Assembly: GCF_002954405.1 (NCBI RefSeq)
Contig: NZ_MQWC01000004.1
Coordinates: forward strand, 2,345,909 to 2,409,908
Length of the DNA: 64,000 bases
Direction: 5' to 3'
Origin: Salinibacter sp. 10B
Lineage (GTDB): Bacteria > Bacteroidota > Rhodothermia > Rhodothermales > Salinibacteraceae
Below the pieces are notes generated by a model. The model was given only the letters and a program-made list of their open reading frames with translations. It did no database searches and had not been told where the DNA came from. A program made the position numbers and the translations under genes. Below, one piece after another: positions 1 to 64,000 of this stretch (the stretch's first letter is position 1; each line of letters begins with the position of its first letter).

Positions 1-3000
1 ATGGAACCGCGCTGGTCACCGGCGCCCGCCGGCTGTTTCGGTTCGACCCCGAAGCGCATACGCTGACCCCTCTTTCTGATGGACTTCCTCCCCTCGCTGA
101 GATTAGCCACGACGGCACTGTGGCCCACCTCACCCAGGCCCCGTCCGTTCTTCGGTACGACACACAAGCTCGTCAGATACGGCCTTCCATTGGCCCGGCG
201 CAGGAGGCGCCCAACGCCGCGACAACTTCACTCCTTCACGACCGGGAAGGCGGCCTTTGGGTGGGGACCCAAAACGGACTCCTGCATTTTATGAATCCAG
301 CCTCGCGGCACGTGGAAGCCGTCGACGGCGTGTCGTTCCAAACCGGAGCGTCGTTTCGGGCACAAGACTCAACGCTGTGGGTCAGCACGTGGGGAGACGG
401 CCTTTTCCAGCTCCGCCCTGAGCGCAGGCGCGTGGCCCCTGACGGACGGACCCGGTGGGTTTTCCCTCGCAGCCACGACGGCCAACTGCACGCCCTCGCA
501 GGTCCGGGCCGCTGGTGGTACCGATGGAATACTTCCAACGGATGGAACCTGATGAGATTTGCAAAGGATGCTGTCCGGGGCTACGTCGACTCCTCCGGTA
601 CTGGCTACTTTTGGCATAACGACGGCCTGTACCGTCACGTGCCTGCCGGAGACACGACGGAGCGCACCCGCCTCCGTCCCTGGTCCGTCGGCACCTCCCA
701 GCACCACCTGATGGGCCCCGCTCCGAACGGAGACCTCATTCTATTCGACGAAGGCCACCTCCTTCGCCTGCGACGTCCGGACGGCGCAGTGCTTGACACC
801 ATTGCCTTCGTTCCTGAACACGTCCAATCGCAGGGGCGTCGCCTCCAAATCGACTCGGCCGGCCGCATCTGGTGTCCCTTCCGCGGCGGCGGCCTGCTCC
901 GCGTGGACCCGTCCCGCGGAACGACGCAGACGCTTCTGAAGGGAACGATCGTTGAAAAAGTCACCCTGGGGGGCGACAGTCTGGCCATGGTCAATACCAA
1001 GAACGGCCTCTATCTGCTGGATGCCCAAACCGGCTCCCTCCGACGTCACCTCACCGAGGCCGATGGCCTCCTGTCGAACGATGTGAACGGCAGTCTCATG
1101 ATGGAGGACACCCTCTACGTGGGCCATCTGTCGGGCCTCACGCTCCTCCCAACCAGTTCGCTCTTTCGGACGCCCCCAACGCCCCACGCCGTCCTTACGG
1201 GACTGGAAATCAACCTCGACAACCGTCCCTTACCGTCGGACTCCCTTTTCGGACAGGAGGAGCGCGCGGTCGGATTTTCCTACACTGGCGCCAGCCTCCT
1301 CTACCCCGACCGCGTCCACTACGAGGTGCGGCTTTCGCCTCGGGACACAACGTGGAAAACGACTCCGCGACGCTTCGTCCGATATACGAATCTGGAGCCA
1401 GGCACCTATCGGTTCGAGGTGCGTGCACGGCTGGAAAATTACCCGCCCGGCCCGGTGGCAACCTACACGTTTACCATCCCCCCCCATTTCTACGAGACGT
1501 GGTGGTTTCAACTTCTCCTCGTGCTGGGGGTCATCGGGAGCGGCCTCGGCATCTACCGGTGGCGCACCGCTCGCCTTCGGAAGCGACAAGAAGAGTTGGA
1601 GACCGCCGTCGAAGATCGAACCCAAGAACTGGTCGAGGAGAAGAAAAAGACCGAACGGCAGGCCGAGCGCCTCGCGGAGTTGGACGACGCGAAGAATCGC
1701 TTCTTCGCTCACGTCAGCCACGAGTTTCGCACGCCCCTTTCCCTCATCCTCACCCCCCTGGAGGAGCAGCTCCGTCGCAGCGATGGATCGGTCTCGTTCG
1801 GACGTCGACAGGCCCGCCGCATGACGGAAAACGCCCGCCGCCTGCAACGCCTCATCGACCAGCTCCTCGACCTTGCCACCCTGGAAGCCGGTCGCATGGA
1901 GTTGAACCGCCGACCCGGCCGCCTGGCGCGTCTCGTCCGTCGGCGCACCGAAGCCTTCCGCTCAAAAGCCGACCAAAAAGACATCGACCTCCAGGTCGAC
2001 GTGCCGGACGCCCCGATCGAGACGCACTTCGATCCGGAGAAGATGGAGACGATTGTGACCAATCTCGTAAGCAACGCCATCAAGTTTACACCGGAAGGCG
2101 GCACCGTCACCCTCCGGGTCGACACGACCGAACATGCCCAATCGATGTCCCCTCCGACCGCGGAGGACGCCGTGCATGGCACCGTCCGCCTCGAGGTGTC
2201 CGACACGGGACCCGGCATCGATCCCGACGTGCAAGAAACGATCTTCGACCGGTTCGAGCAAGCCGATGCCTCCAGCACGCAAACCCACGACGGCATTGGT
2301 CTTGGACTGGCCTTGACCCAAGAACTGGTGGAGCTCCACGGCGGAACGATTGACGTGAACAGCACGCCGGGGGAAGGGACCACCTTTGTCGTGGAGCTCC
2401 CCCTCGTGGCGGCGCCGTCCCCCTCGTCCGAGCGTACAACCACACCGGAGGACGATCCCTCAACCGAGGCCGGAGCGAACGGCGTCGACCGCCCCTCCGC
2501 GCCGGACGCCTCCAAGATCGAGAGCTCCTCCCGCGACGACGCGACTCCGCCGAGCGACGCAGCGACGATTCTCGTCGTGGAGGACAATGCCGAAATGCGT
2601 GCCTACCTGCACGAGCAGCTGTCGCATTCGTGGAGGATACTCGAGGCGACGAACGGTGAAGAAGGATGGGAACAGGTGCAGAAGAACGAGCCCGACCTCG
2701 TGCTCAGTGACGTCATGATGCCGGAGACCGACGGCTATGCTCTTTGCCGTCGCATTAAAGCGGATGAGCAGCTCCGCGTGACGCCGGTCTTGCTCCTGAC
2801 GGCACGGGCGGACGAGACGGCCACCCGCGAAGGACTGCAGTGCGGTGCGGACGACTACGTAGCCAAGCCGTTCGATGTGGAAGAGTTGCGGCAGCGCATC
2901 GCGAACCATCTGGCGGCCCGTCGTCACCTCCAGTCCCACTATCGAGAGGAGGTAAGCCTCGCAGGCCTGAACGCGACCGCCGAGGAGCAGTCGTTCCTAG

Positions 3001-3311
3001 AGCGGGTCGTCGACGCAACGGAGGGGCGGCTTCAAGATCCCGACTTTACGGTGGGCGACCTGGCGTCAGAGATGGCCCTGAGCCGCCGGCAATTGACCCG
3101 ACGGTTGAAGAAGGCGGTGGGAGAAACGCCTGGGAACGTGATTTATCGACTGCGCATCGAGCGGGCCAAAACCCTCCTGGCTTCCGATACAACGTCGGTG
3201 GCTGAAGTGGCCTACGCAGTGGGATATCGGTCGCCGTCCTCCTTCTCCCAATCCTTCCGGAAAATGGTCGGCTGCCCTCCCTCCGAGTACGTGGAGGCGC
3301 AACAGGAATAG
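1..3311 (+). CDS. Hybrid sensor kinase/AraC response regulator, 5' truncated
   Basis: One-protein two-component system. The frame is open from base 3, so the true start lies upstream of the window; the GTG at 120 is only internal. Order of domains: incomplete ligand-binding beta-propeller repeats (to ~1150), a Y_Y_Y-type beta-sandwich (~1260-1440), one membrane helix (~1500-1555), a coiled coil (~1590-1690), HisKA with the H-box VSHEFRTPLS (~1711-1740), HATPase with N-box NLVSNAIKFTPEGG and GIGLGLAL (~2040-2395), a receiver with VLSDVMMP and KPF (~2570-2920), and a C-terminal AraC HTH pair (~3030-3290). Such proteins sense a periplasmic ligand, often an oligosaccharide, and bind DNA as the phosphorylated form. 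All key kinase and receiver residues are present. The target genes cannot be told from this window. Confidence 0.93.
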   Translation, partial: GTALVTGARRLFRFDPEAHTLTPLSDGLPPLAEISHDGTVAHLTQAPSVLRYDTQARQIRPSIGPAQEAPNAATTSLLHDREGGLWVGTQNGLLHFMNPASRHVEAVDGVSFQTGASFRAQDSTLWVSTWGDGLFQLRPERRRVAPDGRTRWVFPRSHDGQLHALAGPGRWWYRWNTSNGWNLMRFAKDAVRGYVDSSGTGYFWHNDGLYRHVPAGDTTERTRLRPWSVGTSQHHLMGPAPNGDLILFDEGHLLRLRRPDGAVLDTIAFVPEHVQSQGRRLQIDSAGRIWCPFRGGGLLRVDPSRGTTQTLLKGTIVEKVTLGGDSLAMVNTKNGLYLLDAQTGSLRRHLTEADGLLSNDVNGSLMMEDTLYVGHLSGLTLLPTSSLFRTPPTPHAVLTGLEINLDNRPLPSDSLFGQEERAVGFSYTGASLLYPDRVHYEVRLSPRDTTWKTTPRRFVRYTNLEPGTYRFEVRARLENYPPGPVATYTFTIPPHFYETWWFQLLLVLGVIGSGLGIYRWRTARLRKRQEELETAVEDRTQELVEEKKKTERQAERLAELDDAKNRFFAHVSHEFRTPLSLILTPLEEQLRRSDGSVSFGRRQARRMTENARRLQRLIDQLLDLATLEAGRMELNRRPGRLARLVRRRTEAFRSKADQKDIDLQVDVPDAPIETHFDPEKMETIVTNLVSNAIKFTPEGGTVTLRVDTTEHAQSMSPPTAEDAVHGTVRLEVSDTGPGIDPDVQETIFDRFEQADASSTQTHDGIGLGLALTQELVELHGGTIDVNSTPGEGTTFVVELPLVAAPSPSSERTTTPEDDPSTEAGANGVDRPSAPDASKIESSSRDDATPPSDAATILVVEDNAEMRAYLHEQLSHSWRILEATNGEEGWEQVQKNEPDLVLSDVMMPETDGYALCRRIKADEQLRVTPVLLLTARADETATREGLQCGADDYVAKPFDVEELRQRIANHLAARRHLQSHYREEVSLAGLNATAEEQSFLERVVDATEGRLQDPDFTVGDLASEMALSRRQLTRRLKKAVGETPGNVIYRLRIERAKTLLASDTTSVAEVAYAVGYRSPSSFSQSFRKMVGCPPSEYVEAQQE

Positions 3312-3396
3312 AAGCCGTATGGCCCCACGCCCGGCCGTCCCGTCCCGATGCCTCTCTTCCGACAAAGGAGCGAAGAGACTCCGTCCCTTCATACAC

Positions 3397-3454
3397 AAAC
3401 CCCCCGCTCGTACCGTCGGTGAGGAGGGAAGGCCGACGAACGAGCAGGGGGTTT
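3397..3454. terminator. Long hairpin between convergent genes
   Basis: Arms at 3397-3419 and 3433-3454 pair almost throughout (AAAC-C5-GCTCG... with ...CGAGC-A-G5-TTT), with a ~13-nt loop. It lies between the convergent hybrid kinase and the minus-strand regulator and has an A/T edge on both sides, which suits a bidirectional terminator. Confidence 0.65.
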
Positions 3455-3515
3455 GCCCCGTGCGCCTCTATAAGAACAACGTCCGACAAACTGGAACCGG
3501 GGATCCGCCCCGACG

Positions 3516-4199
3516 CTATGCCATTCTCGATTCGCGATTCCGGGAACGAAGTACACGCGGCCCTGGCACGTAGCCGCGCTGATATGTCTGGTCGGCCATC
3601 TCTACTATGCTTCGAACTCCGAGCTTCCCCTTAATATTCTCTCGGTGCTTTTCCACTGTCCGGGGACTAATGCCGAGCTGCTCGCCGATCTCTCGGCTCG
3701 TATAGCCCTCCGCCGTCATCTGCACCACTTCCCGCTCCCGGATTGTGAGAACCCGATACGGATCGGACTCCAGCGCCTCCGGCGCCCCTGCCTCTGCCAT
3801 GTAGGACTTCGGAAGAGCATTGCTTAGATAGCGTTCCCCCCGTCGCACGGTCGTAATCGCGGCACAGATCTCTTCCAGTGAATCGCGCTTCCGTACGTAA
3901 GCATGAGCCCCGCGCCCGAACACCTCTCTCACACGGCGCTCCTTCTCCGACGTGGTGAGAACTACGGTCTTTACCGGAAGGGACTTCTCCTGAAGATAGT
4001 ACAACACGTCGAGCCCATTCAGGTGCGGTAGTCGAAGGCTAAGCACGAGCACCTCGGGGGCGTGCTCCTCCACCGCCGATACGGCGTCCAGTCCAGTTTG
4101 GACGGAGGCCACCACGCGTCCCTGCATTCCTTCAATGGCAGAACGCATGCCCCATCGGGTCACGTCGTGGTTGTCGGCAATGGCAGCAGTCAAAGACAT
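3516..4199 (-). CDS. NarL/LuxR-type response regulator with degenerate receiver
   Basis: A 227-residue receiver plus LuxR HTH protein. The HTH (about residues 146-200, LTIREREVVQMTAEGYTSR ... SPRTVEKH) is normal and should bind DNA. In the receiver, the strand that normally ends in the phospho-accepting Asp reads VLVLSLRLP, with Ser (AGC codon) at residue ~54, and the acidic pair near the N-terminus is D-N rather than D-D (IADNHD). The conserved Thr (VVLTTSE) and Lys (VRKRD) remain. Phosphorylation by the usual route is therefore unlikely; regulation by ligand, protein partner or dimer state is inferred. The ATG at 4199 gives the family N-terminus; the frame extends upstream to 4253 without family similarity. 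No kinase is adjacent on the same strand. Confidence 0.9.
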   Translation of the reverse strand: MSLTAAIADNHDVTRWGMRSAIEGMQGRVVASVQTGLDAVSAVEEHAPEVLVLSLRLPHLNGLDVLYYLQEKSLPVKTVVLTTSEKERRVREVFGRGAHAYVRKRDSLEEICAAITTVRRGERYLSNALPKSYMAEAGAPEALESDPYRVLTIREREVVQMTAEGYTSREIGEQLGISPRTVEKHRENIKGKLGVRSIVEMADQTYQRGYVPGPRVLRSRNRESRMA

Positions 4200-4259
4200 G
4201 GCGGAAATCTTGGGTGGATTCTTGGGGTCAACAATACAGTTCTGTCGGCTCAACGACCT

Positions 4260-4991
4260 CTACCGAAGCTTCTTCTCCTTCATTCGAAGCCCCTCGGTCT
4301 TGCCGCTGAACAGAATCCCGTCCGCCGAAACGGAAGGCGACACCCCGTCGAGCGTGAAGTAAATATGCGTGCACTGGAGCGCCTGGGAGGACGACGTAAA
4401 CTGGACGGACGCTGCACTTCGCTCCTCCATCGTGTTCGACTTGGTATCGTCCTCATAGTCGACTGCAACCAGCACAGACTCTCCGTTGTCCACGTAGTGA
4501 TATGAGTCCGGCTCCTGCATGGTCGTTACCCCTTCGCTCCCACCACTGTAGGTCGGCTCGTCCGGGCTTCCCGTCAGGTCCGTCTCCTGGCTGTACAGCA
4601 CCTCGCCGCGGTTCCGACACTCCATGGTCACCGACGTAGGCTGCATCTGCTCAAAGTCGGTCTTCACCAACTTCCGTCCCCTCTCAACCCCTTCGTGAGT
4701 AATTCGGGCCACAGGCTCGCCCCGCTGATCGTCAATGAGCTCGATTGAAAAGGTCTCCCCTTCCGAAATGGACCCGGATTCGAAAAAGAGATTTGCTTCA
4801 TTGAGGGCCTCGGCTTCGATTCGAAGCTCGGAGGACTGCCGCCTCGGAGCGTCGGAGGAAGTGGACGAATGCACGTTCACGGCATCACACCCCGTGAGCA
4901 GCCCAAAAGCAATTCCAACCGTACACACCACAAGTGCGTGCTGGACCGCTCGTCGACCATGTGAGACAATCGAAGCAGTGGAAAACGTCAT
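4260..4991 (-). CDS. Predicted lipoprotein, function unknown
   Basis: A 243-residue protein with an N-terminal hydrophobic segment ending in the lipobox LLTGC (Cys ~35), so it should be lipidated and face the periplasm or outer membrane. The rest is hydrophilic and acidic (Ser/Glu/Asp rich) with no motif I recognise. It ends 60 bases before the start of the degenerate response regulator on the same strand, so the two may share a transcript. The order lipoprotein then regulator could mean a sensing pair, but nothing in the sequence proves this. Confidence 0.75.
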   Translation of the reverse strand: MTFSTASIVSHGRRAVQHALVVCTVGIAFGLLTGCDAVNVHSSTSSDAPRRQSSELRIEAEALNEANLFFESGSISEGETFSIELIDDQRGEPVARITHEGVERGRKLVKTDFEQMQPTSVTMECRNRGEVLYSQETDLTGSPDEPTYSGGSEGVTTMQEPDSYHYVDNGESVLVAVDYEDDTKSNTMEERSAASVQFTSSSQALQCTHIYFTLDGVSPSVSADGILFSGKTEGLRMKEKKLR

Positions 4992-5255
4992 GGCACTAAC
5001 CTTTTAGCTCTGAAGAATGGGACTAGGGGAGCGGCTTTGCCTCTCCACGTCTCATTTCAAAGGTATAGTGCCCCCATATTCGTTCAATCAGAGCATCCGA
5101 CCGTTTTTCCGGATCGGATCGTGGAAAAACAGATCGGATTGTGGATCTCAACACGCAGATTTGTTCGTGCGAGGATCCCCCCGCCTGTTTTCGCCCTTCA
5201 CTCTTCTCGTTATGTTACCGTCCCCCACCTTTTTCCCGACTTGTATTCCCTTGCC

Positions 5256-6389
5256 GTGCCTTTCCCTCAGCAACAACGCGAGCGGTGGATTATCGGACTC
5301 TCCTGCCTCTTTCTCGCGTTCGGGCTGTTCCGTCCATCCCCGATACAGGCCCAGGACTCTGTTCAAGTGCTGGAAGAAGGGAGAGTGCTCCATCAGCCAA
5401 CGAGACGACTCTACTACTATCGCATTGATGCCGACAGCACAGTGCTCGTCCGTCAGGAGCGTCCCTCCACGGATACCGCCGGCATTGTACTTCCAGCGAA
5501 TACGTACTCGCAAATCAATCGGCAGGTAGAAAAGCAAATACTGACGCCCGACTGGTACAGTGAGAATCTCGTTTTCCACTACGAGGATCAGTACCTCGTG
5601 CTGCAGTTCACTCAGCGCTTCGATCTCTACGTGCTCGGCACGCTGATCGTCGTCGTGCTGGTCGGGGGCAGCCTGCTAGCCTGGCTCTGGTGGAAACTGT
5701 CGAAGGAGCGGCGCCGACGAGCTGCGATCGCGCGGTCGCGGCGCTATCTGGCCCAGGGCCGGGAAAAGGAGCGGGAACGTCTCGCCCAGGAAATCCACGA
5801 CGGCCCCGTACAGGACCTTCATGGGCTCCACATGCAGCTCAATGCGGCGGCCCGGACCAACGGCGATCAGCTCGAAACGATTGGCGACGAATTGATGCGC
5901 GTCACGGGTGAGCTTCGAGCCATGAGCGCCGACCTGCACCCGCCGGCCCTTCAGCAGTTCGGCCTGCCCGCCGCCCTCCGCTCACACGCCGATCGCTTGC
6001 GCGACCGCACGTCGGACCTGCAGGTGGACCTCGACCTCCCGGACGAGGCCCCGTCCCTTCCAGAGCCCGTCGCCCTCTCCCTCTTTCGGGTGGCTCAGGA
6101 GGCGATGAACAACGCGGTGCAGCACGGCAATGCCAACCACATTCGGGTCCGGCTCCAGTGTGTGGACGACACCGTAGAGCTTGATGTGGAGGACGATGGG
6201 GTTGGCTTTACGCCCCCTGATGACTGGCACACACTTGCCGATCAGGATCATTATGGCCTCCTTGGCATGCAGGAACGAGCGGAGGCCATTGGGGCCGACC
6301 TCGACATCAGCGCGGCCCCCGGCGAGGGCACCCACATTTGCCTTCGCGGACCGGTGACGGGCGACACCCCGGCCTCCGTTTCGGCCTAA
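5256..6389 (+). CDS. NarX/DegS-type sensor histidine kinase (HisKA_3)
   Basis: Membrane sensor kinase of the NarL-partner class. From the GTG at 5256 the protein has a clean signal peptide (IIGLSCLFLAFGLF ... QAQ), a short periplasmic domain of ~90 residues, one membrane helix (~124-147), then HisKA_3 with the phospho-accepting His in LAQEIHDGPVQDL (~180-192) and a HATPase domain ending DDGVGF ... YGLLGMQERA and GEGT. The frame is open to a TTG at 5037, but that extension has no signal character, so 5256 is preferred. The response regulator at 6433 follows after 43 bases on the same strand and is the obvious partner. Divergent from the lipoprotein at 4991. The sensed signal is unknown. Confidence 0.9.
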   Translation: MPFPQQQRERWIIGLSCLFLAFGLFRPSPIQAQDSVQVLEEGRVLHQPTRRLYYYRIDADSTVLVRQERPSTDTAGIVLPANTYSQINRQVEKQILTPDWYSENLVFHYEDQYLVLQFTQRFDLYVLGTLIVVVLVGGSLLAWLWWKLSKERRRRAAIARSRRYLAQGREKERERLAQEIHDGPVQDLHGLHMQLNAAARTNGDQLETIGDELMRVTGELRAMSADLHPPALQQFGLPAALRSHADRLRDRTSDLQVDLDLPDEAPSLPEPVALSLFRVAQEAMNNAVQHGNANHIRVRLQCVDDTVELDVEDDGVGFTPPDDWHTLADQDHYGLLGMQERAEAIGADLDISAAPGEGTHICLRGPVTGDTPASVSA

Positions 6390-6432
6390 TGTCCTTTCGT
6401 TTTCCGTCTTTGGAATCACCCTCTCCAACCCA

Positions 6433-7059
6433 ATGGCCACTGTGCGCGTCGTCATCGCTGACGATCACCCGGTCGTTCGCGCCGGCATTCGCGACCTGCT
6501 CAACGGGGCCGACGACATCACGGTCGTGGGAGAAGCCACCAATGGAGCGGAGGCCCTCGATCTGGTAGAGGACGAGCATCCGGACGTGCTCCTGCTGGAC
6601 ATGGAGATGCCGGAACTAACGGGCGTCGAGGTCGCCCAGCGCCTCCAGGCCAAATCGCACCCTGTTCGGCTCCTGGCGCTCTCGTCCTACGAGGAGCAGG
6701 AGTACGTGCAGGGCCTCCTCCAAAACGGCGCGTCCGGCTACCTCACGAAAGAGCACGCGCCCGAGCTTATCCTCGAAGCCGTGCGGGCTGTCGCCCGGGG
6801 AGAGGTGCGCTGGTTCGTCCAGCCCGATCCCTCGTCGCCTCGCTCCTCCGACCTGACCCGCCGGGAGACGGAAATTCTGCGCCTGATGGCCCAGGGCCAC
6901 TCCAACGCAGGCATCGCCGACGAATTGAATCTGGCGGAGAGTACCATCCGCAAGCACGCCACCCAACTGTACCGCAAGATCGGCGCAGAGTCGGGCCGTG
7001 AAGCCATCGCCTGGGCGTGGCAGAACGGCATCATGTCGTCCGACGAGGAATCCGCGTAA
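6433..7059 (+). CDS. NarL/FixJ-type response regulator, partner of the kinase at 5256
   Basis: A 208-residue regulator with an intact receiver (D10-D11, phospho-acceptor Asp56 in LLLDMEMP, Thr/Ser in LALSS, Lys in YLTKEH) and a C-terminal LuxR HTH (~140-200, LTRRETEILRLMAQGHS ... AESTIRKHATQLYRKIG). It lies just after the NarX-like kinase and is almost certainly co-transcribed with it. Contrast with the minus-strand regulator at 3516, which lacks the Asp. It ends 17 bases before the convergent broken methyltransferase. Confidence 0.95.
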   Translation: MATVRVVIADDHPVVRAGIRDLLNGADDITVVGEATNGAEALDLVEDEHPDVLLLDMEMPELTGVEVAQRLQAKSHPVRLLALSSYEEQEYVQGLLQNGASGYLTKEHAPELILEAVRAVARGEVRWFVQPDPSSPRSSDLTRRETEILRLMAQGHSNAGIADELNLAESTIRKHATQLYRKIGAESGREAIAWAWQNGIMSSDEESA

Positions 7060-7076
7060 CTCCCCTCCCGTTCCGC

Positions 7077-7625
7077 TCATCGTCCCTCCTCGCTCGCGGT
7101 GGCCGTCCCCATGATGTGTGGAGAAACAACCGGAAGGCCCGTGTCAAAACGCTCGTACGTCACCGCCCCGAACCCCGCAGCATCCAGGACCGCTCCCGTG
7201 TTGCGGGGCGCGGCTACGTGCTCGATGAAGAGGAGGCGCCCGCCGGGTTTTAGAATACGTCGGAGTTCGGCAAGCGTCTCCTCGAGGTCGGGCACGGAGC
7301 ACAGAACCAGTGTGCTGATGACGATGTCGGCACTTGCCGTCGGCAGACCGGTGTCCTGTGCAGGGCTGGTGCGAAGCTCCCCCTCCATGTCCCGTTCAGC
7401 CAGCTGCTCTTGGAGAAAAGAGTGCATGTGCGGATTCGGCTCCAGCCCAATCTAGTGCATGTCGTCCGGCAGGTACGGCAGATTCACGCCCGTCCCTGGC
7501 CCGATCTCCACGACGGTTCCCGCAATGTGGGAAAAGAGCTGTCGCTTACGGGAACCATAGATCCGATGCTGCGCCTCGTCGCCCAGGGCGAGGCCGTGGG
7601 CGAAGAGTTTCTGGTAGACACTCAT
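7077..7625 (-). pseudogene. Class I SAM methyltransferase interrupted by an amber codon
   Basis: The minus-strand frame starts at an ATG at 7625 preceded by a good GGAGG ribosome site, and runs MSVYQKLFAHGLALGDE to motif I (VVEIGPGTGVNLPYL). A TAG at 7454-7452 then interrupts it. The same frame continues without any shift: IGLEPNPHMHSFLQEQL (motif with the acidic Glu that binds the SAM ribose), later ADIVISTLVLCSVPDLEE and LKPGGRLLFIEHV, ending at 7077. Total ~181 residues around one stop. The residue at the stop is usually Trp or Tyr in such enzymes, one base from TAG. Alternatives are a sequencing error or amber readthrough. The substrate is unknown (UbiE/small-molecule type fold). Confidence 0.85.
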
Positions 7626-7758
7626 GTCATCCTCCTCAGTGGACACAATGGGTCGACTATCATGGGATCGCCCGCCAAGCGCGTGCCCCCCTTTCGGGAA
7701 AAGGCCGAGCACAGCCGCTCCCTCTACAGGGACCGCCGTTCCAAACGACCAGCAGTGA

Positions 7759-8589
7759 TTATCCGAACGCCCCCCACACCAGCCGCCCCGCCACAACGAC
7801 AGCCAATGCCGCGAACGCCCATCGCAACCAGCGCGTCGCCCATCGATGGGCAAGCGCTGCGCCGACCTGCGCCCCCACAACGGCAGGCCCCGCCAGCAGA
7901 AGGCCGGTGCCCACATCAACGTAGCCAAGCGCAAGGGCCGGCCGGCCGTCGAGCCCCACTCCCAGCCACACGTACGCCGCCGTGCTCAGCGTCGAGATTA
8001 CCAGGATGGTGGCGCTGGACGTCCCTACGGCCCGGTGGAGTGGCAACCGAAGCCACCGGCTGTACGCAGGCACGAGCACGACGCCGCCCCCCACGCCCAC
8101 CGCTGCGGCGACAGCCCCGGCGGCCGACCCCGTCCCTACCCACCGCCCCCAGCGCGGCTCCGGAGCATTTGCCTCTGCATTCTCTCCACTTTCCTGCGCC
8201 CCTCGTACCATTCGCACGACCACCACAAGCAGCACCGCCGCAAAGAGAAGCTGGAAGAGACTGTTGTCATACCACGATTGTGTGACAACGAAGCGAGAAA
8301 CAACGCCTACGGCCCCTGCGCTTGCCATCCCCACCCCTAGGGCCATACGCGGCCACACAGCCCCTTTGCGCAGGTGGTGGCCCGCACTCGCCCCCGCCGC
8401 AATGCCGGTACAGAAGAGTCCCGTCCCCACCGTCAAGGGAGTGCGCACCGCCTCCGGCACATCCAGCACCCCGTACACGGCAAACAACACCGGCGTAAAA
8501 ATCACACCACCCCCAATCCCGACGAGCCCTGCCAACACGCCCGCCCCGAGCCCTGCGACTGCCAACCACACCGCCTGCATCACCGTCAT
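7759..8589 (-). CDS. TauE/SafE-family sulfite/organosulfonate exporter-like permease
   Basis: A 276-residue integral membrane protein with about eight helices in two related halves. Each half opens with the glycine-rich family signature: GLVGIGGGVIFTPVL near residue 22 and AAVGVGGGVVLVPAYSRW near residue 160. The family (Pfam TauE) moves sulfite, sulfoacetate or other small anions across the inner membrane; the substrate here is not determined. A charged loop of ~25 residues (GAQESGENAEANAPEP) separates the halves. It lies in a run of minus-strand genes between the broken methyltransferase and the S41 protease, with no sulfur metabolism genes nearby. Confidence 0.9.
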   Translation of the reverse strand: MTVMQAVWLAVAGLGAGVLAGLVGIGGGVIFTPVLFAVYGVLDVPEAVRTPLTVGTGLFCTGIAAGASAGHHLRKGAVWPRMALGVGMASAGAVGVVSRFVVTQSWYDNSLFQLLFAAVLLVVVVRMVRGAQESGENAEANAPEPRWGRWVGTGSAAGAVAAAVGVGGGVVLVPAYSRWLRLPLHRAVGTSSATILVISTLSTAAYVWLGVGLDGRPALALGYVDVGTGLLLAGPAVVGAQVGAALAHRWATRWLRWAFAALAVVVAGRLVWGAFG

Positions 8590-8655
8590 CCGTTTCCCGC
8601 TACTCCTCGAATCCTACGCTCTCATTTCGCCCTCCGTCTCTCGCCCTTCGCCTCT

Positions 8656-10323
8656 TTACTCTTCTTTCGGCGTCAAAATCTCCTCGTACCGATTGCCGTC
8701 GTGCAGCAGCCGCACCGCCGCTTCCACCTGACGGTCCTGCGGAAGCAAGGCCGCCGTACGCTGCGACTCCGTAACGAACCGGGCGAGAATCTCCCGTTCC
8801 AAGTGCCGCTTCAAGTCCTCCGCATGGGTACGGAAGGCATCCCGCTTCTCGGCTCGAATCGCCTCCCGGAGTACCGCCACCTCCTCTTTGACCGCCTCGT
8901 AGGTGTCGGCCCCAAACTCCTGCCGGAGCTGACGAACCGCATGTTCGGCGTCGGTGGGATACCGAATTTCCTCCTTCTGGAGCCACACCCGGAAGTCCTC
9001 CAGTGTGCCGCCGGTGACCGCAAAATCCTCGGCCAGCGTGTCCCGCGAGGCGGCGTAGTGGTTGGCGTAGTAAAAGAACGCAGCGCGACGCTTCAGCGCG
9101 GCTTCGAGTGCACTCGTATCGGCAATCCGCACGGTCACATCGGGCCGAAGCCCATTTTGGTCGCGTACGGTGCGGCCGTGCGTGGTCGTGTGGGTTACCA
9201 TTGTCGTGTCGCCGGCGGTCGTCGTGTCGCGGAAGGGACTCTGATCCAGGTTCTGGATGCTCCGGCCACTGGGGGTGTGGTACTGGGCCGTCGTGATTTT
9301 CAGCGAGGTGTTGTGCGGGAGAGAACGAACGGCCTGCACGAGCCCTTTGCCGTAGGTGGTCGTTCCCAGGACCGCTCCCCGGTCGTGGTCCTGAACAGCC
9401 CCGGCCACAATCTCGCTTGCCGACGCGCTGTAGCCGTTCACCAACACCACGAGTGGCACATCGGGCATGAGAGGCGTGCGGTCACTCCGGTACGTGTTGC
9501 TGGCCTCGGACAGCCGCCCTTCGGTAGACACGATCACCGCTCCGTTCGGCAGAAAGAGCTCGGACACCTCAACCGCTGCACGTAACAATCCCCCGGGATT
9601 GTCCCGCAGATCGAGAACGACCCCGCGCAGGTCGTTCTGCTCGCGAAGGGCCTGCAGGGCCGACTCGACCTCCGCCGCCGCGTTGCGGGTAAAGCGCTCC
9701 AGTTTTACGTACCCGACATCCGACGCCTCCCCCACGAGACCGTTGTAGGTTACGTTTTCCAGATCAATCTCCTCCCGCTTGAGTGAAAATTCCAGGAGCG
9801 CCGGCGCCCCTTCCCGCTCGACCGTCACGCGCACCGTCGTGCCCGGCTCGCCCCGCAACAGCGTCTGCACGTCCTCCACCGACAGCGGCGCCACCGGCTG
9901 CTCGTTCACCTGCCGAAGCACGTCGCCTGCACGAATGCCCTGCTTGTATCCACTGGCCCCTTCCACCGGTGCCACCACCGTAATCTTGCCGCCGCGCGTG
10001 CCGATGTTTAGCCCCACGCCGCCGTACCGTCCCTCCGTGATAATATCAATGTTCGCGTTGTCGGCCTCGTCGAGGAACGTGGTGTAGGGATCGAGCTCAT
10101 CCAGCATCGCCTCGATGCCCGTCCGCATCAGATGCTTCGGACTTACGGGCGTGACATAGCTGGTCACGAGCTCCTCGTAGACGGCCCCAAAGATGCGGAA
10201 GTTTTTCCGAAGCTCAAAATAGTCGTCGTCCGGCGGCATCCAGGCTCCAACCCCAATCCCCAGCATCAGGGAGGAGACCAGCGAGACAACGATCAGGGAC
10301 ACTTTTAGTCGTTTGGAGATCAT
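8656..10323 (-). CDS. S41-family C-terminal processing peptidase (CtpA-like)
   Basis: A 555-residue exported serine protease. Order: signal anchor (~8-28), N-terminal helical domain, PDZ domain (~98-180, GGVGLNIGTRGGKITV ... KQGIRAGDVLRQVN), and the tail-specific protease core with LDLRDNPGGLL, the nucleophile in NGYSASASEI (Ser ~301) and the general base Lys ~326 in TYGKGLVQ. The ~130-residue C-terminal helical extension is usual for the longer Bacteroidota forms. Such enzymes cut unstructured C-termini in the periplasm. All catalytic residues are present. It is followed by tatC after ~100 bases. Confidence 0.95.
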   Translation of the reverse strand: MISKRLKVSLIVVSLVSSLMLGIGVGAWMPPDDDYFELRKNFRIFGAVYEELVTSYVTPVSPKHLMRTGIEAMLDELDPYTTFLDEADNANIDIITEGRYGGVGLNIGTRGGKITVVAPVEGASGYKQGIRAGDVLRQVNEQPVAPLSVEDVQTLLRGEPGTTVRVTVEREGAPALLEFSLKREEIDLENVTYNGLVGEASDVGYVKLERFTRNAAAEVESALQALREQNDLRGVVLDLRDNPGGLLRAAVEVSELFLPNGAVIVSTEGRLSEASNTYRSDRTPLMPDVPLVVLVNGYSASASEIVAGAVQDHDRGAVLGTTTYGKGLVQAVRSLPHNTSLKITTAQYHTPSGRSIQNLDQSPFRDTTTAGDTTMVTHTTTHGRTVRDQNGLRPDVTVRIADTSALEAALKRRAAFFYYANHYAASRDTLAEDFAVTGGTLEDFRVWLQKEEIRYPTDAEHAVRQLRQEFGADTYEAVKEEVAVLREAIRAEKRDAFRTHAEDLKRHLEREILARFVTESQRTAALLPQDRQVEAAVRLLHDGNRYEEILTPKEE

Positions 10324-10423
10324 GGCCAGTCTACCTCATCAGTTCAGCACGTGCTCCCTGCATCTGCGCATTAAGTTCCGCCGGGAGGCATCGGCCGGCG
10401 AACAGTCCCCTCCCCGTAGGCCA

Positions 10424-11284
10424 CTACTCTCCTTCCATGCCGAGCTCTTGCCGACGCTTGCGAGTCACCCACGCGGCAATGTAAATCGAGAGCTCATAAA
10501 GGCCTAGCAGCGGCAACGCCACAATGATCTGCGAGATCGGGTCGGGCGGCGTGAGGAAGGCACCCACCCCCAAAACCACGAGGAGGGCATACTTGCGATA
10601 CGCCCGCATCGTCTCCGGCGTCAGAATCCCCACCTTCGCCAGGAAATACACTACCACTGGCAGTTCGAACAGAATGCCCGTGCCCAGCGCCCAGAACGAC
10701 ACCATGCTGAAGTAGGTCATGATGTCGAAATGATTCTCGATCTGCGGCGACAGGGTGTACTGCGCAAAGAACTGAAGCGCCAGGGGCGTGAGGATGAGGT
10801 ACCCAAATGCGATGCCGAGCAGAAAGAAGAACGCAGCGAACGCCGCGGCAAAGCGCATGCCCGACTTTTCCTGCGGGTAAAGCGCCGGCTCGATGAATTT
10901 CCAGAAGTAGTAGACGACGACAGGAGAGCCCACGATAAGGCCCACGACGATAATGGTCCCAATGTCCGCAAAGAACTGACCCGTAATTGTACGGTTGAGC
11001 AGGTTCAGCTCTTCCGGACGCATCCCCAACAGCCCATACATGAAGAAATCAGGCCGGGTGGGCCCGATGAGGACGCGATTGACGATCCACTCGCTGAAGA
11101 AGGCGCAGAGGATGGTGGTGGTAAGCACTCCCGCACCGGCCTTAATCAGGGTCCACCGCAGTTCTTCGAGATGGTCCAGGAAGGGCATCACTCCCTGCTG
11201 ATCGGGCGCTGCGGCCTCGTTTGCCGCCCCGTCGCCCTGCATGCCGGGCGACATCTCCGTCTCTGGGGAAGGGACTTCTGGCAT
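10424..11284 (-). CDS. tatC: Sec-independent protein translocase TatC
   Basis: Core subunit of the twin-arginine translocase in the inner membrane, which recognises RR signal peptides. The family start FLDHLEELRW appears near residue 33, followed by six predicted helices. Conserved pieces include FYFWKFIEPALYPQEK and the FGYLILTPLALQFF loop. A ~30-residue acidic, Gln/Ala-rich N-terminal tail precedes the core; the ATG at 11284 is chosen because the further upstream in-frame codons add only a basic, unlike stretch. tatA/tatB are not in the window. Tat dependence is heavy in extreme halophiles, which fits the inferred lifestyle. Confidence 0.95.
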   Translation of the reverse strand: MPEVPSPETEMSPGMQGDGAANEAAAPDQQGVMPFLDHLEELRWTLIKAGAGVLTTTILCAFFSEWIVNRVLIGPTRPDFFMYGLLGMRPEELNLLNRTITGQFFADIGTIIVVGLIVGSPVVVYYFWKFIEPALYPQEKSGMRFAAAFAAFFFLLGIAFGYLILTPLALQFFAQYTLSPQIENHFDIMTYFSMVSFWALGTGILFELPVVVYFLAKVGILTPETMRAYRKYALLVVLGVGAFLTPPDPISQIIVALPLLGLYELSIYIAAWVTRKRRQELGMEGE

Positions 11285-11367
11285 CCGATTACGACTGTAA
11301 CGTGACAGGAAACACGGTCCCGATTTGGACCGCACGACGCTTCATCCCCCCGGGCTCCAGGATTCAC

Positions 11368-11976
11368 TTAGGCACTATCCGACCCACTGCTCTTGCCTTC
11401 TTGCAGGTTTAGGTCGAGAAGGGAATCGACCCAGAGCCCTTCATTCTCAATGCGCGTCTGGCCGCTGCTCCAGGTGAAGTTGAAGAGTGTAAGCAGGCCG
11501 ACCACCTCCAACCCCTCCCGCCGAAGCAGATGCAGGGCCCGTGAGGCACTGCGCCCACTGTTGATGATGTCGTCGAGCAGTACAACCGGCTGCTCCGGAT
11601 CAATGGGTCCTTCTACAAGCCGGCGCCGGCCATGCTCCTTGCGCTCATCTCGAATCAGTCCGCCCTTGAACGCGTCGCTCTCGGGACCCGACAGCACACT
11701 GCACACGAGCGGATAGGCCCCAAAGCCGTATCCTACGACCTGGTGCACGTCCTGGTCACGGAGGCGCCGCGTCAACACGGCCCCAACCTCGCTGAAGAGT
11801 TCTCCGTCGAGCATCGGAATGCGCGTGTCCAGCAGCCAGCCAATGGGCTGCCCGCGCGGATCCGTAATCAACTCGTCCTCGCGCCGAATGAGGGCTCGGT
11901 CGTAGAGACGACGACCGAGCTCGACCAGATCGGCCCGGGCCGAGGAGCTCAATGTGCTTCGGTCCATCGACGGCAT
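11368..11976 (-). CDS. PyrE-like phosphoribosyltransferase
   Basis: A 202-residue type I phosphoribosyltransferase. The PRPP-binding loop is VVLLDDIINSGRSA (residues ~135-148), and the upstream GGLIRDERKEHGRRRLVEG resembles the Lys-Asp-His-Gly loop of orotate phosphoribosyltransferase, so transfer of ribose-5-phosphate to orotate is the best guess. The protein is close to the usual OPRT length, but the hood region differs enough that another purine or pyrimidine substrate is possible. ATG at 11976 is chosen over the ATG at 11967 and an upstream TTG at 12024 because a weak GGAG lies before it. 215 bases of spacer separate it from glyA. Confidence 0.8.
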   Translation of the reverse strand: MPSMDRSTLSSSARADLVELGRRLYDRALIRREDELITDPRGQPIGWLLDTRIPMLDGELFSEVGAVLTRRLRDQDVHQVVGYGFGAYPLVCSVLSGPESDAFKGGLIRDERKEHGRRRLVEGPIDPEQPVVLLDDIINSGRSASRALHLLRREGLEVVGLLTLFNFTWSSGQTRIENEGLWVDSLLDLNLQEGKSSGSDSA

Positions 11977-12176
11977 TGAATCTACACTCCAATCATGGGG
12001 AAACGGAGGGGGGTCGGAAGGCAAGGGCCGCGGAGGGCTGAACAGAAGATGTCAACTGTCGAGCGTACAGGCGCGTTCCGCTCCAGACGGCTCATACCAA
12101 TGACCTCGGAGTGTCGTTAGAACCCAACGGGATTACGGAAAAAGGGAACAGGCCTCGGCGGCGGGAAGCAATGCAG

Positions 12177-12250
12177 CCGTGGCTAGGCTACGGGGCCATT
12201 GTTGCGCAGCGGAACCATATCTAAGCTATGGAGCCGTAGCTAAGCTACGG
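12177..12250. repeat. Three 17-bp palindromes at the glyA 3' end
   Basis: Three 17-bp near-palindromes occur at 12177-12193 (one mismatch pair), 12215-12231 (one mismatch pair) and 12234-12250 (perfect arms CCGTAGCT / AGCTACGG around one base). The last overlaps the glyA stop codon. They share a core of the form CC-TA-CTA-GCTA-GG. They may form alternative hairpins at the end of the glyA message or serve as protein-binding sites; there is no U-tract. Confidence 0.6.
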
Positions 12251-13538
12251 CAGCATCGTAGAGCGGAAATTGGTCGCAGAGGTCTTTCACTTCTCGCTTC
12301 ACGTTCTGCTGGACCTCTTCATCCTCTGGATTCTGCAGCACCTGATCAATGAGGGCACCCACGTGTGCAAACTCGTCGGTCCCGAATCCGCGCGTGGTCA
12401 TGGCGGGGGTGCCGAGGCGGAGGCCACTCGTTACAAACGGGCTCTTGTCGTCAAACGGCACCATGTTTTTATTGGCGGTGATGCCCGCCTCTTCGAGCGC
12501 CGTCTCGGCCGTTTTGCCGGTGATGCCCTTATTTCGCAGGTCAATGAGGATGAGGTGGTTATCGGTGCCGTCGGACACGAGGTCGTAGCCTCGATCTGTC
12601 ATCGCCGCCCCGAGCGCCTTTGCATTGTCGACCACCTGCTGTGCATACTCGTCAAACGACGGCTGCAGGGCTTCCTTGAAGGCCACGGCCTTTGCGGCAA
12701 TCACGTGCATGAGGGGTCCGCCCTGCGTGCCGGGGAAGACAGCGGAATCCAGAAGCTCGCTCATCATCTTCGTCCGGCCGCTCTTGCGGGCCGTCTTGCC
12801 CATCGGATTCTCGTAGTCGTCGCCCAGCAGGATCATGCCGCCGCGCGGGCCGCGGAGCGTCTTGTGCGTCGTGGTGGTGACGACGTGGGTGTGGGGCATG
12901 GGGTCGTTGAGCACGCCCCCCGCAATGAGGCCGGCCGTGTGGGCCATGTCCATCCAAAGATAGGCCCCCACCTCGTCGGCAATGTCGCGGAACGCCTCAT
13001 AGTCAAAGTCGCGCGGGTAGGCACTGGCCCCGATCGAAATCATCTTCGGCTGTACCTCCTTGGCCCGGTCGCGCACCTTGTTCATGTCGATGCGCCCGGT
13101 GTCCTTTTCCACCCCGTAGTACTCGGCGTTGTAGAGGATGCCGGAAAAGTTGACGGGGGAGCCGTGCGTAAGGTGGCCGCCATGGGAAAGGTCGAGGCCG
13201 AGGAACGTATCGCCTGGCTCCAGTAGCGTCAGGTAGACCGCCGCATTGGCCTGCGCACCGGCGTGCGGCTGGACGTTCACCCAGTCGCAGCCGAAGAGCT
13301 CCTGTGCACGCTCCTGCGCCAGCTCTTCCGCCACGTCCACGTACTTGCAGCCGCCGTAGTAGCGCTTGCCCGGCAGGCCTTCAGCGTACTTGTTGGTGAG
13401 AGGAGTGCCCATCGCCTCCATCACGGCGGGGGAGGCGAAATTTTCGGAGGCGATGAGCTCCAGCCCGTCGTTCTGGCGCTGCACCTCCTTCTGGATGGCA
13501 TCGTAGACTTCGGGGTCCTGCGTGGAAAGACGACTCAT
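12240..13538 (-). CDS. glyA: Serine hydroxymethyltransferase
   Basis: PLP enzyme that converts serine and tetrahydrofolate to glycine and 5,10-methylene-THF in the cytosol. The 432 residues are family length. Signatures: [16 protein letters not shown] near the N-terminus, [15 protein letters not shown], the substrate loop [31 protein letters not shown], and the PLP lysine in [15 protein letters not shown] (Lys ~229). All are intact. It is apparently transcribed alone: 374 bases precede it and a palindrome triplet lies at its end. Confidence 0.98.
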
Positions 13539-13912
13539 CAGGGGAAATGGCTTGAGGACGATAGCGTCGAACGTGTCATTCCAGCTCCATGGGGGAGGGA
13601 CGTTGTGGAGGATCCGTCCTGGGCTCGATCCAGGAATGGACGTTTGAACGAAGAGGCTCCTCCACCACGTCCACGGTCAGCGGGGCCTCTTCCCTCCAAT
13701 CCGCCGAAACGGCTTCTGGCATCGCAGGTCTATTGAAATTACGACAGCAGGCCGACAACCGAAACTGCATTCTAAACTCAAAAACGAAATCGGATTCAAT
13801 TGCTGTCCTCGCGCTGTGGGGCGTGGCGGTGTAAAAGCAGGTCTGGACGAATTGTGGCAAGGAATCTCTCGCCCTCTCCTCCCTTCCTACGCCCACACGT
13901 CTCCCTCCAGAT
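13539..13912. other. Intergenic, no gene seen
   Basis: 374 bases upstream of glyA. Both strands hold only short open frames with no recognisable product. It must contain the glyA promoter and leader; I see no known riboswitch fold. Confidence 0.5.
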
Positions 13913-14596
13913 TTAGTGCGTCATCGCATAGGTGAGGATGTTGACCCCCATTCGAAGGGCAGCACGGCGCTTCTCCGGTGGATTGTTGTGCACCGACGCC
14001 GGTTCCCACCCGTCTCCAAGGTCGGTCTCGTGCGTGTAGAAGACCATCACACGTCCACTGTCGTGGAGAAGGCCGTAGCCCTGCGGCCGCTCGCCGTCGT
14101 GCTCGTGAATCTTGGGCAGGCCGTCCGAAAAGGTGTACCGGGTGCTGTAGATCGGATGGTCGAACGGGAGTTCCACAAGCTCCTTCTCCGGAAACACCTT
14201 CTTTAGCTCCTCGCGGATGTACTCGTCGAGGCCGTAGTTGTCATCAATGTGCAGGAACCCGCCCTGCTGCAAGTAGCGGCGCAGTCGGTCGGCCTCGGCC
14301 GGGGAAAAGGTGACGTTGCCGTGCCCGGTGAGATAGAGGTACGGATAGGTAAAGACCTTGTCGCTCGTCAACTCCACCACCGCCTCCTGCGGTCTCACGT
14401 CGAGCAGCGTATGCTGTCGCACAAACGCGAGAAGCTCCGTCAGCGACTCCTCGTCGCTGTACCAGTCGCCTCCCCCGCTGTACTTTACCCGGGCCACCTG
14501 AACGGAGGCGTCTTCCTGAGCCACCGCAGGAGCAATCATGCCCGCCCCGGCAAGCCCCATCACCACAAAGAACAGCACACGGAAACCGTATTGCAT
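13913..14596 (-). CDS. Exported DUF4159-domain protein
   Basis: A 227-residue protein with a signal peptide (residues 1-26, GLAGAGMIAPAVA then QED) and a DUF4159 domain: VQVARVKYSGGGDWYSDE, YPYLYLTGHG, LRRYLQQGGFLHIDDNYG, ELPFDHPIYSTRYTF, and RVMVFYTHETDLGDGWE. The fold resembles the glutamine-amidotransferase-like domains found in large Bacteroidota membrane proteins that sit with MoxR/BatA type clusters, but here it stands alone with no such partners nearby. The role is unknown; cell-envelope location is inferred from the signal. Confidence 0.88.
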   Translation of the reverse strand: MQYGFRVLFFVVMGLAGAGMIAPAVAQEDASVQVARVKYSGGGDWYSDEESLTELLAFVRQHTLLDVRPQEAVVELTSDKVFTYPYLYLTGHGNVTFSPAEADRLRRYLQQGGFLHIDDNYGLDEYIREELKKVFPEKELVELPFDHPIYSTRYTFSDGLPKIHEHDGERPQGYGLLHDSGRVMVFYTHETDLGDGWEPASVHNNPPEKRRAALRMGVNILTYAMTH

Positions 14597-14792
14597 GACC
14601 GAGCCCGGAATATAGGGATGTACGGAGTACTGAAAACCCGCCTGCGCACGGCAAGTTCACGACAGCGGTCCACTGCCGCAAGATCCAACATCATTTCTAC
14701 GGTCTCGGTCCCCCCGTGGGAAACGCCCCTCCTACTCGCTGAGAGGACTTCCACTCCGTGTCGGGAGGTCGACGACCATACGGCCGAGAAGC

Positions 14793-15170
14793 CTACTCAA
14801 GCTCCAGCCGCCGGTCGATCTCATCAATCGAACGCCGGGCAAGGCCCAGATTGCCCTCATCGCGATCGATCACGAGATGAATAAACACGTCCTCGTGATT
14901 TCCGCACATGCGCGTGAGGTGGTACTGCTGCTCAAGCGTCACCAGGACATCCTGAATCTCGTCGTCAAGATCGAGGTCGTGGAGAATGTCTTTCTTCGAA
15001 CGGACGACCTCCGTATTGCCGGCCCCGGCAAGCTCCATGTCGAGATCGCGCCCCCCGATGGTGCCCAACGTCATGCCACTTGTGTAGTCAACGATAGCGG
15101 CACCGATGGCTCCATCAATGGCCTGAAGCTCTTCAAGCGCGTTCTGAACGTCAAGGGTATCGGTTGCCAT
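14793..15170 (-). CDS. Roadblock/LC7-like small protein
   Basis: A 125-residue cytosolic acidic protein. The pattern LEELQAIDGAIGAAIVDYTSGMTLGTIGG (read as separate pieces DGAIGAAIVDYTSG and MTLGT) matches the first helix-strand part of roadblock/LC7 domains, and VLVTLEQQYHLTRM plus DVFIHLVIDRDEGNLGLARR matches the second strand-helix part. In bacteria such domains regulate small GTPases (MglA-type) or stand alone. No GTPase gene is adjacent. The family assignment is by pattern only. Confidence 0.65.
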   Translation of the reverse strand: MATDTLDVQNALEELQAIDGAIGAAIVDYTSGMTLGTIGGRDLDMELAGAGNTEVVRSKKDILHDLDLDDEIQDVLVTLEQQYHLTRMCGNHEDVFIHLVIDRDEGNLGLARRSIDEIDRRLELE

Positions 15171-15782
15171 GGTACGGGATGAATTGTGAGAAAGAAGACG
15201 TGACCTTTCGCGCGAAACGACGCCTGTTCATAAGTCTGCGGCGCAATGGCCCCTCGCGAAGCCGCGGAGCTGCGCACGACTATCGTTTCGGCATTCCCCG
15301 CAGGGAGCGGGGATCGGCGTACCTGGAGGCTGAAGGAAGGAAATACGCAGATGCCCTCCCTATGCAAAAGACAATCTACGTTCCTTTTCAATGTGCCGCC
15401 CGTTCTATTTACTGATTCTTCCCCTTCCCGGCTTCGGCATACCTCTCGTCGCACTGTACGGCAAGACCGTCCTCGACGTTGTGACGCGTCCCGATGGTCG
15501 GGTGCGATCGCCCGACCACTTCAGACACGTCCGCCCCCCGCATTTCGCCCTTCTTGCTGCCAAGTCGCCCTCCAACACGTGTCTTCCCCACCCGACGCAC
15601 GGGTTGTCTCCCCTCTCGGAAGACGCCGCCCCTGTCCCCCGCTGGGGTGTATTTGCCAGTGGAATACGAACCTACTCAGGATTCCGTCCTTCTTTCCCAG
15701 ACGGTCGCCGGTTCTTTTTCCCACAAGAGGCCCTCCCTGATTGCGCTCATCCCGAAGTGCCCGTCCCGTCTTCGCTCCTGCA
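15171..15782. other. Intergenic, no gene seen
   Basis: 612 bases upstream of the roadblock-like gene and downstream of the surface-protein gene at 15783. Only short unconvincing frames occur on either strand. A G/C-rich hairpin is possible near 15297-15313 (CCCCGC ... GCGGGG). Nothing else is supported. Confidence 0.45.
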
Positions 15783-17315
15783 TTATTCTTGTTCAGTGGA
15801 CGTCTCCGAAGTCTCAGGGGATCCACCGTCGATGAGGCCGAGGCCCGGATACTCGCTGCCGCCTCGCCCCACGTACGTCCAGGAGCGCGCCCAATTCTCT
15901 TGCTCGCCAAATGCGCCGATATAATCCACCGCCTCAAAGAAGTCGCCCCTCGGCTCTGGAACGCCGGAAACCACGAGGGCCTCTTGCGTGGGGCGGGGAT
16001 CGAGCGCCCGCAAAAATCCGCGGGAGCTCCGCGAGAGGGTCTGGAGGGGCACCTGGCCGGTGAGCGTGTTGTTGTCGGCCAGGTAGTCGGCCACCCGCTC
16101 ACCGAACGCTCCGTCGTTCACGACGAGGCCACTCGCTGCTACGCCCTTGCCCGTCACAAACGAACCGGCAATCTGACCAAAGAGATTTCCTTCGAGCTGG
16201 AGCGTGCCGTCCTCGAATCGCGCGCGGCTATCGCCGGTCTCGGTGCCGGATACGTCTTCGATGCGAACGAGCTTCTGAGGAAAGTCGACGAACATCGAGT
16301 TGTGGTACGCCCCGGCAAAGTTGTCACGGAGGTTGAGCGCCGTGCTGCCGGTGCCCTGCATGCCCGACCCCACGTACGTCATATTGTAGAGCTGGGGAGC
16401 AGAGTACGGTTTACTGTCTTCCCCTCCGTAATTCGCCTCACCGCCGTCGTGCTCCCCGGCGTGGTCGGCGTAGTAGCTGTTTTGAATGGCGAGCCAGAAC
16501 TGGCCGCGTCCCTGGTAGCCCTGATCGATGTCGTAGGAGTCGTCCGTGGCGAAGGCCGAGACCAGATGCTTCGCGTCCACGGTCCCGCCAAACCACTCGA
16601 AGCCGTCGTCCTTGTTGTTGAAGACCTCGACGTACTCGATGGTGGTGCCGCGCCCGACGCCCCCGAGCGTGAGGCCGTTGATTTCCTCGTTCTCCTTGAG
16701 CACCGTCCCGCCGTGACGGATAGAGACGTAGCGAAGCACCCCGGAGCTGTCGCTCGGATCGTCCCCGCCGTACACATTTCGGAAGGCATCGGGCGGCACG
16801 CCCTCGATGTCATGAAGACCGGCAGCGGTATTGATGGGGGCCCGACCCAGAATGATGACGCCGCCCCACCCGCCGCGAAAGTCGTCAGGGAGATCCTCGG
16901 TCGTCGTTAGATCGTCCTTGATGCTCGTGAAAATGATCGGCTTCTCCGCAGTGCCCTCGGCGAAGATCGTACCGCCGCGAGCCACGACGAGCGCGCTGGC
17001 GTCGGCCCCGTCCCCGGCATCTCCCTTCACGACCGTGCCCGGCTCGACCCGAAGCGTCTGCCCTTTGTCGACGAACACGAGGTCATCCAGAATCCAGACG
17101 TAGTCGCTTGTCCAGGTGACGTCCGGGCCGTGGGTGGGATGCGCGATACCGGCGGTACTGGTGCCGATTACCACAGCCTTTTGGCCATCCACGGTGGTCG
17201 TGTCGTAGGTGGCCGCGGACTGCCCCTGTGCAGGCAGGGTCATCAGCCCAAACGCAGCGAAGAAAATGTACAAGACACGTACAGCAAAGTGCATGGGGGA
17301 AGCAAGTCGATTCAT
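15783..17315 (-). CDS. Exported beta-helix-like surface protein, paralogue of 17455
   Basis: A 510-residue protein with a signal peptide (LYIFFAAFGLMTLPAQGQS, start ATG 17315). It shares the same succession of motifs as its neighbour at 17455: VTWTSD, FVDKGQTLRVEPGTVVKG, ADASALVVARGGTIFAEGTA, PIIFTS, RGGWGGVIILGRAPIN, LRYVSIRHGG, INGLTLGGVG, TIEYVEVFNNKDDGFEWFGG and YDIDQGYQGRGQFWLA. Short repeated turns suggest a right-handed beta-helix. It lacks a lipobox, unlike the paralogue. Such proteins are commonly encoded beside TonB receptors in Bacteroidota and are sometimes mislabelled multidrug transporters. It has 140 bases to the upstream paralogue, with a terminator between them. The function is unknown; a surface substrate-binding role is inferred. 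Confidence 0.8.
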   Translation of the reverse strand: MNRLASPMHFAVRVLYIFFAAFGLMTLPAQGQSAATYDTTTVDGQKAVVIGTSTAGIAHPTHGPDVTWTSDYVWILDDLVFVDKGQTLRVEPGTVVKGDAGDGADASALVVARGGTIFAEGTAEKPIIFTSIKDDLTTTEDLPDDFRGGWGGVIILGRAPINTAAGLHDIEGVPPDAFRNVYGGDDPSDSSGVLRYVSIRHGGTVLKENEEINGLTLGGVGRGTTIEYVEVFNNKDDGFEWFGGTVDAKHLVSAFATDDSYDIDQGYQGRGQFWLAIQNSYYADHAGEHDGGEANYGGEDSKPYSAPQLYNMTYVGSGMQGTGSTALNLRDNFAGAYHNSMFVDFPQKLVRIEDVSGTETGDSRARFEDGTLQLEGNLFGQIAGSFVTGKGVAASGLVVNDGAFGERVADYLADNNTLTGQVPLQTLSRSSRGFLRALDPRPTQEALVVSGVPEPRGDFFEAVDYIGAFGEQENWARSWTYVGRGGSEYPGLGLIDGGSPETSETSTEQE

Positions 17316-17371
17316 AGTCAACGTAACGCCCCGCCGCCCCTCACGGATTGAGAGAATGGTCCGGCGAAGGC

Positions 17372-17418
17372 AAAAAAACACCGGACGCCCCGACCATAGT
17401 CGGGACGCCCGGCGTGTG
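17372..17418 (-). terminator. Intrinsic terminator after the surface lipoprotein gene
   Basis: On the minus strand a G/C-rich imperfect hairpin (17378-17418, centre CATA at 17395-17398) is followed by seven T residues (A run at 17372-17378 on the plus strand). It lies 37 bases past the stop of the gene at 17455. Confidence 0.75.
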
Positions 17419-17454
17419 TGGTCGTCTAGACCCTACAGGTCACTCCACAGCGGA

Positions 17455-19092
17455 TTAGTTCACCGTGCCGTCCTGCGTGATCTTCGCCCAGCCCTCGGAC
17501 AGCTTCCAGTCTGCTCCCGGACCAAAGGCGCCGCGGAAGTCGACAGCGGTCCAGCTATCGTTCACGCCCGGCGACTTCGCTCCGAAGTCGCTCGGCTTGT
17601 TGGCCCCGCTGGTTGCGGCGTTGGCCGGCGCCGGGGTGAAGCTCTGAATCGCACCGTTGCCGCCCTCCCGCGTGATGCTCGCAAGGGGGCTGTCGGTCAC
17701 GATTTCGTTGCTCTCGGCGCGGAGGTAGTTGGCAAGATTCGTCCGGAAGGCCTCGCCACGATCGCCCGACGGATTGCCGTCGTCGCCCGTGGTGAGCTGG
17801 ATGAGGCTCTCGAACGTCGTCTGGTCCCCAAAGTCCGGACCGATGTTGTACCAGAGGTTGTCCTGGTGCTCCAGCTCCCCTGCGGCCCAGCGATTGGCAG
17901 CGTCTTCGTCGCCATCCAGGTCTTCAATCTGGATGCCCGCGTTGGTTCGCCCCCCGGTGAAGATGCTGTTGTGGTAGGACGTCGCGTTGTTGTCGCGATG
18001 AATGATGAAGGGATCATTCGCATCGCCCGACACATCGCTCACGCTCGGGCCCATGCCGATGTACGTGGCATTGGAAACGATCGACTCGGCGTACGGCGTG
18101 GCCCCTTCCGGCGAGCCAGCCCCGTCCATCTCAGAGGCACGTCCGGCCGTATTTCCGCCCTGAACGGCGAGCCAGAACTGGTTACTGCCCCGAAATCCCT
18201 GGTCGATGTCAAAGGCATCGTCCGATTCGTAGGCCGTAATCAGGTACTTGGTGTTCACCGTTCCGCCGAACCACTCAAAGCCGTCGTCGGCACTGGCGTA
18301 GGACTCGACGTACTCGATGGTCGATCCGGCACCGACGCCCCCGAGCGTGAGTCCCTGAATCTCATCTCCGTTTCCGAGCTGCGTGCCCGTGTGGCGGATG
18401 GAGACGAACTTGAACGTCCCGATGCTGTGATCGGCGTTCTGGCCGCCGTACAGGATGCGGGCCCCGGTGTTGTCCGGTACTCCCTCAACCGCAACCTGCG
18501 ACCCGTTGTTGGTCGGCGCGTCGCCGAGAAGGATCACACCGCCCCAGAGTCCGCGGTCGTCCCGACCAAGCTCCTCTTCCTCTGCTCGGACCGAGGTGAA
18601 CACAATCGGATCGGAGGCCGTCCCTTCGGCCTGAATCACGCCGCCGGACGCCACAATGAGGGCCGACGCATCCGCGCCGCCGCCGAGCCGTCCCTGAATT
18701 TCGGTGCCGGCTTCGATATTGAGGGTGTCGCCCGGATTCACGAAGACAAATCCATTCAGCTCGTAGGTCTTGTCGCTCGACCACGTGACCGAATTGCCGT
18801 CTGCGTCTGGCGGTACCACTCCATTATTTCCCACGTCGGTCACCCGAACGCGCTCCGCCGTCCCATCGTCATCCGAATCCACCTCAACCATGGTATCCGA
18901 TTCGTCCACGGGGCCCGGCTCAAGGAGTCCCACCTCTTCGTCCCCATTGCCATTTCCGTCTCCATTTCCGACGCCTCCATTTCCACTCGAGTCGCACCCC
19001 GTGACGAACACGAGGGCCGGCACGAAGAGAAGAAGGAGCATCCATCGAAGCGATGTCCCTGCTTTCGACGCAAATCTGTGTGCAAGTTTCAT
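17455..19092 (-). CDS. Surface lipoprotein with beta-helix-like repeats
   Basis: A 545-residue lipoprotein: hydrophobic N-terminus with lipobox FVTGC (Cys ~33), a Gly/Asn/Asp-rich flexible linker (GNGDGNGNGDEE), then the repeated segment shared with the gene at 15783: VTWSSD, FVNPGDTLNIEAGTEIQG, ADASALIVASGGVIQAEGTA, RGLWGGVILLGDAPTN, FVSIRHTG, IQGLTLGGVGAGSTIEYVESY, ADDGFEWFGG and FDIDQGFRGSNQFWLAVQ. It sits between the paralogue and a TonB receptor, all on the minus strand. Lipidation suggests display at the outer membrane, possibly as a partner of the receptor. The family role is not established; no catalytic motif is visible. Confidence 0.82.
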   Translation of the reverse strand: MKLAHRFASKAGTSLRWMLLLLFVPALVFVTGCDSSGNGGVGNGDGNGNGDEEVGLLEPGPVDESDTMVEVDSDDDGTAERVRVTDVGNNGVVPPDADGNSVTWSSDKTYELNGFVFVNPGDTLNIEAGTEIQGRLGGGADASALIVASGGVIQAEGTASDPIVFTSVRAEEEELGRDDRGLWGGVILLGDAPTNNGSQVAVEGVPDNTGARILYGGQNADHSIGTFKFVSIRHTGTQLGNGDEIQGLTLGGVGAGSTIEYVESYASADDGFEWFGGTVNTKYLITAYESDDAFDIDQGFRGSNQFWLAVQGGNTAGRASEMDGAGSPEGATPYAESIVSNATYIGMGPSVSDVSGDANDPFIIHRDNNATSYHNSIFTGGRTNAGIQIEDLDGDEDAANRWAAGELEHQDNLWYNIGPDFGDQTTFESLIQLTTGDDGNPSGDRGEAFRTNLANYLRAESNEIVTDSPLASITREGGNGAIQSFTPAPANAATSGANKPSDFGAKSPGVNDSWTAVDFRGAFGPGADWKLSEGWAKITQDGTVN

Positions 19093-19178
19093 TATCCGTG
19101 TGTGGTCTTAAAGAGAGAGTACACGATGCAGCGTGGGAGCGGAGTTTTTAATTCCATAACACCCTCCCACGAACCACC

Positions 19179-19212
19179 GAAGGGGCGAGCCGACACTGCG
19201 GCTCGCCCCTTC
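19179..19212 (-). terminator. Strong hairpin downstream of the TonB receptor gene
   Basis: Perfect 14-bp stem (19179-19192 with 19199-19212, GAAGGGGCGAGCCG arm) and a 6-base loop, 80 bases past the TonB receptor stop. No T-tract follows, so termination or mRNA 3'-end protection are both possible. It separates the receptor from the lipoprotein gene. Confidence 0.6.
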
Positions 19213-19291
19213 GAGGTGTGGATGTAAGTGTTGGTCGTGGTGCGCCCGGAACGACGAAAGAGCCCTGGTCCGGCCTCAGGCAACAGCGTCC

Positions 19292-22126
19292 TCAGTACCG
19301 GTAGGACACGCCGACCGACACGCTGCGCCCAAGCGGACGCTGGTCGTTCACGAACTCATTTCCTTTGAAGGTCTGTGACACGATCTCCTCGCTGTCCAAA
19401 ATATTTTTGACCGACACCGACGCCGTCACTCCCCTGATCAGTCGCTGCGAGACGTTGGCATCGAGCGTGCTCCGGGCCCGCTCGAAGATGTTCGCGCCGT
19501 TCGCCGATACGGTCTGGAGCCGGTCCCCAAACCGGTTGAAGAAGACGTTGACGCTCGTGCCCGACGCCGGATTGTCGTACCCGGCATTTAGATTGACAAG
19601 GTAAGGCGATTGCCCCTGGAGCTGGCGCGTCTCGTCCGGGTTCTCCTGAAACTGCCGAAGAAGCCCCAGAACCGCCTCCGTGCGGTCGATGCGAGACTGA
19701 GTGAGCGTGAGATTGCCGCCGACTTGCACGTGCTCCAGCCAGGAGGCGAGGCCGTCAAGCTGCTTCTGCGCTTCCAGTTCCAGCCCGTAGACTGTTGCGC
19801 TTTCCCGATTTCTGTAGGTGATAATCCCCTGGTCGACAGACTCTGTGACAAAGGTCCGCTCGATCGGGTCGGTAAAGTCTTTGTAGTACACGCTGGCCGA
19901 CAGCAGTTCGCCGGGCCGCGGAAACCACTCCCAGCGCAGATCGAAGTTGTGGACGGTCGTGCGGTCGAGGTTCGGATTTCCGCGTTCGGTGAAGTCGCCG
20001 ATGAAGTTGAACGACTGGAACGGAGCAAATTCTCGAAAGGACGGCAATGCGATGGTGCGTCCGTACGCCGCTCGCATGTTCATGTCCTCTCGAAGCGACC
20101 ACACGAGATTGGCGGAGGGGAGCACATCGAGCTGTGAAAATGAGCCCTGTGTGGCGTTGTCGAGTGTGCTCAGCGCCATGTCCGTATACTCCAACCGGAC
20201 GCCCCCGATAAATTCAAGAGACGACAGGCCCGGGACCGGGGTCTCTGTCATAAGGTAGCCGGCGCCGCGGTCCAGATTGCCGTCGTAATTGCCGCCCTGC
20301 GAGGGTACTTCCGTCACGAACGTCCCGAAGCTTCCGTCCTCCTGGATGCCCGCTCGCGCACCTACGTATTCGTCCGGGCTCCCACTGTATCCGACCCCAA
20401 TGGGGGCATCGTGCTTAAAAATGCGTTCCCGAAACTCGCGGGTCTTCGTCTGGACACTGCCCCCAGCTTCGAGAATGGCCGCCCCGACCGGGATCTTGAG
20501 CGAGACCTCGCTCGACCAATTCTGCTCCGTGAGATCCCGAAAGTATCGGGTCGGAAGCCCCGTTACCGGCCCCGAGATTGCATACGACGTGTCGTTCGCC
20601 TCAGGGGAAAACTCGTTGGGGAAAAAGCGACCGTCCGGCTCGTCTCGTCCAACGACCGAAAGAGCGGTTTTCCATTCGAGCCGAACGCCCTCCCGCCCAC
20701 TGCCAAACTGGTGCATTCCTTCGATCTCTCCGGTTCGCACCGTACGTCTGATGAGGCGGGACACTCGCGTCTCAAACCGCCGATCCCCGGAGATATTGTC
20801 ACGGGGAAGAATGCCGGATTCAGAACGGGCAATCTGCTCCTCGTCGCGGTTGTAGAGCAGCCGCACGCCGAGCTCGTGGTTGGGGGCAACCTGGAACGAC
20901 ATTCCGGCGAGCCCGCCCCAAAGCGTCTCTTCCACTCCGCGCTGCGTCGTATAGGAGGCTTCCGGTTTGAGCCGCTCCGAGTCGATGCTCGTTTGCGAAA
21001 AGCGGGCCGTCGTCCCGCCGCTGTAGCCCGAAAAGGACTCGTCGTATGAGAGCGAGGCAATCACGCCGAGCGATCGGTCGCCCAGCACAGAGAACTGGTT
21101 GCCGAAGGCGACCTCTCCACTTCGATTTCCAAGCACATCGTTCGCCCTCGGGGAGATGCCCGTCGCAAACGCCCTCGTGAGCTGGTTCAAGGCCTCCTGT
21201 CGTTCAGGAACGGACGACGGACTGGGGGGAAGGAGATCACTATCTGCAATCGCCGGCACGTCCTCTAATCCGCTTGGGGGACGCAAAATATTGCCGCCAA
21301 TGCCAACCTCCGTATTGTAGGAGCTCGAAAACGACGCCGTAAGGAAAACATCGTCCGGAAACGACTTCGTCGTGATGTCGACCGCCCCTCCCGTAAAGGT
21401 CCCGGGCTTGTCGGGAGTAAAGGACTTCGTGGTTACAATATTGTCAATCAGACTCGACGGAAAAATGTCGAGGGCCACGCTGTTTCCGTCGGGATCGGCA
21501 TTCGGAAGTGTGGTGCCATTCAACTGAACGGTCACGTATCGCCCCTGCAGGCCGCGCACGTTCACGTATTTGCCCTCGACGACGGAGGCTCCAGTCACAT
21601 TCCCCATGGCGCTCGCCGCACTTCCTGCCCCGGCCCGCCCAATCGCCTCGGCGCTGATGGCATTGCTGACAGACGCGGCCTTGGCTCGATCGGTAAGCAT
21701 CCCTGCCTCTGAATCGCGGGCGGCCTCCGCCTCGATCACCACCTCATCGAGCTCCGCCGTCTGCTCGGACAGCGTGACATCGATCTTCGTCGTCTGTCCG
21801 GCCGTCACCTCCACCCCCGTCACGGTTTTCTCTTGGAAGCCGACGAACGAAAACAAGACATCATACGTCCCCGCCTCCAGGCCGGTCAACCGATACCGAC
21901 CGTTGAGGTCAGTGGAGGTGCCGGTCGTGGTGCCCTTGATCGAAACGTTGGCCCCGGGCAGCGGCTCGCCCTGCTGGGCATCAACGATCACGCCCGCCAC
22001 CGTCCCCGTCTTCGGTTTGTTCTGAGACGCAGGATCCTGCGCAGGGGCCGGAGATGTGGCGAGTCCAAACCCGAGAAGAATGGCGATCGCGAGTTTGGTA
22101 ACGCCTCGCAGGCAGTCGTCGACCAT
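19292..22126 (-). CDS. TonB-dependent outer-membrane receptor
   Basis: A 944-residue outer-membrane transporter energised by TonB. Signal peptide to ~29 (ATSPAPAQ), a carboxypeptidase-regulatory-like beta-sandwich (~42-120, GTVAGVIVDAQQGEPLPGAN ... FVGFQEKTVTG), a plug domain (~130-260, VNVRGLQGRYVTVQLNG, DIFPSSLIDNIVTTKSF, GGAVDITTKSFP), and a 22-strand barrel ending in the aromatic SVSVGVSYRY. The plug resembles the class found with right-handed beta-helix partners rather than SusC; no SusD-type gene is adjacent. The two paralogous surface proteins downstream on the same strand are the likely functional partners. The substrate is unknown. Confidence 0.93.
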   Translation of the reverse strand: MVDDCLRGVTKLAIAILLGFGLATSPAPAQDPASQNKPKTGTVAGVIVDAQQGEPLPGANVSIKGTTTGTSTDLNGRYRLTGLEAGTYDVLFSFVGFQEKTVTGVEVTAGQTTKIDVTLSEQTAELDEVVIEAEAARDSEAGMLTDRAKAASVSNAISAEAIGRAGAGSAASAMGNVTGASVVEGKYVNVRGLQGRYVTVQLNGTTLPNADPDGNSVALDIFPSSLIDNIVTTKSFTPDKPGTFTGGAVDITTKSFPDDVFLTASFSSSYNTEVGIGGNILRPPSGLEDVPAIADSDLLPPSPSSVPERQEALNQLTRAFATGISPRANDVLGNRSGEVAFGNQFSVLGDRSLGVIASLSYDESFSGYSGGTTARFSQTSIDSERLKPEASYTTQRGVEETLWGGLAGMSFQVAPNHELGVRLLYNRDEEQIARSESGILPRDNISGDRRFETRVSRLIRRTVRTGEIEGMHQFGSGREGVRLEWKTALSVVGRDEPDGRFFPNEFSPEANDTSYAISGPVTGLPTRYFRDLTEQNWSSEVSLKIPVGAAILEAGGSVQTKTREFRERIFKHDAPIGVGYSGSPDEYVGARAGIQEDGSFGTFVTEVPSQGGNYDGNLDRGAGYLMTETPVPGLSSLEFIGGVRLEYTDMALSTLDNATQGSFSQLDVLPSANLVWSLREDMNMRAAYGRTIALPSFREFAPFQSFNFIGDFTERGNPNLDRTTVHNFDLRWEWFPRPGELLSASVYYKDFTDPIERTFVTESVDQGIITYRNRESATVYGLELEAQKQLDGLASWLEHVQVGGNLTLTQSRIDRTEAVLGLLRQFQENPDETRQLQGQSPYLVNLNAGYDNPASGTSVNVFFNRFGDRLQTVSANGANIFERARSTLDANVSQRLIRGVTASVSVKNILDSEEIVSQTFKGNEFVNDQRPLGRSVSVGVSYRY

Positions 22127-22609
22127 GCGTACGGAAGGGAGTCGGTGTCAAGATAGCGAGCGGAACGGCTCCTGGGCAGATCGTTTGCCCCGCCCAAGAG
22201 GCATCCGAGGATCCGTACTCCACCATAAGACCTGGATGTAACCCCGCCATTACGACGACATTACCCTTCTATTAACGACTAGATCTTTCCTGTGCCTTCA
22301 CGCAATCTGTTTTTTAAGTTTGCACCTTTTCTCCATTCCCGTCCGCCCTCCTCCCACCCGATGAATTTCGACGAAGATTTAGCCGAATGCCCTGGATGAC
22401 GAGGTTCGACCCTGCATCTTTGGCCCCCACCCGTTGGTTTTCCTTCCGGTCCGAGTGTTATGGTACAGCGGCCCGATGGTCGTGACGGGCAGCTCCCTGA
22501 CCAGGATCGCACTCCGCCATCCGAGACGCCCCCACGAGATGCGGAGCCCTCTCCATCGCGGCCGAGAATCCGGTGCATATGCCCTTGCTCATCCAGTCCG
22601 CCGCTCTCT
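22127..22609. other. Divergent promoter region, no gene seen
   Basis: About 480 bases between the TonB receptor and the MFS transporter, A/T-richer around 22240-22340. It should contain promoters for both genes. An in-frame ATG at 22460 would lengthen the MFS protein by 50 Pro/Ser/Arg-rich residues that look unlike coding sequence. I see no cobalamin or other riboswitch motif. Confidence 0.5.
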
Positions 22610-23866
22610 GTGTCTAATTCGAAGACGGCGAATCCATACCTGATCCTCTTTGCGCTCTGGCTGATGATGTTCTCGGCCAGCAGCCAGTTGATCATCATGG
22701 TGCCGATCCTCCCGGAAATTGCGGACACTCTGGGAGTAAATGCCGTCCTGCGCGGGATGCTGCTTACGGCCTACGCCCTGTCGTTGGGTGCCTCGGCCCT
22801 CATCACGGGCCCGGCGTCCGACCGGGTGGGCCGCCGCAAGATTCTGCTCTACGGCTCCGGCATTCTGGCCGTCACGCTCACCCTCCACACCGTGGCGGCC
22901 GACTACGAGCTGCTCCTCCTCATGCGCCTGCTGGCTGGCATCGGTGGCGGCATGCTGAGCGGCGGTACGGTGGCGTACGTGGGTGACTACTTTCCCTACG
23001 AGCAGCGCGGCTGGGCCAACGGCTGGGTCATGAGCGGAACTGCCTTCGGCCAGGTCCTGGGCGTGCCTCTCGGCAAGGTGTTGGCCACCGGCTTCGGCTA
23101 TCGGTGGCCCTTTCTGATGTTTGCCATTACGATGGCCCTGGCCACCGTCCTCATCTGGCTCTTCGTGCCACAGCCGAACGCGGACCTGGACGAAGAGCCC
23201 CTTACCCCCCGCCGCTTCCTCCAGAAATATCGGTACCTCCTCGGCGGCTCCGAGATCGTCGCCGCCGTCCTCGCCTATTTCCTGATGTTTTGCGGCTTCG
23301 GCCTCTTTACGTCGTTTCTTCCGACGTGGCTGGAAACGGAAATTGGCATCTCGGGCTACAGCATCGCGCTCCTCTTCGCCATCGGGGGCACGGCGAACGT
23401 GCTGGCCTCGCCCCTCGCGGGACGCATCTCCGACGAGGTGGGGCGCAAACCGCTGGTGGTGTGGTCGTGCCTGGCCTTGGGCCTGCTGTGCGCGGTGGCC
23501 CCTGCATTGATCGTCGGCTTTACGTCGGCCTCCATCCTCTTCTTCCTGGCGATGATCTCAGTCGGAATCCGGATCAGCCCCCTCCAGTCCCTCATGACGG
23601 CCCTCGTGTCGGACGACAAACGCGGGCTTCTGATGGGAATGGCGATCAGCCTGGGACAAGGCGGCTTCGGGATCGGAAGCTTCGTGGCAAGCCTCACCTA
23701 CGGCCCGTTCGGCTACACCAGCAACGCTATGGCCGGGGCCCTCGCGATGGTCCTCATGGCGGCCCTCGTCCATTGGGGACTGCCTGAACCCTCCCTCTCC
23801 TCGTCCGACTCTCCTTCTCCGCCTCCTGCCTCCTCCCAGTCCCCAAGCGTCGCCGAGGCGCCGTGA
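22610..23866 (+). CDS. MFS transporter
   Basis: A 418-residue major facilitator with 12 predicted helices. The loop 2-3 signature appears as GPASDRVGRRKILLYG (~60-76), motif B-like LMRLLAGIGGGMLSGG, and the repeat of motif A in the second half as SPLAGRISDEVGRKPLVV. The order suggests a drug:H+ antiporter-type or sugar-phosphate-type exporter; the substrate cannot be read. The GTG at 22610 places the first helix (NPYLILFALWLMMFSAS) at the usual distance; the ATG at 22460 is the alternative. The C-terminal tail is Ser/Pro rich. Confidence 0.9.
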   Translation: MSNSKTANPYLILFALWLMMFSASSQLIIMVPILPEIADTLGVNAVLRGMLLTAYALSLGASALITGPASDRVGRRKILLYGSGILAVTLTLHTVAADYELLLLMRLLAGIGGGMLSGGTVAYVGDYFPYEQRGWANGWVMSGTAFGQVLGVPLGKVLATGFGYRWPFLMFAITMALATVLIWLFVPQPNADLDEEPLTPRRFLQKYRYLLGGSEIVAAVLAYFLMFCGFGLFTSFLPTWLETEIGISGYSIALLFAIGGTANVLASPLAGRISDEVGRKPLVVWSCLALGLLCAVAPALIVGFTSASILFFLAMISVGIRISPLQSLMTALVSDDKRGLLMGMAISLGQGGFGIGSFVASLTYGPFGYTSNAMAGALAMVLMAALVHWGLPEPSLSSSDSPSPPPASSQSPSVAEAP

Positions 23867-24271
23867 GCGTAGCGAACAAGTGCTTTCAGACTGCGCCCTG
23901 ACCAAGGAGATCTGGGATCTCCAGGGAGGAAGCAGTTTTAGACTGTGCCGTGAGCACACGACTCGGGCCGTACCGTTCCCACCGTCAGCAAACCGAAGAA
24001 CGAATCGTCGCCCACCGTCCCAATTCATGGGGCCCGAGTTTGTCCCTGCCCTTGCTCGTGCATGCTCTACCACCAGGTGCCAGAGCCAACAACCGTAACA
24101 ATACGCCTGTACGCTCCCATGACGCGTCGAGGACGCCCCCTCGTCGAGAGGGCCGTCGGCACTCTCTGCGCGGGTCCTCCGTATACGGGACGGCGCGGGC
24201 CCGTGAAGGGGCCGCCAATCACGGCCGCGCGCCTCTCGCCGCCTCGCCCCTCATCTAGTTTTTGAAGCGCC
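23867..24271. other. Intergenic, small hairpin only
   Basis: 405 bases between the MFS and DUF389 genes. A short perfect hairpin (23906-23922, GGAGATC stem, TGG loop) lies 40 bases after the MFS stop and may terminate it. No credible gene is seen. Confidence 0.45.
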
Positions 24272-25273
24272 GTGGCCCTTCGGCTCGTGGACATCTACCG
24301 GCCCGACGACGCCGGTTCGCTCAATTTGCCCGACAATACTTATACGGTCCTCGGGCACTGGACGTACGCCCTGGATGAGAATCAGCGCGTCGACCGCGTG
24401 CTGCTGGAGATGGAAGAGACCGAAGCCTTTCTCGACTGGGTGGACGACGCCCTTCCCGTAGAGCATCGGGTCGTGCTCCAATCGGTCGAGGCGACGCTGC
24501 CCCGCCCCGAACCGGAGGAGGAAAACGAAGAATCCGAGGCGGAGCCGGACGCGGAAGACGAGTCGGTGTCGGTGAATCGCATTAGCCGGGCGGAGCTGTA
24601 CGAGGATGCGAGGGATGCTACTTCGGTATCGGGCTCGTTCGTGGCACTTACCCTTCTTTCCACCATCGTGGCGGCTGGGGGCATGCTTCGCAATCAGACG
24701 GCCGTCGTGATTGGTGCGATGATGATCGCGCCTCTCCTCGGCCCGAGCCTCGCCCTGGCCCTCAGCACGACGCTCGGCGACCGGTCGCTGCTGGGTCGGT
24801 CGCTCTGGGCCAATATTCTCGGGGGAGGCCTCGCATTCGGGGGAGCGCTCGGAATGGGTCTTCTGCTTCCGGTCGACCCTACAATTGAGGAGATCGCCGC
24901 CCGCACCATGATCGGATTGCCTGACGTGGCCCTTGCTGCGGCCGCCGGAGCGGCGGGCGTACTGGCCATGACCCGTGCCCAGGCCACGGGCCTGGTTGGG
25001 GTGATGGTGGCGGTGGCACTGCTGCCACCTGCTGTGGCTTTGGGACTACTACTGGGGGCCGGTCATCTGACTGAAGCCCTGCAAGCGGGGCTTCTCACCG
25101 CAACGAATATTGTGGCTCTGAATCTGGCCGCCGTGTGCACGTTCTTCGTCATGGGCGTACGCCCCCGTGACTGGCGTGACCTGGAGCAGGCCCGCACCTC
25201 CATCCGCCTTGCTCTTGTGCTCTGGGGCGGGGCCCTCGCCCTGCTGATTGCCCTTCTTTGGCTGAGTGGGTAG
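24272..25273 (+). CDS. DUF389 (TIGR00341-type) membrane protein
   Basis: A 333-residue protein: an N-terminal soluble ferredoxin-like part (~1-75), an acidic linker (PEPEEENEESEAEPDAEDE), then the DUF389 membrane domain with six helices and the family signature NQTAVVIGAMMIAPLLGPSLALAL (in pieces VVIGAMMIAPLLGPS and LALALST), followed by GRSLWANILGG and VAVALLPPAVALGL. The family is widespread but without an assigned reaction. GTG start at 24272 chosen from family N-terminus (LRLVDIYRP). It stands alone. Confidence 0.9.
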   Translation: MALRLVDIYRPDDAGSLNLPDNTYTVLGHWTYALDENQRVDRVLLEMEETEAFLDWVDDALPVEHRVVLQSVEATLPRPEPEEENEESEAEPDAEDESVSVNRISRAELYEDARDATSVSGSFVALTLLSTIVAAGGMLRNQTAVVIGAMMIAPLLGPSLALALSTTLGDRSLLGRSLWANILGGGLAFGGALGMGLLLPVDPTIEEIAARTMIGLPDVALAAAAGAAGVLAMTRAQATGLVGVMVAVALLPPAVALGLLLGAGHLTEALQAGLLTATNIVALNLAAVCTFFVMGVRPRDWRDLEQARTSIRLALVLWGGALALLIALLWLSG

Positions 25274-25610
25274 GCCTGCGAGCATCGGGGCCCCTGCCCC
25301 TCCCCACCAAATCTGGAAGCGCTTTCAGCCAAATCCCTATCCTCTCTTATCCAGATCCATTGCGCGCTACCGTTCCGTTCCCCCGATCTTAACGATCGCA
25401 AAGGGATGCGTGTCTCAATTCTTCTTTTCTCATTCGACTTCTCGCCCTTTTTCTATGTCGACTCCTCCTCGCTTTTCTCTTCCGACCTCCTCTTCGAACC
25501 GCTCTCCGTACCTTCGGCCTCTTCCCCCGGGCCAGCCGCCCGAGGACCTTTCGTGTCTCGATGATACACCGCCTCCCCTCCGTCCCGCACGCCCCCCAAA
25601 CCGACGGGAC
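25274..25610. other. Intergenic with a LacI-like palindrome
   Basis: 337 bases before the MITE-like element. It holds a 14-bp palindrome-like site TGGAAGCGCTTTCA at 25314-25327. A short frame from an ATG at 25455 (52 codons, Pro/Ser/Arg rich) is not convincing as a gene. Confidence 0.45.
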
Positions 25611-25739
25611 TAGTGGTCAGTCAAGCTGAGGATGCCGGCTGTCGAATTGAACACGCTGTGTTGAATACGGCATTCTGCGGCCTGAATACGGTCCACAAGC
25701 CGGGGTTTGACCCGACATGGAAACCATGACGTACCACTA
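25611..25739. mobile_element. MITE-like element, copy A
   Basis: 129-bp element with imperfect terminal inverted repeats (TAGTGGTCAGTCA against TAGTGGTACGTCA read from the other end, 11 of 13), non-coding, and with a second copy of identical length at 62819-62947 (about 104 of 129 positions the same, ungapped by hand alignment). The middle 45 bases are almost identical and include the palindromic AACACGCTGTGTT. No transposase for it is in the window. Edges read TA at each side. Confidence 0.7.
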
Positions 25740-26162
25740 ATGCACTCCCGTTCGCATTGGAGCATGGGTGCTTTTCAGTTCGGGGGGGGGGGGGCAAAGT
25801 GAACCCGTCCCAGACGTACCTGTGACCAGTCTCCATCGAGTCTGGCGCATTTCCGTTCCTCGCTCTCGTGCTCCTGCGCACGCAACAGATCGGCGTCGGA
25901 GCAAGAGGTCTTACAGATCCGTTGCTCTCCCTCTTCCCTGAGAATCTGCACCTCTGCGTCCTGCCCCCTATGTTTTTGGTGTGTCTGCACTGCACGTGTG
26001 CGCAAGTTCCAGCGCCTCCACGACGGGTCGTCCATCGTGCCCGCTGCGTTTCTCCCGCTCCGTTCCGGGAGCAAGAACTCCTGCACGATGCCTGGACCGC
26101 CCTATCCACGCCCGCGTGCATGGCCACTTCGCATGTACTGCTGATCCTCTTTGCGCCTGCCT
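25740..26162. other. Intergenic with a G13 tract and an unassigned minus-strand frame
   Basis: 423 bases. A run of 13 G (25782-25794) sits 43 bases after the MITE-like element. On the minus strand 26086-25775 is open for 103 codons and ends inside this tract; its Arg/Glu-rich product resembles no family I know and it may be chance or a decayed insertion. No other gene is seen. Confidence 0.4.
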
Positions 26163-27014
26163 ATGACCTCTGCTCGCCCACTTTTTGCCGTTGCTTTCCT
26201 CGTCCTGCTCGGACTAGGATGCTCGTCGAGCTCCGACTCGCCGACTCGCTCAGCCCCCGCCCCCACCGATACGCTCACCCTCGATACGAAGGCCGACTCT
26301 GTGGCCGCCCGGCTGTTGGAGGCGCACGGAGCAAATGCCTTCGCTTCGGCCCCGTATCTGCGCTTCAACTTTGCCGTCGAGTCGCCAAAGGGCACACAAG
26401 TCGTAGCACGGCACCTCTGGAACCGATCCACCGGAGAATATCGCGTGGAGTGGAGCGAGGGGACGGACTCCTCGTACGTCGCAATCGTCAACGTCCGAGA
26501 GGTCACGAACGGCGTGCCGACCGGAAATGCGTATCTGAATGGATCTCAACTCGACGGCACGAGTGCTCAGGCTGCCCGTGAGGAGGCTTATGGGCGCTTT
26601 ATCAACGACACCTACTGGCTCCTGGCCCCGCTTAAAACATTCGATCCGGGAGTGAACCGACGCTACCTACCGGATTCGTCAACCGCCGAGCATGACGTTC
26701 TCCACCTTACGTTCGGAGAGGTGGGCCTCACGCCCGGGGACGAATACTGGCTCTATGTCTCCTCGGAAACTGGGGCACTGGACCGCTGGGCCTTCCACCT
26801 GCAGGGCATGAAGGACGAGCAGCCGCCCCAGGCATTTAACTGGACCAACGACACAACCCTCACGGCCCCGGAGGGAGAGGTGACGCTGTCGACCCGAAAG
26901 GAGGCTGTGGGCGGACGTACTGCCATTCTCACGAATGAGCTGGCCTTGCCCTCCAGTTCGCCGGACGGGGCCTTCTCCACGCCGACGCCGATGCTGGACC
27001 CGACGTCGAACTGA
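26163..27014 (+). CDS. Predicted outer-membrane lipoprotein
   Basis: A 283-residue lipoprotein. N-terminal helix with lipobox LGLGC (Cys ~21), Ser-rich tether, then a beta-rich domain: DSVAARLLEAHGANAFASAPYLRFNF, HLWNRSTGEYRVEW and TGALDRWAFHLQG, a layout like LolA/LolB- or RseB-type lipid-binding beta half-barrels. Specific function is unknown. It lies 132 bases before a LolC/E-like permease on the same strand, which supports an envelope lipid or lipoprotein role (inference). ATG 26163 is preferred to a TTG at 26151. Confidence 0.75.
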   Translation: MTSARPLFAVAFLVLLGLGCSSSSDSPTRSAPAPTDTLTLDTKADSVAARLLEAHGANAFASAPYLRFNFAVESPKGTQVVARHLWNRSTGEYRVEWSEGTDSSYVAIVNVREVTNGVPTGNAYLNGSQLDGTSAQAAREEAYGRFINDTYWLLAPLKTFDPGVNRRYLPDSSTAEHDVLHLTFGEVGLTPGDEYWLYVSSETGALDRWAFHLQGMKDEQPPQAFNWTNDTTLTAPEGEVTLSTRKEAVGGRTAILTNELALPSSSPDGAFSTPTPMLDPTSN

Positions 27015-27146
27015 CGCGAGAGCGATCCGTGCCCCGCGTGGCCGCGCCTCTCTTTCCCTTTCACCTGCTCTTTGGGCACATTGACCAGGGGACGACAGTA
27101 GAGCCATCCGCTCCGGAGAACTCCTTTCTCACGTGACGGCCCTATC

Positions 27147-28406
27147 GTGGACTACCGCTTCCAAATTGCCCGTCGGTATCTCGCGAGTCGTCGCGAGGTG
27201 TCGCTAATTTCGGTCATCACCGGCATCTCGATGACTGGCGTCACGCTGGGCGTCGCGGCTCTGATCGTCGTCCTCTCGGTAATGAACGGCTTCTACGACT
27301 TCGTGCGGGATCTGCTGGTGTCGGTGGACCCACACGTTCGTATCGTCAACACCGAAGAGCGTGGCATCACGAACGCCGATTCGCTCCTGCGCGTGGCACG
27401 CTCGGTGGACCACGTCCAAACCGCGGCGCCGTACGTAGAAGGCAAGGCCCTCCTGCTCTCCCCAAAAGACGCGGGCGCCAACCAGGTCGTGCAGGTCCGC
27501 GGCATCGATCCGGCCGCCATGGGCCAAACGACGCCCAGCATGGCAACGGGCACCTTCGACGTGGAGACAAGCGCGGCGGGACCGTCAGGCATCGTCATGG
27601 ACGTGTCGATTGGCCAGAGTTTCGCCCTCGCCCCAAGCCGGGACGGCACTTCGTCGAGCACCGTAGGGCTGCTTTCCGCCCCTGCGATCGAACGCACCCT
27701 CACCCAGGTGTTCGCCAGCCCGCCTGTACAGCGATTCGAAGTGCGCGGCCTCTTCGAAATGCGGGCCGCGACCGACCGACGACGCGTCTTCATTGGACTC
27801 GATGAGGCGCAGCGTCTCTTCCAAACCGGCTCGCAGGTCACGGGGATTGATCTTCGGCTCGACAACCTCGACCGCGCGAGTACCGTGAAGGCGCAGCTCC
27901 GTGAGCGTCTTCCTGCGACCCACTATTCCGTACAGACGTGGTACGACCTGCAACAGTCGCTCTACGACGTGATGCGACTGGAAAAGTGGGGCGCCTCTGC
28001 CATCCTGGGCCTCATCGTCATCGTTGCGGCCTTCAACATCGTGGGCTCTCTCACGATGGTCGTCATTGAGAAGCGGCAGGACGTGGGTGTGCTACAAGCC
28101 ATGGGCGTGTCCCCCTCCAATATCCGCCGCATCTTCCTTCTGGAAGGCGGACTGATCGGAACGGTCGGCACTGGGGTCGGCCTCGTCCTCGGGCTGGGCC
28201 TCGCCCTTCTCCAAAAACACTTTAAGCTCGTGCCGATGGCCCAGGCCCAATCCTTTCTGATCAACGCCTATCCCGTTTCGATTCACCCGCTGGACATCAT
28301 TCTCATCTCCGTCGTGTCGTTTGGACTCTGCGTGCTGGCCTCCCTGTATCCTGCCGCTCGGGCTGCCGCCATCGAACCCGCTCGGGCCGTCCAAATGGAC
28401 CAGTGA
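27147..28406 (+). CDS. LolC/LolE-family ABC transporter permease
   Basis: A 419-residue FtsX-like permease. N-terminal helix in the Lol pattern (FQIARRYLASRREVSLISVITGISMTGVTLGVAALIVVLSVMNGF in pieces), a ~230-residue periplasmic domain, then three C-terminal helices with GVLQAMGVSPSNIRRIFLLEGGLIG, the coupling-helix signature. This class extracts lipoproteins from the inner membrane together with LolD ATPase, which is not in the window. GTG start at 27147. Ends 198 bases before rpmB. Confidence 0.9.
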   Translation: MDYRFQIARRYLASRREVSLISVITGISMTGVTLGVAALIVVLSVMNGFYDFVRDLLVSVDPHVRIVNTEERGITNADSLLRVARSVDHVQTAAPYVEGKALLLSPKDAGANQVVQVRGIDPAAMGQTTPSMATGTFDVETSAAGPSGIVMDVSIGQSFALAPSRDGTSSSTVGLLSAPAIERTLTQVFASPPVQRFEVRGLFEMRAATDRRRVFIGLDEAQRLFQTGSQVTGIDLRLDNLDRASTVKAQLRERLPATHYSVQTWYDLQQSLYDVMRLEKWGASAILGLIVIVAAFNIVGSLTMVVIEKRQDVGVLQAMGVSPSNIRRIFLLEGGLIGTVGTGVGLVLGLGLALLQKHFKLVPMAQAQSFLINAYPVSIHPLDIILISVVSFGLCVLASLYPAARAAAIEPARAVQMDQ

Positions 28407-28515
28407 TTGCTTCTTCTGCCTCCTATGTATTGCCTGGCTCCGTCTGGGGACGCCCCGTCCGCTCGGCCCGATTGAAATCGCGCTGTCTTCACGAACAAAG
28501 AATCGGTATTAGATC

Positions 28516-28521
28516 TATAAT
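28516..28521 (+). promoter_or_regulatory. Possible -10 element of the rpmB operon
   Basis: Perfect TATAAT 83 bases before the rpmB start. The -35 region is poor (AACAAA-like at spacing 16), so this is only a weak call. Confidence 0.35.
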
Positions 28522-28603
28522 TCGACTGTCGAATTCGGGCAGACGACTGAAAACATCCTGCCCTCTATTGCTTGCTGACACTCACTGACCGTAGAGGTAC
28601 ACC

Positions 28604-28840
28604 ATGGCCCGTAAAGACGATATTACCGGCGAAGGCCCGGTGACCGGCAACAGTGTATCGCCGTCCAACCAAAAGACCAATCGTCGCTTCAAGCGGAACC
28701 TGCAGAAGAAGAAGTTTTACATTCCGTCGCAGGACCGCAAAGTGACCCTGAAGGTATCGGCCAAAACCCTGAAGACAATCAACAAAAAGGGCATTGAGGC
28801 GGTGCTGAAGGAGGCGCGCAAGCAGGGATACGACGTGTAG
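28604..28840 (+). CDS. rpmB: 50S ribosomal protein L28
   Basis: A 78-residue basic protein: GEGPVTGNSVSPSNQKTNRRF, NLQKKKFYIP and KVSAKTLKTINKKGIEAVLKEA match L28 throughout. It binds 23S rRNA in the large subunit. First gene of the conserved Bacteroidota set rpmB-rpmG-DUF4295. A GAGG before the ATG is the ribosome site. Confidence 0.97.
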   Translation: MARKDDITGEGPVTGNSVSPSNQKTNRRFKRNLQKKKFYIPSQDRKVTLKVSAKTLKTINKKGIEAVLKEARKQGYDV

Positions 28841-29004
28841 GCCCCTCCCTCCCGACGGCATAGAGGGAACGGAGCGTACTGCGCCTTTGAGGTCCCAATG
28901 GAGCCGCCGTTCGAAATGGCCCCTCCGCCCGGATCATCGTGCCGACGTACGAGTGTCCCGTACGCCCTCGCGCACTGGTTTGTTGAATTTATCCCCATAG
29001 TCCA

Positions 29005-29169
29005 ATGGCTACAGGCGACCGCGTGCAAGTCACGCTCGAGTGCACGGAAGAGCCGGGGACGTCCCGCTACCACACGACGAAGAACCGGCGGAACGACTCC
29101 GACCGCATCGAGATGATGAAATACAATCCTGTTCTTCAGAAACACACCCTTCACCGAGAGACGAAATAA
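29005..29169 (+). CDS. rpmG: 50S ribosomal protein L33
   Basis: A 54-residue protein: [40 protein letters not shown] and [14 protein letters not shown] are typical of L33 of the form without paired zinc cysteines (a single Cys remains). It follows rpmB after 164 bases and precedes the DUF4295 gene by 3 bases, so the last two are one transcript. Confidence 0.95.
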
Positions 29170-29172
29170 GCC

Positions 29173-29328
29173 ATGGCGAATGGAAACAACACGAGTACGG
29201 CCTCGCGGAAAATGGCGAAGCTCGTCGTAGCAGAAAAGCGAGAAAACGGAAGTTACGGCTTCCGCCAGAAAATTGTCCCCCTCGACGATGTAGAGGAGGA
29301 ACTGGAGGCTGCCAAAGAACAAAACTAG
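29173..29328 (+). CDS. DUF4295 small protein
   Basis: A 51-residue Lys/Glu-rich protein starting 3 bases after rpmG: ASRKMAKLVVAEKRENGSYG, FRQKIVPLDDVEEELEAAKE. This matches the DUF4295 proteins that follow rpmG in Bacteroidota and are thought to be ribosome-associated. It is a good taxonomic marker for the window. A short hairpin (GTGTG-TAA-CACAC, near 29330-29342) follows. Confidence 0.85.
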   Translation: MANGNNTSTASRKMAKLVVAEKRENGSYGFRQKIVPLDDVEEELEAAKEQN

Positions 29329-29536
29329 TGTGTGTAACACACGTTGTGCACGAATGCACTCGGCAGAGCCCGACAATCTCGGAGCGCTGACTGTGCCTCT
29401 CGCCCGCATGGGGCTGTCCTCTTTGTCCCCGCCGGCGACTGCTCAGCAGTCCTCTCGTCTAGGCTCGGAGCTGTAGGTGTCGTAGTGCGCATCCCCTTAC
29501 GGGAGCGGGTCTGTTCGGACGCCGGTCCCGACCTTG

Positions 29537-29610
29537 CGGGGCGTGGCGCAGCTCGGTAGCGCACCTGCTTTGGGAGCAGGAGGTCGCCGGTTCAAATCCG
29601 GCCGCCCCGA
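29537..29610 (+). tRNA. tRNA-Pro (anticodon TGG)
   Basis: 74-nt cloverleaf: acceptor CGGGGCG/CGCCCCG, D-arm GCGCAGCTCGGTAGCGC, anticodon loop TTTGGGA in the stem CCTGC...GCAGG, T-arm CCGGTTCAAATCCGG, discriminator A. No CCA is encoded. Confidence 0.96.
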
Positions 29611-29671
29611 CATTTCTCAGCAATACTCGCCCCGAGTTCTGCTCTGTGGCTGCCAATGGGGTTCTCAACCT

Positions 29672-29745
29672 GCGCCCGTAGCTCAGTTGGATAGAGCAGC
29701 AGACTTCTAATCTGCAGGTCGCAGGTTCGAATCCTGCCGGGCGTG
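29672..29745 (+). tRNA. tRNA-Arg (anticodon TCT)
   Basis: 74-nt cloverleaf: acceptor GCGCCCG/CGGGCGT, D-arm GCTCAGTTGGATAGAGC, anticodon loop CTTCTAA in stem CAGA...TCTG, T-arm GCAGGTTCGAATCCTGC, discriminator G. It reads AGA codons. 61 bases after tRNA-Pro. Confidence 0.96.
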
Positions 29746-29835
29746 CCGGTCTCTTCTACGGACTCTTGATCCGACGAGCGGGATGAGGAGGAACTTGCCC
29801 TCAATCCGGTCAATTTAATCGACTGAACATAATTC

Positions 29836-29906
29836 GGTGACGTGGCCGAGTGGTCAGGCAGAGGCCTGCAAAGCCTCCTACGGCGGTTCGAATCCGCCCG
29901 TCACCT
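29836..29906 (+). tRNA. tRNA-Cys (anticodon GCA)
   Basis: 71-nt cloverleaf: acceptor GGTGACG/CGTCACC, D-arm GCCGAGTGGTCAGGC, anticodon loop CTGCAAA in stem GAGGC...GCCTC, T-arm GGCGGTTCGAATCCGCC, discriminator T (U73), which is the cysteine identity base. Confidence 0.96.
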
Positions 29907-29986
29907 CTAGGCGTCCACTGAGTCTCTGCTCGGTGGGCGCTTTCGCTTTGTGGTGCGCGTCTTTCGTCACTCGGCCGTCCTGCTCA

Positions 29987-30538
29987 ATGCCGGAACTGCC
30001 CCTCTCCAACGGGTTCGTCCTTTCCCCCGTGGAACGGAGCGACCGCGACGCGATCGTCGAGCACCTTCAGGACCGCGAGATCTGGCGGAATACCCTGTAC
30101 ATTCCGTATCCCTATACGGAAGAAGACGCCGACACGTGGATCGAGGGGCGGATCAATCATCGTCGCGACCAGCCGGCCGAGGTGACCTTCGCGCTTCGCA
30201 ATCCGGACGAGAAGCTCATCGGCGTGGTTGGGGCGGACGACCTAGAGGTGGGCACCACCCATCGGGCCAATCTCGGCTATTGGCTGGCAAAGCCGTACTG
30301 GGGACGAGGCCTCATGACGCGCGCGGCGCGTCGGTACACACGATACGCCTTCGATCACCTTGAGGTGGTGCGCCTTACCGCTGAGGTCTTCTCATGGAAT
30401 CAGGCGTCGGCCCGCGTGCTGGAGAAGCTGGGGTTCCAACGGGAGGGGCGTCTCCGCAAGCACCGCGAGAAGGACGGCGATCTCGTGGACGTGTTGTATT
30501 ACGGCCTGCTCCGGGACGACTTTCGGCCCGAGGCGTAG
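29987..30538 (+). CDS. GNAT N-acetyltransferase (RimJ/RimL type)
   Basis: A 183-residue acetyl-CoA-dependent acyltransferase. The RimJ/RimL pattern is clear: LSPVERSDRDAIVEHLQD at the start, GVVGADDLEV, ANLGYWLAKPYWGRGLMTRA (acetyl-CoA pyrophosphate loop) and LTAEVFSWNQASARVLEKLGF with REGRLRKH at the end. Substrates in this family are protein N-termini or small amines; the one here is not known. ATG at 29987 is chosen because the frame before it runs through tRNA-Cys. Convergent with dnaB. Confidence 0.92.
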   Translation: MPELPLSNGFVLSPVERSDRDAIVEHLQDREIWRNTLYIPYPYTEEDADTWIEGRINHRRDQPAEVTFALRNPDEKLIGVVGADDLEVGTTHRANLGYWLAKPYWGRGLMTRAARRYTRYAFDHLEVVRLTAEVFSWNQASARVLEKLGFQREGRLRKHREKDGDLVDVLYYGLLRDDFRPEA

Positions 30539-30569
30539 CGCAACACGGCTGCCCTTGGAATCCCGGGCG

Positions 30570-32147
30570 CTAAAACGGCGCGTCGTCTTCGAACGACCCC
30601 GCTCCGTCGCCGGGCGCCGGCCCCATACCGCCGCCTCCAGGCGGACCGCCGCCCTGTCCGTCGAACTGCGTCGTCAGGTTTTCGAAGCGGGCGTACTGCT
30701 TCACGAACGCCAGCTCCACACTGCCGATAGGGCCGTTACGCTGCTTCTCGATGATGATCTCGCCGATCCCTTCCGTCGAGTTGCCCTGCTCGTCCACCGT
30801 GATGCCGTAGCGCTCGGCCCGGTAGATGAAGGCCACCACATCCGCATCCTGCTCGATCGAGCCCGACTCTCTGAGGTCCGAAAGCTGCGGGCGCTTGTCA
30901 CCGCCCCGGTTCTCAACGGCCCGGTTGAGCTGCGAGAGGGCAATCACCGGCAGGTTAAGCTCCTTCGCCAGCCCCTTCAGCGAGCGCGAGATGTGAGCAA
31001 TCTCCTGCTCCCGGTTGGCCCCGCTGCGGAGATTGGCGCCGGACGCCTGCATGAGCTGCAGATAGTCGACCACCACGAGGCCGATGTCGTGCTCGGCCTT
31101 CAAGCGGCGCGTCTTGGCCCGCAGCTCCAGCACGCTGAGGCCCGGCGTGTCGTCAATGAAGATGTCGGCCTCGCTGAGCTTGCCGGCCGCCCGGGCCAGG
31201 TGTTGCCAATCCTCGTCGTTCATCTGGCCGGTGCGGGCCTTGTGCGCATCCACCCGCGCCTCGGACGTAAGCATCCGCTGGGCGAGCTGCTGCGCCCCCA
31301 TCTCCAGCGAAAAGACGGCTACGCCGGTCGAGCGCTCCGGGTGCGTGGCGGCGTTTTGGGCGCAGGCCAGAGAAAATGCGGTTTTCCCCATGGAGGGCCG
31401 AGCCGCAATAATGATGAGGTCGGACGGCTGCCAGCCACTCGTGAGATCGTCGAGCTTCGGAAAGCCACTGGGCACACCCGTGATGCCACCGTCCTGCCCG
31501 TGAATCGTCTCCAGATGTTCGAAGGTATCTTTCACCACCTCGTTCATCGGAGCGGCGGCCTTGCGGAGCTGCGAGTCGGAAATCTGGAAGATCTGGCTTT
31601 CCGCCTCGTCCAGCAGCTCGAAGGCATCGGCACTGGAGTCGTAGGCCTTCCCCACGATCGTCGTCATCGTCTCGATCATCTTGCGGAGCAGCGACTTCTC
31701 CGCAATGATCCGGGCGTGATACTCAACATTGGCGGCAGAGGCCACCTGCGTGGTGAGCTCTGTCAGATAGTAGGACCCACCCACGGCCTCCAGCTGATCG
31801 CGACGCTTCAGTTCCTCGGTGAGCGTCACGAGGTCCACCGGATTGCCACGCTCAAAGAGGCTCAGGATGGCCTCGTAGATGTTCTGATGCTTGCTGCTGT
31901 AAAACGCATCCGGCGGCAGCACCTCAATCGCTTGCGGAATGGCCTCCCGCTCGATCAGCATCGCCCCCAGCACCGACTTCTCTACGTCCGTGGCCTGCGG
32001 GGGCACACGACCGGAATTCTCGTGTACCTGCTCGGCCTGTTGACGTCGACGGTCGCTCTGCCGCCCCCGCATCTTGTCCAGGGGGTACGACGGCGACGAC
32101 GAGTCGTCGATGCTCAGGTCTTGTTGAGAATTGTCGTTGTCGGCCAT
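30570..32147 (-). CDS. dnaB: Replicative DNA helicase DnaB
   Basis: Hexameric 5'-3' helicase of the fork. 525 residues: Ser/Gln-rich head, the N-terminal DnaB domain (PPQATDVEKSVLGAMLIE ... FYSSKHQNIYEAILSL), linker helix, and the RecA-like ATPase with Walker A ARPSMGKTAFSLA, Walker B LVVVDYLQLM and REQEIAHISRSLKGLAKEL. No intein is present. A Gly/Pro-rich acidic C-terminal tail (GGGPPGGGGMGPAPGDG) follows the core. Last gene of the long minus-strand housekeeping series. It is convergent with the GNAT gene. Confidence 0.98.
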   Translation of the reverse strand: MADNDNSQQDLSIDDSSSPSYPLDKMRGRQSDRRRQQAEQVHENSGRVPPQATDVEKSVLGAMLIEREAIPQAIEVLPPDAFYSSKHQNIYEAILSLFERGNPVDLVTLTEELKRRDQLEAVGGSYYLTELTTQVASAANVEYHARIIAEKSLLRKMIETMTTIVGKAYDSSADAFELLDEAESQIFQISDSQLRKAAAPMNEVVKDTFEHLETIHGQDGGITGVPSGFPKLDDLTSGWQPSDLIIIAARPSMGKTAFSLACAQNAATHPERSTGVAVFSLEMGAQQLAQRMLTSEARVDAHKARTGQMNDEDWQHLARAAGKLSEADIFIDDTPGLSVLELRAKTRRLKAEHDIGLVVVDYLQLMQASGANLRSGANREQEIAHISRSLKGLAKELNLPVIALSQLNRAVENRGGDKRPQLSDLRESGSIEQDADVVAFIYRAERYGITVDEQGNSTEGIGEIIIEKQRNGPIGSVELAFVKQYARFENLTTQFDGQGGGPPGGGGMGPAPGDGAGSFEDDAPF

Positions 32148-32197
32148 GAAGAGGAACGGTCACATTCAGCCCAGCACGCGCACAGGTGGACTCTGTC

Positions 32198-33139
32198 TTA
32201 CGCCTCCGATTCGTCCGTGAGCTCATCGTAGCGAGTGCGAAGTAGCTTGACGTCTTCCCAGGTGGGCCGCTTCCACTGCGAATTCCGAAGGAGAGCAGCC
32301 GGATGGTACGTCACCATCAGCGGAATGCCGTAAAAGTCGTGCTCCTGATCCCGCAGGTTGGACAGAGACGAACTGCGGTCCAGCAGCGTGTTGCCGGCCA
32401 CTTTCCCCACTGCCAGAATGATCTGGGGACGGATGAGGGCGAGCTGCTTGTAGAGAATGGGCAGATGCGCCTCCACCTCGTCGGCCTTCGGGTCCCGATT
32501 TCGGGGCGGGCGGCTCTTCAGAATATTGGTGATGTAGATCTCCTCCCGCGTAAAGTTGATGGCGTCGAGGATCTTGTCGAGCAGCTGCCCGGCCCGGCCC
32601 ACAAACGGCTCGCCCTCCTTGTCCTCATCGCGGCCCGGCGCCTCCCCAATGATCACGAGGTCGGCCTCCGGATCGCCCACGCCAAACACCGGGTTCTCCC
32701 GATCCTCGTCGATCGGGACGAGCACGGTCTCCGCAAGATACTGCTCTACCTGATCGAGCGCATCAGCATCCTTGTAGGGCGCATCGTCGGGCACCAGGGC
32801 ATTAATTCGTTCCCAGGGCGGAAGAGTCGGGTCTTCCTCGGGCGGACGAGTCCGGTTACCAAAGAGATCCTTGTTGGGCATGTTGTCGTCGGAAGGCGAG
32901 TCGGCAGCGGGTGAAGATGAGGACGAAGGGGAGTCGGGCGTATCGGCCCGTTCAACGGTCTGGGACTCGGACGCGTTGGCCCCAGTGGCTTCAACGTCGG
33001 AAGACGGGGGCGGAGCAGCAGTGGACGCACCGGGATCGGCGGTCGGGGAAGACTCTGAGGCGTCGAGCGGAAGGAGAGAGCCGTAGAGGGCCTGCTCGTG
33101 CTCGACGATGCTCCGCAACTCACGCAGAAGGTCGCGCAT
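32198..33139 (-). CDS. Family-4-type uracil-DNA glycosylase without iron-sulfur cysteines
   Basis: A 313-residue protein. Residues ~28-95 are a Ser/Pro/Asp/Glu-rich disordered linker; the C-terminal half is a UDG fold of family 4: [38 protein letters not shown] (in pieces [15 protein letters not shown] and VGRAGQLLD), [16 protein letters not shown], and [11 protein letters not shown]. Thermophilic family-4 enzymes hold a 4Fe-4S cluster with four Cys, two before VFGxG, one in KCRPP and one ~16 residues on. Here the whole protein contains no Cys: KCRPP is KSRPP, the next site is His (EAHLPIL), and the N-terminal pair is gone. Active-site motifs (GEAPG, HPA) remain, so base excision is probably retained without a cluster. 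Upstream of dnaB by 50 bases. Confidence 0.9.
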
Positions 33140-33250
33140 GAAGAATGAGGCGTATTTCGTGACTCGTGATTGCGTATCCGCAAGGCAAAACGGAAGACCT
33201 CACGCGTCACGCCTCACGGGACAGTCTCTTCATTTTTAAGGAGGATGCGG

Positions 33251-34516
33251 TCACGAAGCCTTTTCCGAGTGAGCAGACAGCACCCGATCGAGAATCGCCT
33301 CCGCCACGTCCGACTTTGCCATCAGGGGGAGATCCTCGCTTGCGCCGTCACGCGAAAGGAGCGTAACGCGATTAGTGTTGGGCCCAAATCCGGCCCCTTC
33401 CTCCGTGAGGTCATTTAATACGATCCAGTCGAGGTTTTTTTCCTCCAGCTTGCGCCGGGCATTCTCGTAGGCATCATTGGTTTCCATTGCGAACCCGACG
33501 AGTATTTGCCCGGAGCGCTTGTGATCGCCAACCGTCTTCAGGATATCGGGTGTCCGACGAAGGTGCAACACGAAATCGTCGCCCTTCTTCAACTTCGTGT
33601 TCGACCGTTCGGCAGGAGTATAGTCGGCCACAGCAGCGGCCATAAACACGAGATCGGCGGTGTCCCGATGCGCCTGCACGGCTTGGTTCATTTCTTCGGC
33701 CGTCTCGACGCGTACCACGTCCACGTCCTCGGGAGGAGCAAGCGTCGTCGGTCCCGTTATGAGCGTCACAGTGCCTCCGCGTCGGGCAGCGGACCGGGCC
33801 AAGGCGTGGCCCATCGTGCCGGTGGAGCGGTTGGTGAGAACCCGTACGGGATCAAAGGGCTCTTGGGTCGGCCCGGCAGTCACGAGCACGGATTCCCCTT
33901 GTAGCGAGCGATCGCCGAAAGAAGCGCTCGATGCAGCGGTGGACTGCTCCGCCCGATCGATCATCTCCGCACTCCGCTCCCGGATGGCATCCGGTTCCGG
34001 CATGCGCCCCTGTCCCACCAGCCCACTGGCCAGCTCGCCGTGCGCCGCCGGCATCACCGCGTACCCCATCTCCTCAAGGCGCTCCAGGTTGTCCTGAGTC
34101 GCCGGATGCCGGTACATTTCACGATCCATCGCCGGACACACCAGCAGGGGACACCGTGCCGAAAGAGCGGTGGCCGTGAGCATGGAATCGCAGAAGCCCC
34201 GCGCAAGCTTTGCGACCGTGTGCGCAGTGGCAGGTGCCACGACAAAGAGATCCGCCCATTCCCCAAGAGTCACATGCTTCGTCCAGCTGCCCTCCTCATT
34301 CTCCGGAAAGATCTCCGTTAGCACCTCCCGTTCCGACAGGGTGCCAAGTGTAAGCGGCGTAATGAAGCGCTCGGCATCGGGCGTCATGAGCACCTGAACC
34401 TCGGCCCCGGCCTCTTTAAACAGCCGAACGAGGGGCGCCGCCTTGTACGCAGCAATGCTCCCAGTCACGCCCAGGAGAAGGTGCCGTCCAGTAAGATCGG
34501 GGGGAGACGCGCTCAT
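33251..34516 (-). CDS. coaBC: Bifunctional phosphopantothenoylcysteine decarboxylase/ligase
   Basis: Two steps of coenzyme A synthesis in the cytosol. 421 residues. N-terminal flavin decarboxylase: LLLGVTGSIAAYKA, the active His in SWTKHVTLGEWAD, VVAPATAHTVAKLARG, and CPAMDREMYRHPATQDNL (~40-165). C-terminal synthetase: VLVTAGPTQEPFDPVRVLTNRSTGTMGHALA in pieces, AAAVADYTPAERSNTKLKKG, and GFAMETND. All catalytic motifs are intact. ATG 34516 chosen; the open frame to 34603 is unlike the family. Confidence 0.97.
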   Translation of the reverse strand: MSASPPDLTGRHLLLGVTGSIAAYKAAPLVRLFKEAGAEVQVLMTPDAERFITPLTLGTLSEREVLTEIFPENEEGSWTKHVTLGEWADLFVVAPATAHTVAKLARGFCDSMLTATALSARCPLLVCPAMDREMYRHPATQDNLERLEEMGYAVMPAAHGELASGLVGQGRMPEPDAIRERSAEMIDRAEQSTAASSASFGDRSLQGESVLVTAGPTQEPFDPVRVLTNRSTGTMGHALARSAARRGGTVTLITGPTTLAPPEDVDVVRVETAEEMNQAVQAHRDTADLVFMAAAVADYTPAERSNTKLKKGDDFVLHLRRTPDILKTVGDHKRSGQILVGFAMETNDAYENARRKLEEKNLDWIVLNDLTEEGAGFGPNTNRVTLLSRDGASEDLPLMAKSDVAEAILDRVLSAHSEKAS

Positions 34517-34642
34517 CGGACGCGCAGAACGGGGAGGATCCAAAAAACCAGTTGACGGGTGCGCGCGCCCCCTCTGCCCAGTGCCTCCGACCGCCTCGAT
34601 CACTGCTCGGCGTGAGGCTCAACTGTAAGGCCCGCTATTCTC

Positions 34643-34695
34643 AATCATCGTCGAGACTGGACGATGATTCTACCCGCTGGGGGGAATTCCCCCAG
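34643..34695 (-). terminator. Two tandem hairpins between rpoZ and coaBC
   Basis: 34677-34695 (CTGGGGG/CCCCCAG around GAATT) and 34643-34669 (AATCATCGTC/GACGATGATT, 7-base loop), both perfect stems, 16 bases past the rpoZ stop. No T-tract; they may attenuate or mark mRNA ends inside the series. Confidence 0.5.
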
Positions 34696-34710
34696 GAGTG
34701 GGGCGCAGCC

Positions 34711-35004
34711 CTATTCTTCGTCGGGCTTGCGGTAATAAAGCTTGTCCTCGAGGAAGTCGTCAATCGCGATCTCCGTCGGTTCAGGTTTTTTCTCGTATTC
34801 GAGCGAGACCTTCTCCTGCTCCTCCTTCATGCGCACGTCCTCCATTTCGGGACCAAAGCCCTCGAAGTAGGAGAGCTTATCTTCGAGCTCGGACCGCATG
34901 TCGGACGAGACCTGGCGCGAGCGCTTCGAAAGGATCGCCACCGTTTCGTACAGATTGCCGGTGCGGTTGGCGAGTTCGTCGATGTCGAGGGTTTCGATGG
35001 CCAT
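34711..35004 (-). CDS. rpoZ: RNA polymerase omega subunit
   Basis: A 97-residue protein of the Bacteroidota omega type: AIETLDIDELANRTGNLYET, VAILSKRSRQVSSDMRSELE (the conserved helix that clamps beta-prime), then an acidic tail PEPTEIAIDDFLEDKLYYRK. It aids assembly and stability of RNA polymerase. Gene order gmk-rpoZ-coaBC is a widely conserved arrangement and supports the call. ATG 35004 is preferred to TTG 35010. Confidence 0.9.
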   Translation of the reverse strand: MAIETLDIDELANRTGNLYETVAILSKRSRQVSSDMRSELEDKLSYFEGFGPEMEDVRMKEEQEKVSLEYEKKPEPTEIAIDDFLEDKLYYRKPDEE

Positions 35005-35197
35005 AATCAATCGGGACTACTTCAGTGGTCGGTTGTGCCGGACGCTCTCTTCCTGCTCTATTGGCGCGGGATGTAGCGTGACGCAGTGACTCGTAGTACG
35101 ACCGGGAAAGACACTCTCACGGCGTGCACATCACGACTTCCTCTTCATGCCGTGCGGCTCCGCCTCGTTGGACAGGCAATCCCCGGAGGCAGAACAA

Positions 35198-35764
35198 TCA
35201 CAACTCTAGAAACTGGTGGATTCGGTCCAAGGTTTCCTGCACAGCCTCCTCCAGATCATCATTCACGACGACCCCATCAAACGACTCTGCCTTTTCCAGC
35301 TCGCGGTCGGCACGCGCCAGCCGGTCGGCAAGAGCTTGGTCGTTTTCCGTTCCTCGCCCCTGGAGCCGACTGCGCAGTTCTTCTTTCGAGGGCGGAGCAA
35401 CGAACAGCACGAGTGCATCGTCGCCAAACGCCGCCTTGACGTTTGTTGCGCCGTCCACGTCAATGTCCAGAAGCACCGGGCCCTCTTCGGACTTCGTCTC
35501 GATTTCGGACCGCAGGGTGCCGTAAAACTGATCAGGATACACTTCTTCGTACTCCAGCAGGTCGCCGTTGTCGATGCGCCGCTGAAATTCGTCAACTGAG
35601 AGAAAGTGATAGTCCTCCCCGTCGACCTCATCCGGACGCGCCGGACGGGTGGTGGCCGAGACGGAAAACTGCATCTCCGGCATCTGCTCCAGCACGCGGT
35701 GTGCTATGGTCGTTTTGCCGGCGCCGCTGGGCGCGGTGAGAACGATGACGTTCTGGTCGGGCAT
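35198..35764 (-). CDS. gmk: Guanylate kinase
   Basis: GMP + ATP to GDP + ADP. 188 residues: P-loop VLTAPSGAGKTTIA (~7-20), GMP-binding FSVSATTRPARPDEVDGEDY, FLSVDEFQRRI, and DIDVDGATNVKAAF. Family length, all motifs present. ATG at 35764 fits the family start. 193 bases precede rpoZ on the same strand. Confidence 0.97.
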   Translation of the reverse strand: MPDQNVIVLTAPSGAGKTTIAHRVLEQMPEMQFSVSATTRPARPDEVDGEDYHFLSVDEFQRRIDNGDLLEYEEVYPDQFYGTLRSEIETKSEEGPVLLDIDVDGATNVKAAFGDDALVLFVAPPSKEELRSRLQGRGTENDQALADRLARADRELEKAESFDGVVVNDDLEEAVQETLDRIHQFLEL

Positions 35765-35853
35765 GGGGCGGTAAGGGGTCAGCAGCGTTGAGGGGGCAGC
35801 GTCTGGGAGTACGTATCGAAACGCACAACGCTCAGCCTGCAACGCAAAACGGA

Positions 35854-36738
35854 TTACTCGACGTTTCGGATCTGCTCCTTAATCTTCTCGATTTCCTCCT
35901 TCATGTCCACAGCATGACGGGAGATGACCTCATCGTCGGCCTTGGCCCCAATCGTATTGGCCTCCCGGTGAATCTCCTGCGTGATAAATTTGAGCTTGCG
36001 CCCAGAGGGGTCGTCGCTGTCGAGGGCCTCCCGAAACATCTTAAGGTGGGAATGCAGGCGCACGCACTCCTCGGTAACGTCGAGCTTGTCCGCCAGCATG
36101 GCGATCTCGGTCTCGATCCGGTCCGAGTCAACCCGATCATCCTCGATGAGCTCCTCCAGCCGCTCTCGCAGGCGCGCCTGCCGTTCCTCCACCCGTTCCG
36201 GCGCCCGTTCTTCGATGGCGTTCAGGTGCTCATCGATCGCATGGGTTCGCTGCTCGAGATCGTCCTGGAGGGCTGTGCCCTCGTCCGCCCGCATCTGCTG
36301 CAGGTCCTCAATGGCCGCGTCCAAGGCCTCCAACACAAGGGGCCACGCACGCTGGATCTTGGCTGCCTCAAACTCCTCCTCCGCGGCAAAAATGTCCTCG
36401 AACTGGAGCAGGTGGTCGAGGCGAACGGGCTCCTTAATCTGAGCCGCGGCACTGAGCTGCTCTAGCCGCTGCTTGTAGCGCATGGCGGCGTCCGCATCGA
36501 TGGCATCCGGCAACGCCTCCGCATCGGCCTGCTCCACGCTCACGTCCACGTCGAACTGCCCTCGCTCAAAGGCGTCCTGGATCCGAGAGCGCACTTCTGC
36601 CTCCGCCTCGGCCATTGGGTCAGGGAGATGGACGTAGACGTTGAGGTGGCGCTTGTTGGTCGAGCGGAGTTCGACGGAGGCCGTGGCCCCCTCCCCACTG
36701 GCCCGACCATGGCCGAAGCCCGTCATGCTGCGAATCAT
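35854..36738 (-). CDS. YicC/YloC-family endoribonuclease-like protein
   Basis: A 294-residue protein with the two family regions: N-terminal MIRSMTGFGHGRASGEG and ELRSTNKRHLNVYVHLPD (~1-45), and the C-terminal DUF1732 with GRKLKFITQEIHREANTIGAK (in pieces) and MKEEIEKIKEQIRNVE. E. coli YicC is a hexameric ribonuclease acting on small RNAs; that activity is inferred here. It precedes gmk by 90 bases, the common YicC-Gmk arrangement. Confidence 0.95.
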   Translation of the reverse strand: MIRSMTGFGHGRASGEGATASVELRSTNKRHLNVYVHLPDPMAEAEAEVRSRIQDAFERGQFDVDVSVEQADAEALPDAIDADAAMRYKQRLEQLSAAAQIKEPVRLDHLLQFEDIFAAEEEFEAAKIQRAWPLVLEALDAAIEDLQQMRADEGTALQDDLEQRTHAIDEHLNAIEERAPERVEERQARLRERLEELIEDDRVDSDRIETEIAMLADKLDVTEECVRLHSHLKMFREALDSDDPSGRKLKFITQEIHREANTIGAKADDEVISRHAVDMKEEIEKIKEQIRNVE

Positions 36739-36902
36739 ACTGAAGGAGCGTGTTGCAGTGAGGGGATAGGCGTTGGGGAGCAGAGCAGCAGGCGTTGTGG
36801 GGCGCATACGTCCCAAGAACGCAAAACGCCGGGCGCCCCACGAGGCCAATCAGAAAAAGCCGAGCCTCGAATCGACTCGGCTCCTTCCGTGAACACAAAG
36901 GG

Positions 36903-36990
36903 CGGAGGGGGAGGGATTCGAACCCTCGGTACCCCAAGGGGGCACACTCGCTTTCCAGGCGAGCACCTTCGACCGCTCGGTCACCCCTCC
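36903..36990 (-). tRNA. tRNA-Ser (anticodon GGA)
   Basis: 88-nt class II tRNA on the minus strand: acceptor GGAGGGG/CCCCTCC, anticodon loop CTGGAAA in stem CTCGC...GCGAG, a long variable arm (TGCCCCCTTGGGGTA region) and T-arm GAGGGTTCGAATCCCTC, discriminator G. It lies between frr and yicC. Confidence 0.95.
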
Positions 36991-37016
36991 GGATGTGTAC
37001 ATTAGGAATGCGGAAT

Positions 37017-37077
37017 GGGGAGTGTGGAGTTCAACGTTGACGGTGGAGAATCTCCAAAATTCCGCACTCCCCACTCC
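37017..37077. repeat. Intergenic inverted repeat after frr
   Basis: Arms GGGGAGTGTGGAGTT (37017-37031) and an inverted counterpart ending GCACTCCCC (about 37059-37074) can pair with two mismatches around ~27 bases. It starts 16 bases after the frr stop and resembles in style the hairpins after rpsI and tRNA-Lys. Confidence 0.45.
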
Positions 37078-37092
37078 CGAACTACAAATTCG

Positions 37093-37662
37093 CTACACGT
37101 CCATAATCTTGTCTTTCTTCTTCTCGAGAAGCGTGTCCACCTGATCGGTGTGCGCATCGGTGATCTCCTGGAGGTCTTCTTCGCCCCCGTACCGCACGTC
37201 TTCCGACAAGTTCTCATCCTCGACGATGCGCTGGAGCTCGTTCTTGGCGTCGCGACGGATATTGCGGATCGAGATCTTGGCGTCTTCGGCACGCTCACGG
37301 GCCGTCTCCACCAACTCCTTGCGCCGCTCCTCCGAAAGGGGCGGGATGGGGATGCGGATCTTTTCCCCGTCGTTGTTCGGATTGAGGCCCAGGTCCGCCT
37401 TCATGATGCCCTTCTCAATGTCCTCCATCGCGTTGCGATCAAAGGGTTGCACGACAAGCAGGTCGGGCTGCGGGGCACTCACGCTGGCCACCTGGTTAAG
37501 GGGCGTCTGCGAGCCGTAGTAGTCCACCGTCACGTTTTCGAGCATGCCGGGGGACGCCCGTCCGGCACGAATCGTCTTAAGCTCCGACTGCAGATACGAT
37601 ACGGCTTCCTCCATTCGCTCGTCGGCCTCATCCAGCAGGTCCTGAATCGGGTCGTCGGGCAT
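37093..37662 (-). CDS. frr: Ribosome recycling factor
   Basis: Splits post-termination ribosomes with EF-G. 189 residues: LDEADERMEEAVSYLQSELK, TIRAGRASPGMLENVTVDYYG, NQVASVSAPQPDLLVVQPFD, RIPIPPLSEERRKELV and the C-terminal helix EITDAHTDQVDTLLEKKKD. ATG at 37662 matches the family. It follows pyrH by 52 bases, the conserved tsf-pyrH-frr order. Confidence 0.97.
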   Translation of the reverse strand: MPDDPIQDLLDEADERMEEAVSYLQSELKTIRAGRASPGMLENVTVDYYGSQTPLNQVASVSAPQPDLLVVQPFDRNAMEDIEKGIMKADLGLNPNNDGEKIRIPIPPLSEERRKELVETARERAEDAKISIRNIRRDAKNELQRIVEDENLSEDVRYGGEEDLQEITDAHTDQVDTLLEKKKDKIMDV

Positions 37663-37714
37663 AGGTCTGTGCGGCGAATGCGTGAGAGTGGCGAGAAAAG
37701 AGCGGGGTACTGTA

Positions 37715-38497
37715 TTACGCCGGCACGCGCTCAGCCGTCGCTTCCGTCCCATCCCAATGCACGCGGGTCCCCACGGTTTCTCCAGCCAGCAGGTCCGGCA
37801 GATTCCCCTCCCGTCCCATGTTGAACACGATGATCGGCATTTCCGATTCCTGGCAGAGCGTGAGGGCCGTCATGTCCATCACGCGCAGGTTCCGCTGAAT
37901 GACCTCCTGCCCGTGGATGCGAAGAAACCGCTCCGCGTCGTCGTTCTCTTCTGGGTCCGCGGTAAACACCCCATCCACGCGGGTCCCCTTCAGAATGACG
38001 TCGGCATCAATTTCGAGACCGCGGAGCGCCGCGGCCGTGTCGGTGGTGAAGTAGGGATTCCCGGTGCCGGCCCCAAAAATCACGACGCGTCCCTTTTCGA
38101 GATGGCGGATGGCCCGCCGCCGAATAAACGGCTCGGCGATCTCTTCCATCTTGATGCTCGACTGCAGGCGCGTCACGAGATCCACCTGCTCAAACGCATC
38201 CTGAAGGGCCATGCCGTTAATCATGGTGGCCAGCATGCCCATATAGTCGGCGTGCGCTCGCGTCATCCCTTCCATCGCATTTTCCACTCCCCGGAAAATG
38301 TTTCCTCCCCCGATGACGATTGCCACCTCGGCTCCCATCTCCACGGCCTTCCGGACCTCTTCGGCGTACGACCGGAGCACGGCCTCGTCGATGCCAAACT
38401 CACGCTCCCCCCCAAGAAGGGCCTCCCCACTGAGCTTCAGCAGAACACGCTGGTATTGCAGCTCCGAATGGCCATTGTCTGCAGAAGGGGGACTCAT
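37715..38497 (-). CDS. pyrH: Uridylate kinase
   Basis: Bacterial UMP kinase of the amino-acid-kinase fold, UMP to UDP. 260 residues: [66 protein letters not shown] and [22 protein letters not shown] 38497 is chosen; the next in-frame upstream ATG at 38521 adds eight residues. Ser/Ala-rich N-terminal tail. Confidence 0.97.
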
Positions 38498-38706
38498 GAG
38501 CAAAGCGGAAATTGAAGGCAAGAGGGAGGACGTACGCAGGGGCCGAGCCGCACCGGCGCATCGACGGTGCTCTCGGCCCCACAGTCATGAACTCAATGCG
38601 GGCCAAGCAGTCACAACCCGGCGAAGATGGTCGCGCCGAGCAAACCCCTTCGTGCCCGGGAGCCCCCCAACAGCACGAAATCGAAGCTGGGGCGACGAAC
38701 CGGCGC

Positions 38707-39537
38707 TTAGTCTCCGAGTGCGTACCGGGTAAACCGGTTCACCGAAAGCCCCGCATCGTCGATCATTTCCTGCACGGAAACCGAGGAGTCCTTTACGAAG
38801 GCCTGCTCCAAGAGCACGTTGTCCTCGTAAAAGCGGTCGAGCTTGCCGTCCACGATCTGATCAATCACGTGCTCGGGCTTGCCTTCATTCAGCGCGGCTT
38901 CGCGGGCCACTTCGCGCTCCTCTTCGGTGACCTCTTCCGGCACCTCGTCGCGCGTGACGGCAATCGGGTCGAGTGCTGCGATCTGCATGGCCACGTCGCG
39001 CCCGGCCTCCTCCAGATCCCCGTCGCCTTCGACATCAACGAGGACGCCCAGCTTGGAGCCGGGATGGATGTACGAGATAATGCGGCCATCGTCACTCTCC
39101 AGCAGATCGACCCGGCGAACAGCCAGCTTCTCTCCAATCTTCCCGGTGAGTGCCACCAGCTCATCCTCGACTGTAGCGTCGTCCTCGTACGTGAGCGCCT
39201 TCAGGGCGTCGAGGTCAGAGGGACGCTCCGTGAGCGCCAGCTCCGCCACGCGGTTGGCAAACTCCTGGAATTCGTCGTTGCGCGCCACGAAGTCGGTCTC
39301 GCAGTTGACCTCTACAATGGCTCCAACCGAGGCATCGTCCGAAAGGGCCGTGACGACGAGCCCCTCATCGGCCTCTTTCGCGGCACGGTCCGAGGCCACT
39401 TCCTGCCCCTTCTTCCGCAGAATGCTCACGGCCTCGTCGAAGTCGCCGTCAGCCTCTTTCAGGGCCTCTTTGCAGTCCATCATGCCGACGCCCGTTGCGT
39501 CGCGCAGCTCTTTTACCTGTTTCGCAGAAATGCTCAT
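38707..39537 (-). CDS. tsf: Elongation factor Ts
   Basis: Nucleotide exchange factor for EF-Tu. 276 residues with the N-terminal UBA-like [37 protein letters not shown], then the core with [19 protein letters not shown] and a C-terminal [22 protein letters not shown]. Very acidic overall. 57 bases after rpsB. Confidence 0.97.
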
Positions 39538-39593
39538 GTCTGTGGGGGGTGAAGGTCTTCCGTGGGACGTTTGCGAGGGAAAAGGGGACGGAG

Positions 39594-40559
39594 TTACGCG
39601 GACTCCTTCTTCATCTTGCGCTCTTGGAGCCCTTCCATGACCGCATCCGTGATGGTAGACGTCACCAGCTCGATGGAGCTGAGCGCATCGTCGTTCACCG
39701 GCACCGGATAGTCAATCTTCTTCGGGTTGCCGTTGGTGTCGACCATGGCGATGATGGGGATGCCGAGATTGCGGGCCTCGCTTACGGCAATCTCCTCGCG
39801 CTTCACGTCAACGATGAAGATGGCCCCAGGCAGGCTCGCCATGTCGCGAATGCCGCCGAGCGTGTTCTCCAGCTTCTCATGCTCACGGAGGCGAAGCAGC
39901 TTCTCCTTCTTCTTCAGCTTGTCGAGCGTGCCATCCCGCTCCATCCGCTCAATCTCCTCCATGCGGCGAATCGACTTCCGGATCGTCTGGAAGTTGGTCA
40001 TCGTGCCCCCAAGCCAACGATCCACCATGTGAGGCATGCCGCACTCTTCGGCGTGCTCCCGCACAATGTCCTGTGCCTGCTTCTTCGTACCGGCAAACAG
40101 GATTTTCTTGCCGCGCCGGGCGAACCGCTTGGCCGCCTCGGCCGCCTTGTCGAGAAGGACCTGCGTTTGCATCAGGTCGATGATGTGGATGTTGTTCCGC
40201 TCCATGAAGATGTATTTCTCCATGCGCGGATTCCACCGGCTCGTGAGGTGCCCAAAGTGGGCCCCCGCCTTCAGCAGGTCCTCAATCGTTACGCGGTGGG
40301 ACGATTCCTGCTCGGACTCGCCCTCTTCGTCGGACGCCTCGCCACTCGAATCAGCATCGGTCGCAGCGTCGCCGGTGTCCGGCTGCTGCTCGCCCGCGTC
40401 GGGCGCCTCTGCTTCTTGTGCTTCTTGGTCGTCCGTTTGATCGTCCGTCTCCACTTCTTCTGAGGACTCGGCCTCCGCCGTGGATGCCTCGGCAGCTGCC
40501 TCCTCGGAGGATTCGTCGGGACTTGTGTCGGGGTCTTGCGTAGTTGTGTCGTCAGCCAT
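39594..40559 (-). CDS. rpsB: 30S ribosomal protein S2 with acidic N-terminal extension
   Basis: 321 residues. The S2 core starts near residue 89 ([83 protein letters not shown]). Before it lie ~86 residues with no Lys or Arg, made of Asp, Glu, Ser, Ala, Gln and Thr. S2 from most bacteria starts directly with the core. The ATG at 40559 is the only good start, and the extension is in frame without a break. It may be an adaptation to high salt; the length is unusual. Upstream of tsf as in most bacteria. Confidence 0.96.
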
Positions 40560-40777
40560 AAAAGTCGGAAAAGGAAATAGACATTGGGTTTAGACTACTA
40601 CGACCGTCATTTGCGCAGCGAAACCGCACGCTGGGCAGGAGAGCGCGGGGGAGTGGGAAGAGAGGGCGAGAGGGCAATGCAAGGAGTGCCCACACGCTCC
40701 CGTGCTCCCACGCCCTCATACTCAGGCGCGGTCAACCCACTGACGCATCGGGCCGTATGATTGATTTTGTGCAGTTT

Positions 40778-40837
40778 CGAATTGCGAGTGGCGAAGTGTC
40801 GAACTGAACCCATTCGACACTCGAAAATCGCAATTCG
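40778..40837. repeat. 26-bp inverted repeat after rpsI
   Basis: Arms 40778-40803 and 40813-40837 pair except for a 4-base internal loop and one bulge (CGAATTGCGA ... GTGTCGAA), with a 9-base loop. It starts 8 bases past the rpsI stop on the minus strand. It is A/T-balanced without a T-tract, so it looks more like a repeat of hairpin type than a classic terminator. Similar words (GAATTGCG, GTGGCGAA) recur at 62582-62650. Confidence 0.6.
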
Positions 40838-40844
40838 CCACTGT

Positions 40845-41243
40845 CTAACGTTTGCTGTACTGGCTCTTCTTCCGGGCACCGGGCTGGCCGTACTTCTTGC
40901 GCTCGACCATCCGGTCGTCGCGGGTCAGATAGCCGGCATCGCGGAGCGGGCCGCGCAGCTCCTCGTCGTACTCCACGAGGGCCCGGGCAATGCCGAGCCG
41001 AATGGCCTCGGCCTGGCCGGTCAGTCCGCCCCCGGACGCATTGACCTTCACGTTGAACTGACCAATCGTATCAGTCACGTCGAACGGCTGGTCGAGCGTG
41101 CGGCGGCGCCAGGGATTCGGGAAGTACTCGTCCGCGTCGTCCCCATTGATCTCAAAGCTGGATCCATCGCCGGGGCGCAGATAGACCCGCGCCGTCGCGG
41201 TCTTTCGACGGCCGATGGCCTGGAATTGCGTCATCGTTGGCAT
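40845..41243 (-). CDS. rpsI: 30S ribosomal protein S9
   Basis: 132 residues: QAIGRRKTATARVYLRPGDG, FNVKVNASGGGLTGQAEAIR, LGIARALVEYDEELRGPL, LTRDDRMVERKKYGQPGARK and the invariant C-terminal SKR that contacts P-site tRNA. ATG at 41243; a second ATG at 41234 is possible. It follows rplM by 44 bases. Confidence 0.97.
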   Translation of the reverse strand: MPTMTQFQAIGRRKTATARVYLRPGDGSSFEINGDDADEYFPNPWRRRTLDQPFDVTDTIGQFNVKVNASGGGLTGQAEAIRLGIARALVEYDEELRGPLRDAGYLTRDDRMVERKKYGQPGARKKSQYSKR

Positions 41244-41287
41244 GGCAAGGTCGTGCAGTCGTCAAAAAGAATCTCGTCAGCAAGGTG

Positions 41288-41734
41288 CTATGCTTCCTCA
41301 AGGGGAGCAGGCTGCTGGGCCTCATGTGGATGATCGGGGCCTGTGTACACCTTCAGTTTCTTCATCATCTTGCGCCCGAGAGGGCCCTGAGGCATCATCC
41401 CCTGTACGGCCCGCTCAATGAGCTGGGTGGGACGATCCTCTCGCACTTCTTCGGGAGACTCGGTATGGTCGCCGCCCGGATACCCGCTGTATCGGAGGTA
41501 TTCTTTGTCCTGCTCCTTGCGGCCGGTGAAGCGTGCCTCCTCGGCATTCACGACAACAACATAATCGCCCGTGTCCATATGGGGCGTGAATGTCGGCTTG
41601 TGCTTGCCGCGAAGGACGCGGGCAATGTCGGAGGCCAGACGACCCACCACGCGGTTCGTGGCGTCCACCACGTACCACTCGTGTTCAATGGTGCTGGGCT
41701 TGGCCTGGAAAGTCTTGAAGCTTTGCGTGTCCAT
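41288..41734 (-). CDS. rplM: 50S ribosomal protein L13
   Basis: 148 residues: EHEWYVVDATNRVVGRLASD, IARVLRGKHKPTFTPHMDTG, DYVVVVNAEEARFTGRK, ERAVQGMMPQGPLGRKMMKK, LKVYTGPDHPHEAQQP. First gene of the minus-strand ribosomal/translation series. The ATG at 41734 is chosen by family; the open frame to 41887 has no similarity. Confidence 0.97.
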   Translation of the reverse strand: MDTQSFKTFQAKPSTIEHEWYVVDATNRVVGRLASDIARVLRGKHKPTFTPHMDTGDYVVVVNAEEARFTGRKEQDKEYLRYSGYPGGDHTESPEEVREDRPTQLIERAVQGMMPQGPLGRKMMKKLKVYTGPDHPHEAQQPAPLEEA

Positions 41735-42060
41735 CGATAATTCAGTCGCGTCACTCGGGTCGAAGCGTACAGGTGAGGCCGAAATGGCCACAGGGACGAA
41801 CGGCCGCTCTCGCCTGTCCGTCCTGCAAACGAAAACGGCGGTCGTCGCCGCGTCCGTAGCCGAGGCCCAACGGCAAGCCTTTAGCACGGCCAGGGAGAGG
41901 GCAAGTTTTCACTGACGAAGAGATTCCTGCAATCTTGACGGAGAAATTGGCGTTGACGGAGGCGTGATGGTCTCTTATTGTGTAATGTTTTCTGTCCCGA
42001 TTGGGGGCGGTTCTCTATGAGTCTATTTCGGGTCCCCTGCGATCACGTGCTCCCTTCGCT
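41735..42060. other. Divergent promoter region rplM / ECF sigma
   Basis: 326 bases without a gene. It holds the leader of the rplM operon on one side and the sigma-factor promoter (41953-41981) on the other. No L13 leader fold is recognised by eye. Confidence 0.5.
41953..41981 (+). promoter_or_regulatory. Sigma-70-like promoter of the ECF sigma gene
   Basis: TTGACG (41953-41958), 17-base spacer, TATTGT (41976-41981), ending 80 bases before the ATG at 42061. Five of six and four of six matches to the consensus. Confidence 0.5.
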
Positions 42061-42693
42061 ATGACGACCCCCTCTTCTCACCTCCGTACCGTCCTCGACC
42101 AGCTCCCCTTCTCGGTGGAGAACACGGACGCTGCCAATGAGGCATTTCGGCGCTGGACAGAGGGGAAAGATCCGGATGCCGAACGCCTAGTGGACATGTG
42201 GACCTACTGCTACGTCTGTCGCTACTTCCTGACCAAGTCCACCGGCGATTCCTTCGACAGTGTCGCTGCTCCGTCCAAGCTCATTACCCGAGCCTACGAA
42301 AAGGTGCAGGAGAAACGCGACGAGGTACGGAACCCCAACCGGTACGCCAACTGGGTCAGCGTGGTCTGCAAAAACACCTTTTTGAACCACACCCGGTACG
42401 ACCGGACGGCAGAGTCGATCCACGAGGAGCGGGGCCCAACCCTTCGGGCCAACGAACCGCAACCCACTGCGGAATACGGATTCGTGCGGGAAGCCCTCGC
42501 AGATGCCATTGACCGCCTTCCCGACTACCTCCAACGACCCGCCCGGCTCTACTTTTTAGAAAACATGGAATTCGAGGAAATCAGTGAGGCGGTTGGAAAG
42601 GCCGTTCCCACCATTCGCACCTACAAGCACAAAGCACTACAGAAGCTCCGGAAAGATGACACCCTGCGCGAATACGTAGACCAGACGACCTAA
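42061..42693 (+). CDS. ECF-type RNA polymerase sigma factor
   Basis: A 210-residue sigma-70-family protein. Region 2 lies about 45-120 (LITRAYEKVQEKRDEVRNPN, RYANWVSVVCKNTFLNHTRY), and region 4 about 150-205 (EALADAIDRLPDYLQRPARL, YFLENMEFEEISEAVGKAVP, TIRTYKHKALQKLRKD). The HTH is normal. A Cys-containing WTYCYVCRYF segment in region 2 is unusual. The membrane protein 365 bases downstream on the same strand is a candidate anti-sigma partner. Confidence 0.88.
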   Translation: MTTPSSHLRTVLDQLPFSVENTDAANEAFRRWTEGKDPDAERLVDMWTYCYVCRYFLTKSTGDSFDSVAAPSKLITRAYEKVQEKRDEVRNPNRYANWVSVVCKNTFLNHTRYDRTAESIHEERGPTLRANEPQPTAEYGFVREALADAIDRLPDYLQRPARLYFLENMEFEEISEAVGKAVPTIRTYKHKALQKLRKDDTLREYVDQTT

Positions 42694-42788
42694 TGCAAAA
42701 AAGTATGAAGTCCTCTCAAGACAGGTTATGTCGGATCTCGCAATGTGTCTGTTCTAACAACACGTTCTTACAACGTGGGTTCTGACGT

Positions 42789-43007
42789 CTATTTCTCTCC
42801 CTGAGATTCGATTCTGCGTCTCGATTCTGCGTCGAAGTGTCCAGATAGATCTCTCGTTGCCGGATTATCCCCCTGTTCGTACCGCCCCCACACTGTACGA
42901 AGAGTCCTCATAATCCGTTGAGGAAATGTCTTGAACCGCTCCGAGATGTTTAGGATTGCTTTGAGAATTCCCGACTTTCGCCGGGGCTCCTCTGCATAAA
43001 CGAGCAT
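42789..43007 (-). CDS. Possible small basic protein
   Basis: 72 codons from an ATG at 43007, divergent from the membrane TPR gene by 50 bases. The product is basic in the middle (ERFKTFPQRIMRTLRTVWGR) and has no recognised family. It sits in the 365-base gap between the sigma factor and the TPR gene. It may be chance; base composition gives no strong support. Confidence 0.3.
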   Translation of the reverse strand: MLVYAEEPRRKSGILKAILNISERFKTFPQRIMRTLRTVWGRYEQGDNPATRDLSGHFDAESRRRIESQGEK

Positions 43008-43057
43008 GATCTACCGGGACATTTTTCCATCTTTGTTGCCTAGCGCCTCTCCTGCTC

Positions 43058-44077
43058 ATGGATGATGTCAAGGAGCAGATCCTGTCGTATTCAAACCTTT
43101 CCATCGAAGAACAGCGTGAAGTGGACGCCTACGTCGAGGACCATCCGGAGTGGGCTCCCCTTCTCCGTGACGTCCGCTCCCTGGAGTCGCTCCGTCGCGA
43201 GCGCTCAGAAGCCCCCGACGATGCCTCTCTTCTGTCGACATACGTCGCCGTCCAGCACTTTCACCCCGACACGGTTCCCTCCCACCTACAGGAGGCGTTT
43301 CGCCGCCTGGAAGAACGGTTCGATAAGGACCCGGCCCTCCGCGTACGCGCCGACGAACTCCGACAGCAGTTGGAGACGAAAGAAGCTGAGCTCGACCCCG
43401 CCTCTCACTTTGAGGAATTGACCGGACATTCCCTCGTCCCCGACGAGTCAGGGAAGGAAAACGCGGCCGAAGCACTCTCGGCTACTGAGCGCGCCTATGA
43501 CCGGAATACGCCCCCTGCCTCCCGATCGCTTCTCGACCATCTCCTCCAACTTCCCCTCGCCCTACGGCTGGGGGGGGCAGCCGCAGTCCTATTGCTGGGC
43601 ACCTACGCAGTGCTGTTCGCTGTTAGCATCTCTTCCCAGACGACCCTCAATCGGCTCGCGACGGTGCAGATGAGCGACCAAATGGTGGAGAGCTACTACA
43701 CCGCAAACACCCGTAGCGCGACGCCAACCTCGGATACGGCTTCTGCCAGCGATTTGTACCTCCGTGCTCTGTCGTCGCTTCGCGACGCACGCACCTCCAC
43801 CTTTGGGCTGTTCCCGAGTTACAATTCCGACTCGCTTCAGAGGGCTGAGTCGACGCTCACGCAGGTACTGGAGAAAACAGCCCAAGACTCCTTCCTTGCC
43901 CTCGAAGCACAATTCTATCTCGGGAAAACATACCTCGCGCAGGGACGCGTACCGGACGCCCGCGCCTGCTTCACGACTGTCGTTGAACTGGAGGGCCGCC
44001 GGGCCCAGGAAGCGCAGAACATCTTGGAGACCCTGCGCGAGGAGTATCCGGACCAGACGAACGGCGCCAGCTCGTAA
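43058..44077 (+). CDS. Single-pass membrane protein with TPR-like tail; possible anti-sigma partner
   Basis: 339 residues. The N-terminal ~160 are acidic and helical (MDDVKEQILSYSNLSIEEQR, EVDAYVEDHPEWAPLLRDVR), like zinc-less anti-sigma domains that start with a short helix bundle. One membrane helix follows (~171-191, GGAAAVLLLGTYAVLFAVSI), then an extracytoplasmic part with TPR-type repeats (~280-325, ALEAQFYLGKTYLAQGRVPD and ARACFTTVVELEG). Cytosolic N-terminus, outer TPR and position after the sigma gene together suggest control of that sigma factor; this is inference. Confidence 0.7.
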   Translation: MDDVKEQILSYSNLSIEEQREVDAYVEDHPEWAPLLRDVRSLESLRRERSEAPDDASLLSTYVAVQHFHPDTVPSHLQEAFRRLEERFDKDPALRVRADELRQQLETKEAELDPASHFEELTGHSLVPDESGKENAAEALSATERAYDRNTPPASRSLLDHLLQLPLALRLGGAAAVLLLGTYAVLFAVSISSQTTLNRLATVQMSDQMVESYYTANTRSATPTSDTASASDLYLRALSSLRDARTSTFGLFPSYNSDSLQRAESTLTQVLEKTAQDSFLALEAQFYLGKTYLAQGRVPDARACFTTVVELEGRRAQEAQNILETLREEYPDQTNGASS

Positions 44078-44079
44078 CC

Positions 44080-44115
44080 AAATAGAAAACGGGCGCCAGC
44101 CGAGGCCGGCACCCG
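44080..44115 (-). terminator. Terminator between dnaN and the TPR gene
   Basis: Hairpin 44090-44115 (CGGGCGCCAGCC with GCCGGCACCCG, three-base loop) followed on the minus strand by TTTTCTATTT. It fits an intrinsic terminator for dnaN, and the stem also serves the convergent plus-strand gene. Confidence 0.65.
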
Positions 44116-44143
44116 CACTCCTCTCTAAGATGAGGACTGGACC

Positions 44144-45277
44144 CTACGCGTAGGTGTTGAGCATCACCGGCATGATGAGCATGAGAATGTCTTCGCCCTC
44201 CTCTTGCTCTTGCGGAAGAACAATGCCGGCCCGATTGGGCGAACTCAACTTGAACACGACCTCATCACTGGTCACGTTGCTAAGCACCTCGGTGAGGTAC
44301 TCGGAGTTGAAGCCAATCTCCATGTCTTCGCTGTCGTAGTCGCAGTGGATCGTCTCCTCCGCCTCGCTGGAGCGCTCCACGTCCTCGGCGGAGATCGTAA
44401 CGGTGTCACTCGTAATGTCCAGCCGGATCTGGTTCGTCATGCTGGACGAATAGAGCCCCACCCGCTTCACGGCGTTGAGCATGTCCTCACGACTGACCAC
44501 CAGATCGCGGTCGTTCTCGTCGGGAATCACCGCTTCGTAGTTCGGATACGTCTCGTCGATGAGGCGCGCAAGCACGCGAGCATTCTTGAACGCAAAGCTC
44601 ACGTGCCCGTCATCGACCCGAATGGTGCATACTTCATCATCCTCCACAATGCGCCCGGCGAGCTTCGTCGCCTTCTCCGGCACGATGAAGTCAACCGAGG
44701 CGTCGGTCTGCAACTCCGGGAGGTCGAGCTTGACCAGGCGGTGCCCATCGGTCGCAACCACGCGCGTCTCGTCTTCGCCCATCTGAAAATACACGCCCAT
44801 CATCGCGGGGCGAAGCGCATCCTGGCTTACGGCAAACGCCGTCTTGTCGATGGCGCGGCCCAGCAATCCGCCCTCCACATTGATCTCGTGCTGCTCGTCA
44901 AGATCCGGCAGCTCCGGATAATCCTCACCGTCGTGGCCCACCATCTTGTAGTGCCCCTGATCCGTCTCCATTCGGATCTCAAAGTCACTGTCCGCCGAAA
45001 ACTCAATCGGCATGTCCGGCAGGGCCCGTAGAGTGTCGAGGAGACGCTGGGCCGGCACCGCAATCGGGGTGTTTTCCGGTGTCCCGTTTTTCTCGAACTG
45101 CACGGGCACCGTCTGCACAATGGAGATTTCAAGATCAGTCGCACTCAGCCGCAGAGTATCCCCCTCTCGCTCAAAGAGTACGGATTCCAGAATGGGCATC
45201 GTACTCTTCGACGGAACGGCCCGATTGACGGTGTTGAGCGCCTCAAGGAGGTCGGCGCTGGAGGCGGTAAACTTCAT
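44144..45277 (-). CDS. dnaN: DNA polymerase III beta subunit (sliding clamp)
   Basis: 377 residues of the three-domain clamp: MKFTASSADLLEALNTVNRA, VPSKSTMPILESVLFE, LLGRAIDKTAFAVSQDALRP, GVYFQMGEDETRVVATDGHR, EVLSNVTSDEVVFKLSSPNR and the end LMLIMPVMLNTYA. It tethers polymerase and many repair enzymes to DNA. ATG 45277 by family. It follows dnaA by 128 bases in the standard dnaA-dnaN order. Confidence 0.98.
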   Translation of the reverse strand: MKFTASSADLLEALNTVNRAVPSKSTMPILESVLFEREGDTLRLSATDLEISIVQTVPVQFEKNGTPENTPIAVPAQRLLDTLRALPDMPIEFSADSDFEIRMETDQGHYKMVGHDGEDYPELPDLDEQHEINVEGGLLGRAIDKTAFAVSQDALRPAMMGVYFQMGEDETRVVATDGHRLVKLDLPELQTDASVDFIVPEKATKLAGRIVEDDEVCTIRVDDGHVSFAFKNARVLARLIDETYPNYEAVIPDENDRDLVVSREDMLNAVKRVGLYSSSMTNQIRLDITSDTVTISAEDVERSSEAEETIHCDYDSEDMEIGFNSEYLTEVLSNVTSDEVVFKLSSPNRAGIVLPQEQEEGEDILMLIMPVMLNTYA

Positions 45278-45405
45278 GGCGTGGATCGTCGGTCGATGGG
45301 CGAGCGTGCGTGAAAAGATACGGTCATGGTTGACGTCGTCCATACGTTCAACGGGCGGGGCAGATCCCCAATAACCCGACGTACCTGGATTTCACTCAGG
45401 AATCC

Positions 45406-46995
45406 TTACCGGGAGCGAAGCTCGATCTTTCGCTCAATCTCCTGGACGGTATTGCGAAACTGCTCGTCGGTTTCCATCTGGTCCTCGACAGTGTTGTTGG
45501 CGTGGATGACCGTCGAGTGATCGCGCCCCCCAAAGTGAAGCCCGATGGTCTTGAGGGAGTTCTGTGTAAACTGCTTGCAGAAGTACATCGCAATCTGACG
45601 GGCGCGCACCACTTCCCGCTTGCGCGTCTTGCCGCGCACTCGATCTCCGTCGATGTTCATGTACTCACAAACAATCCGCTGGATCTCATCGATCGTGAGG
45701 TTGACCTGCTCGTCCTCCATGAGGTCGTGGAGCACGTCCTTCGCGAGGGCAAGGTTGAGCTCGCGCTGATGGAGGGTCGCATGGGCCAGAAGGCGAATGA
45801 GCGCCCCTTCCAGCTCGCGGATGTTGCTCTTGATATTGTGCGCGATAAACTCGATCACGTCCTGCTCAAGGTCGATGCCGTCGTCCTCGGCCTTCCGCTG
45901 AAGGATCGCGATGCGCGTTTCGAGGCCGGGCGGCTGCACGTCGGCCGACAGTCCCCACTGAAAGCGGGAAAGCAATCGCTCCTCAATGCCGTCAATCTCT
46001 CGGGGCGGCCGATCGGCCGAAAGCACAATCTGCTTGCCGGCTTGGTGAAGGGCGTTGAAGATGTGAAAGAACTCTTCCTGCGTCTTTTCCTTGCCGCTGA
46101 AGAACTGTACGTCGTCGACAATGAGAACGTCGACCTGCCGGTAGAGCATCGAGAACTCGCTGATGCGATTTTGCTGGATCGACTGCACAAACTCCGTCGT
46201 GAACCGCTCGCTCGACACGTAGAGCACGGTCTTGGCAGGGGTGTGTGCAGTCACGTAGTTCCCGACGGCCTGGATGAGGTGGGTTTTGCCAAGCCCAACG
46301 CCACCGTACACCAAGTACGGGTTGAAACTGGTGCCGCCCGGCTCCTGCGCAATGGCCCAGGCGGCACTTCGGGCCAGCTGGTTGCAGTCCCCCTCAATGA
46401 AGCGCTCGAAGGTGTAGCTCTCGTTGAGCTGGCTGTCGACCTCTTTCTCCTGAATTCCCGGAATTGCAAACGGGTTCTGTACCGGCGGTTCGCTGGGCTC
46501 CTCCTGAGATGCCTCCTCCGAGGCGTTGCCGGACGGAGGAGACGGCGAATCGGCGTCGGCGGAGGGGTCTGGAGATGAGACCGACGACGCTCGACCCGAG
46601 GAAGACGACGCACTCGTCTGTGAGTCGGGGGACGCCTCCCGCGGCGATGGGGACGATGACGCATCCTCGTCTGCCTGCCGAGCGGGCAACTGCATCGAAG
46701 TCCCCTGCCCCGAACCGTCGGGTTTGTCCTGTTCAATGACAATGTCGTAGAAGAGGCGCCCATTCTTCCCCAGCACCTTCGTGACGGTTTTTCGGAGAAG
46801 CGAGAAGTAGTGCTCCTCCAACCACTCGTAGTAGAACCGACTCGGGAGCTGGACTGTCAGTTTCTGGAGGCCGTCCTCCTCCTCAAGCGAGTGGGCCTCC
46901 AGGGGCTCGAACCACGTCTTGAAGCTCTGCTGGGTCACGTTGTCCCGAATGATTCCGAGACACTCCTCCCAAACGCGGTCGGCAGACTGATCCAT
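45406..46995 (-). CDS. dnaA: Chromosomal replication initiator DnaA
   Basis: 529 residues. Domain I (ADRVWEECLGIIRDNVTQQSFKTWFEPL in pieces, ~5-90), a long Ser/Pro/Asp/Glu-rich domain II (~95-180, longer than in E. coli), AAA+ domain III with NPYLVYGGVGLGKTHLIQA (Walker A) and VLIVDDVQFFSGKEKTQEEF (Walker B), and domain IV with the DnaA-box HTH (CKQFTQNSLKTIGLHFGGRD, HSTVIHANNTVE). ATG at 46995 gives the family start MDQSADRVW. Autoregulation through the boxes upstream is likely. Confidence 0.98.
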   Translation of the reverse strand: MDQSADRVWEECLGIIRDNVTQQSFKTWFEPLEAHSLEEEDGLQKLTVQLPSRFYYEWLEEHYFSLLRKTVTKVLGKNGRLFYDIVIEQDKPDGSGQGTSMQLPARQADEDASSSPSPREASPDSQTSASSSSGRASSVSSPDPSADADSPSPPSGNASEEASQEEPSEPPVQNPFAIPGIQEKEVDSQLNESYTFERFIEGDCNQLARSAAWAIAQEPGGTSFNPYLVYGGVGLGKTHLIQAVGNYVTAHTPAKTVLYVSSERFTTEFVQSIQQNRISEFSMLYRQVDVLIVDDVQFFSGKEKTQEEFFHIFNALHQAGKQIVLSADRPPREIDGIEERLLSRFQWGLSADVQPPGLETRIAILQRKAEDDGIDLEQDVIEFIAHNIKSNIRELEGALIRLLAHATLHQRELNLALAKDVLHDLMEDEQVNLTIDEIQRIVCEYMNIDGDRVRGKTRKREVVRARQIAMYFCKQFTQNSLKTIGLHFGGRDHSTVIHANNTVEDQMETDEQFRNTVQEIERKIELRSR

Positions 46996-47744
46996 ATCCA
47001 AGAAAAGGAAACCGCCGAACGAGCCAATGAGCACTCGCGGCGGGGTGTCGAAAAGCAACGCGGGGAATGTAACCAGCCTGCACGCCCCCTCCCCCACCAG
47101 CGCCAGGAGACCATCGTACTCGAAGAAGCCGTGAGCCCGACCCAACGTCCCATCCGGAGGCAGGACGACACCGCTATAGCTGCGGCAAAGAACGATGAGA
47201 ACGATCCCAACGCCCGCTACAGGAAAGGGAAAAAGATCCCGGCAAACGGAACGAGGCCGGAGGCTTATCCACATGCCACACCGGCCGCCCGAGGAATTGT
47301 AACCACGCTTCCTCGGCGCCCCGAAACTTTCAACAAGTTATCAACAGGTTTTCAACAACCCAATAACCCCTTCCATGCCACGGGGTTACGGGAAATTTTT
47401 GCTCCTCAAGCCCTATCGGCAGTCCGTGACCGTTCCGTGTCCGCCCGTAAGACGTCGCGGGGCGGCCAGTTATTCACAGATTGCCAACAGGCCGCGTACG
47501 GAGGCATTCTCGTCGATCCGATCTCCGTGTGTGGAGACGTGCATAGCTGAGGATTCCAGGCCGTCCGGTGCGGGAGACTCCTTCTCTCTCCCGCTCAGAA
47601 TGGTGCGGCGCCCGGTGTCCATAGGGATACAGCACGATAATCATTACCCCCGGCAACGTCAAGGTGAACTGCCGGGAAGCGGGAGGGATATATGTTCAGT
47701 CTTTGTGCCCCTCCAGATTCCGGACGTACTCCCCTTGCGGGGAC
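46996..47744. other. Intergenic region holding the putative origin
   Basis: 749 bases between dnaA and the small membrane gene with no gene. The DnaA-box cluster at 47265-47478 lies here, along with an A/T-rich patch (GGGAAATTTTTGCTCC near 47390) and ATAATCATTA near 47636. The rest holds no recognisable element. Confidence 0.6.
47265..47478. other. Putative oriC: DnaA-box cluster
   Basis: One perfect DnaA box TTATCCACA (47265-47273) and variants TTATCAACA (47338-47346), TTTTCAACA (47349-47357), CTTTCAACA (47327-47335) and TTATTCACA (47470-47478), all in the same orientation and 270-480 bases before dnaA, with an A/T-rich stretch between the last two. Position next to dnaA-dnaN is the common bacterial origin setting. 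Confidence 0.75.
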
Positions 47745-47906
47745 CTACTCGTCAATCGTCGCGAGACGATACACGCAGAAGGCGACGATGATTAAAGGCC
47801 AAAGCGCCGAGACCCAATCTCCCGCCATAAAACGAACCCCAGACAGGTAGGTGGCAAAAATGGCGAGCCCCGCATAGATGAGTTTAAAAACCTGGTTTCG
47901 GTCCAT
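47745..47906 (-). CDS. Small two-helix membrane protein
   Basis: 53 residues from ATG 47906: MDRNQVFKLIYAGLAIFATY then LSGVRFMAGDWVSALWPLII and VAFCVYRLATIDE. Two hydrophobic helices joined by a short loop, with no known family. It starts 34 bases after the ribBA stop on the same strand, so it is probably the last gene of that transcript. Size and hydrophobic pattern support a real gene, but function is unknown. Confidence 0.6.
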   Translation of the reverse strand: MDRNQVFKLIYAGLAIFATYLSGVRFMAGDWVSALWPLIIVAFCVYRLATIDE

Positions 47907-47940
47907 GGCTGCACATACAGAAGAGAAGTCATCGATTCCG

Positions 47941-49173
47941 TTACGCTCCCGGCTTCAGAAGCTCCATGAGAAGCGGCGTGAGCCGGTCCGCCGCAAGCTG
48001 TGTCAGTTGCTCGGATGCCTCTTCCGGCAGTTCGATCGGCGTTTGCTCGACGAGGTCCAGTCCGTAGCCGGCCAGTCCAATGCGCTTGCGGGGGTTGTTG
48101 GTGAGCAGGCGCAGACGGCGGATCCCGAGGTCACGGAGGATCTGACAGCCAATGCCGTAGTCACGATGGTCCATGTTGAGTGACGCGTCGGCCGGATCCG
48201 TCTCGTCCTGCGACTGCTGCCGCTCCATGCGGCGGAGCTTCGACAAAAGGCTTTCGTTGTGATCGCGCTGCATCATATAGAGCACAGCCCCCTGCCCTTC
48301 GTGCTCAATTCGCAGCAGCGTCTCGGCCAGTTGCTCACTGTACTCCTCCCGGCGAGCCGCCAACACATCACCGAGCACGTTCTGCGAGTGCACACGCACA
48401 AGAACAGGTTCCGTCTCGTCCCACTCCCCCTTGAGCAACGCAAGGTGCACGTCTCCCGTCAGCGTCTCCTGGTAGGCCACGACCCGAAACACCCCAAACG
48501 CCGTGTCGAGCGTTACCTCTGCCTCACGGGAGACGAGGCGCTCGTTCTGCATCCGGTACGCAATCAGGTCCTGAATCGTAATCAGCGGCACGCCCAACTC
48601 GTCGGCCAGGGGACGGAGCTCCGGCACGCGGGCCATACTACCGTCCTCGTTCATGATCTCAACGAGCGCGCCCGCCGGCTCAAACCCCGCGAGGCGTGCG
48701 AGATCGACCGCCGCCTCTGTGTGGCCGGCCCGGCGCAGCACGCCCCCACTGCGGGCACGGAGGGGAAACACGTGACCCGGCCGCCCAAAGTCGTACGGCG
48801 ACGCGTCCGGATCGGCCAGGGCCTGAATGGTTGTTGCCCGGTCGTCGGCCGAGATGCCGGTACTCGTGCCCTCCTTGTAGTCCACCGACACGGTGAAGGG
48901 GGTGTTATAGACCGCCGAGTTCGACTCCACCATCAAGTCGAGGTCGAGGGTATCGGCACGCTCCGGCGTGATGGCCGTGCAGAGAAGCCCACGCCCCCGC
49001 TTCGTCATAAAGTTGACGAGCTCCGGGGTCATCGCCTCTGCCGCCCCGATGAAATCCCCCTCATTTTCGCGATCCTCATCGTCGACCACGATGACGAGCC
49101 GCCCCTCTCGCACGGCAGCAATCGCATCTTCGATCGGGTCGAACGTGGCGTCTACAGAGCGGGCGTTGCTCAT
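47941..49173 (-). CDS. ribBA: RibBA-type riboflavin enzyme; GTP cyclohydrolase II half degenerate
   Basis: 410 residues. N-terminal 3,4-dihydroxy-2-butanone-4-phosphate synthase is intact: VVDDEDRENEGDFIGAAEAM (acidic active-site loop), LLCTAITPERAD, YKEGTSTGISADDRA, GHVFPLRARSGGVLRRAGHT. The C-terminal RibA-like half keeps the fold (MDHRDYGIGCQILRDLGIRR, LLTNNPRKR), but the zinc site is gone: E. coli HSECLTGD is HSQNVLGD, and LRCDCG is REEYSEQ, so all three Cys are missing; the QEGRNIGL loop is QRDHNESL. GTP cyclohydrolase II activity is therefore not expected, and a separate ribA should exist elsewhere. It may still make DHBP or act as a RibBX-like protein. Confidence 0.92.
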   Translation of the reverse strand: MSNARSVDATFDPIEDAIAAVREGRLVIVVDDEDRENEGDFIGAAEAMTPELVNFMTKRGRGLLCTAITPERADTLDLDLMVESNSAVYNTPFTVSVDYKEGTSTGISADDRATTIQALADPDASPYDFGRPGHVFPLRARSGGVLRRAGHTEAAVDLARLAGFEPAGALVEIMNEDGSMARVPELRPLADELGVPLITIQDLIAYRMQNERLVSREAEVTLDTAFGVFRVVAYQETLTGDVHLALLKGEWDETEPVLVRVHSQNVLGDVLAARREEYSEQLAETLLRIEHEGQGAVLYMMQRDHNESLLSKLRRMERQQSQDETDPADASLNMDHRDYGIGCQILRDLGIRRLRLLTNNPRKRIGLAGYGLDLVEQTPIELPEEASEQLTQLAADRLTPLLMELLKPGA

Positions 49174-49219
49174 GGGTCAGTATGAAGGATCATCGAGCGG
49201 ACGGGAGAGGAGAGACACA

Positions 49220-49558
49220 CTACTCATCGTCGTCCTCACCGCTGCTGGCAATGGCCTGCTTGTCGATGCGTAGCTTCGTGCCTTTACTATCCACCTGCGC
49301 GAGTACGCTGTCCTCGTCGATGCGTTGGATGGTGCCGTGAATGCCCCCGATGGTCACGACCTTGTCTCCCTGCTCCAGGTTGGCCACCATCTCCTCGTGC
49401 TCCTGTTCGCGATCCTTCTGCGGCTTATAGATAAAGAAGTAAAAGACAAGCCCAATGAGCAGGAGAGGAAAGAGCAGTCCCATAATTCCCCCCGAGCCTC
49501 CACCGGACGAGGTCATGAGCACGACGGGCGCGAACGCAGGAAGAAACACAGAGAGCAT
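49220..49558 (-). CDS. yajC: Preprotein translocase subunit YajC
   Basis: 112 residues: one hydrophobic helix (GIMGLLFPLLLIGLVFYFF) followed by the YajC signature YKPQKDREQEHEEMVANLEQ, GDKVVTIGGIHGTIQRIDED and an acidic end. Accessory subunit that works with SecDF in the inner membrane. It is 46 bases upstream of ribBA and 150 bases downstream of the SRP RNA. The start at 49558 leaves an N-terminal hydrophobic MLSVFLPAFAPVVLM that is longer than usual. Confidence 0.93.
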   Translation of the reverse strand: MLSVFLPAFAPVVLMTSSGGGSGGIMGLLFPLLLIGLVFYFFIYKPQKDREQEHEEMVANLEQGDKVVTIGGIHGTIQRIDEDSVLAQVDSKGTKLRIDKQAIASSGEDDDE

Positions 49559-49709
49559 GAACGGAAAGATTCTCAATTCGATAAGCCACTGGACGACACG
49601 GGGCAGAAGAATGCCACGCAATTTCGGCGGATATACGCAGGGCACGACGCCCCGTTCGGGCCGGTGGCGACGAATCCCGGCCGAGACTCGGGAAAACCAA
49701 AAGAAAAAA

Positions 49710-49806
49710 GGGCAAGCGACCCGCAGCGCGCCGCTGCGACCTCCTACCGCTGCTGCCTTCCGGCCCTGACGGGGTTCAGAGGGAGCTGGCCGTGCGGGAC
49801 TTGCCC
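49710..49806 (-). ncRNA. ffs: Signal recognition particle RNA (4.5S type)
   Basis: 97-nt minus-strand RNA closed by GGGCAAG/CTTGCCC ends. The universally conserved SRP domain IV core appears as GTCAGGGCCGGAAGGCAGCAGC (in the pieces GTCAGGGCCGGAAGG and CAGCAGC), including the GGAA tetraloop. The plus-strand A run at 49701-49709 becomes a T-tract just past the 3' end, which suits an intrinsic terminator. It pairs with Ffh to target membrane proteins. Confidence 0.95.
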
Positions 49807-49940
49807 TATTCGGTGCGAGGCAGTGCCTCGCGCAATTTTGGACTGTACTAAACCGAACCAATTTTTCGGAGGTTCCCCGAGAAGACGCCCATTTCGGTTT
49901 TTGCTCCGCCTTCACGCCACTGAGGGTAAGAGCCCGACAA

Positions 49941-51527
49941 TCAGCGTCCTCCCGATCCACGGCCCGCCAGCACAGACGATCCCTGCTCGAACGTGAGGGC
50001 TGCGGGTTGATCGGAGAGTCGGGCAAGCACAGTGCGGAGCTCAGGGGGCACGGAATTGTGGGACTTCAGAAATGCCGACACTTCGTCCCGGTTGGCCGAT
50101 TGGAGCCCCAGCAGGCGACGGGTGAGGGTGGGAAGGGCCTCGCGCATCCTCTCCGGGGCCACGGCGTAGGTCCCGGTCGCCTCCTCGTACGTAATGGCCC
50201 CGCGTTCCCGAAGGACATTGAACTGGATCAAGGCGGCGCGGCCCCGCACGCTGCTGGTGTCACAGCGGAGGGTGTGGAGGAGCGTAGCAAGCGTCGTCGC
50301 GTACGCCTCCATCGGCCCCTCGTCGCCCGCGCCGCCAGCAAGCACCGCCAGTGAGCGGCCCAGCGCGTCCACCGCTCCGACGGCCAGCGCAGAATCGGAG
50401 TCCCCATCAGGGCGCGTGGTTCGGGCCACCTCTTGGAACGTCGTCTGTGCAAACAGCGCTTCGGCCGTCACGTGCGACCGCTGCTCCACTGCGATTGCCG
50501 CGTCGGCCAGCGGCCGCAGGATTGAGTCGGCCCGGGCCTGCACAAGGTTCAAAAAGAGAATGCGGCGTTCCTCTGCACCAGGTGTGTCCCCGAGCCGAGC
50601 GAGGGTCAGCGGCTTCGGCCCGGCATTTGCTGCTCCGGCCGCGTACAGCACGTCGTACACTCCGAGGGACGGAATCGGATCAGGCAGCCTCGCTTCGCCC
50701 CCTCCCGGGAGTGACAGTTTGTTCCAAAGCGCCGGAACCTGTCCCACGAGCGCGTCCACACGCTCCTGTGCGTCCGAAGTGTGATGAAGGACAAGGGCCG
50801 CCGCCGAGGTCTTCACCCCAAGCAGGCGATCCTCTCCCGCCTCCACCGGACCTATGACAATGTCGAGGGCGGTGGGCGCCCCCGGCGGCTCCGTCGCGTA
50901 ATTGCCGCTCGTCAGCGCCTCGGCGCGCCGCTCTAAAAACGTCCGAAGGACCACCGACTCGGCGAGACGGGCTGCATCGCGCAGCTGGAACGCCGCCGTC
51001 GCCATCGGTTCGGCAAAGAAGCGGTGATACGGCAGCGCCGTGAGTGAGCCGTCGGGCAACCGCCGGACCATCGTGTATGGGTCGTCGATGCCTTCGGTGG
51101 AGGCCCCGACCTGCTCGAGTTCCTCCCGTGTCACGCTCGCAGGGTAGAAGTTGGCCCCGGGCGGCCGCGGTCCCACTCCGTCTACAAAGGGGTCAAAGTT
51201 GCTCAGTCGGCTCCACGGGCCGTAGTTGATTTCCACCAGACGCCGCCGCTGGGGAGGGCCGATCGTCTGGAGAAGCGAGTCTCGATTGCCGTACGCCTGC
51301 TCCCAGAAGATCACGTCCATCGACTGAGCCGCTTCGATCAGGTGCTGGGCTATTTCTGCCTGCGGACCGGAGAGAGACCGAAGATCGATGTCGAGAGAGA
51401 CGGTTGCATACGTCTGGAGAAGCGCGTCGGGGGACGACTGTGCATCAGAGGGAGTCTCGGGGGAAGGCGGGGACTGACAACCAGTCCAGAACAGAATAAA
51501 AAGCAGGAGGAGAGACGAACGAGACAT
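49941..51527 (-). CDS. DPP3-like (peptidase M49 family) lipoprotein lacking the zinc motif
   Basis: 528 residues, ATG 51527, lipobox FWTGC (Cys ~17), so an envelope lipoprotein. The M49-like protein signature is clear: SMDVIFWEQAYGNRDSLLQT, VEINYGPWSRLSNFDPFVDG, VGPRPPGANFYP, YAAGAANAGPKPLTLARLGD. In active members the metal motif HExxxH (family form HEISHG or close) comes after a VTxxxxF strand. Here that segment reads VTAEALFAQTTFQEVARTT: Gln and Arg replace the two zinc-binding His while the catalytic Glu remains. Peptidase activity is not expected. The next segment SSVRGRAALIQFNVLRERGA is family-typical. Family recall is from memory; alignment with characterised M49 enzymes would confirm. 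Upstream on the same strand is the SRP RNA. Confidence 0.75.
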   Translation of the reverse strand: MSRSSLLLLFILFWTGCQSPPSPETPSDAQSSPDALLQTYATVSLDIDLRSLSGPQAEIAQHLIEAAQSMDVIFWEQAYGNRDSLLQTIGPPQRRRLVEINYGPWSRLSNFDPFVDGVGPRPPGANFYPASVTREELEQVGASTEGIDDPYTMVRRLPDGSLTALPYHRFFAEPMATAAFQLRDAARLAESVVLRTFLERRAEALTSGNYATEPPGAPTALDIVIGPVEAGEDRLLGVKTSAAALVLHHTSDAQERVDALVGQVPALWNKLSLPGGGEARLPDPIPSLGVYDVLYAAGAANAGPKPLTLARLGDTPGAEERRILFLNLVQARADSILRPLADAAIAVEQRSHVTAEALFAQTTFQEVARTTRPDGDSDSALAVGAVDALGRSLAVLAGGAGDEGPMEAYATTLATLLHTLRCDTSSVRGRAALIQFNVLRERGAITYEEATGTYAVAPERMREALPTLTRRLLGLQSANRDEVSAFLKSHNSVPPELRTVLARLSDQPAALTFEQGSSVLAGRGSGGR

Positions 51528-51614
51528 GCACGACAAGACAGAAATGAGACAAACGGCATCTCCTGGTATTCTCGGGACGGGGCGCAGGTTCTACGTGGCG
51601 TCTCTCGTGCGCAG

Positions 51615-52523
51615 TCAATCGTCTTCCAGGGAATCACGCTCCCGAGAGGAGTCCTTGCCTGATGTACGAAGCGATCGCTGGTACGCCTGCGGGGTGCGTC
51701 CCACCCGACGCCGAAAGAGGTCGATAAAGTGGCTGACGCTGCTGAAGCCGAGATCCAGACTCACGTCGGTGACCGTGCGGCCCGACTCGCGAAGCAGAGC
51801 CTTGGCATGTTCAATTCGCATGCGAGTAATGTACTGCAGGGGCGTGACCCCAAAGGTCGTCCGGAAATGCCGATAAAACGTCGAACGGCTCATACACGCC
51901 TGCTCGGCCAACTCGTCGACAGAAAACGGGCGGTGGAGATGGCGTCGCACGTGCCGAACAGCGGCGGCCAAGCCCGGCGGATTGAACGTAGGTTCATTTG
52001 CCTGAAGCAGCAGCGGCCGAGCGGTGGTCTGGAGGAGGTGAAGAAGAAGCTGCGTGACGTTGAGATCCAGAAGGTCGTCTCGGCGCGGATGCTCGTGCCC
52101 CGAAAGCAACGTGAGCGTCTGAAGACTCGCCTGCAGCAATGGGGAATTTTCGATGTGAGCGTGAGTCGCACCGATCGAGTCATCGCTCTCTGGATCTCCA
52201 TCGGCTGACAGTTGGCGCGCAAGGTATCCCCCCACCTCCGCACCGACCGCCAACCCAAGCACAGTGAACGAGGACGCGGGACGAATCAGAGAAAATGCGT
52301 GTCCGGAACGCACGACGAGGGAGACCCCCGGATGAATCGTCAACGGTGACTGATGCTCCAATTTGATGCCGACTTTTCCTTTCACGACGCCCCAGTAGAG
52401 TAGCGAATCGTGCCTCCCCTTGAGCCTGCGAAAGAGACGGGCGGATGAGTAAACCGACAACGAGCAGGCCCGTCGACGGGGGACCGGGAGACACTCGTCA
52501 TAGACACATTGGACGAGGGGCAT
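51615..52523 (-). CDS. AraC-family transcription regulator, divergent to aldehyde dehydrogenase
   Basis: 302 residues with a cupin-like sensor domain (~20-120) and two HTH motifs at the C-terminus (FSVDELAEQACMSRSTFYRH, FRTTFGVTPLQYITRMRIEH, VTDVSLDLGFSSVSHFIDLF, RRRVGRTPQAYQRS). It is divergent from the aldehyde dehydrogenase gene, 154 bases apart, so it probably regulates that promoter. A palindrome (GAAGCGCTTC, 52614-52623) lies in between. ATG 52523 by family start. Confidence 0.9.
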   Translation of the reverse strand: MPLVQCVYDECLPVPRRRACSLSVYSSARLFRRLKGRHDSLLYWGVVKGKVGIKLEHQSPLTIHPGVSLVVRSGHAFSLIRPASSFTVLGLAVGAEVGGYLARQLSADGDPESDDSIGATHAHIENSPLLQASLQTLTLLSGHEHPRRDDLLDLNVTQLLLHLLQTTARPLLLQANEPTFNPPGLAAAVRHVRRHLHRPFSVDELAEQACMSRSTFYRHFRTTFGVTPLQYITRMRIEHAKALLRESGRTVTDVSLDLGFSSVSHFIDLFRRRVGRTPQAYQRSLRTSGKDSSRERDSLEDD

Positions 52524-52677
52524 AACGGACGCATAGAGGAAAGAAAATCGACTGACGACGGCGGATTGACACGATCCCGATATCGTCTCGGACGAATTCG
52601 GGAGCACAAATTGGAAGCGCTTCGATACCTTCGACTCTCCCTATTCGTCAAAGTTCTCACCTCTTCAATCCAATGCC

Positions 52678-54213
52678 ATGATTTACGATCGCCCCATCCT
52701 CCAGGACACCTACGACAACTACATCGGCGGCACGTTCGTCGGTCCCGTCAATGGCGAGTATTTCGACAATCCGTCCCCCATCGACGGCGAAAATTACTGC
52801 CGTGTGGCCCGGTCGAACCACAAGGACGTGGAGGCGGCCCTCGACGCCGCGCACGAGGCCTCGGCAGCGTGGGGCCAGACATCGGCCACTGAACGCGCAA
52901 ACATCCTCAACAAGATTGCCGACATTACTGAGGAAAATCTGGAGTTCCTGGCCCTCGTCGACACCATCGACAACGGCAAGCCCATCCGCGAAACGCTAAA
53001 CGCCGACCTGCCGCTCGTGGTGGACCACTTCCGCTACTTTGCGGGCGTCATTCGGGCCGATGAGGGGTCCCTGTCGGAACTCGACCGGGACACGGTGGCC
53101 ATGCACGTGCACGAGCCGCTCGGCGTGGTCGGACAGATCATTCCGTGGAATTTCCCGCTTCTGATGGCAGCCTGGAAAATTGCCCCGGCGCTGGCGGCGG
53201 GCAACTGCACCGTCGTGAAGCCTGCCGAGCAGACGCCCGTCTCCATCATCGAGTGGATGAAGCTGGTTCACGAGGCCGACCTTCTGCCGGCCGGTGTGCT
53301 CAACATCGTACAGGGCTTCGGTCCGGAGGCCGGAAAGCCACTGGCCAAAAGCGATCGTATTGCGAAGGTGGCCTTCACCGGCGAAACCACGACCGGTCGC
53401 CTTGTAATGCAGTACGCCTCGGAGAACCTGACGCGGGTGACGATGGAGTTGGGCGGCAAGAGCCCGAACGTCTTCTTTGAGAGCGTGATGGACGCGGACG
53501 ACGAGTACTGGGACAAGACGCTGGAGGGCGCAGCCATGTTTGCCCTCAACCAGGGCGAGGTGTGCACCTGTCCATCTCGCATTCTGGTGCAAGAGTCGAT
53601 CGCGGAGGAATTTACCGAGGCCGTCGTCGACCGGGTGAAGCAGATCCGCGTCGGAAATCCCCTCGACACCGAGACGCAGGTCGGCGCGCAGGCGTCCAAC
53701 GACCAGTACGAGAAGATCAAAAACTACTTTGAGGTCGGCCGGCAAGAGGGTGCCGAGGTGCTCGTGGGCGGCAAAGTGGCGAAGGCAAAGGGCATGCCGG
53801 TACCGGCAGGCGGCGACGGTGAGCCCGCAAACAAGGGATACTATATCGAGCCCACCATCTTCCGCGGCCACAACCAGATGCGGGTCTTCCAGGAAGAGAT
53901 CTTTGGGCCAGTCACGAGCCTCACAACGTTCAAGGACGAGGACGAGGCCATTGAGATCTCAAACGACACGCTCTACGGCCTCGGGGCCGGGGTCTGGACG
54001 CGCGATGCACACCAGCTCTATCGCGTGCCCCGCGCCATCAAGGCGGGCCGCGTGTGGGTGAACTGCTACCACCTGTACCCGGCACATGCTGCCTTTGGGG
54101 GCTACAAGAAGAGCGGATTCGGTCGCGAGAATCACAAGATGATGCTCGACCACTACCGCCAGACAAAGAACATGCTCGTCAGCTACGACAAGGAGCCGAT
54201 GGGCTTTTTCTAA
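52678..54213 (+). CDS. NAD-dependent aldehyde dehydrogenase
   Basis: 511 residues of the ALDH superfamily, AldB/ExaC-like. [21 protein letters not shown] (NAD loop), [34 protein letters not shown], the catalytic Glu in [11 protein letters not shown], the catalytic Cys in [11 protein letters not shown] (~296), and the family tail [20 protein letters not shown]. It oxidises an aldehyde, probably acetaldehyde, to the acid. With the alcohol dehydrogenase 194 bases downstream and DUF779 it makes an alcohol/aldehyde oxidation set; the AraC regulator is divergent. Confidence 0.95.
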
Positions 54214-54407
54214 CCTCCTCTGCCGGGCATCGGGGCGCGCGCCCCCGCCCTTCTTCGACGGAATGGAGGACAGGCTGGCCGGGCCGCCTGTCCTCCTTCT
54301 ATTTCGCCCTGAATGCGGCGGCGCCCGTGGTCCTCGCCTCATCGCATCGAGCCTTGCTCAGAGACCCATCCTGTACATTTATTCCCTACCTGCCCCTCTA
54401 GAATACC

Positions 54408-55436
54408 ATGAAAGCTGCTGTCGTTCACGAATTCGGGACTCCCCTCTCTATCGAAGACATGGACACGCCTACCCCCGGCCCGAACGAGATCCTGGTCGAC
54501 GTGCAGGCCAGCGGCGTGTGCCACACCGACCTTCACGCCGCCGAGGGCGACTGGCCGGTCAAACCCAAGCTCCCCCTCATCCCGGGCCACGAAGGCGTCG
54601 GCTACGTGGCGGGCGTAGGGCGCAACGTGACCCACGTGAAGGAGGGCGACGCGGTGGGCGTGCCCTGGCTTTACAGCGCCTGCGGCATCTGCGAGCACTG
54701 CCGCGGCGGCTGGGAAACGCTCTGCCTCAAACAGGAAAACGCCGGCTACAGCGTCGACGGCGGGTACGCCGACTACGTCATTGCCGACCCGGACTACGTG
54801 GGCGTGCTGCCGGACAATCCGGACTTCACGGCGCTCGCGCCCATCCTCTGTGCCGGCGTCACGACCTACAAGGGCCTCAAAATGACGGACGTGCGCCCCG
54901 GCCAGTGGGTGCTCATCTCCGGCGTCGGCGGACTCGGGCACCTGGCCGTCCAGTACGCCCGGGCGATGGGCATGCAGGTGGCCGCTGTCGACATCGCCGA
55001 CGAGAAGTTGGAGTTGGCTGAAGATCTTGGCGCCGCGTTCACGGTCAACGCAAGCAAACAGGATCCAGGCACGGCCGTCAATGATGCAATTGGGGGCGTG
55101 CACGGAGCGCTCGTCACCGCCGTCTCGACGGCAGCCTTCCGCCAGGCCCTCGACACCCTGCGGCGCGGCGGCACCCTCGTCCTCAACGGCCTCCCACCCG
55201 GCGACTTCCCGCTGCCCATCTTCGACACGGTGCTCAACGGCATCACCATTCGCGGCTCCATCGTGGGCACGCGAAATGACCTGCAAGAATCCATCGACTT
55301 CGCGGCGGACGGGCAGGTAACAGCCCACGTCGAGTCGGTTGAACCCCTGGAGAACATCAATGACATCTTCGACCGGATGCGGGCGGGCACCATTGCCGGC
55401 CGCGTCGTCCTGGACCTGACCAACGGCGCGGTGTAG
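54408..55436 (+). CDS. Zinc-dependent alcohol dehydrogenase (AdhP type)
   Basis: 342 residues, medium-chain dehydrogenase fold. Catalytic zinc: Cys in [15 protein letters not shown], His in [10 protein letters not shown], Cys-155 region in [13 protein letters not shown]. Structural zinc: [15 protein letters not shown]. Rossmann loop [19 protein letters not shown], with Asp (AAVDI) for NAD preference. It converts primary alcohols to aldehydes and feeds the aldehyde dehydrogenase upstream. Confidence 0.95.
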
Positions 55437-55509
55437 CCTCCGTACTCCTTTTTCCTAATACGACTGGTGCTATTGAAATAGTCTCCCTTCATTAGGTGAC
55501 AGCACCTTC

Positions 55510-55629
55510 GTCGCCCTGAGCTTGACTCCGGCAATCTGGATTACCGAACCTATCCGATGAGCGGGAAGCCCTCTCCCCAATCATTTGGATGGGCCTGGAC
55601 ATCCGAGACGACCAGGAGCGACGATGGTG
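55510..55629. repeat. Dispersed repeat, copy C1
   Basis: The left end GTCGCCCTGAGCTTGACTC and the right end GGACATCCGAGACGACCAGG then AGCGACGATGGTG match copy C2 (56984-57115) in the same order, while the inner segment (about 55530-55565) matches the inner right part of C2 in the opposite direction. Ends share CGTCGC...CTG in inverted form. A/T-richer than flanking genes. Confidence 0.5.
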
Positions 55630-55699
55630 TTTTTCTGGCGGTGAAACGCTATTCCATATGGACCCAATAACACCACCTATCCTAATATCTGTGACTCCC

Positions 55700-56083
55700 A
55701 TGCCTTCTTCTACCGAACGGGTCCGCGCAACGGAAGACGCTCGAGCCGTAATCGATCAGTTACGCGAGCGCTACGGCCCACTCATGTTTCATCAAAGCGG
55801 GGGGTGCTGCGACGGCTCCTCACCGATGTGCTTTGAGGACGGCGACTTTCGCCTGGGCGACAGCGATGTCTACCTGGGCGACATTCACGGCTGCCCGTTC
55901 TACATGGCCCGCGACCAGTTCGAGTATTGGAAGCACATGCAGCTCACGATCGACGTGAAAGACGGTCGCGGGACAAGCTTCTCTTTGGAAATTCCGCTCG
56001 GCCTCCGCTTCGTCGTCCAGTCTCGGCTGTTTACCGACACCGAGCTGGAAAACCTGGCCCCCACACGCCCGGTCACGAGTTGA
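55700..56083 (+). CDS. DUF779 protein of the aldehyde dehydrogenase set
   Basis: 127 residues, Cys-rich near the start: RYGPLMFHQSGGCCDGSSPM, CFEDGDFRLGDSDVYLGDIH, GCPFYMARDQFEYWKHMQLT. DUF779 proteins are commonly encoded beside acetaldehyde dehydrogenases, which is the case here (after aldehyde and alcohol dehydrogenase). A metal-binding or folding role has been suggested but is unproved. The ATG at 55700 is the family start; the frame is open upstream to 55589 through the repeat. Confidence 0.88.
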   Translation: MPSSTERVRATEDARAVIDQLRERYGPLMFHQSGGCCDGSSPMCFEDGDFRLGDSDVYLGDIHGCPFYMARDQFEYWKHMQLTIDVKDGRGTSFSLEIPLGLRFVVQSRLFTDTELENLAPTRPVTS

Positions 56084-56138
56084 GGGCGAGAGACCGGCTC
56101 AGTCACTTCGTCAAGTCCTCGCTGTCAGAACTACAGTT

Positions 56139-56161
56139 TTCTCTGTCGCGGCGACAGAGAA
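56139..56161. promoter_or_regulatory. Perfect 11-bp palindrome downstream of DUF779
   Basis: TTCTCTGTCGC-G-GCGACAGAGAA, perfect arms around one base, in the gap between DUF779 and hsp20. It could be the DUF779 terminator stem or an operator for hsp20; there is no T-tract after it. Confidence 0.5.
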
Positions 56162-56261
56162 GACCTGTCGGGATTGCGGACTGCACTCTCCAACCCTGTG
56201 GGTGGCACACAGTTTGATAGATTCGGTGGGTGGAAATGACGTTGACAGAAATGCGAACATC

Positions 56262-56300
56262 GCTGAGCATTATCGATGCTGAGCATTATCGATGCTCAGC
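56262..56300. promoter_or_regulatory. 16-bp tandem repeat with inverted repeat before hsp20
   Basis: GCTGAGCATTATCGAT occurs twice in tandem (56262-56277 and 56278-56293), followed by GCTCAGC; GCTGAGCA-N7-TGCTCAGC forms an 8-bp inverted repeat across the second unit. A TTGACA lies at 56242-56247. This is 66-105 bases before the hsp20 start and is a good candidate operator; it is not the CIRCE sequence. Confidence 0.55.
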
Positions 56301-56365
56301 CCCGACCTGACTTGCCGACGACCCACGTACACAACCTGTTGAACAAATCGCACGAGGTGATCACG

Positions 56366-56806
56366 ATGACTCAGATGACCCGTCGCTCCCCGAACCGCAC
56401 GCTTCGCACCCTGCAGCGCGAGGTCGACAGCCTGTTCGACCGTTTCTTTGACCGCTCCGGCGACGACCAGGGCACTTCGGCGGTGTGGTCGCCGCGAACG
56501 GACCTGGTGGAGAAGGATGACGCCTTCCACCTCCGCCTGGACGTGCCGGGCATGAGCAAAGAGGACATCAGCATCAACCTCCAGAACGGCACGCTCACCG
56601 TGAGCGGCGAGCGCACCAGCGAACGGACGGAGGAGGATGAAGAGTACGTCCGCGTTGAGCGGGCCTTCGGCACCTTCCACCGGACGTTCCGTCTGCCGGA
56701 CGCGGTGGACGAAGACAACATCGAGGCCGCCTACGAGGACGGCGTGCTGACGATTCACGTACCGAAGACAGAGGAGAACACGCGCCGTCAGATCGAAATC
56801 CAGTAA
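56366..56806 (+). CDS. Small heat-shock protein, Hsp20/alpha-crystallin family
   Basis: 146 residues. N-terminal Arg-rich arm (TLQREVDSLFDRFFDRSGDD), alpha-crystallin domain (~45-135) with DLVEKDDAFHLRLDVPGMSK, EDISINLQNGTLTVSGER, and the VAYEDGVLTIHVPK strand end, then a short tail. Oligomeric ATP-independent chaperone that holds unfolded protein. ATG at 56366; the frame upstream is unlike the family. The 16-bp tandem repeat before it suggests stress control. Confidence 0.95.
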   Translation: MTQMTRRSPNRTLRTLQREVDSLFDRFFDRSGDDQGTSAVWSPRTDLVEKDDAFHLRLDVPGMSKEDISINLQNGTLTVSGERTSERTEEDEEYVRVERAFGTFHRTFRLPDAVDEDNIEAAYEDGVLTIHVPKTEENTRRQIEIQ

Positions 56807-56880
56807 CGGATTCTTCCACGACATAACGGGCGGCCTCGGTCGCGCCCCTACAGGCTTGTGAGTGGGTGCGGCTCAGCCTC

Positions 56881-56918
56881 CCCAGTCGGGAGCCTCACCT
56901 CCCGACTGGGCTTTCCTT
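56881..56918 (+). terminator. Intrinsic terminator of hsp20
   Basis: Perfect 12-bp stem CCCAGTCGGGAG/CTCCCGACTGGG with a 6-base loop, followed by CTTTCCTT, 75 bases after the hsp20 stop. Confidence 0.8.
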
Positions 56919-57400
56919 ATGGGCTGCCCCCCATTCTTAGAATGCGCCTATGAAGTTGCCTTGAGCCAAATTTTGGCTACATAGTCGCCCTGAACTTGAC
57001 TCAGAGCCTACCCAATGGATGGTGAGGCCTCACAAGTCTCTTCGATAGGCTTTGGTAATCTAGACTTGCCTTGATCAAATTTGGACATCTGAGATGTCCA
57101 GGAGCGACGAAAGTGCTGGTGAATAAGACTTCATAGACAGACTCTTAGAGACTGGTATGTTGATTTTTGACCGTTCTGCGATTGGGAGGTCTGGTTAGCG
57201 ATAGTGTTCTCCACCACTGTCCAGAAAATGGACCAATGGACGAAACTGAACGACCCACAATCGACATGGTCTGCTAGAGGCGCCATCGTGTGAACTCCAA
57301 ACAGTCTAATATGTCCGATGACATTTGTAAATAGCTCCGAGGACGCTCGGAGCCGGCAGGGATCGGGCCGAATCGTCAGGCGCCCGTTCCTCACGAAGGC
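56919..57400. other. Low-GC intergenic region, no gene seen
   Basis: 482 bases of clearly lower GC than the surrounding genes, holding repeat copy C2 (56984-57115). A minus-strand frame of 87 codons (57394-57131) has no known family and may be a relic. Signs point to decayed mobile DNA. Confidence 0.45.
56984..57115. repeat. Dispersed repeat, copy C2
   Basis: 132 bases with end words matching C1 (GTCGCCCTGAACTTGACTC at the left; GGACATCTGAGATGTCCAGG then AGCGACGAAAGTG at the right, about 28 of 33 positions) and an inner part (GATAGGCTTTGGTAATC) that is the reverse complement of the inner part of C1. It carries an inner palindrome GGACATCTGAGATGTCC. Confidence 0.5.
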
Positions 57401-57808
57401 TTACGTCTCGTTCGTGTAGTGCTCCAGCAGATCCTTCGTGGTCACGATGCCGACCAGCACATTGTCCTTCACCACCGGCAGCGACGAGATGTTGTTGTCG
57501 AGCAGTGTTTGCGAGGCGTCCTCAATCGTGGTGTCGGGCCCAACGGTGATCGGGTCCGTGCGCATCACCTCCGAGGCCGGCTGGGTGAGCGTCTTCACAT
57601 CCCGATGCTCTTCGCTGAAGGTGTCGAGGAACGGACTCAACGCTCGCAGCACGTCGCGGTCCGAGATCACCCCACAGAGCGTATCATCCGCCTCCGCCAC
57701 CAGCAAGTGGCGAAACCCACGGTCGTGGAGTAGACTTCGAATTTCCATGAGGGCCGTGTCCGGCGAAACGGTCACGACGTCGCGGCTCATGATGGCGTCG
57801 ACGGTCAT
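57401..57808 (-). CDS. Two-CBS-domain protein
   Basis: 135 residues made of two CBS motifs: AIMSRDVVTVSPDTALMEIR with GVISDRDVLRAL (~1-60), and VMRTDPITVGPDTTIEDASQ with GIVTTKDLLEHY (~80-130). CBS pairs bind adenosyl nucleotides and act as energy or ionic sensors, usually within other proteins; this is a stand-alone form. No effector domain or partner is seen nearby. Confidence 0.93.
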   Translation of the reverse strand: MTVDAIMSRDVVTVSPDTALMEIRSLLHDRGFRHLLVAEADDTLCGVISDRDVLRALSPFLDTFSEEHRDVKTLTQPASEVMRTDPITVGPDTTIEDASQTLLDNNISSLPVVKDNVLVGIVTTKDLLEHYTNET

Positions 57809-58369
57809 AGGTCGGGAAACAGTTCAAAGAGGAAAAAGCGAAGCGAAACCAGTCCGAAGAGACTGTGTTGATTTTCGGTCGTCTGGAACATCGGAGAGAG
57901 GAAGCGCGGCCCTCGACGATCTGCAGGCGGTAGGATCGCTTGCCCCTCCGTCGTGTCACACCAAAACAGAAGCCCAACAGGCAATAGTCGCTAGGCGACG
58001 TGTGTCTAACCGGCCATCGAAAGAAGCTACGAGAGCAATACTGAGGGTAATTTGATTGGGTCCGATCCTTCGGGCCCCACCACCGGGACAAAAGCCGATG
58101 CGCCGATCGGGATCAACAAGTTGACCGCAGCGGTGTTCGACGTGCGAAGCCGACGGAGGCACTTGGGGCTCTTCAAGGCACGTCCCATTCCGTTTGTGCC
58201 GCACCGAGACCGTTCCTCTACCGAGGAAGAGGCGCAGGAACGGAAAAGACGTATCTCCACGAACGTCGGATATTTGCAAAACATAACGAACGAGCGAGAT
58301 TACATCCACGCCCAGACGCGTGCGATCTGCATTCCGCCTCACTCTTTTCATCGTTCTTCAACTGCAGTC
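57809..58369. other. Intergenic, no gene seen
   Basis: 561 bases between the divergent CBS and macro-domain genes. Short overlapping frames on both strands have no family. Part of it (58180-58360) is A/T-richer and should carry the macro-domain promoter. Confidence 0.45.
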
Positions 58370-58918
58370 ATGACCCACACGGAAGCCGGCGTTTCCCTTG
58401 AGTTGATCCAGGGCAACATCGTAAAGCAGGACGACGTGGAGGCGATCGTCAATGCGGCCAACGCCCAACTGCGAACGGGCGGAGGGGTGGCGGGTGCCAT
58501 TCATAGCGCAGCCGGCCCCGAACTCACGAAGGAGACGCAGCCCCTGGCCCCCATCCAACCCGGCGAGGCCGTCACGACGGGGGCGCACGCCCTTCCCAAC
58601 GAACACGTCATCCACGTCCTCGGCCCCGTCTACGGACGCGACGAGCCCTCCGATGAACTCCTCCGCACCGGCTACGAGAATGCCCTACGGGAAGCGGAGA
58701 CGCACGAGATTCAATCAATCGCATTCCCCGCCCTCTCGACCGGCGCGTTCGGGTACCCCATGGATGAGGCTGCTCGTATCGCCCTGCAGACGATGCTCGA
58801 CTGGGCCCCGCGTCTCAATTCCGTAGCGTTGATCCGCTTCGTGCTCTTCAGCAACAGTGACCTGGAGATCCACGAGCAGGCCCTCTCGGCCCTACTGGAG
58901 GAGACCGACGCGGCGTGA
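58370..58918 (+). CDS. Macro-domain ADP-ribose hydrolase
   Basis: 182 residues, macro domain of the YmdB/MacroD type: VSLELIQGNIVKQDDVEAIV, NAANAQLRTGGGVAGAIHSA (ADP-ribose-binding loops with catalytic Asn/Gly), HVIHVLGPVYG, and SIAFPALSTGAFGYPMDEAA. It probably removes ADP-ribose or acetyl-ADP-ribose. ATG 58370 is chosen by family; the frame upstream is open but unlike it. Convergent with the TfoX-type gene. Confidence 0.93.
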   Translation: MTHTEAGVSLELIQGNIVKQDDVEAIVNAANAQLRTGGGVAGAIHSAAGPELTKETQPLAPIQPGEAVTTGAHALPNEHVIHVLGPVYGRDEPSDELLRTGYENALREAETHEIQSIAFPALSTGAFGYPMDEAARIALQTMLDWAPRLNSVALIRFVLFSNSDLEIHEQALSALLEETDAA

Positions 58919-58957
58919 CGCTCCCCTCTCTCGACGTGCCTCCACAGTCCGGGCTCG

Positions 58958-59272
58958 CTAGTCGGCAGCATCAATGGCCCGGTGCACCCACGCCGCCAGC
59001 ATGTCTGAATCCTCGAGAACGTCGTCCGGAACCTCTAAGTATGCTGCCTGCTGAACGGAGGCCGCGCTGTAGGGACTCGTCTCCGCCTCGGCGAAACTAG
59101 CGCGACTGTCGTCATCGACACACAGATAGAGATCCTCGTCGTCGAGAATCCCAAACTGCTGATCGTCTGAAAATACCCCGATCGTTCCAAACATCATGCG
59201 CGCCTCAACGTCGTCTAGGATGTTGCCAAGACGATCAATGAGGGCCTTCTGAGACGTGGAAAGGAAGGACAT
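58958..59272 (-). CDS. TfoX/Sxy N-terminal-domain protein
   Basis: 104 residues: QKALIDRLGNILDDVEARMM, FGTIGVFSDDQQFGILDDED, LYLCVDDDSRASFAEAETSP. This matches TfoX_N, the domain of the competence regulator Sxy, here without the C-terminal half. Small single-domain forms are common and not proven to act in competence. Acidic. Confidence 0.85.
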   Translation of the reverse strand: MSFLSTSQKALIDRLGNILDDVEARMMFGTIGVFSDDQQFGILDDEDLYLCVDDDSRASFAEAETSPYSAASVQQAAYLEVPDDVLEDSDMLAAWVHRAIDAAD

Positions 59273-59401
59273 GGCACCGAAGCTGATCCCAAAGGAGCGT
59301 TTGTCCGTTCGTGCGCAAGAAGTAGACCGTCGGGCCGAAATTCAGGCTTAATAGGAAATGAGTGGAAATTAGCAGATTGATGTTCCCCATTGTCCTGCCC
59401 C

Positions 59402-60445
59402 ATGCACGTCACGCTCCTGGTTCCGACTATTCACGATCGCCCTACCGGTGGCAATATTTACAACCGTCGGATTATTACGGAATTTTCGGATGAGGCCGCC
59501 ACTGTAATCGAGTGGTCGGGGCGTGCGTCCTCCCCGTCCCTGCACGACGATCCGGTGCTGCTTGTCGATAGCCTCCTCCTTTGCCACGACGCTTCTCTTC
59601 GATCCCTACGCGACGCACATCCCCGCGCCTCCTTCATTCTGCTCGCCCACTACCTGCACTGCATCGACCCCAACGAGCAGTCCACCGACGCAGCCGAGCG
59701 AGAGCGCGCCCTCCTCCCCCTTTTCCACGGCGCCGTCACGACGAGCACGTTCGCCCGGCAGGCACTGATGGACGAAGGGATGCCGAGAGCACAGGTACAC
59801 GCCGTGCCACCGGGCCTCGACGAGGCGTACCGGGCCCCGTCCCCTGATCGGGACCATAGCTCCTCCGCCAATCTGCTCACCGTCGCCAACCTCCTCCCCG
59901 GCAAAGGCCTGCTCGATTTCGTCGACGTGTTGGGGGCGCTCGACGACGCGGACTGGCACTGGACCCTGGTGGGCGACGACACGCTCGACCCTGACTTTGC
60001 CGCTGCGCTCCGCCCCCGGATCCGCGACGCCGGAATTGCCGACCGCGTCACGATAACGGGCCCCCTCCCGCCGTCGGAGCTCCGCGTGCAGTACGACCAT
60101 GCCGACGTGTTCGTCCTGCCCTCCCGCTTCGAAACGTGTAGCATGGCCACCCGCGAGGCCATGGCCCGCGGCCTTCCGGTGGTGGGCTACGCCGTGGGCG
60201 GGATGCCTGACAATTTTGGGGATGTGCAGGCGGGCCGGCTCGTCTCCCCCGACGAGCCGGGCGGGTTGGCCGAGGCCCTGCGGCCGCTCCTTGCAAATCC
60301 GGCGATGCGAGTGCGCATGGGACAGGCCGCCCGCACCCGCAGCCAGTCGTTTCCCACGTGGGCGGAGGCAGGAGCACAGTTCCACTCGGCCCTCCAGGCG
60401 ATGCGAACGCCCGAGAAGGGGACGGACGAAAACGGCCGCTCGTAA
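59402..60445 (+). CDS. Family-4-type glycosyltransferase (GT-B)
   Basis: 347 residues. N-terminal acceptor domain starts VTLLVPTIHDRPTGGNIYNR; the C-terminal nucleotide-sugar domain has LLTVANLLPGKGLLDFVDVL, HWTLVGDDTLDP, ITGPLPPSELRVQYDHADVF, VLPSRFETCSMATREAMARG (with the EX7E motif) and LPVVGYAVGGMPDNFGD. GT4-type, retaining. Sugar and acceptor are not identifiable. ATG 59402 preferred. Convergent with the sulfatase-type membrane gene, so a shared cell-surface polysaccharide role is possible. Confidence 0.92.
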   Translation: MHVTLLVPTIHDRPTGGNIYNRRIITEFSDEAATVIEWSGRASSPSLHDDPVLLVDSLLLCHDASLRSLRDAHPRASFILLAHYLHCIDPNEQSTDAAERERALLPLFHGAVTTSTFARQALMDEGMPRAQVHAVPPGLDEAYRAPSPDRDHSSSANLLTVANLLPGKGLLDFVDVLGALDDADWHWTLVGDDTLDPDFAAALRPRIRDAGIADRVTITGPLPPSELRVQYDHADVFVLPSRFETCSMATREAMARGLPVVGYAVGGMPDNFGDVQAGRLVSPDEPGGLAEALRPLLANPAMRVRMGQAARTRSQSFPTWAEAGAQFHSALQAMRTPEKGTDENGRS

Positions 60446-60476
60446 AACGGTCCGCCCCCATCGTCGGGGGAACCCG

Positions 60477-62270
60477 CTACCGCACCAGCAGAGACGGCGA
60501 GACGCCCCTCGGGCGGTCCGGCGGCAGCCCCGTAGAGTCGGCCTCCGCCCCAGCGCTCTGCGCGGCGAGGAGACGAACGAGAAAGGAGTAGAGCCCCTCC
60601 TGCCGTAGCGTCGGGCTTGCGTCGGTGAGCGTCAGGCCCTCGGTGAGCCCCTGCCGTCGAACGTACTCGACGAGCGTCGAGTCGGTGCTGAGGATGTGGA
60701 GCGGCACCGTTGAGGTTTGGGTGTTAAGCAGCGGGGGCTGGTGATCGCCTAGGAGGAGCACGAGGCTCCCCTCGGGGGCCTTGTCCGTCAGATAGTCGCG
60801 AATCACCCCCAGGTCGTAGGCGATGTGCTGGAGATAGCGCCGGGGCATCGGCTGGTCATAGATGCGCGGCGCCGTGATCGAGTCCGGCAGAAACGGCGTG
60901 GGGGCAGCCCCCTGCTTCTTGAGCTGCTGCTTTTGCTCGTACGTCGATCCCTTCACCGTATTGAACAACTGCCAGTCCGGAAGCACCGGGGCCAGCCCGT
61001 AGTTCCAGAGGGCGTGCGAGCTCACCGTCTCAAAGAACAGGAAATAGGGTTCTCCCGACGGCGCCAGCTGCGTGTGGTGCGCAAAATTCAGGCTGTACTG
61101 GTCGGGGGCGTCGGCAAGACCAAACGGCGGCCCGTCGTAGTTGAGATCGTCCCGGTAGAGCGTGATGTCGAAGTCGTAGAGGTTGCGCACCGGGAGGCCA
61201 GGCCGCTCGAAGGTGAAGGGCTGGAGGGCCACCGTCCGGTACCCCTGCCGGTCGAGGAAACGGACGAGGTGCGGCACCCCGTCGGGATTCCCTTGAAATC
61301 GATTAAAGACAAGCTGTCGATCCACGCGCACGCCGGTAAGAAGAGAGGCAATGGCAAGCCAGGACCGTCCCCCCCGCACCGGGGCGTCGAGCCGAGCGGA
61401 GGCCGCGTGCCAACCCGCCGTCTGCAGAACAGATTCCGTGCGGCGGAGGACCCGTCGGTACGGCCCGCGCAACTCGGGATGGCGATCGAGCACGGTCCCG
61501 TAAGATTCGACCGCAAAGAGATAAATGGACGGACGCTGGTCGAGCGTGAGCGCGTCGTAGGCGAAGTACGCAGAGTCAACCGGGGCGGTGCCGAGCGAAT
61601 CGAGCATGGCATCAAGCCGGAGGGAGGCTCGCGCATTGGCCCACGCCTTCGTGGCGATGGTCCGGTAGCGCACCTGCTCGCTCGTGGTCTGGTACGTGAG
61701 GTTCGGAGTGCCCCACTGCTGCGCGGGGGCCACGACCATCACGAGCGGCCACGCCCCCAGGTGAACAGCCACCACGGCCATTCGGCAGGCGGCGTGCCGC
61801 CCCGCCCGTGTCACCATGCCCACACAGCGATGCATCATCCAGACGAGCCCCCCACCCCCCACGAGAATCAGGACCATTCCTGCAAGTGCCCTCCCCACGC
61901 CGAGATCGAACGCGAAGTACGTCAGGTTGTCGGCAAACTGGAGGTCCTCGTACAGGATGCCGCTTCGCTGAAAGGCCGTGTAGACCGCCGCGTCGTACGT
62001 TGTGTAGACGACCAAAAGGAGAACGCCGATCGTCGTCCCCACTCGGACCGGACGCTCAAATCGGGTGCCTCTCGCGTACACGAGTCCTGTTACGAGCACG
62101 AGCACCTCGATGCACAACGGGAAGTACGGACTCAGCGGCAGGGGAGAAACGAGCGCCGGAAGGAAGGGAAGAAGATTGAGCACGAGCGCCCCGCCGGCGA
62201 AGCGAAGAGTATCGGCCTGCACAGCCGTATCGGACGAGAACCAACGGAACGAGGATTCGGACACAGTCAT
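60477..62270 (-). CDS. LTA-synthase-like membrane sulfatase/phosphotransferase
   Basis: 597 residues: five or so N-terminal membrane helices (~25-180), then a periplasmic alkaline-phosphatase-superfamily domain: RPSIYLFAVESYG (metal-binding Glu), the likely nucleophile in APVRGGRSWLAIASLLTGVR (Ser, in place of the usual Thr of LtaS), FFETVSSHALWN, and the metal motif LLLGDHQPP. Family members transfer glycerol- or phosphoethanolamine groups to surface polymers. Start ATG 62270. Substrate unknown. Confidence 0.88.
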   Translation of the reverse strand: MTVSESSFRWFSSDTAVQADTLRFAGGALVLNLLPFLPALVSPLPLSPYFPLCIEVLVLVTGLVYARGTRFERPVRVGTTIGVLLLVVYTTYDAAVYTAFQRSGILYEDLQFADNLTYFAFDLGVGRALAGMVLILVGGGGLVWMMHRCVGMVTRAGRHAACRMAVVAVHLGAWPLVMVVAPAQQWGTPNLTYQTTSEQVRYRTIATKAWANARASLRLDAMLDSLGTAPVDSAYFAYDALTLDQRPSIYLFAVESYGTVLDRHPELRGPYRRVLRRTESVLQTAGWHAASARLDAPVRGGRSWLAIASLLTGVRVDRQLVFNRFQGNPDGVPHLVRFLDRQGYRTVALQPFTFERPGLPVRNLYDFDITLYRDDLNYDGPPFGLADAPDQYSLNFAHHTQLAPSGEPYFLFFETVSSHALWNYGLAPVLPDWQLFNTVKGSTYEQKQQLKKQGAAPTPFLPDSITAPRIYDQPMPRRYLQHIAYDLGVIRDYLTDKAPEGSLVLLLGDHQPPLLNTQTSTVPLHILSTDSTLVEYVRRQGLTEGLTLTDASPTLRQEGLYSFLVRLLAAQSAGAEADSTGLPPDRPRGVSPSLLVR

Positions 62271-62431
62271 CCGACGCAAGGAATCAGACTCAGGTGCTCA
62301 AGAGAGCAGAACGCCGCCCGCATGAACGCACCACGTAGCGGATTAGCATTGCAGACATCCCTGTACCGGATCGGCGCCCGCGTGCTCCGTGTCCATGTGC
62401 CGGTCTTGTTTCATCTCGTGGCCCCACAAAC

Positions 62432-62468
62432 AAAAAAACCCTGACCCGCCAGAACCGACGGACCAGGG
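62432..62468 (-). terminator. Terminator of the tRNA-Leu/Lys unit
   Basis: On the minus strand a 12-bp stem (with G-T pairs; CCCTG outer pair block, loop GGTTCT) is followed by seven T (plus-strand A run at 62432-62438), 12 bases past the tRNA-Leu 3' end. Confidence 0.8.
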
Positions 62469-62479
62469 ACCACTTTCAG

Positions 62480-62565
62480 TGCCCGAGAGAGGACTCGAAC
62501 CTCCACGGCCTGTAACGGCCACATGGCCCTCAACCATGCGCGTCTACCAATTCCGCCACTCGGGC
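62480..62565 (-). tRNA. tRNA-Leu (anticodon GAG)
   Basis: 86-nt class II tRNA: acceptor GCCCGAG/CTCGGGC, D-arm GCGGAATTGGTAGACGC, anticodon loop TTGAGGG in stem CATGG...CCATG, long variable arm and T-arm GGAGGTTCGAGTCCTC; discriminator A. Confidence 0.95.
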
Positions 62566-62581
62566 AGGGCACTGTCGAAAT

Positions 62582-62633
62582 GCGAATTTCGAATGCCGAA
62601 TGAGCGAGGGTTGTTTCACCATTCGAAATTCGC
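62582..62633. repeat. Inverted repeat between tRNA-Lys and tRNA-Leu
   Basis: Perfect 14-bp arms GCGAATTTCGAATG (62582-62595) and CATTCGAAATTCGC (62620-62633) around 24 bases, then CACTCGCCATTCGCAATTGC, which repeats the words of the rpsI hairpin. Member of the same hairpin family by sequence words. Confidence 0.6.
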
Positions 62634-62655
62634 CACTCGCCATTCGCAATTGCTG

Positions 62656-62729
62656 TGACCCCAGATGGATTCGAACCATCGACTCACGGATTAAAAGTCC
62701 GTTGCTCTGCCAGGCTGAGCTATGGGGCC
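62656..62729 (-). tRNA. tRNA-Lys (anticodon TTT)
   Basis: 74-nt cloverleaf: acceptor GGCCCCA/TGGGGTC (one G-T), D-arm GCTCAGCCTGGCAGAGC, anticodon loop CTTTTAA in stem CGGA...TCCG, T-arm GATGGTTCGAATCCATC, discriminator A. Confidence 0.96.
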
Positions 62730-62818
62730 AAATATGAAAATAGAGCACTCCTGTGTATGCCGCCGCCCGGCATCTGTTCGCCCGGCCGGGGGGCACAGTC
62801 TTGAATCGTGTGTGAGTC

Positions 62819-62947
62819 TAGTGGTCAGTCAGGCTGAGACTGTTGGGGGCCGAGTTGAACACGCTGTGTTGAATACGGCATTCTGCGGCCTGAATACAGT
62901 CTACTGGCCATCGTCCTACCCGACATGAAAAACGTGACGCCCCACTC
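62819..62947. mobile_element. MITE-like element, copy B
   Basis: Second 129-bp copy, in the same orientation as the one at 25611-25739, ~81% identical by hand, ungapped. The left end TAGTGGTCAGTCA is the same; the right end is more degraded (GACGCCCCACTC). Lies between tRNA-Lys and the pyrophosphatase gene. No coding frame of its own. Confidence 0.7.
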
Positions 62948-63063
62948 GCGGCCTAAGTGACTTCAATCATGGAGCTAGAATTTGCTTTGCTGAAAATCGG
63001 CTCCAAGAGCCACTGCGAGCCGTTTTTCTGGACACCAATCCCCAAGTTCTCGACTGAAGTTGC

Positions 63064-63510
63064 TTAAGACCGGACCTGCTCCCACAACGTGGGCATGTCG
63101 TAGCGCAGAACGAGCACCCCCTCCAGCAGCGTTCTATCGTAGTTGATGAAGCCATGGGCCGTGTACACCTCCGGTGGCGTGCAGTCGACCAGCAGTTTCA
63201 TCTCCCGGTCCTGTTGACGGTAATCCGTCGTGAGGAGAAGGCCGACGAGGCCCATCGTCCCACTCCCCAAAAAGACATCAACCGCCTCTCCGTCTGTGCT
63301 CGTCGTTCCGGGGACGAACCCGTAGTCCAGCGGATAGACAATCGACGGATACTCCGGATGTGCTTCCTGGGCCGGCCGATCAATGGTGACGCCCTGCTCC
63401 GCAATCACCCGTGCCCACGAATCCCATGAAAAATGGGACGCCACAGTCGCCCGCAGGGCCTGCAAGTGAAGGGGCGGTACGGCTTCGGCCGGTACAGAAA
63501 CGCCGGACAT
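63064..63510 (-). CDS. Inorganic pyrophosphatase-like protein
   Basis: 148 residues, short for family I soluble pyrophosphatases. The metal-binding signature is present: AHPEYPSIVYPLDYGFVPGT and STDGEAVDVFLG (two Asp of the three), followed by a downstream Asp in QQDREMKLLVDC. The N-terminal half diverges (PPLHLQALRATVASHFSWDS). It may be a small phosphatase on another diphosphate. It stands alone. Confidence 0.75.
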   Translation of the reverse strand: MSGVSVPAEAVPPLHLQALRATVASHFSWDSWARVIAEQGVTIDRPAQEAHPEYPSIVYPLDYGFVPGTTSTDGEAVDVFLGSGTMGLVGLLLTTDYRQQDREMKLLVDCTPPEVYTAHGFINYDRTLLEGVLVLRYDMPTLWEQVRS

Positions 63511-63939
63511 TGGTTACATCGGAAATCATTGTAGAAAACGAACGAATGAGGCCGCCCGCGCCGTGCGCCTGAGTAAAAACGAAACGCACGTTCAAAATAC
63601 CCGAAGAACGCCTCAAGCAGTGACCTGCATTCGGAGCGACGACGCCCCTGCACAACCTTAGAACGACTTGAAAGCGGCAATCATTCTCATGCGAAAAACC
63701 ACGTACCGAATGCTTAGATCCGATGAAGTGAAGCGATATTCGGTACGTAGATACTCGTGGATTTTTCCCTATACTGGACGGCGGCTGGCGAACCGGTCCC
63801 CAGAGCTCATGTCGCCTGTCTGCTCGGGCTCTGCATCTGAAGGACGGCGCGGAGCAGTTCTTGTACCCTCCTGTCTTCCCGCTGCGACGTGCCTCCCACC
63901 CGGCACGCGCAGCTCCCCATTGATTGGTGCCCGCCGCTC
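63511..63939. other. Intergenic with an 11-bp inverted repeat
   Basis: 429 bases between divergent genes. Holds the inverted repeat at 63701-63748 and no convincing gene on either strand. Confidence 0.45.
63701..63748. promoter_or_regulatory. Inverted repeat, possible operator
   Basis: Perfect 11-bp arms ACGTACCGAAT (63701-63711) and ATTCGGTACGT (63738-63748), 26 bases apart, about 190 bases before the gene starting at 63940. The half-site spacing suits a dimeric regulator. Confidence 0.45.
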
Positions 63940-64000
63940 ATGTTTGTGCGTTCTCATACCCGTTGGCTCGGCTTCGTCCCCCTCCTGCTCCTGTCGAGTG
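63940..64000 (+). CDS. Start of an exported protein, cut by the window end
   Basis: An ATG at 63940 opens MFVRSHTRWLGFVPLLLLSS: Arg residues then a hydrophobic core, the pattern of a signal peptide. The gene continues past the window, so the product cannot be told. Confidence 0.4.
   Translation, partial: MFVRSHTRWLGFVPLLLLSS

Follow-up and report, generated by a model that had tools for sequence, protein, structure and literature searches.

A putative M49 pseudopeptidase of Salinibacter with a lost zinc motif and inverted constraint between its lobes

Introduction

The M49 (DPP III) family is widespread in bacteria, where its physiological role is poorly known. The closest described systems to the protein considered here are CaDPP III from Caldithrix abyssi (6eom) and CoDPP III from Corallococcus (5zum). 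In the parts of the published accounts drawn on here, the zinc motif of the short bacterial DPP III subgroup is the pentapeptide HEXXH (PMC5805324, PMC9820243), CaDPP III crystals contain a dipeptide lodged in the cleft (PMC5805324), and CoDPP III dimerises through its lower domain with an interface of 1416.9 square angstroms (PMC9820243). Pseudopeptidases as such are well known. No M49 pseudopeptidase was recognised in the open-access papers searched, and a text search of a 2024 review of metallopeptidase pseudoenzymes (PMC11266112) returned no mention of M49 or DPP.

Here we describe a pseudo-M49 gene in a 64-kb window, the whole 64,000-nucleotide stretch of DNA that was analysed, from Salinibacter sp. 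10B (genome G000), together with its ortholog (L002) in a second genome of the same genus (G008).

Results

The gene and its descent from M49

The ORF runs from an ATG at 51527 to a stop codon at 49941-49943, and the coordinates and strand given for it in the initial annotation are correct. A second possible start, an in-frame TTG, lies nine bases upstream of the ATG.

49941..51527, minus strand: pseudo-M49 gene for a protein of DPP III fold, with 528 codons before the stop, assigned by homology, AlphaFold model and structure match
51477..51527, minus strand: putative lipoprotein signal, residues 1-17, up to Cys17, read by eye

The N-terminus carries a short hydrophobic stretch and Cys17, with an unusual Trp at -3, and the G008 ortholog has a Cys at the matching position. 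From this by-eye reading of the signal, the product is a putative lipoprotein.

A phmmer comparison with solved structures returned two matches, 5zum (CoDPP III; E 5.3e-44) and 6eom (CaDPP III; E 6.9e-42). The AlphaFold model of the protein, made with 34 aligned family members (mean pLDDT 82.6, pTM 0.83), has its best structure match in 6eom (Foldseek E 1.9e-30; VIA-align Z 41.2, rmsd 2.2, 486 residues aligned); the remaining DPP III structures come next, ahead of PolE. Pfam, searched at E values up to 10, gave no family for the protein, PF03571 included, and NCBIfam gave one match that falls far under its cut-off. The ortholog likewise has no PF03571 match, whereas both of the tested relatives with motifs intact in sequence (hereafter active-type, a label defined by motif alone) do match, indicating that sequence divergence is responsible. 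Because the reach of PF03571 is limited in this way, M49 descent rests on phmmer homology and on the predicted two-domain fold. Together with the family alignment, these results uphold the membership of M49 that the initial annotation had proposed: descent from the family is supported by the sequence matches, and a two-domain DPP III fold is predicted.

Loss of the canonical metal site

Three short segments of the protein depart from the motifs of the active enzymes:

50421..50435, minus strand: QEVAR replacing HEVAH, residues 365-369; two zinc ligands lost, Glu kept
50367..50384, minus strand: AVGAVD replacing EEGKAD, residues 382-387; third zinc ligand lost
50241..50252, minus strand: SVRG replacing SAHG, residues 426-429; conserved His lost

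QEVAR aligns with HEISH of CaDPP III, HELMH of CoDPP III and HEVAH of close relatives, and these alignments confirm that both histidines of the zinc motif are lost and the glutamate is kept, as had been claimed from the sequence at the outset. The accompanying claim that the family signature is otherwise kept fails, since EEGKAD has become AVGAVD, about half of the residues separating the two motifs are gone, LPNDE has become RLGDT and SAHG has become SVRG, the last change removing a conserved His that has a catalytic role in human DPP III. Protein length, also said to be kept, is roughly so. The ancestral motif had been given as HExxxH and needs correction to HEXXH, the pentapeptide found both in the accounts of this subgroup cited above (PMC5805324 and the part of PMC9820243 drawn on) and in our 106-row alignment; QEVAR therefore replaces HEVAH position for position. 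The ortholog reads RELVR at the zinc motif and DAGATA at the second motif, and the spacer between the two motifs is 12 residues in the G000 protein and 14 in L002, against 24-26 in 102 active-type rows.

The 106 aligned rows comprise the G000 protein, L002, 102 close relatives and two rows (L027 and L028) of one distant M49 protein. Both motifs (two His plus Glu; EExK) are intact in 104 of them, L027 and L028 being counted there and outside the 102, and the only rows with neither motif are the G000 protein and L002. Two contig-edge fragments (L025, L026) were left out of the motif counts. The relatives include the best 80 of 583, and degenerate forms among the remainder could have escaped. Within the order, both motifs are present in 22 of 22 active-type rows (L003-L024) and in 25 of 28 further loci, the other three being two fragments that do not span both motifs and one altered sequence. 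This survey covered 52 of the 55 order genomes with a match (24 + 28); G031, G072 and G109 gave fragments only.

The altered sequence (L157, from G106) reads REVAH, a substitution of one zinc His, but it retains EEGKAD and 17 of the 23 contact positions described below and otherwise resembles the active-type proteins. A single residue separates it from the usual form. The difference may be real, possibly marking the beginning of a loss, or may stem from faulty assembly; it weakens the claim that all relatives are intact. As a separate observation, G038 carries beside its ordinary M49 protein a second, distant M49-like protein (L027/L028), with HEVGH and EEMKSD.

We also looked for an alternative His-rich metal site. 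The pseudo-M49 protein has seven His, five of them common to the G008 ortholog (residues 62, 168, 352, 418 and 490), with no two of these near each other in sequence, and there is no His at the old zinc site in either copy. A site assembled by folding from His that lie far apart in sequence is conceivable. The alignments support loss of the canonical metal site, and zinc binding in the DPP III manner is not expected.

Distribution, paralogues and neighbourhood

The pseudo-M49 gene is present in two of 13 genus genomes (G000 and G008) and missing from the other 11, where it is therefore dispensable. Across the order Rhodothermales some match was obtained in 55 of 114 genomes; the G008 ortholog is 65% identical and the next best match 43%. 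In stretches taken from ten of the 11 other genus genomes (all but G002), some of them short or ending at contig ends, tblastn at E values up to 10 detected no remnant, the best match having an E of 2.6. In a tree, the two pseudo-M49 rows form a fully supported group whose stem is very long; they have no supported place among the other rows, and the tree carries a warning on their amino-acid composition.

This distribution bears on whether the protein regulates an active M49 paralogue through mixed dimers. Regulation is a common mode of pseudoenzymes (PMC11266112, in the portion available), and CoDPP III, described as a dimer in the part of PMC9820243 drawn on, offers a route to such pairing. 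PF03571, however, finds no active M49 copy in G000 or in G008 (a 95% complete draft), yet matches in G016, G022 and G038. A search with the pseudo-M49 protein returned only itself in G000, and in G008 only the ortholog and a contig-edge fragment, which over 97 residues shares 99% identity with that ortholog. Because no active copy was found in either genome by these searches, the regulatory reading is highly improbable; PF03571 misses the pseudo-M49 protein itself, and a second strongly diverged copy in G000 or G008 could escape it likewise.

The locus common to G000 and G008 has Hsp20 upstream and, downstream, an SRP RNA, a YajC-like gene, RibBA and DnaA (YajC and DnaA named by eye). No conserved operon partner of the pseudo-M49 gene was found at the two loci, the AraC gene just upstream in G000 not being there in G008. 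Between Hsp20 and pseudo-M49, positions 51615-55436 of G000 hold an AraC regulator, an aldehyde dehydrogenase and an alcohol dehydrogenase that are absent at the G008 locus, as if this set were a cassette gained or lost. The small SRP RNA (49706-49813, minus strand; Rfam RF04183, 92 bits) lies between pseudo-M49 and the YajC-like gene, and the stretch around it, 49684-49917, is 92% identical in G008. Elsewhere in the window, 25610-25739 matches DNA in G008 and G009 and 62819-62946 matches G009, perhaps as a dispersed repeat.

Retention under selection

The G000 and G008 copies differ with a dS of 0.91 and a dN/dS of 0.25; the frame is open in both, and both indels are whole codons. Their dS is near that of the neighbouring genes RibBA (dS 0.86, dN/dS 0.05) and DnaA (dS 0.88, dN/dS 0.09), indicating that the copies parted with the genomes, and their dN/dS is several times that of either neighbour. 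A simple neutral simulation, run at divergences of 0.30, 0.45 and 0.526, kept 0 of 300 frames open each time, and amino-acid identity in it was at most 51%, compared with the 66% observed over 506 aligned codons. Both copies share the spacer shortening and the replacements Y231G, T306P, N313G and H369R, which places the catalytic loss before the G000/G008 split. The measured constraint therefore acted after that loss. The pseudo-M49 gene is not a pseudogene: it has been under purifying selection since catalysis was lost, as observed in one pair.

Inverted constraint between the lobes

Using the domain borders of CoDPP III, taken from the part of PMC9820243 drawn on and mapped onto the pseudo-M49 protein, we compared constraint between its lobes. 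One segment stands out:

50883..51431, minus strand: residues 33-215, forming the N-terminal portion of the lower domain; under the strongest constraint when G000 and G008 are compared

Residues 33-215 have a pN of 0.102 in the pseudo-M49 pair and residues 326-509 one of 0.242, which gives a ratio of 0.42 (bootstrap 0.28-0.62). The same ratio ranges from 0.98 to 1.94, with a median of 1.40, in 49 row-disjoint active-type pairs, where L013 and L053, the same gene counted twice among the 102 rows, each stand in one pair. For the whole lower versus the whole upper domain the ratio is 0.50 in the pseudo pair versus 0.79-1.57 in active-type pairs, and for the N half versus the C half it is 0.43, compared with 1.14-2.35 in a further 19 active-type pairs that reuse rows. 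The zinc domain is thus nearly always the slower part in active-type pairs, whereas in the pseudo pair it is the faster part. Because the pseudo form is found in only two sequences, this estimate of constraint is a single comparison. The pS of the pseudo pair is 0.586 in the N-lobe versus 0.452 in the zinc domain; since pS is not reduced in the N-lobe, the inversion is not a local mutation-rate effect.

The alignment columns give a similar picture. Both copies keep 25 of the 31 N-half columns whose conservation across the 102 active-type rows reaches 95% or more, but only 38 of the 120 such columns in the C half (Fisher p 1e-6). Only 3 of the 31 N-half columns have changed alike in both copies, indicating that the N-lobe stays canonical and is not newly made. 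Its constraint could reflect fold stability alone.

Such a pattern might be left by slow decay, with the gene on its way out and the constraint stemming from folding or from the toxicity of misfolded protein instead of from function. The absence of the gene from 11 of 13 genus genomes, a dN/dS well above that of the neighbour genes and the relaxed zinc domain would all fit. We regard slow decay as rather unlikely, because the frame is open in both species at dS 0.91 with indels in whole codons, because no neutral run with an open frame was seen among the 300 at any divergence, and because the dN/dS of the N-lobe is ~0.11.

The least constrained regions include that of the old active site, which is hard to reconcile with a new enzyme in which this site would have been remodelled to catalyse a different reaction, following the example of PolE, an Fe/pterin oxidase of DPP III fold. 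In the fold comparison PolE structures rank directly behind DPP III, and the part of PMC12614342 consulted describes this repurposing of the fold; PolE, however, keeps HE/DxxH...E, and none of the five His common to both pseudo-M49 copies is at the old site. A new enzyme is accordingly a very remote prospect.

Peptide-contact residues

Two further segments lie in the part of the protein that would hold a peptide:

50835..50843, minus strand: EAG replacing ExY, residues 229-231; Glu240 equivalent kept, Tyr242 equivalent lost
50583..50600, minus strand: ARLGDT replacing NLPNDE, residues 310-315; peptide N-terminus anchors lost

For the contact positions, 23 of the CaDPP III residues that PMC5805324 names as metal or peptide contacts were used and mapped via the phmmer alignment, whose numbering agrees with that of the paper at the zinc motif. 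The G000 protein keeps three of the 23 (Glu229, Leu307 and Glu366) and L002 two, compared with 16-18 in the 102 active-type rows, indicating that canonical peptide holding is lost too. Neither copy retains either of the two Asn that anchor the substrate N-terminus, nor the Tyr, the Lys or the Arg, and CaDPP III residues that hold S1/S2 side chains are likewise replaced. One of the three CaDPP III anchors (Glu240, Asn321 and Asn324) is kept in G000 and none in G008, whose ortholog has Asn at the place of Glu229. The former anchoring loop, residues 312-317, has a pLDDT under 50 in the AlphaFold model.

The initial annotation had suggested that peptides are bound without being cut, which would make the protein a pseudopeptidase whose cleft captures peptides as a sensor, carrier or protector. 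The predicted two-domain fold with a cleft, the retention of Glu229 and Glu366 in the G000 protein and the dipeptide held by crystalline CaDPP III are consistent with this suggestion. In its canonical form it is nonetheless not borne out: few contacts are kept in either copy, the anchoring loop is predicted with low confidence, and the constraint lies outside the cleft, the zinc domain being the fast-changing part and Glu229 itself being replaced in G008. We consider capture of peptides by the cleft unlikely; binding of another ligand is conceivable.

Discussion

The explanation that we favour, and consider probable, is that the protein is a pseudopeptidase of the envelope, kept because its lower domain performs a non-catalytic function, possibly one common to the active enzymes. 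The ancestor would have been a short bacterial (HEXXH) M49 enzyme whose active site was lost before the G000/G008 split. Its product would now be an envelope protein, probably lipid-anchored to judge from the N-terminal signal, with a DPP III fold but without zinc binding or peptide holding of the DPP III type. It may have been retained since for its lower domain, chiefly residues 33-215, which is close in sequence to that of active enzymes. Because the metal site and most of the contacts are lost and yet the N-lobe is guarded, the protein probably has a job that does not involve cutting. The likeliest mechanism would be that of a non-catalytic scaffold or adaptor, which might form a dimer or serve as a dock for another envelope protein, through a surface that active M49 proteins would also carry. 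Among five interface residues of CoDPP III, one is identical (A138/A130) and four are replaced (K70 by Q68, D90 by Q87, K169 by R156 and Q185 by A172), so that dimerisation of the pseudo-M49 protein is something we infer.

More tentatively, and with some doubt, short bacterial M49 proteins in general might have two functions: the zinc domain would cleave dipeptides, and the lower domain would have a task of its own that involves no catalysis. Only the second would keep the gene here. If this is true, the lower-domain task becomes testable in isolation. The inverted constraint separates catalysis from other tasks and suggests that the lower domain may have a role outside catalysis. For work on DPP III, the pseudo-M49 protein also offers a naturally catalysis-dead point of reference.

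Comparison with known systems

The loss of catalytic residues in a retained protein is shared with the metallopeptidase pseudoenzymes M1 Tma108, M12 ADAMs and M14 AEBP1/CPXM, which belong to families other than M49 (PMC11266112, in the portion available). Use of the DPP III fold for something other than peptide cleavage is described for PolE/DUF6421 in the part of PMC12614342 consulted, but PolE is an enzyme whose metal site works, whereas the pseudo-M49 protein is without HE/DxxH...E. Its relationship to CaDPP III (6eom) and CoDPP III (5zum) is seen in the sequence, a similar length, the predicted two-domain fold and a putative signal peptide; unlike them it has no zinc ligands and lacks most contacts, its spacer is about half as long, and peptidase activity is not expected. 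Within the order, the active-type M49 proteins L003-L024 and L154-L180 are alike in lower-domain sequence, with ~35-43% identity and, in most of the rows inspected, a signal with a Cys. They differ in keeping both motifs, at 22/22 and 25/28 loci respectively, and in a zinc domain that is nearly always the slower part. Finally, human DPP3, an active peptidase whose KEAP1-binding motif we do not claim for the Salinibacter protein, is through its binding of KEAP1 an earlier example of non-catalytic action in the M49 family.
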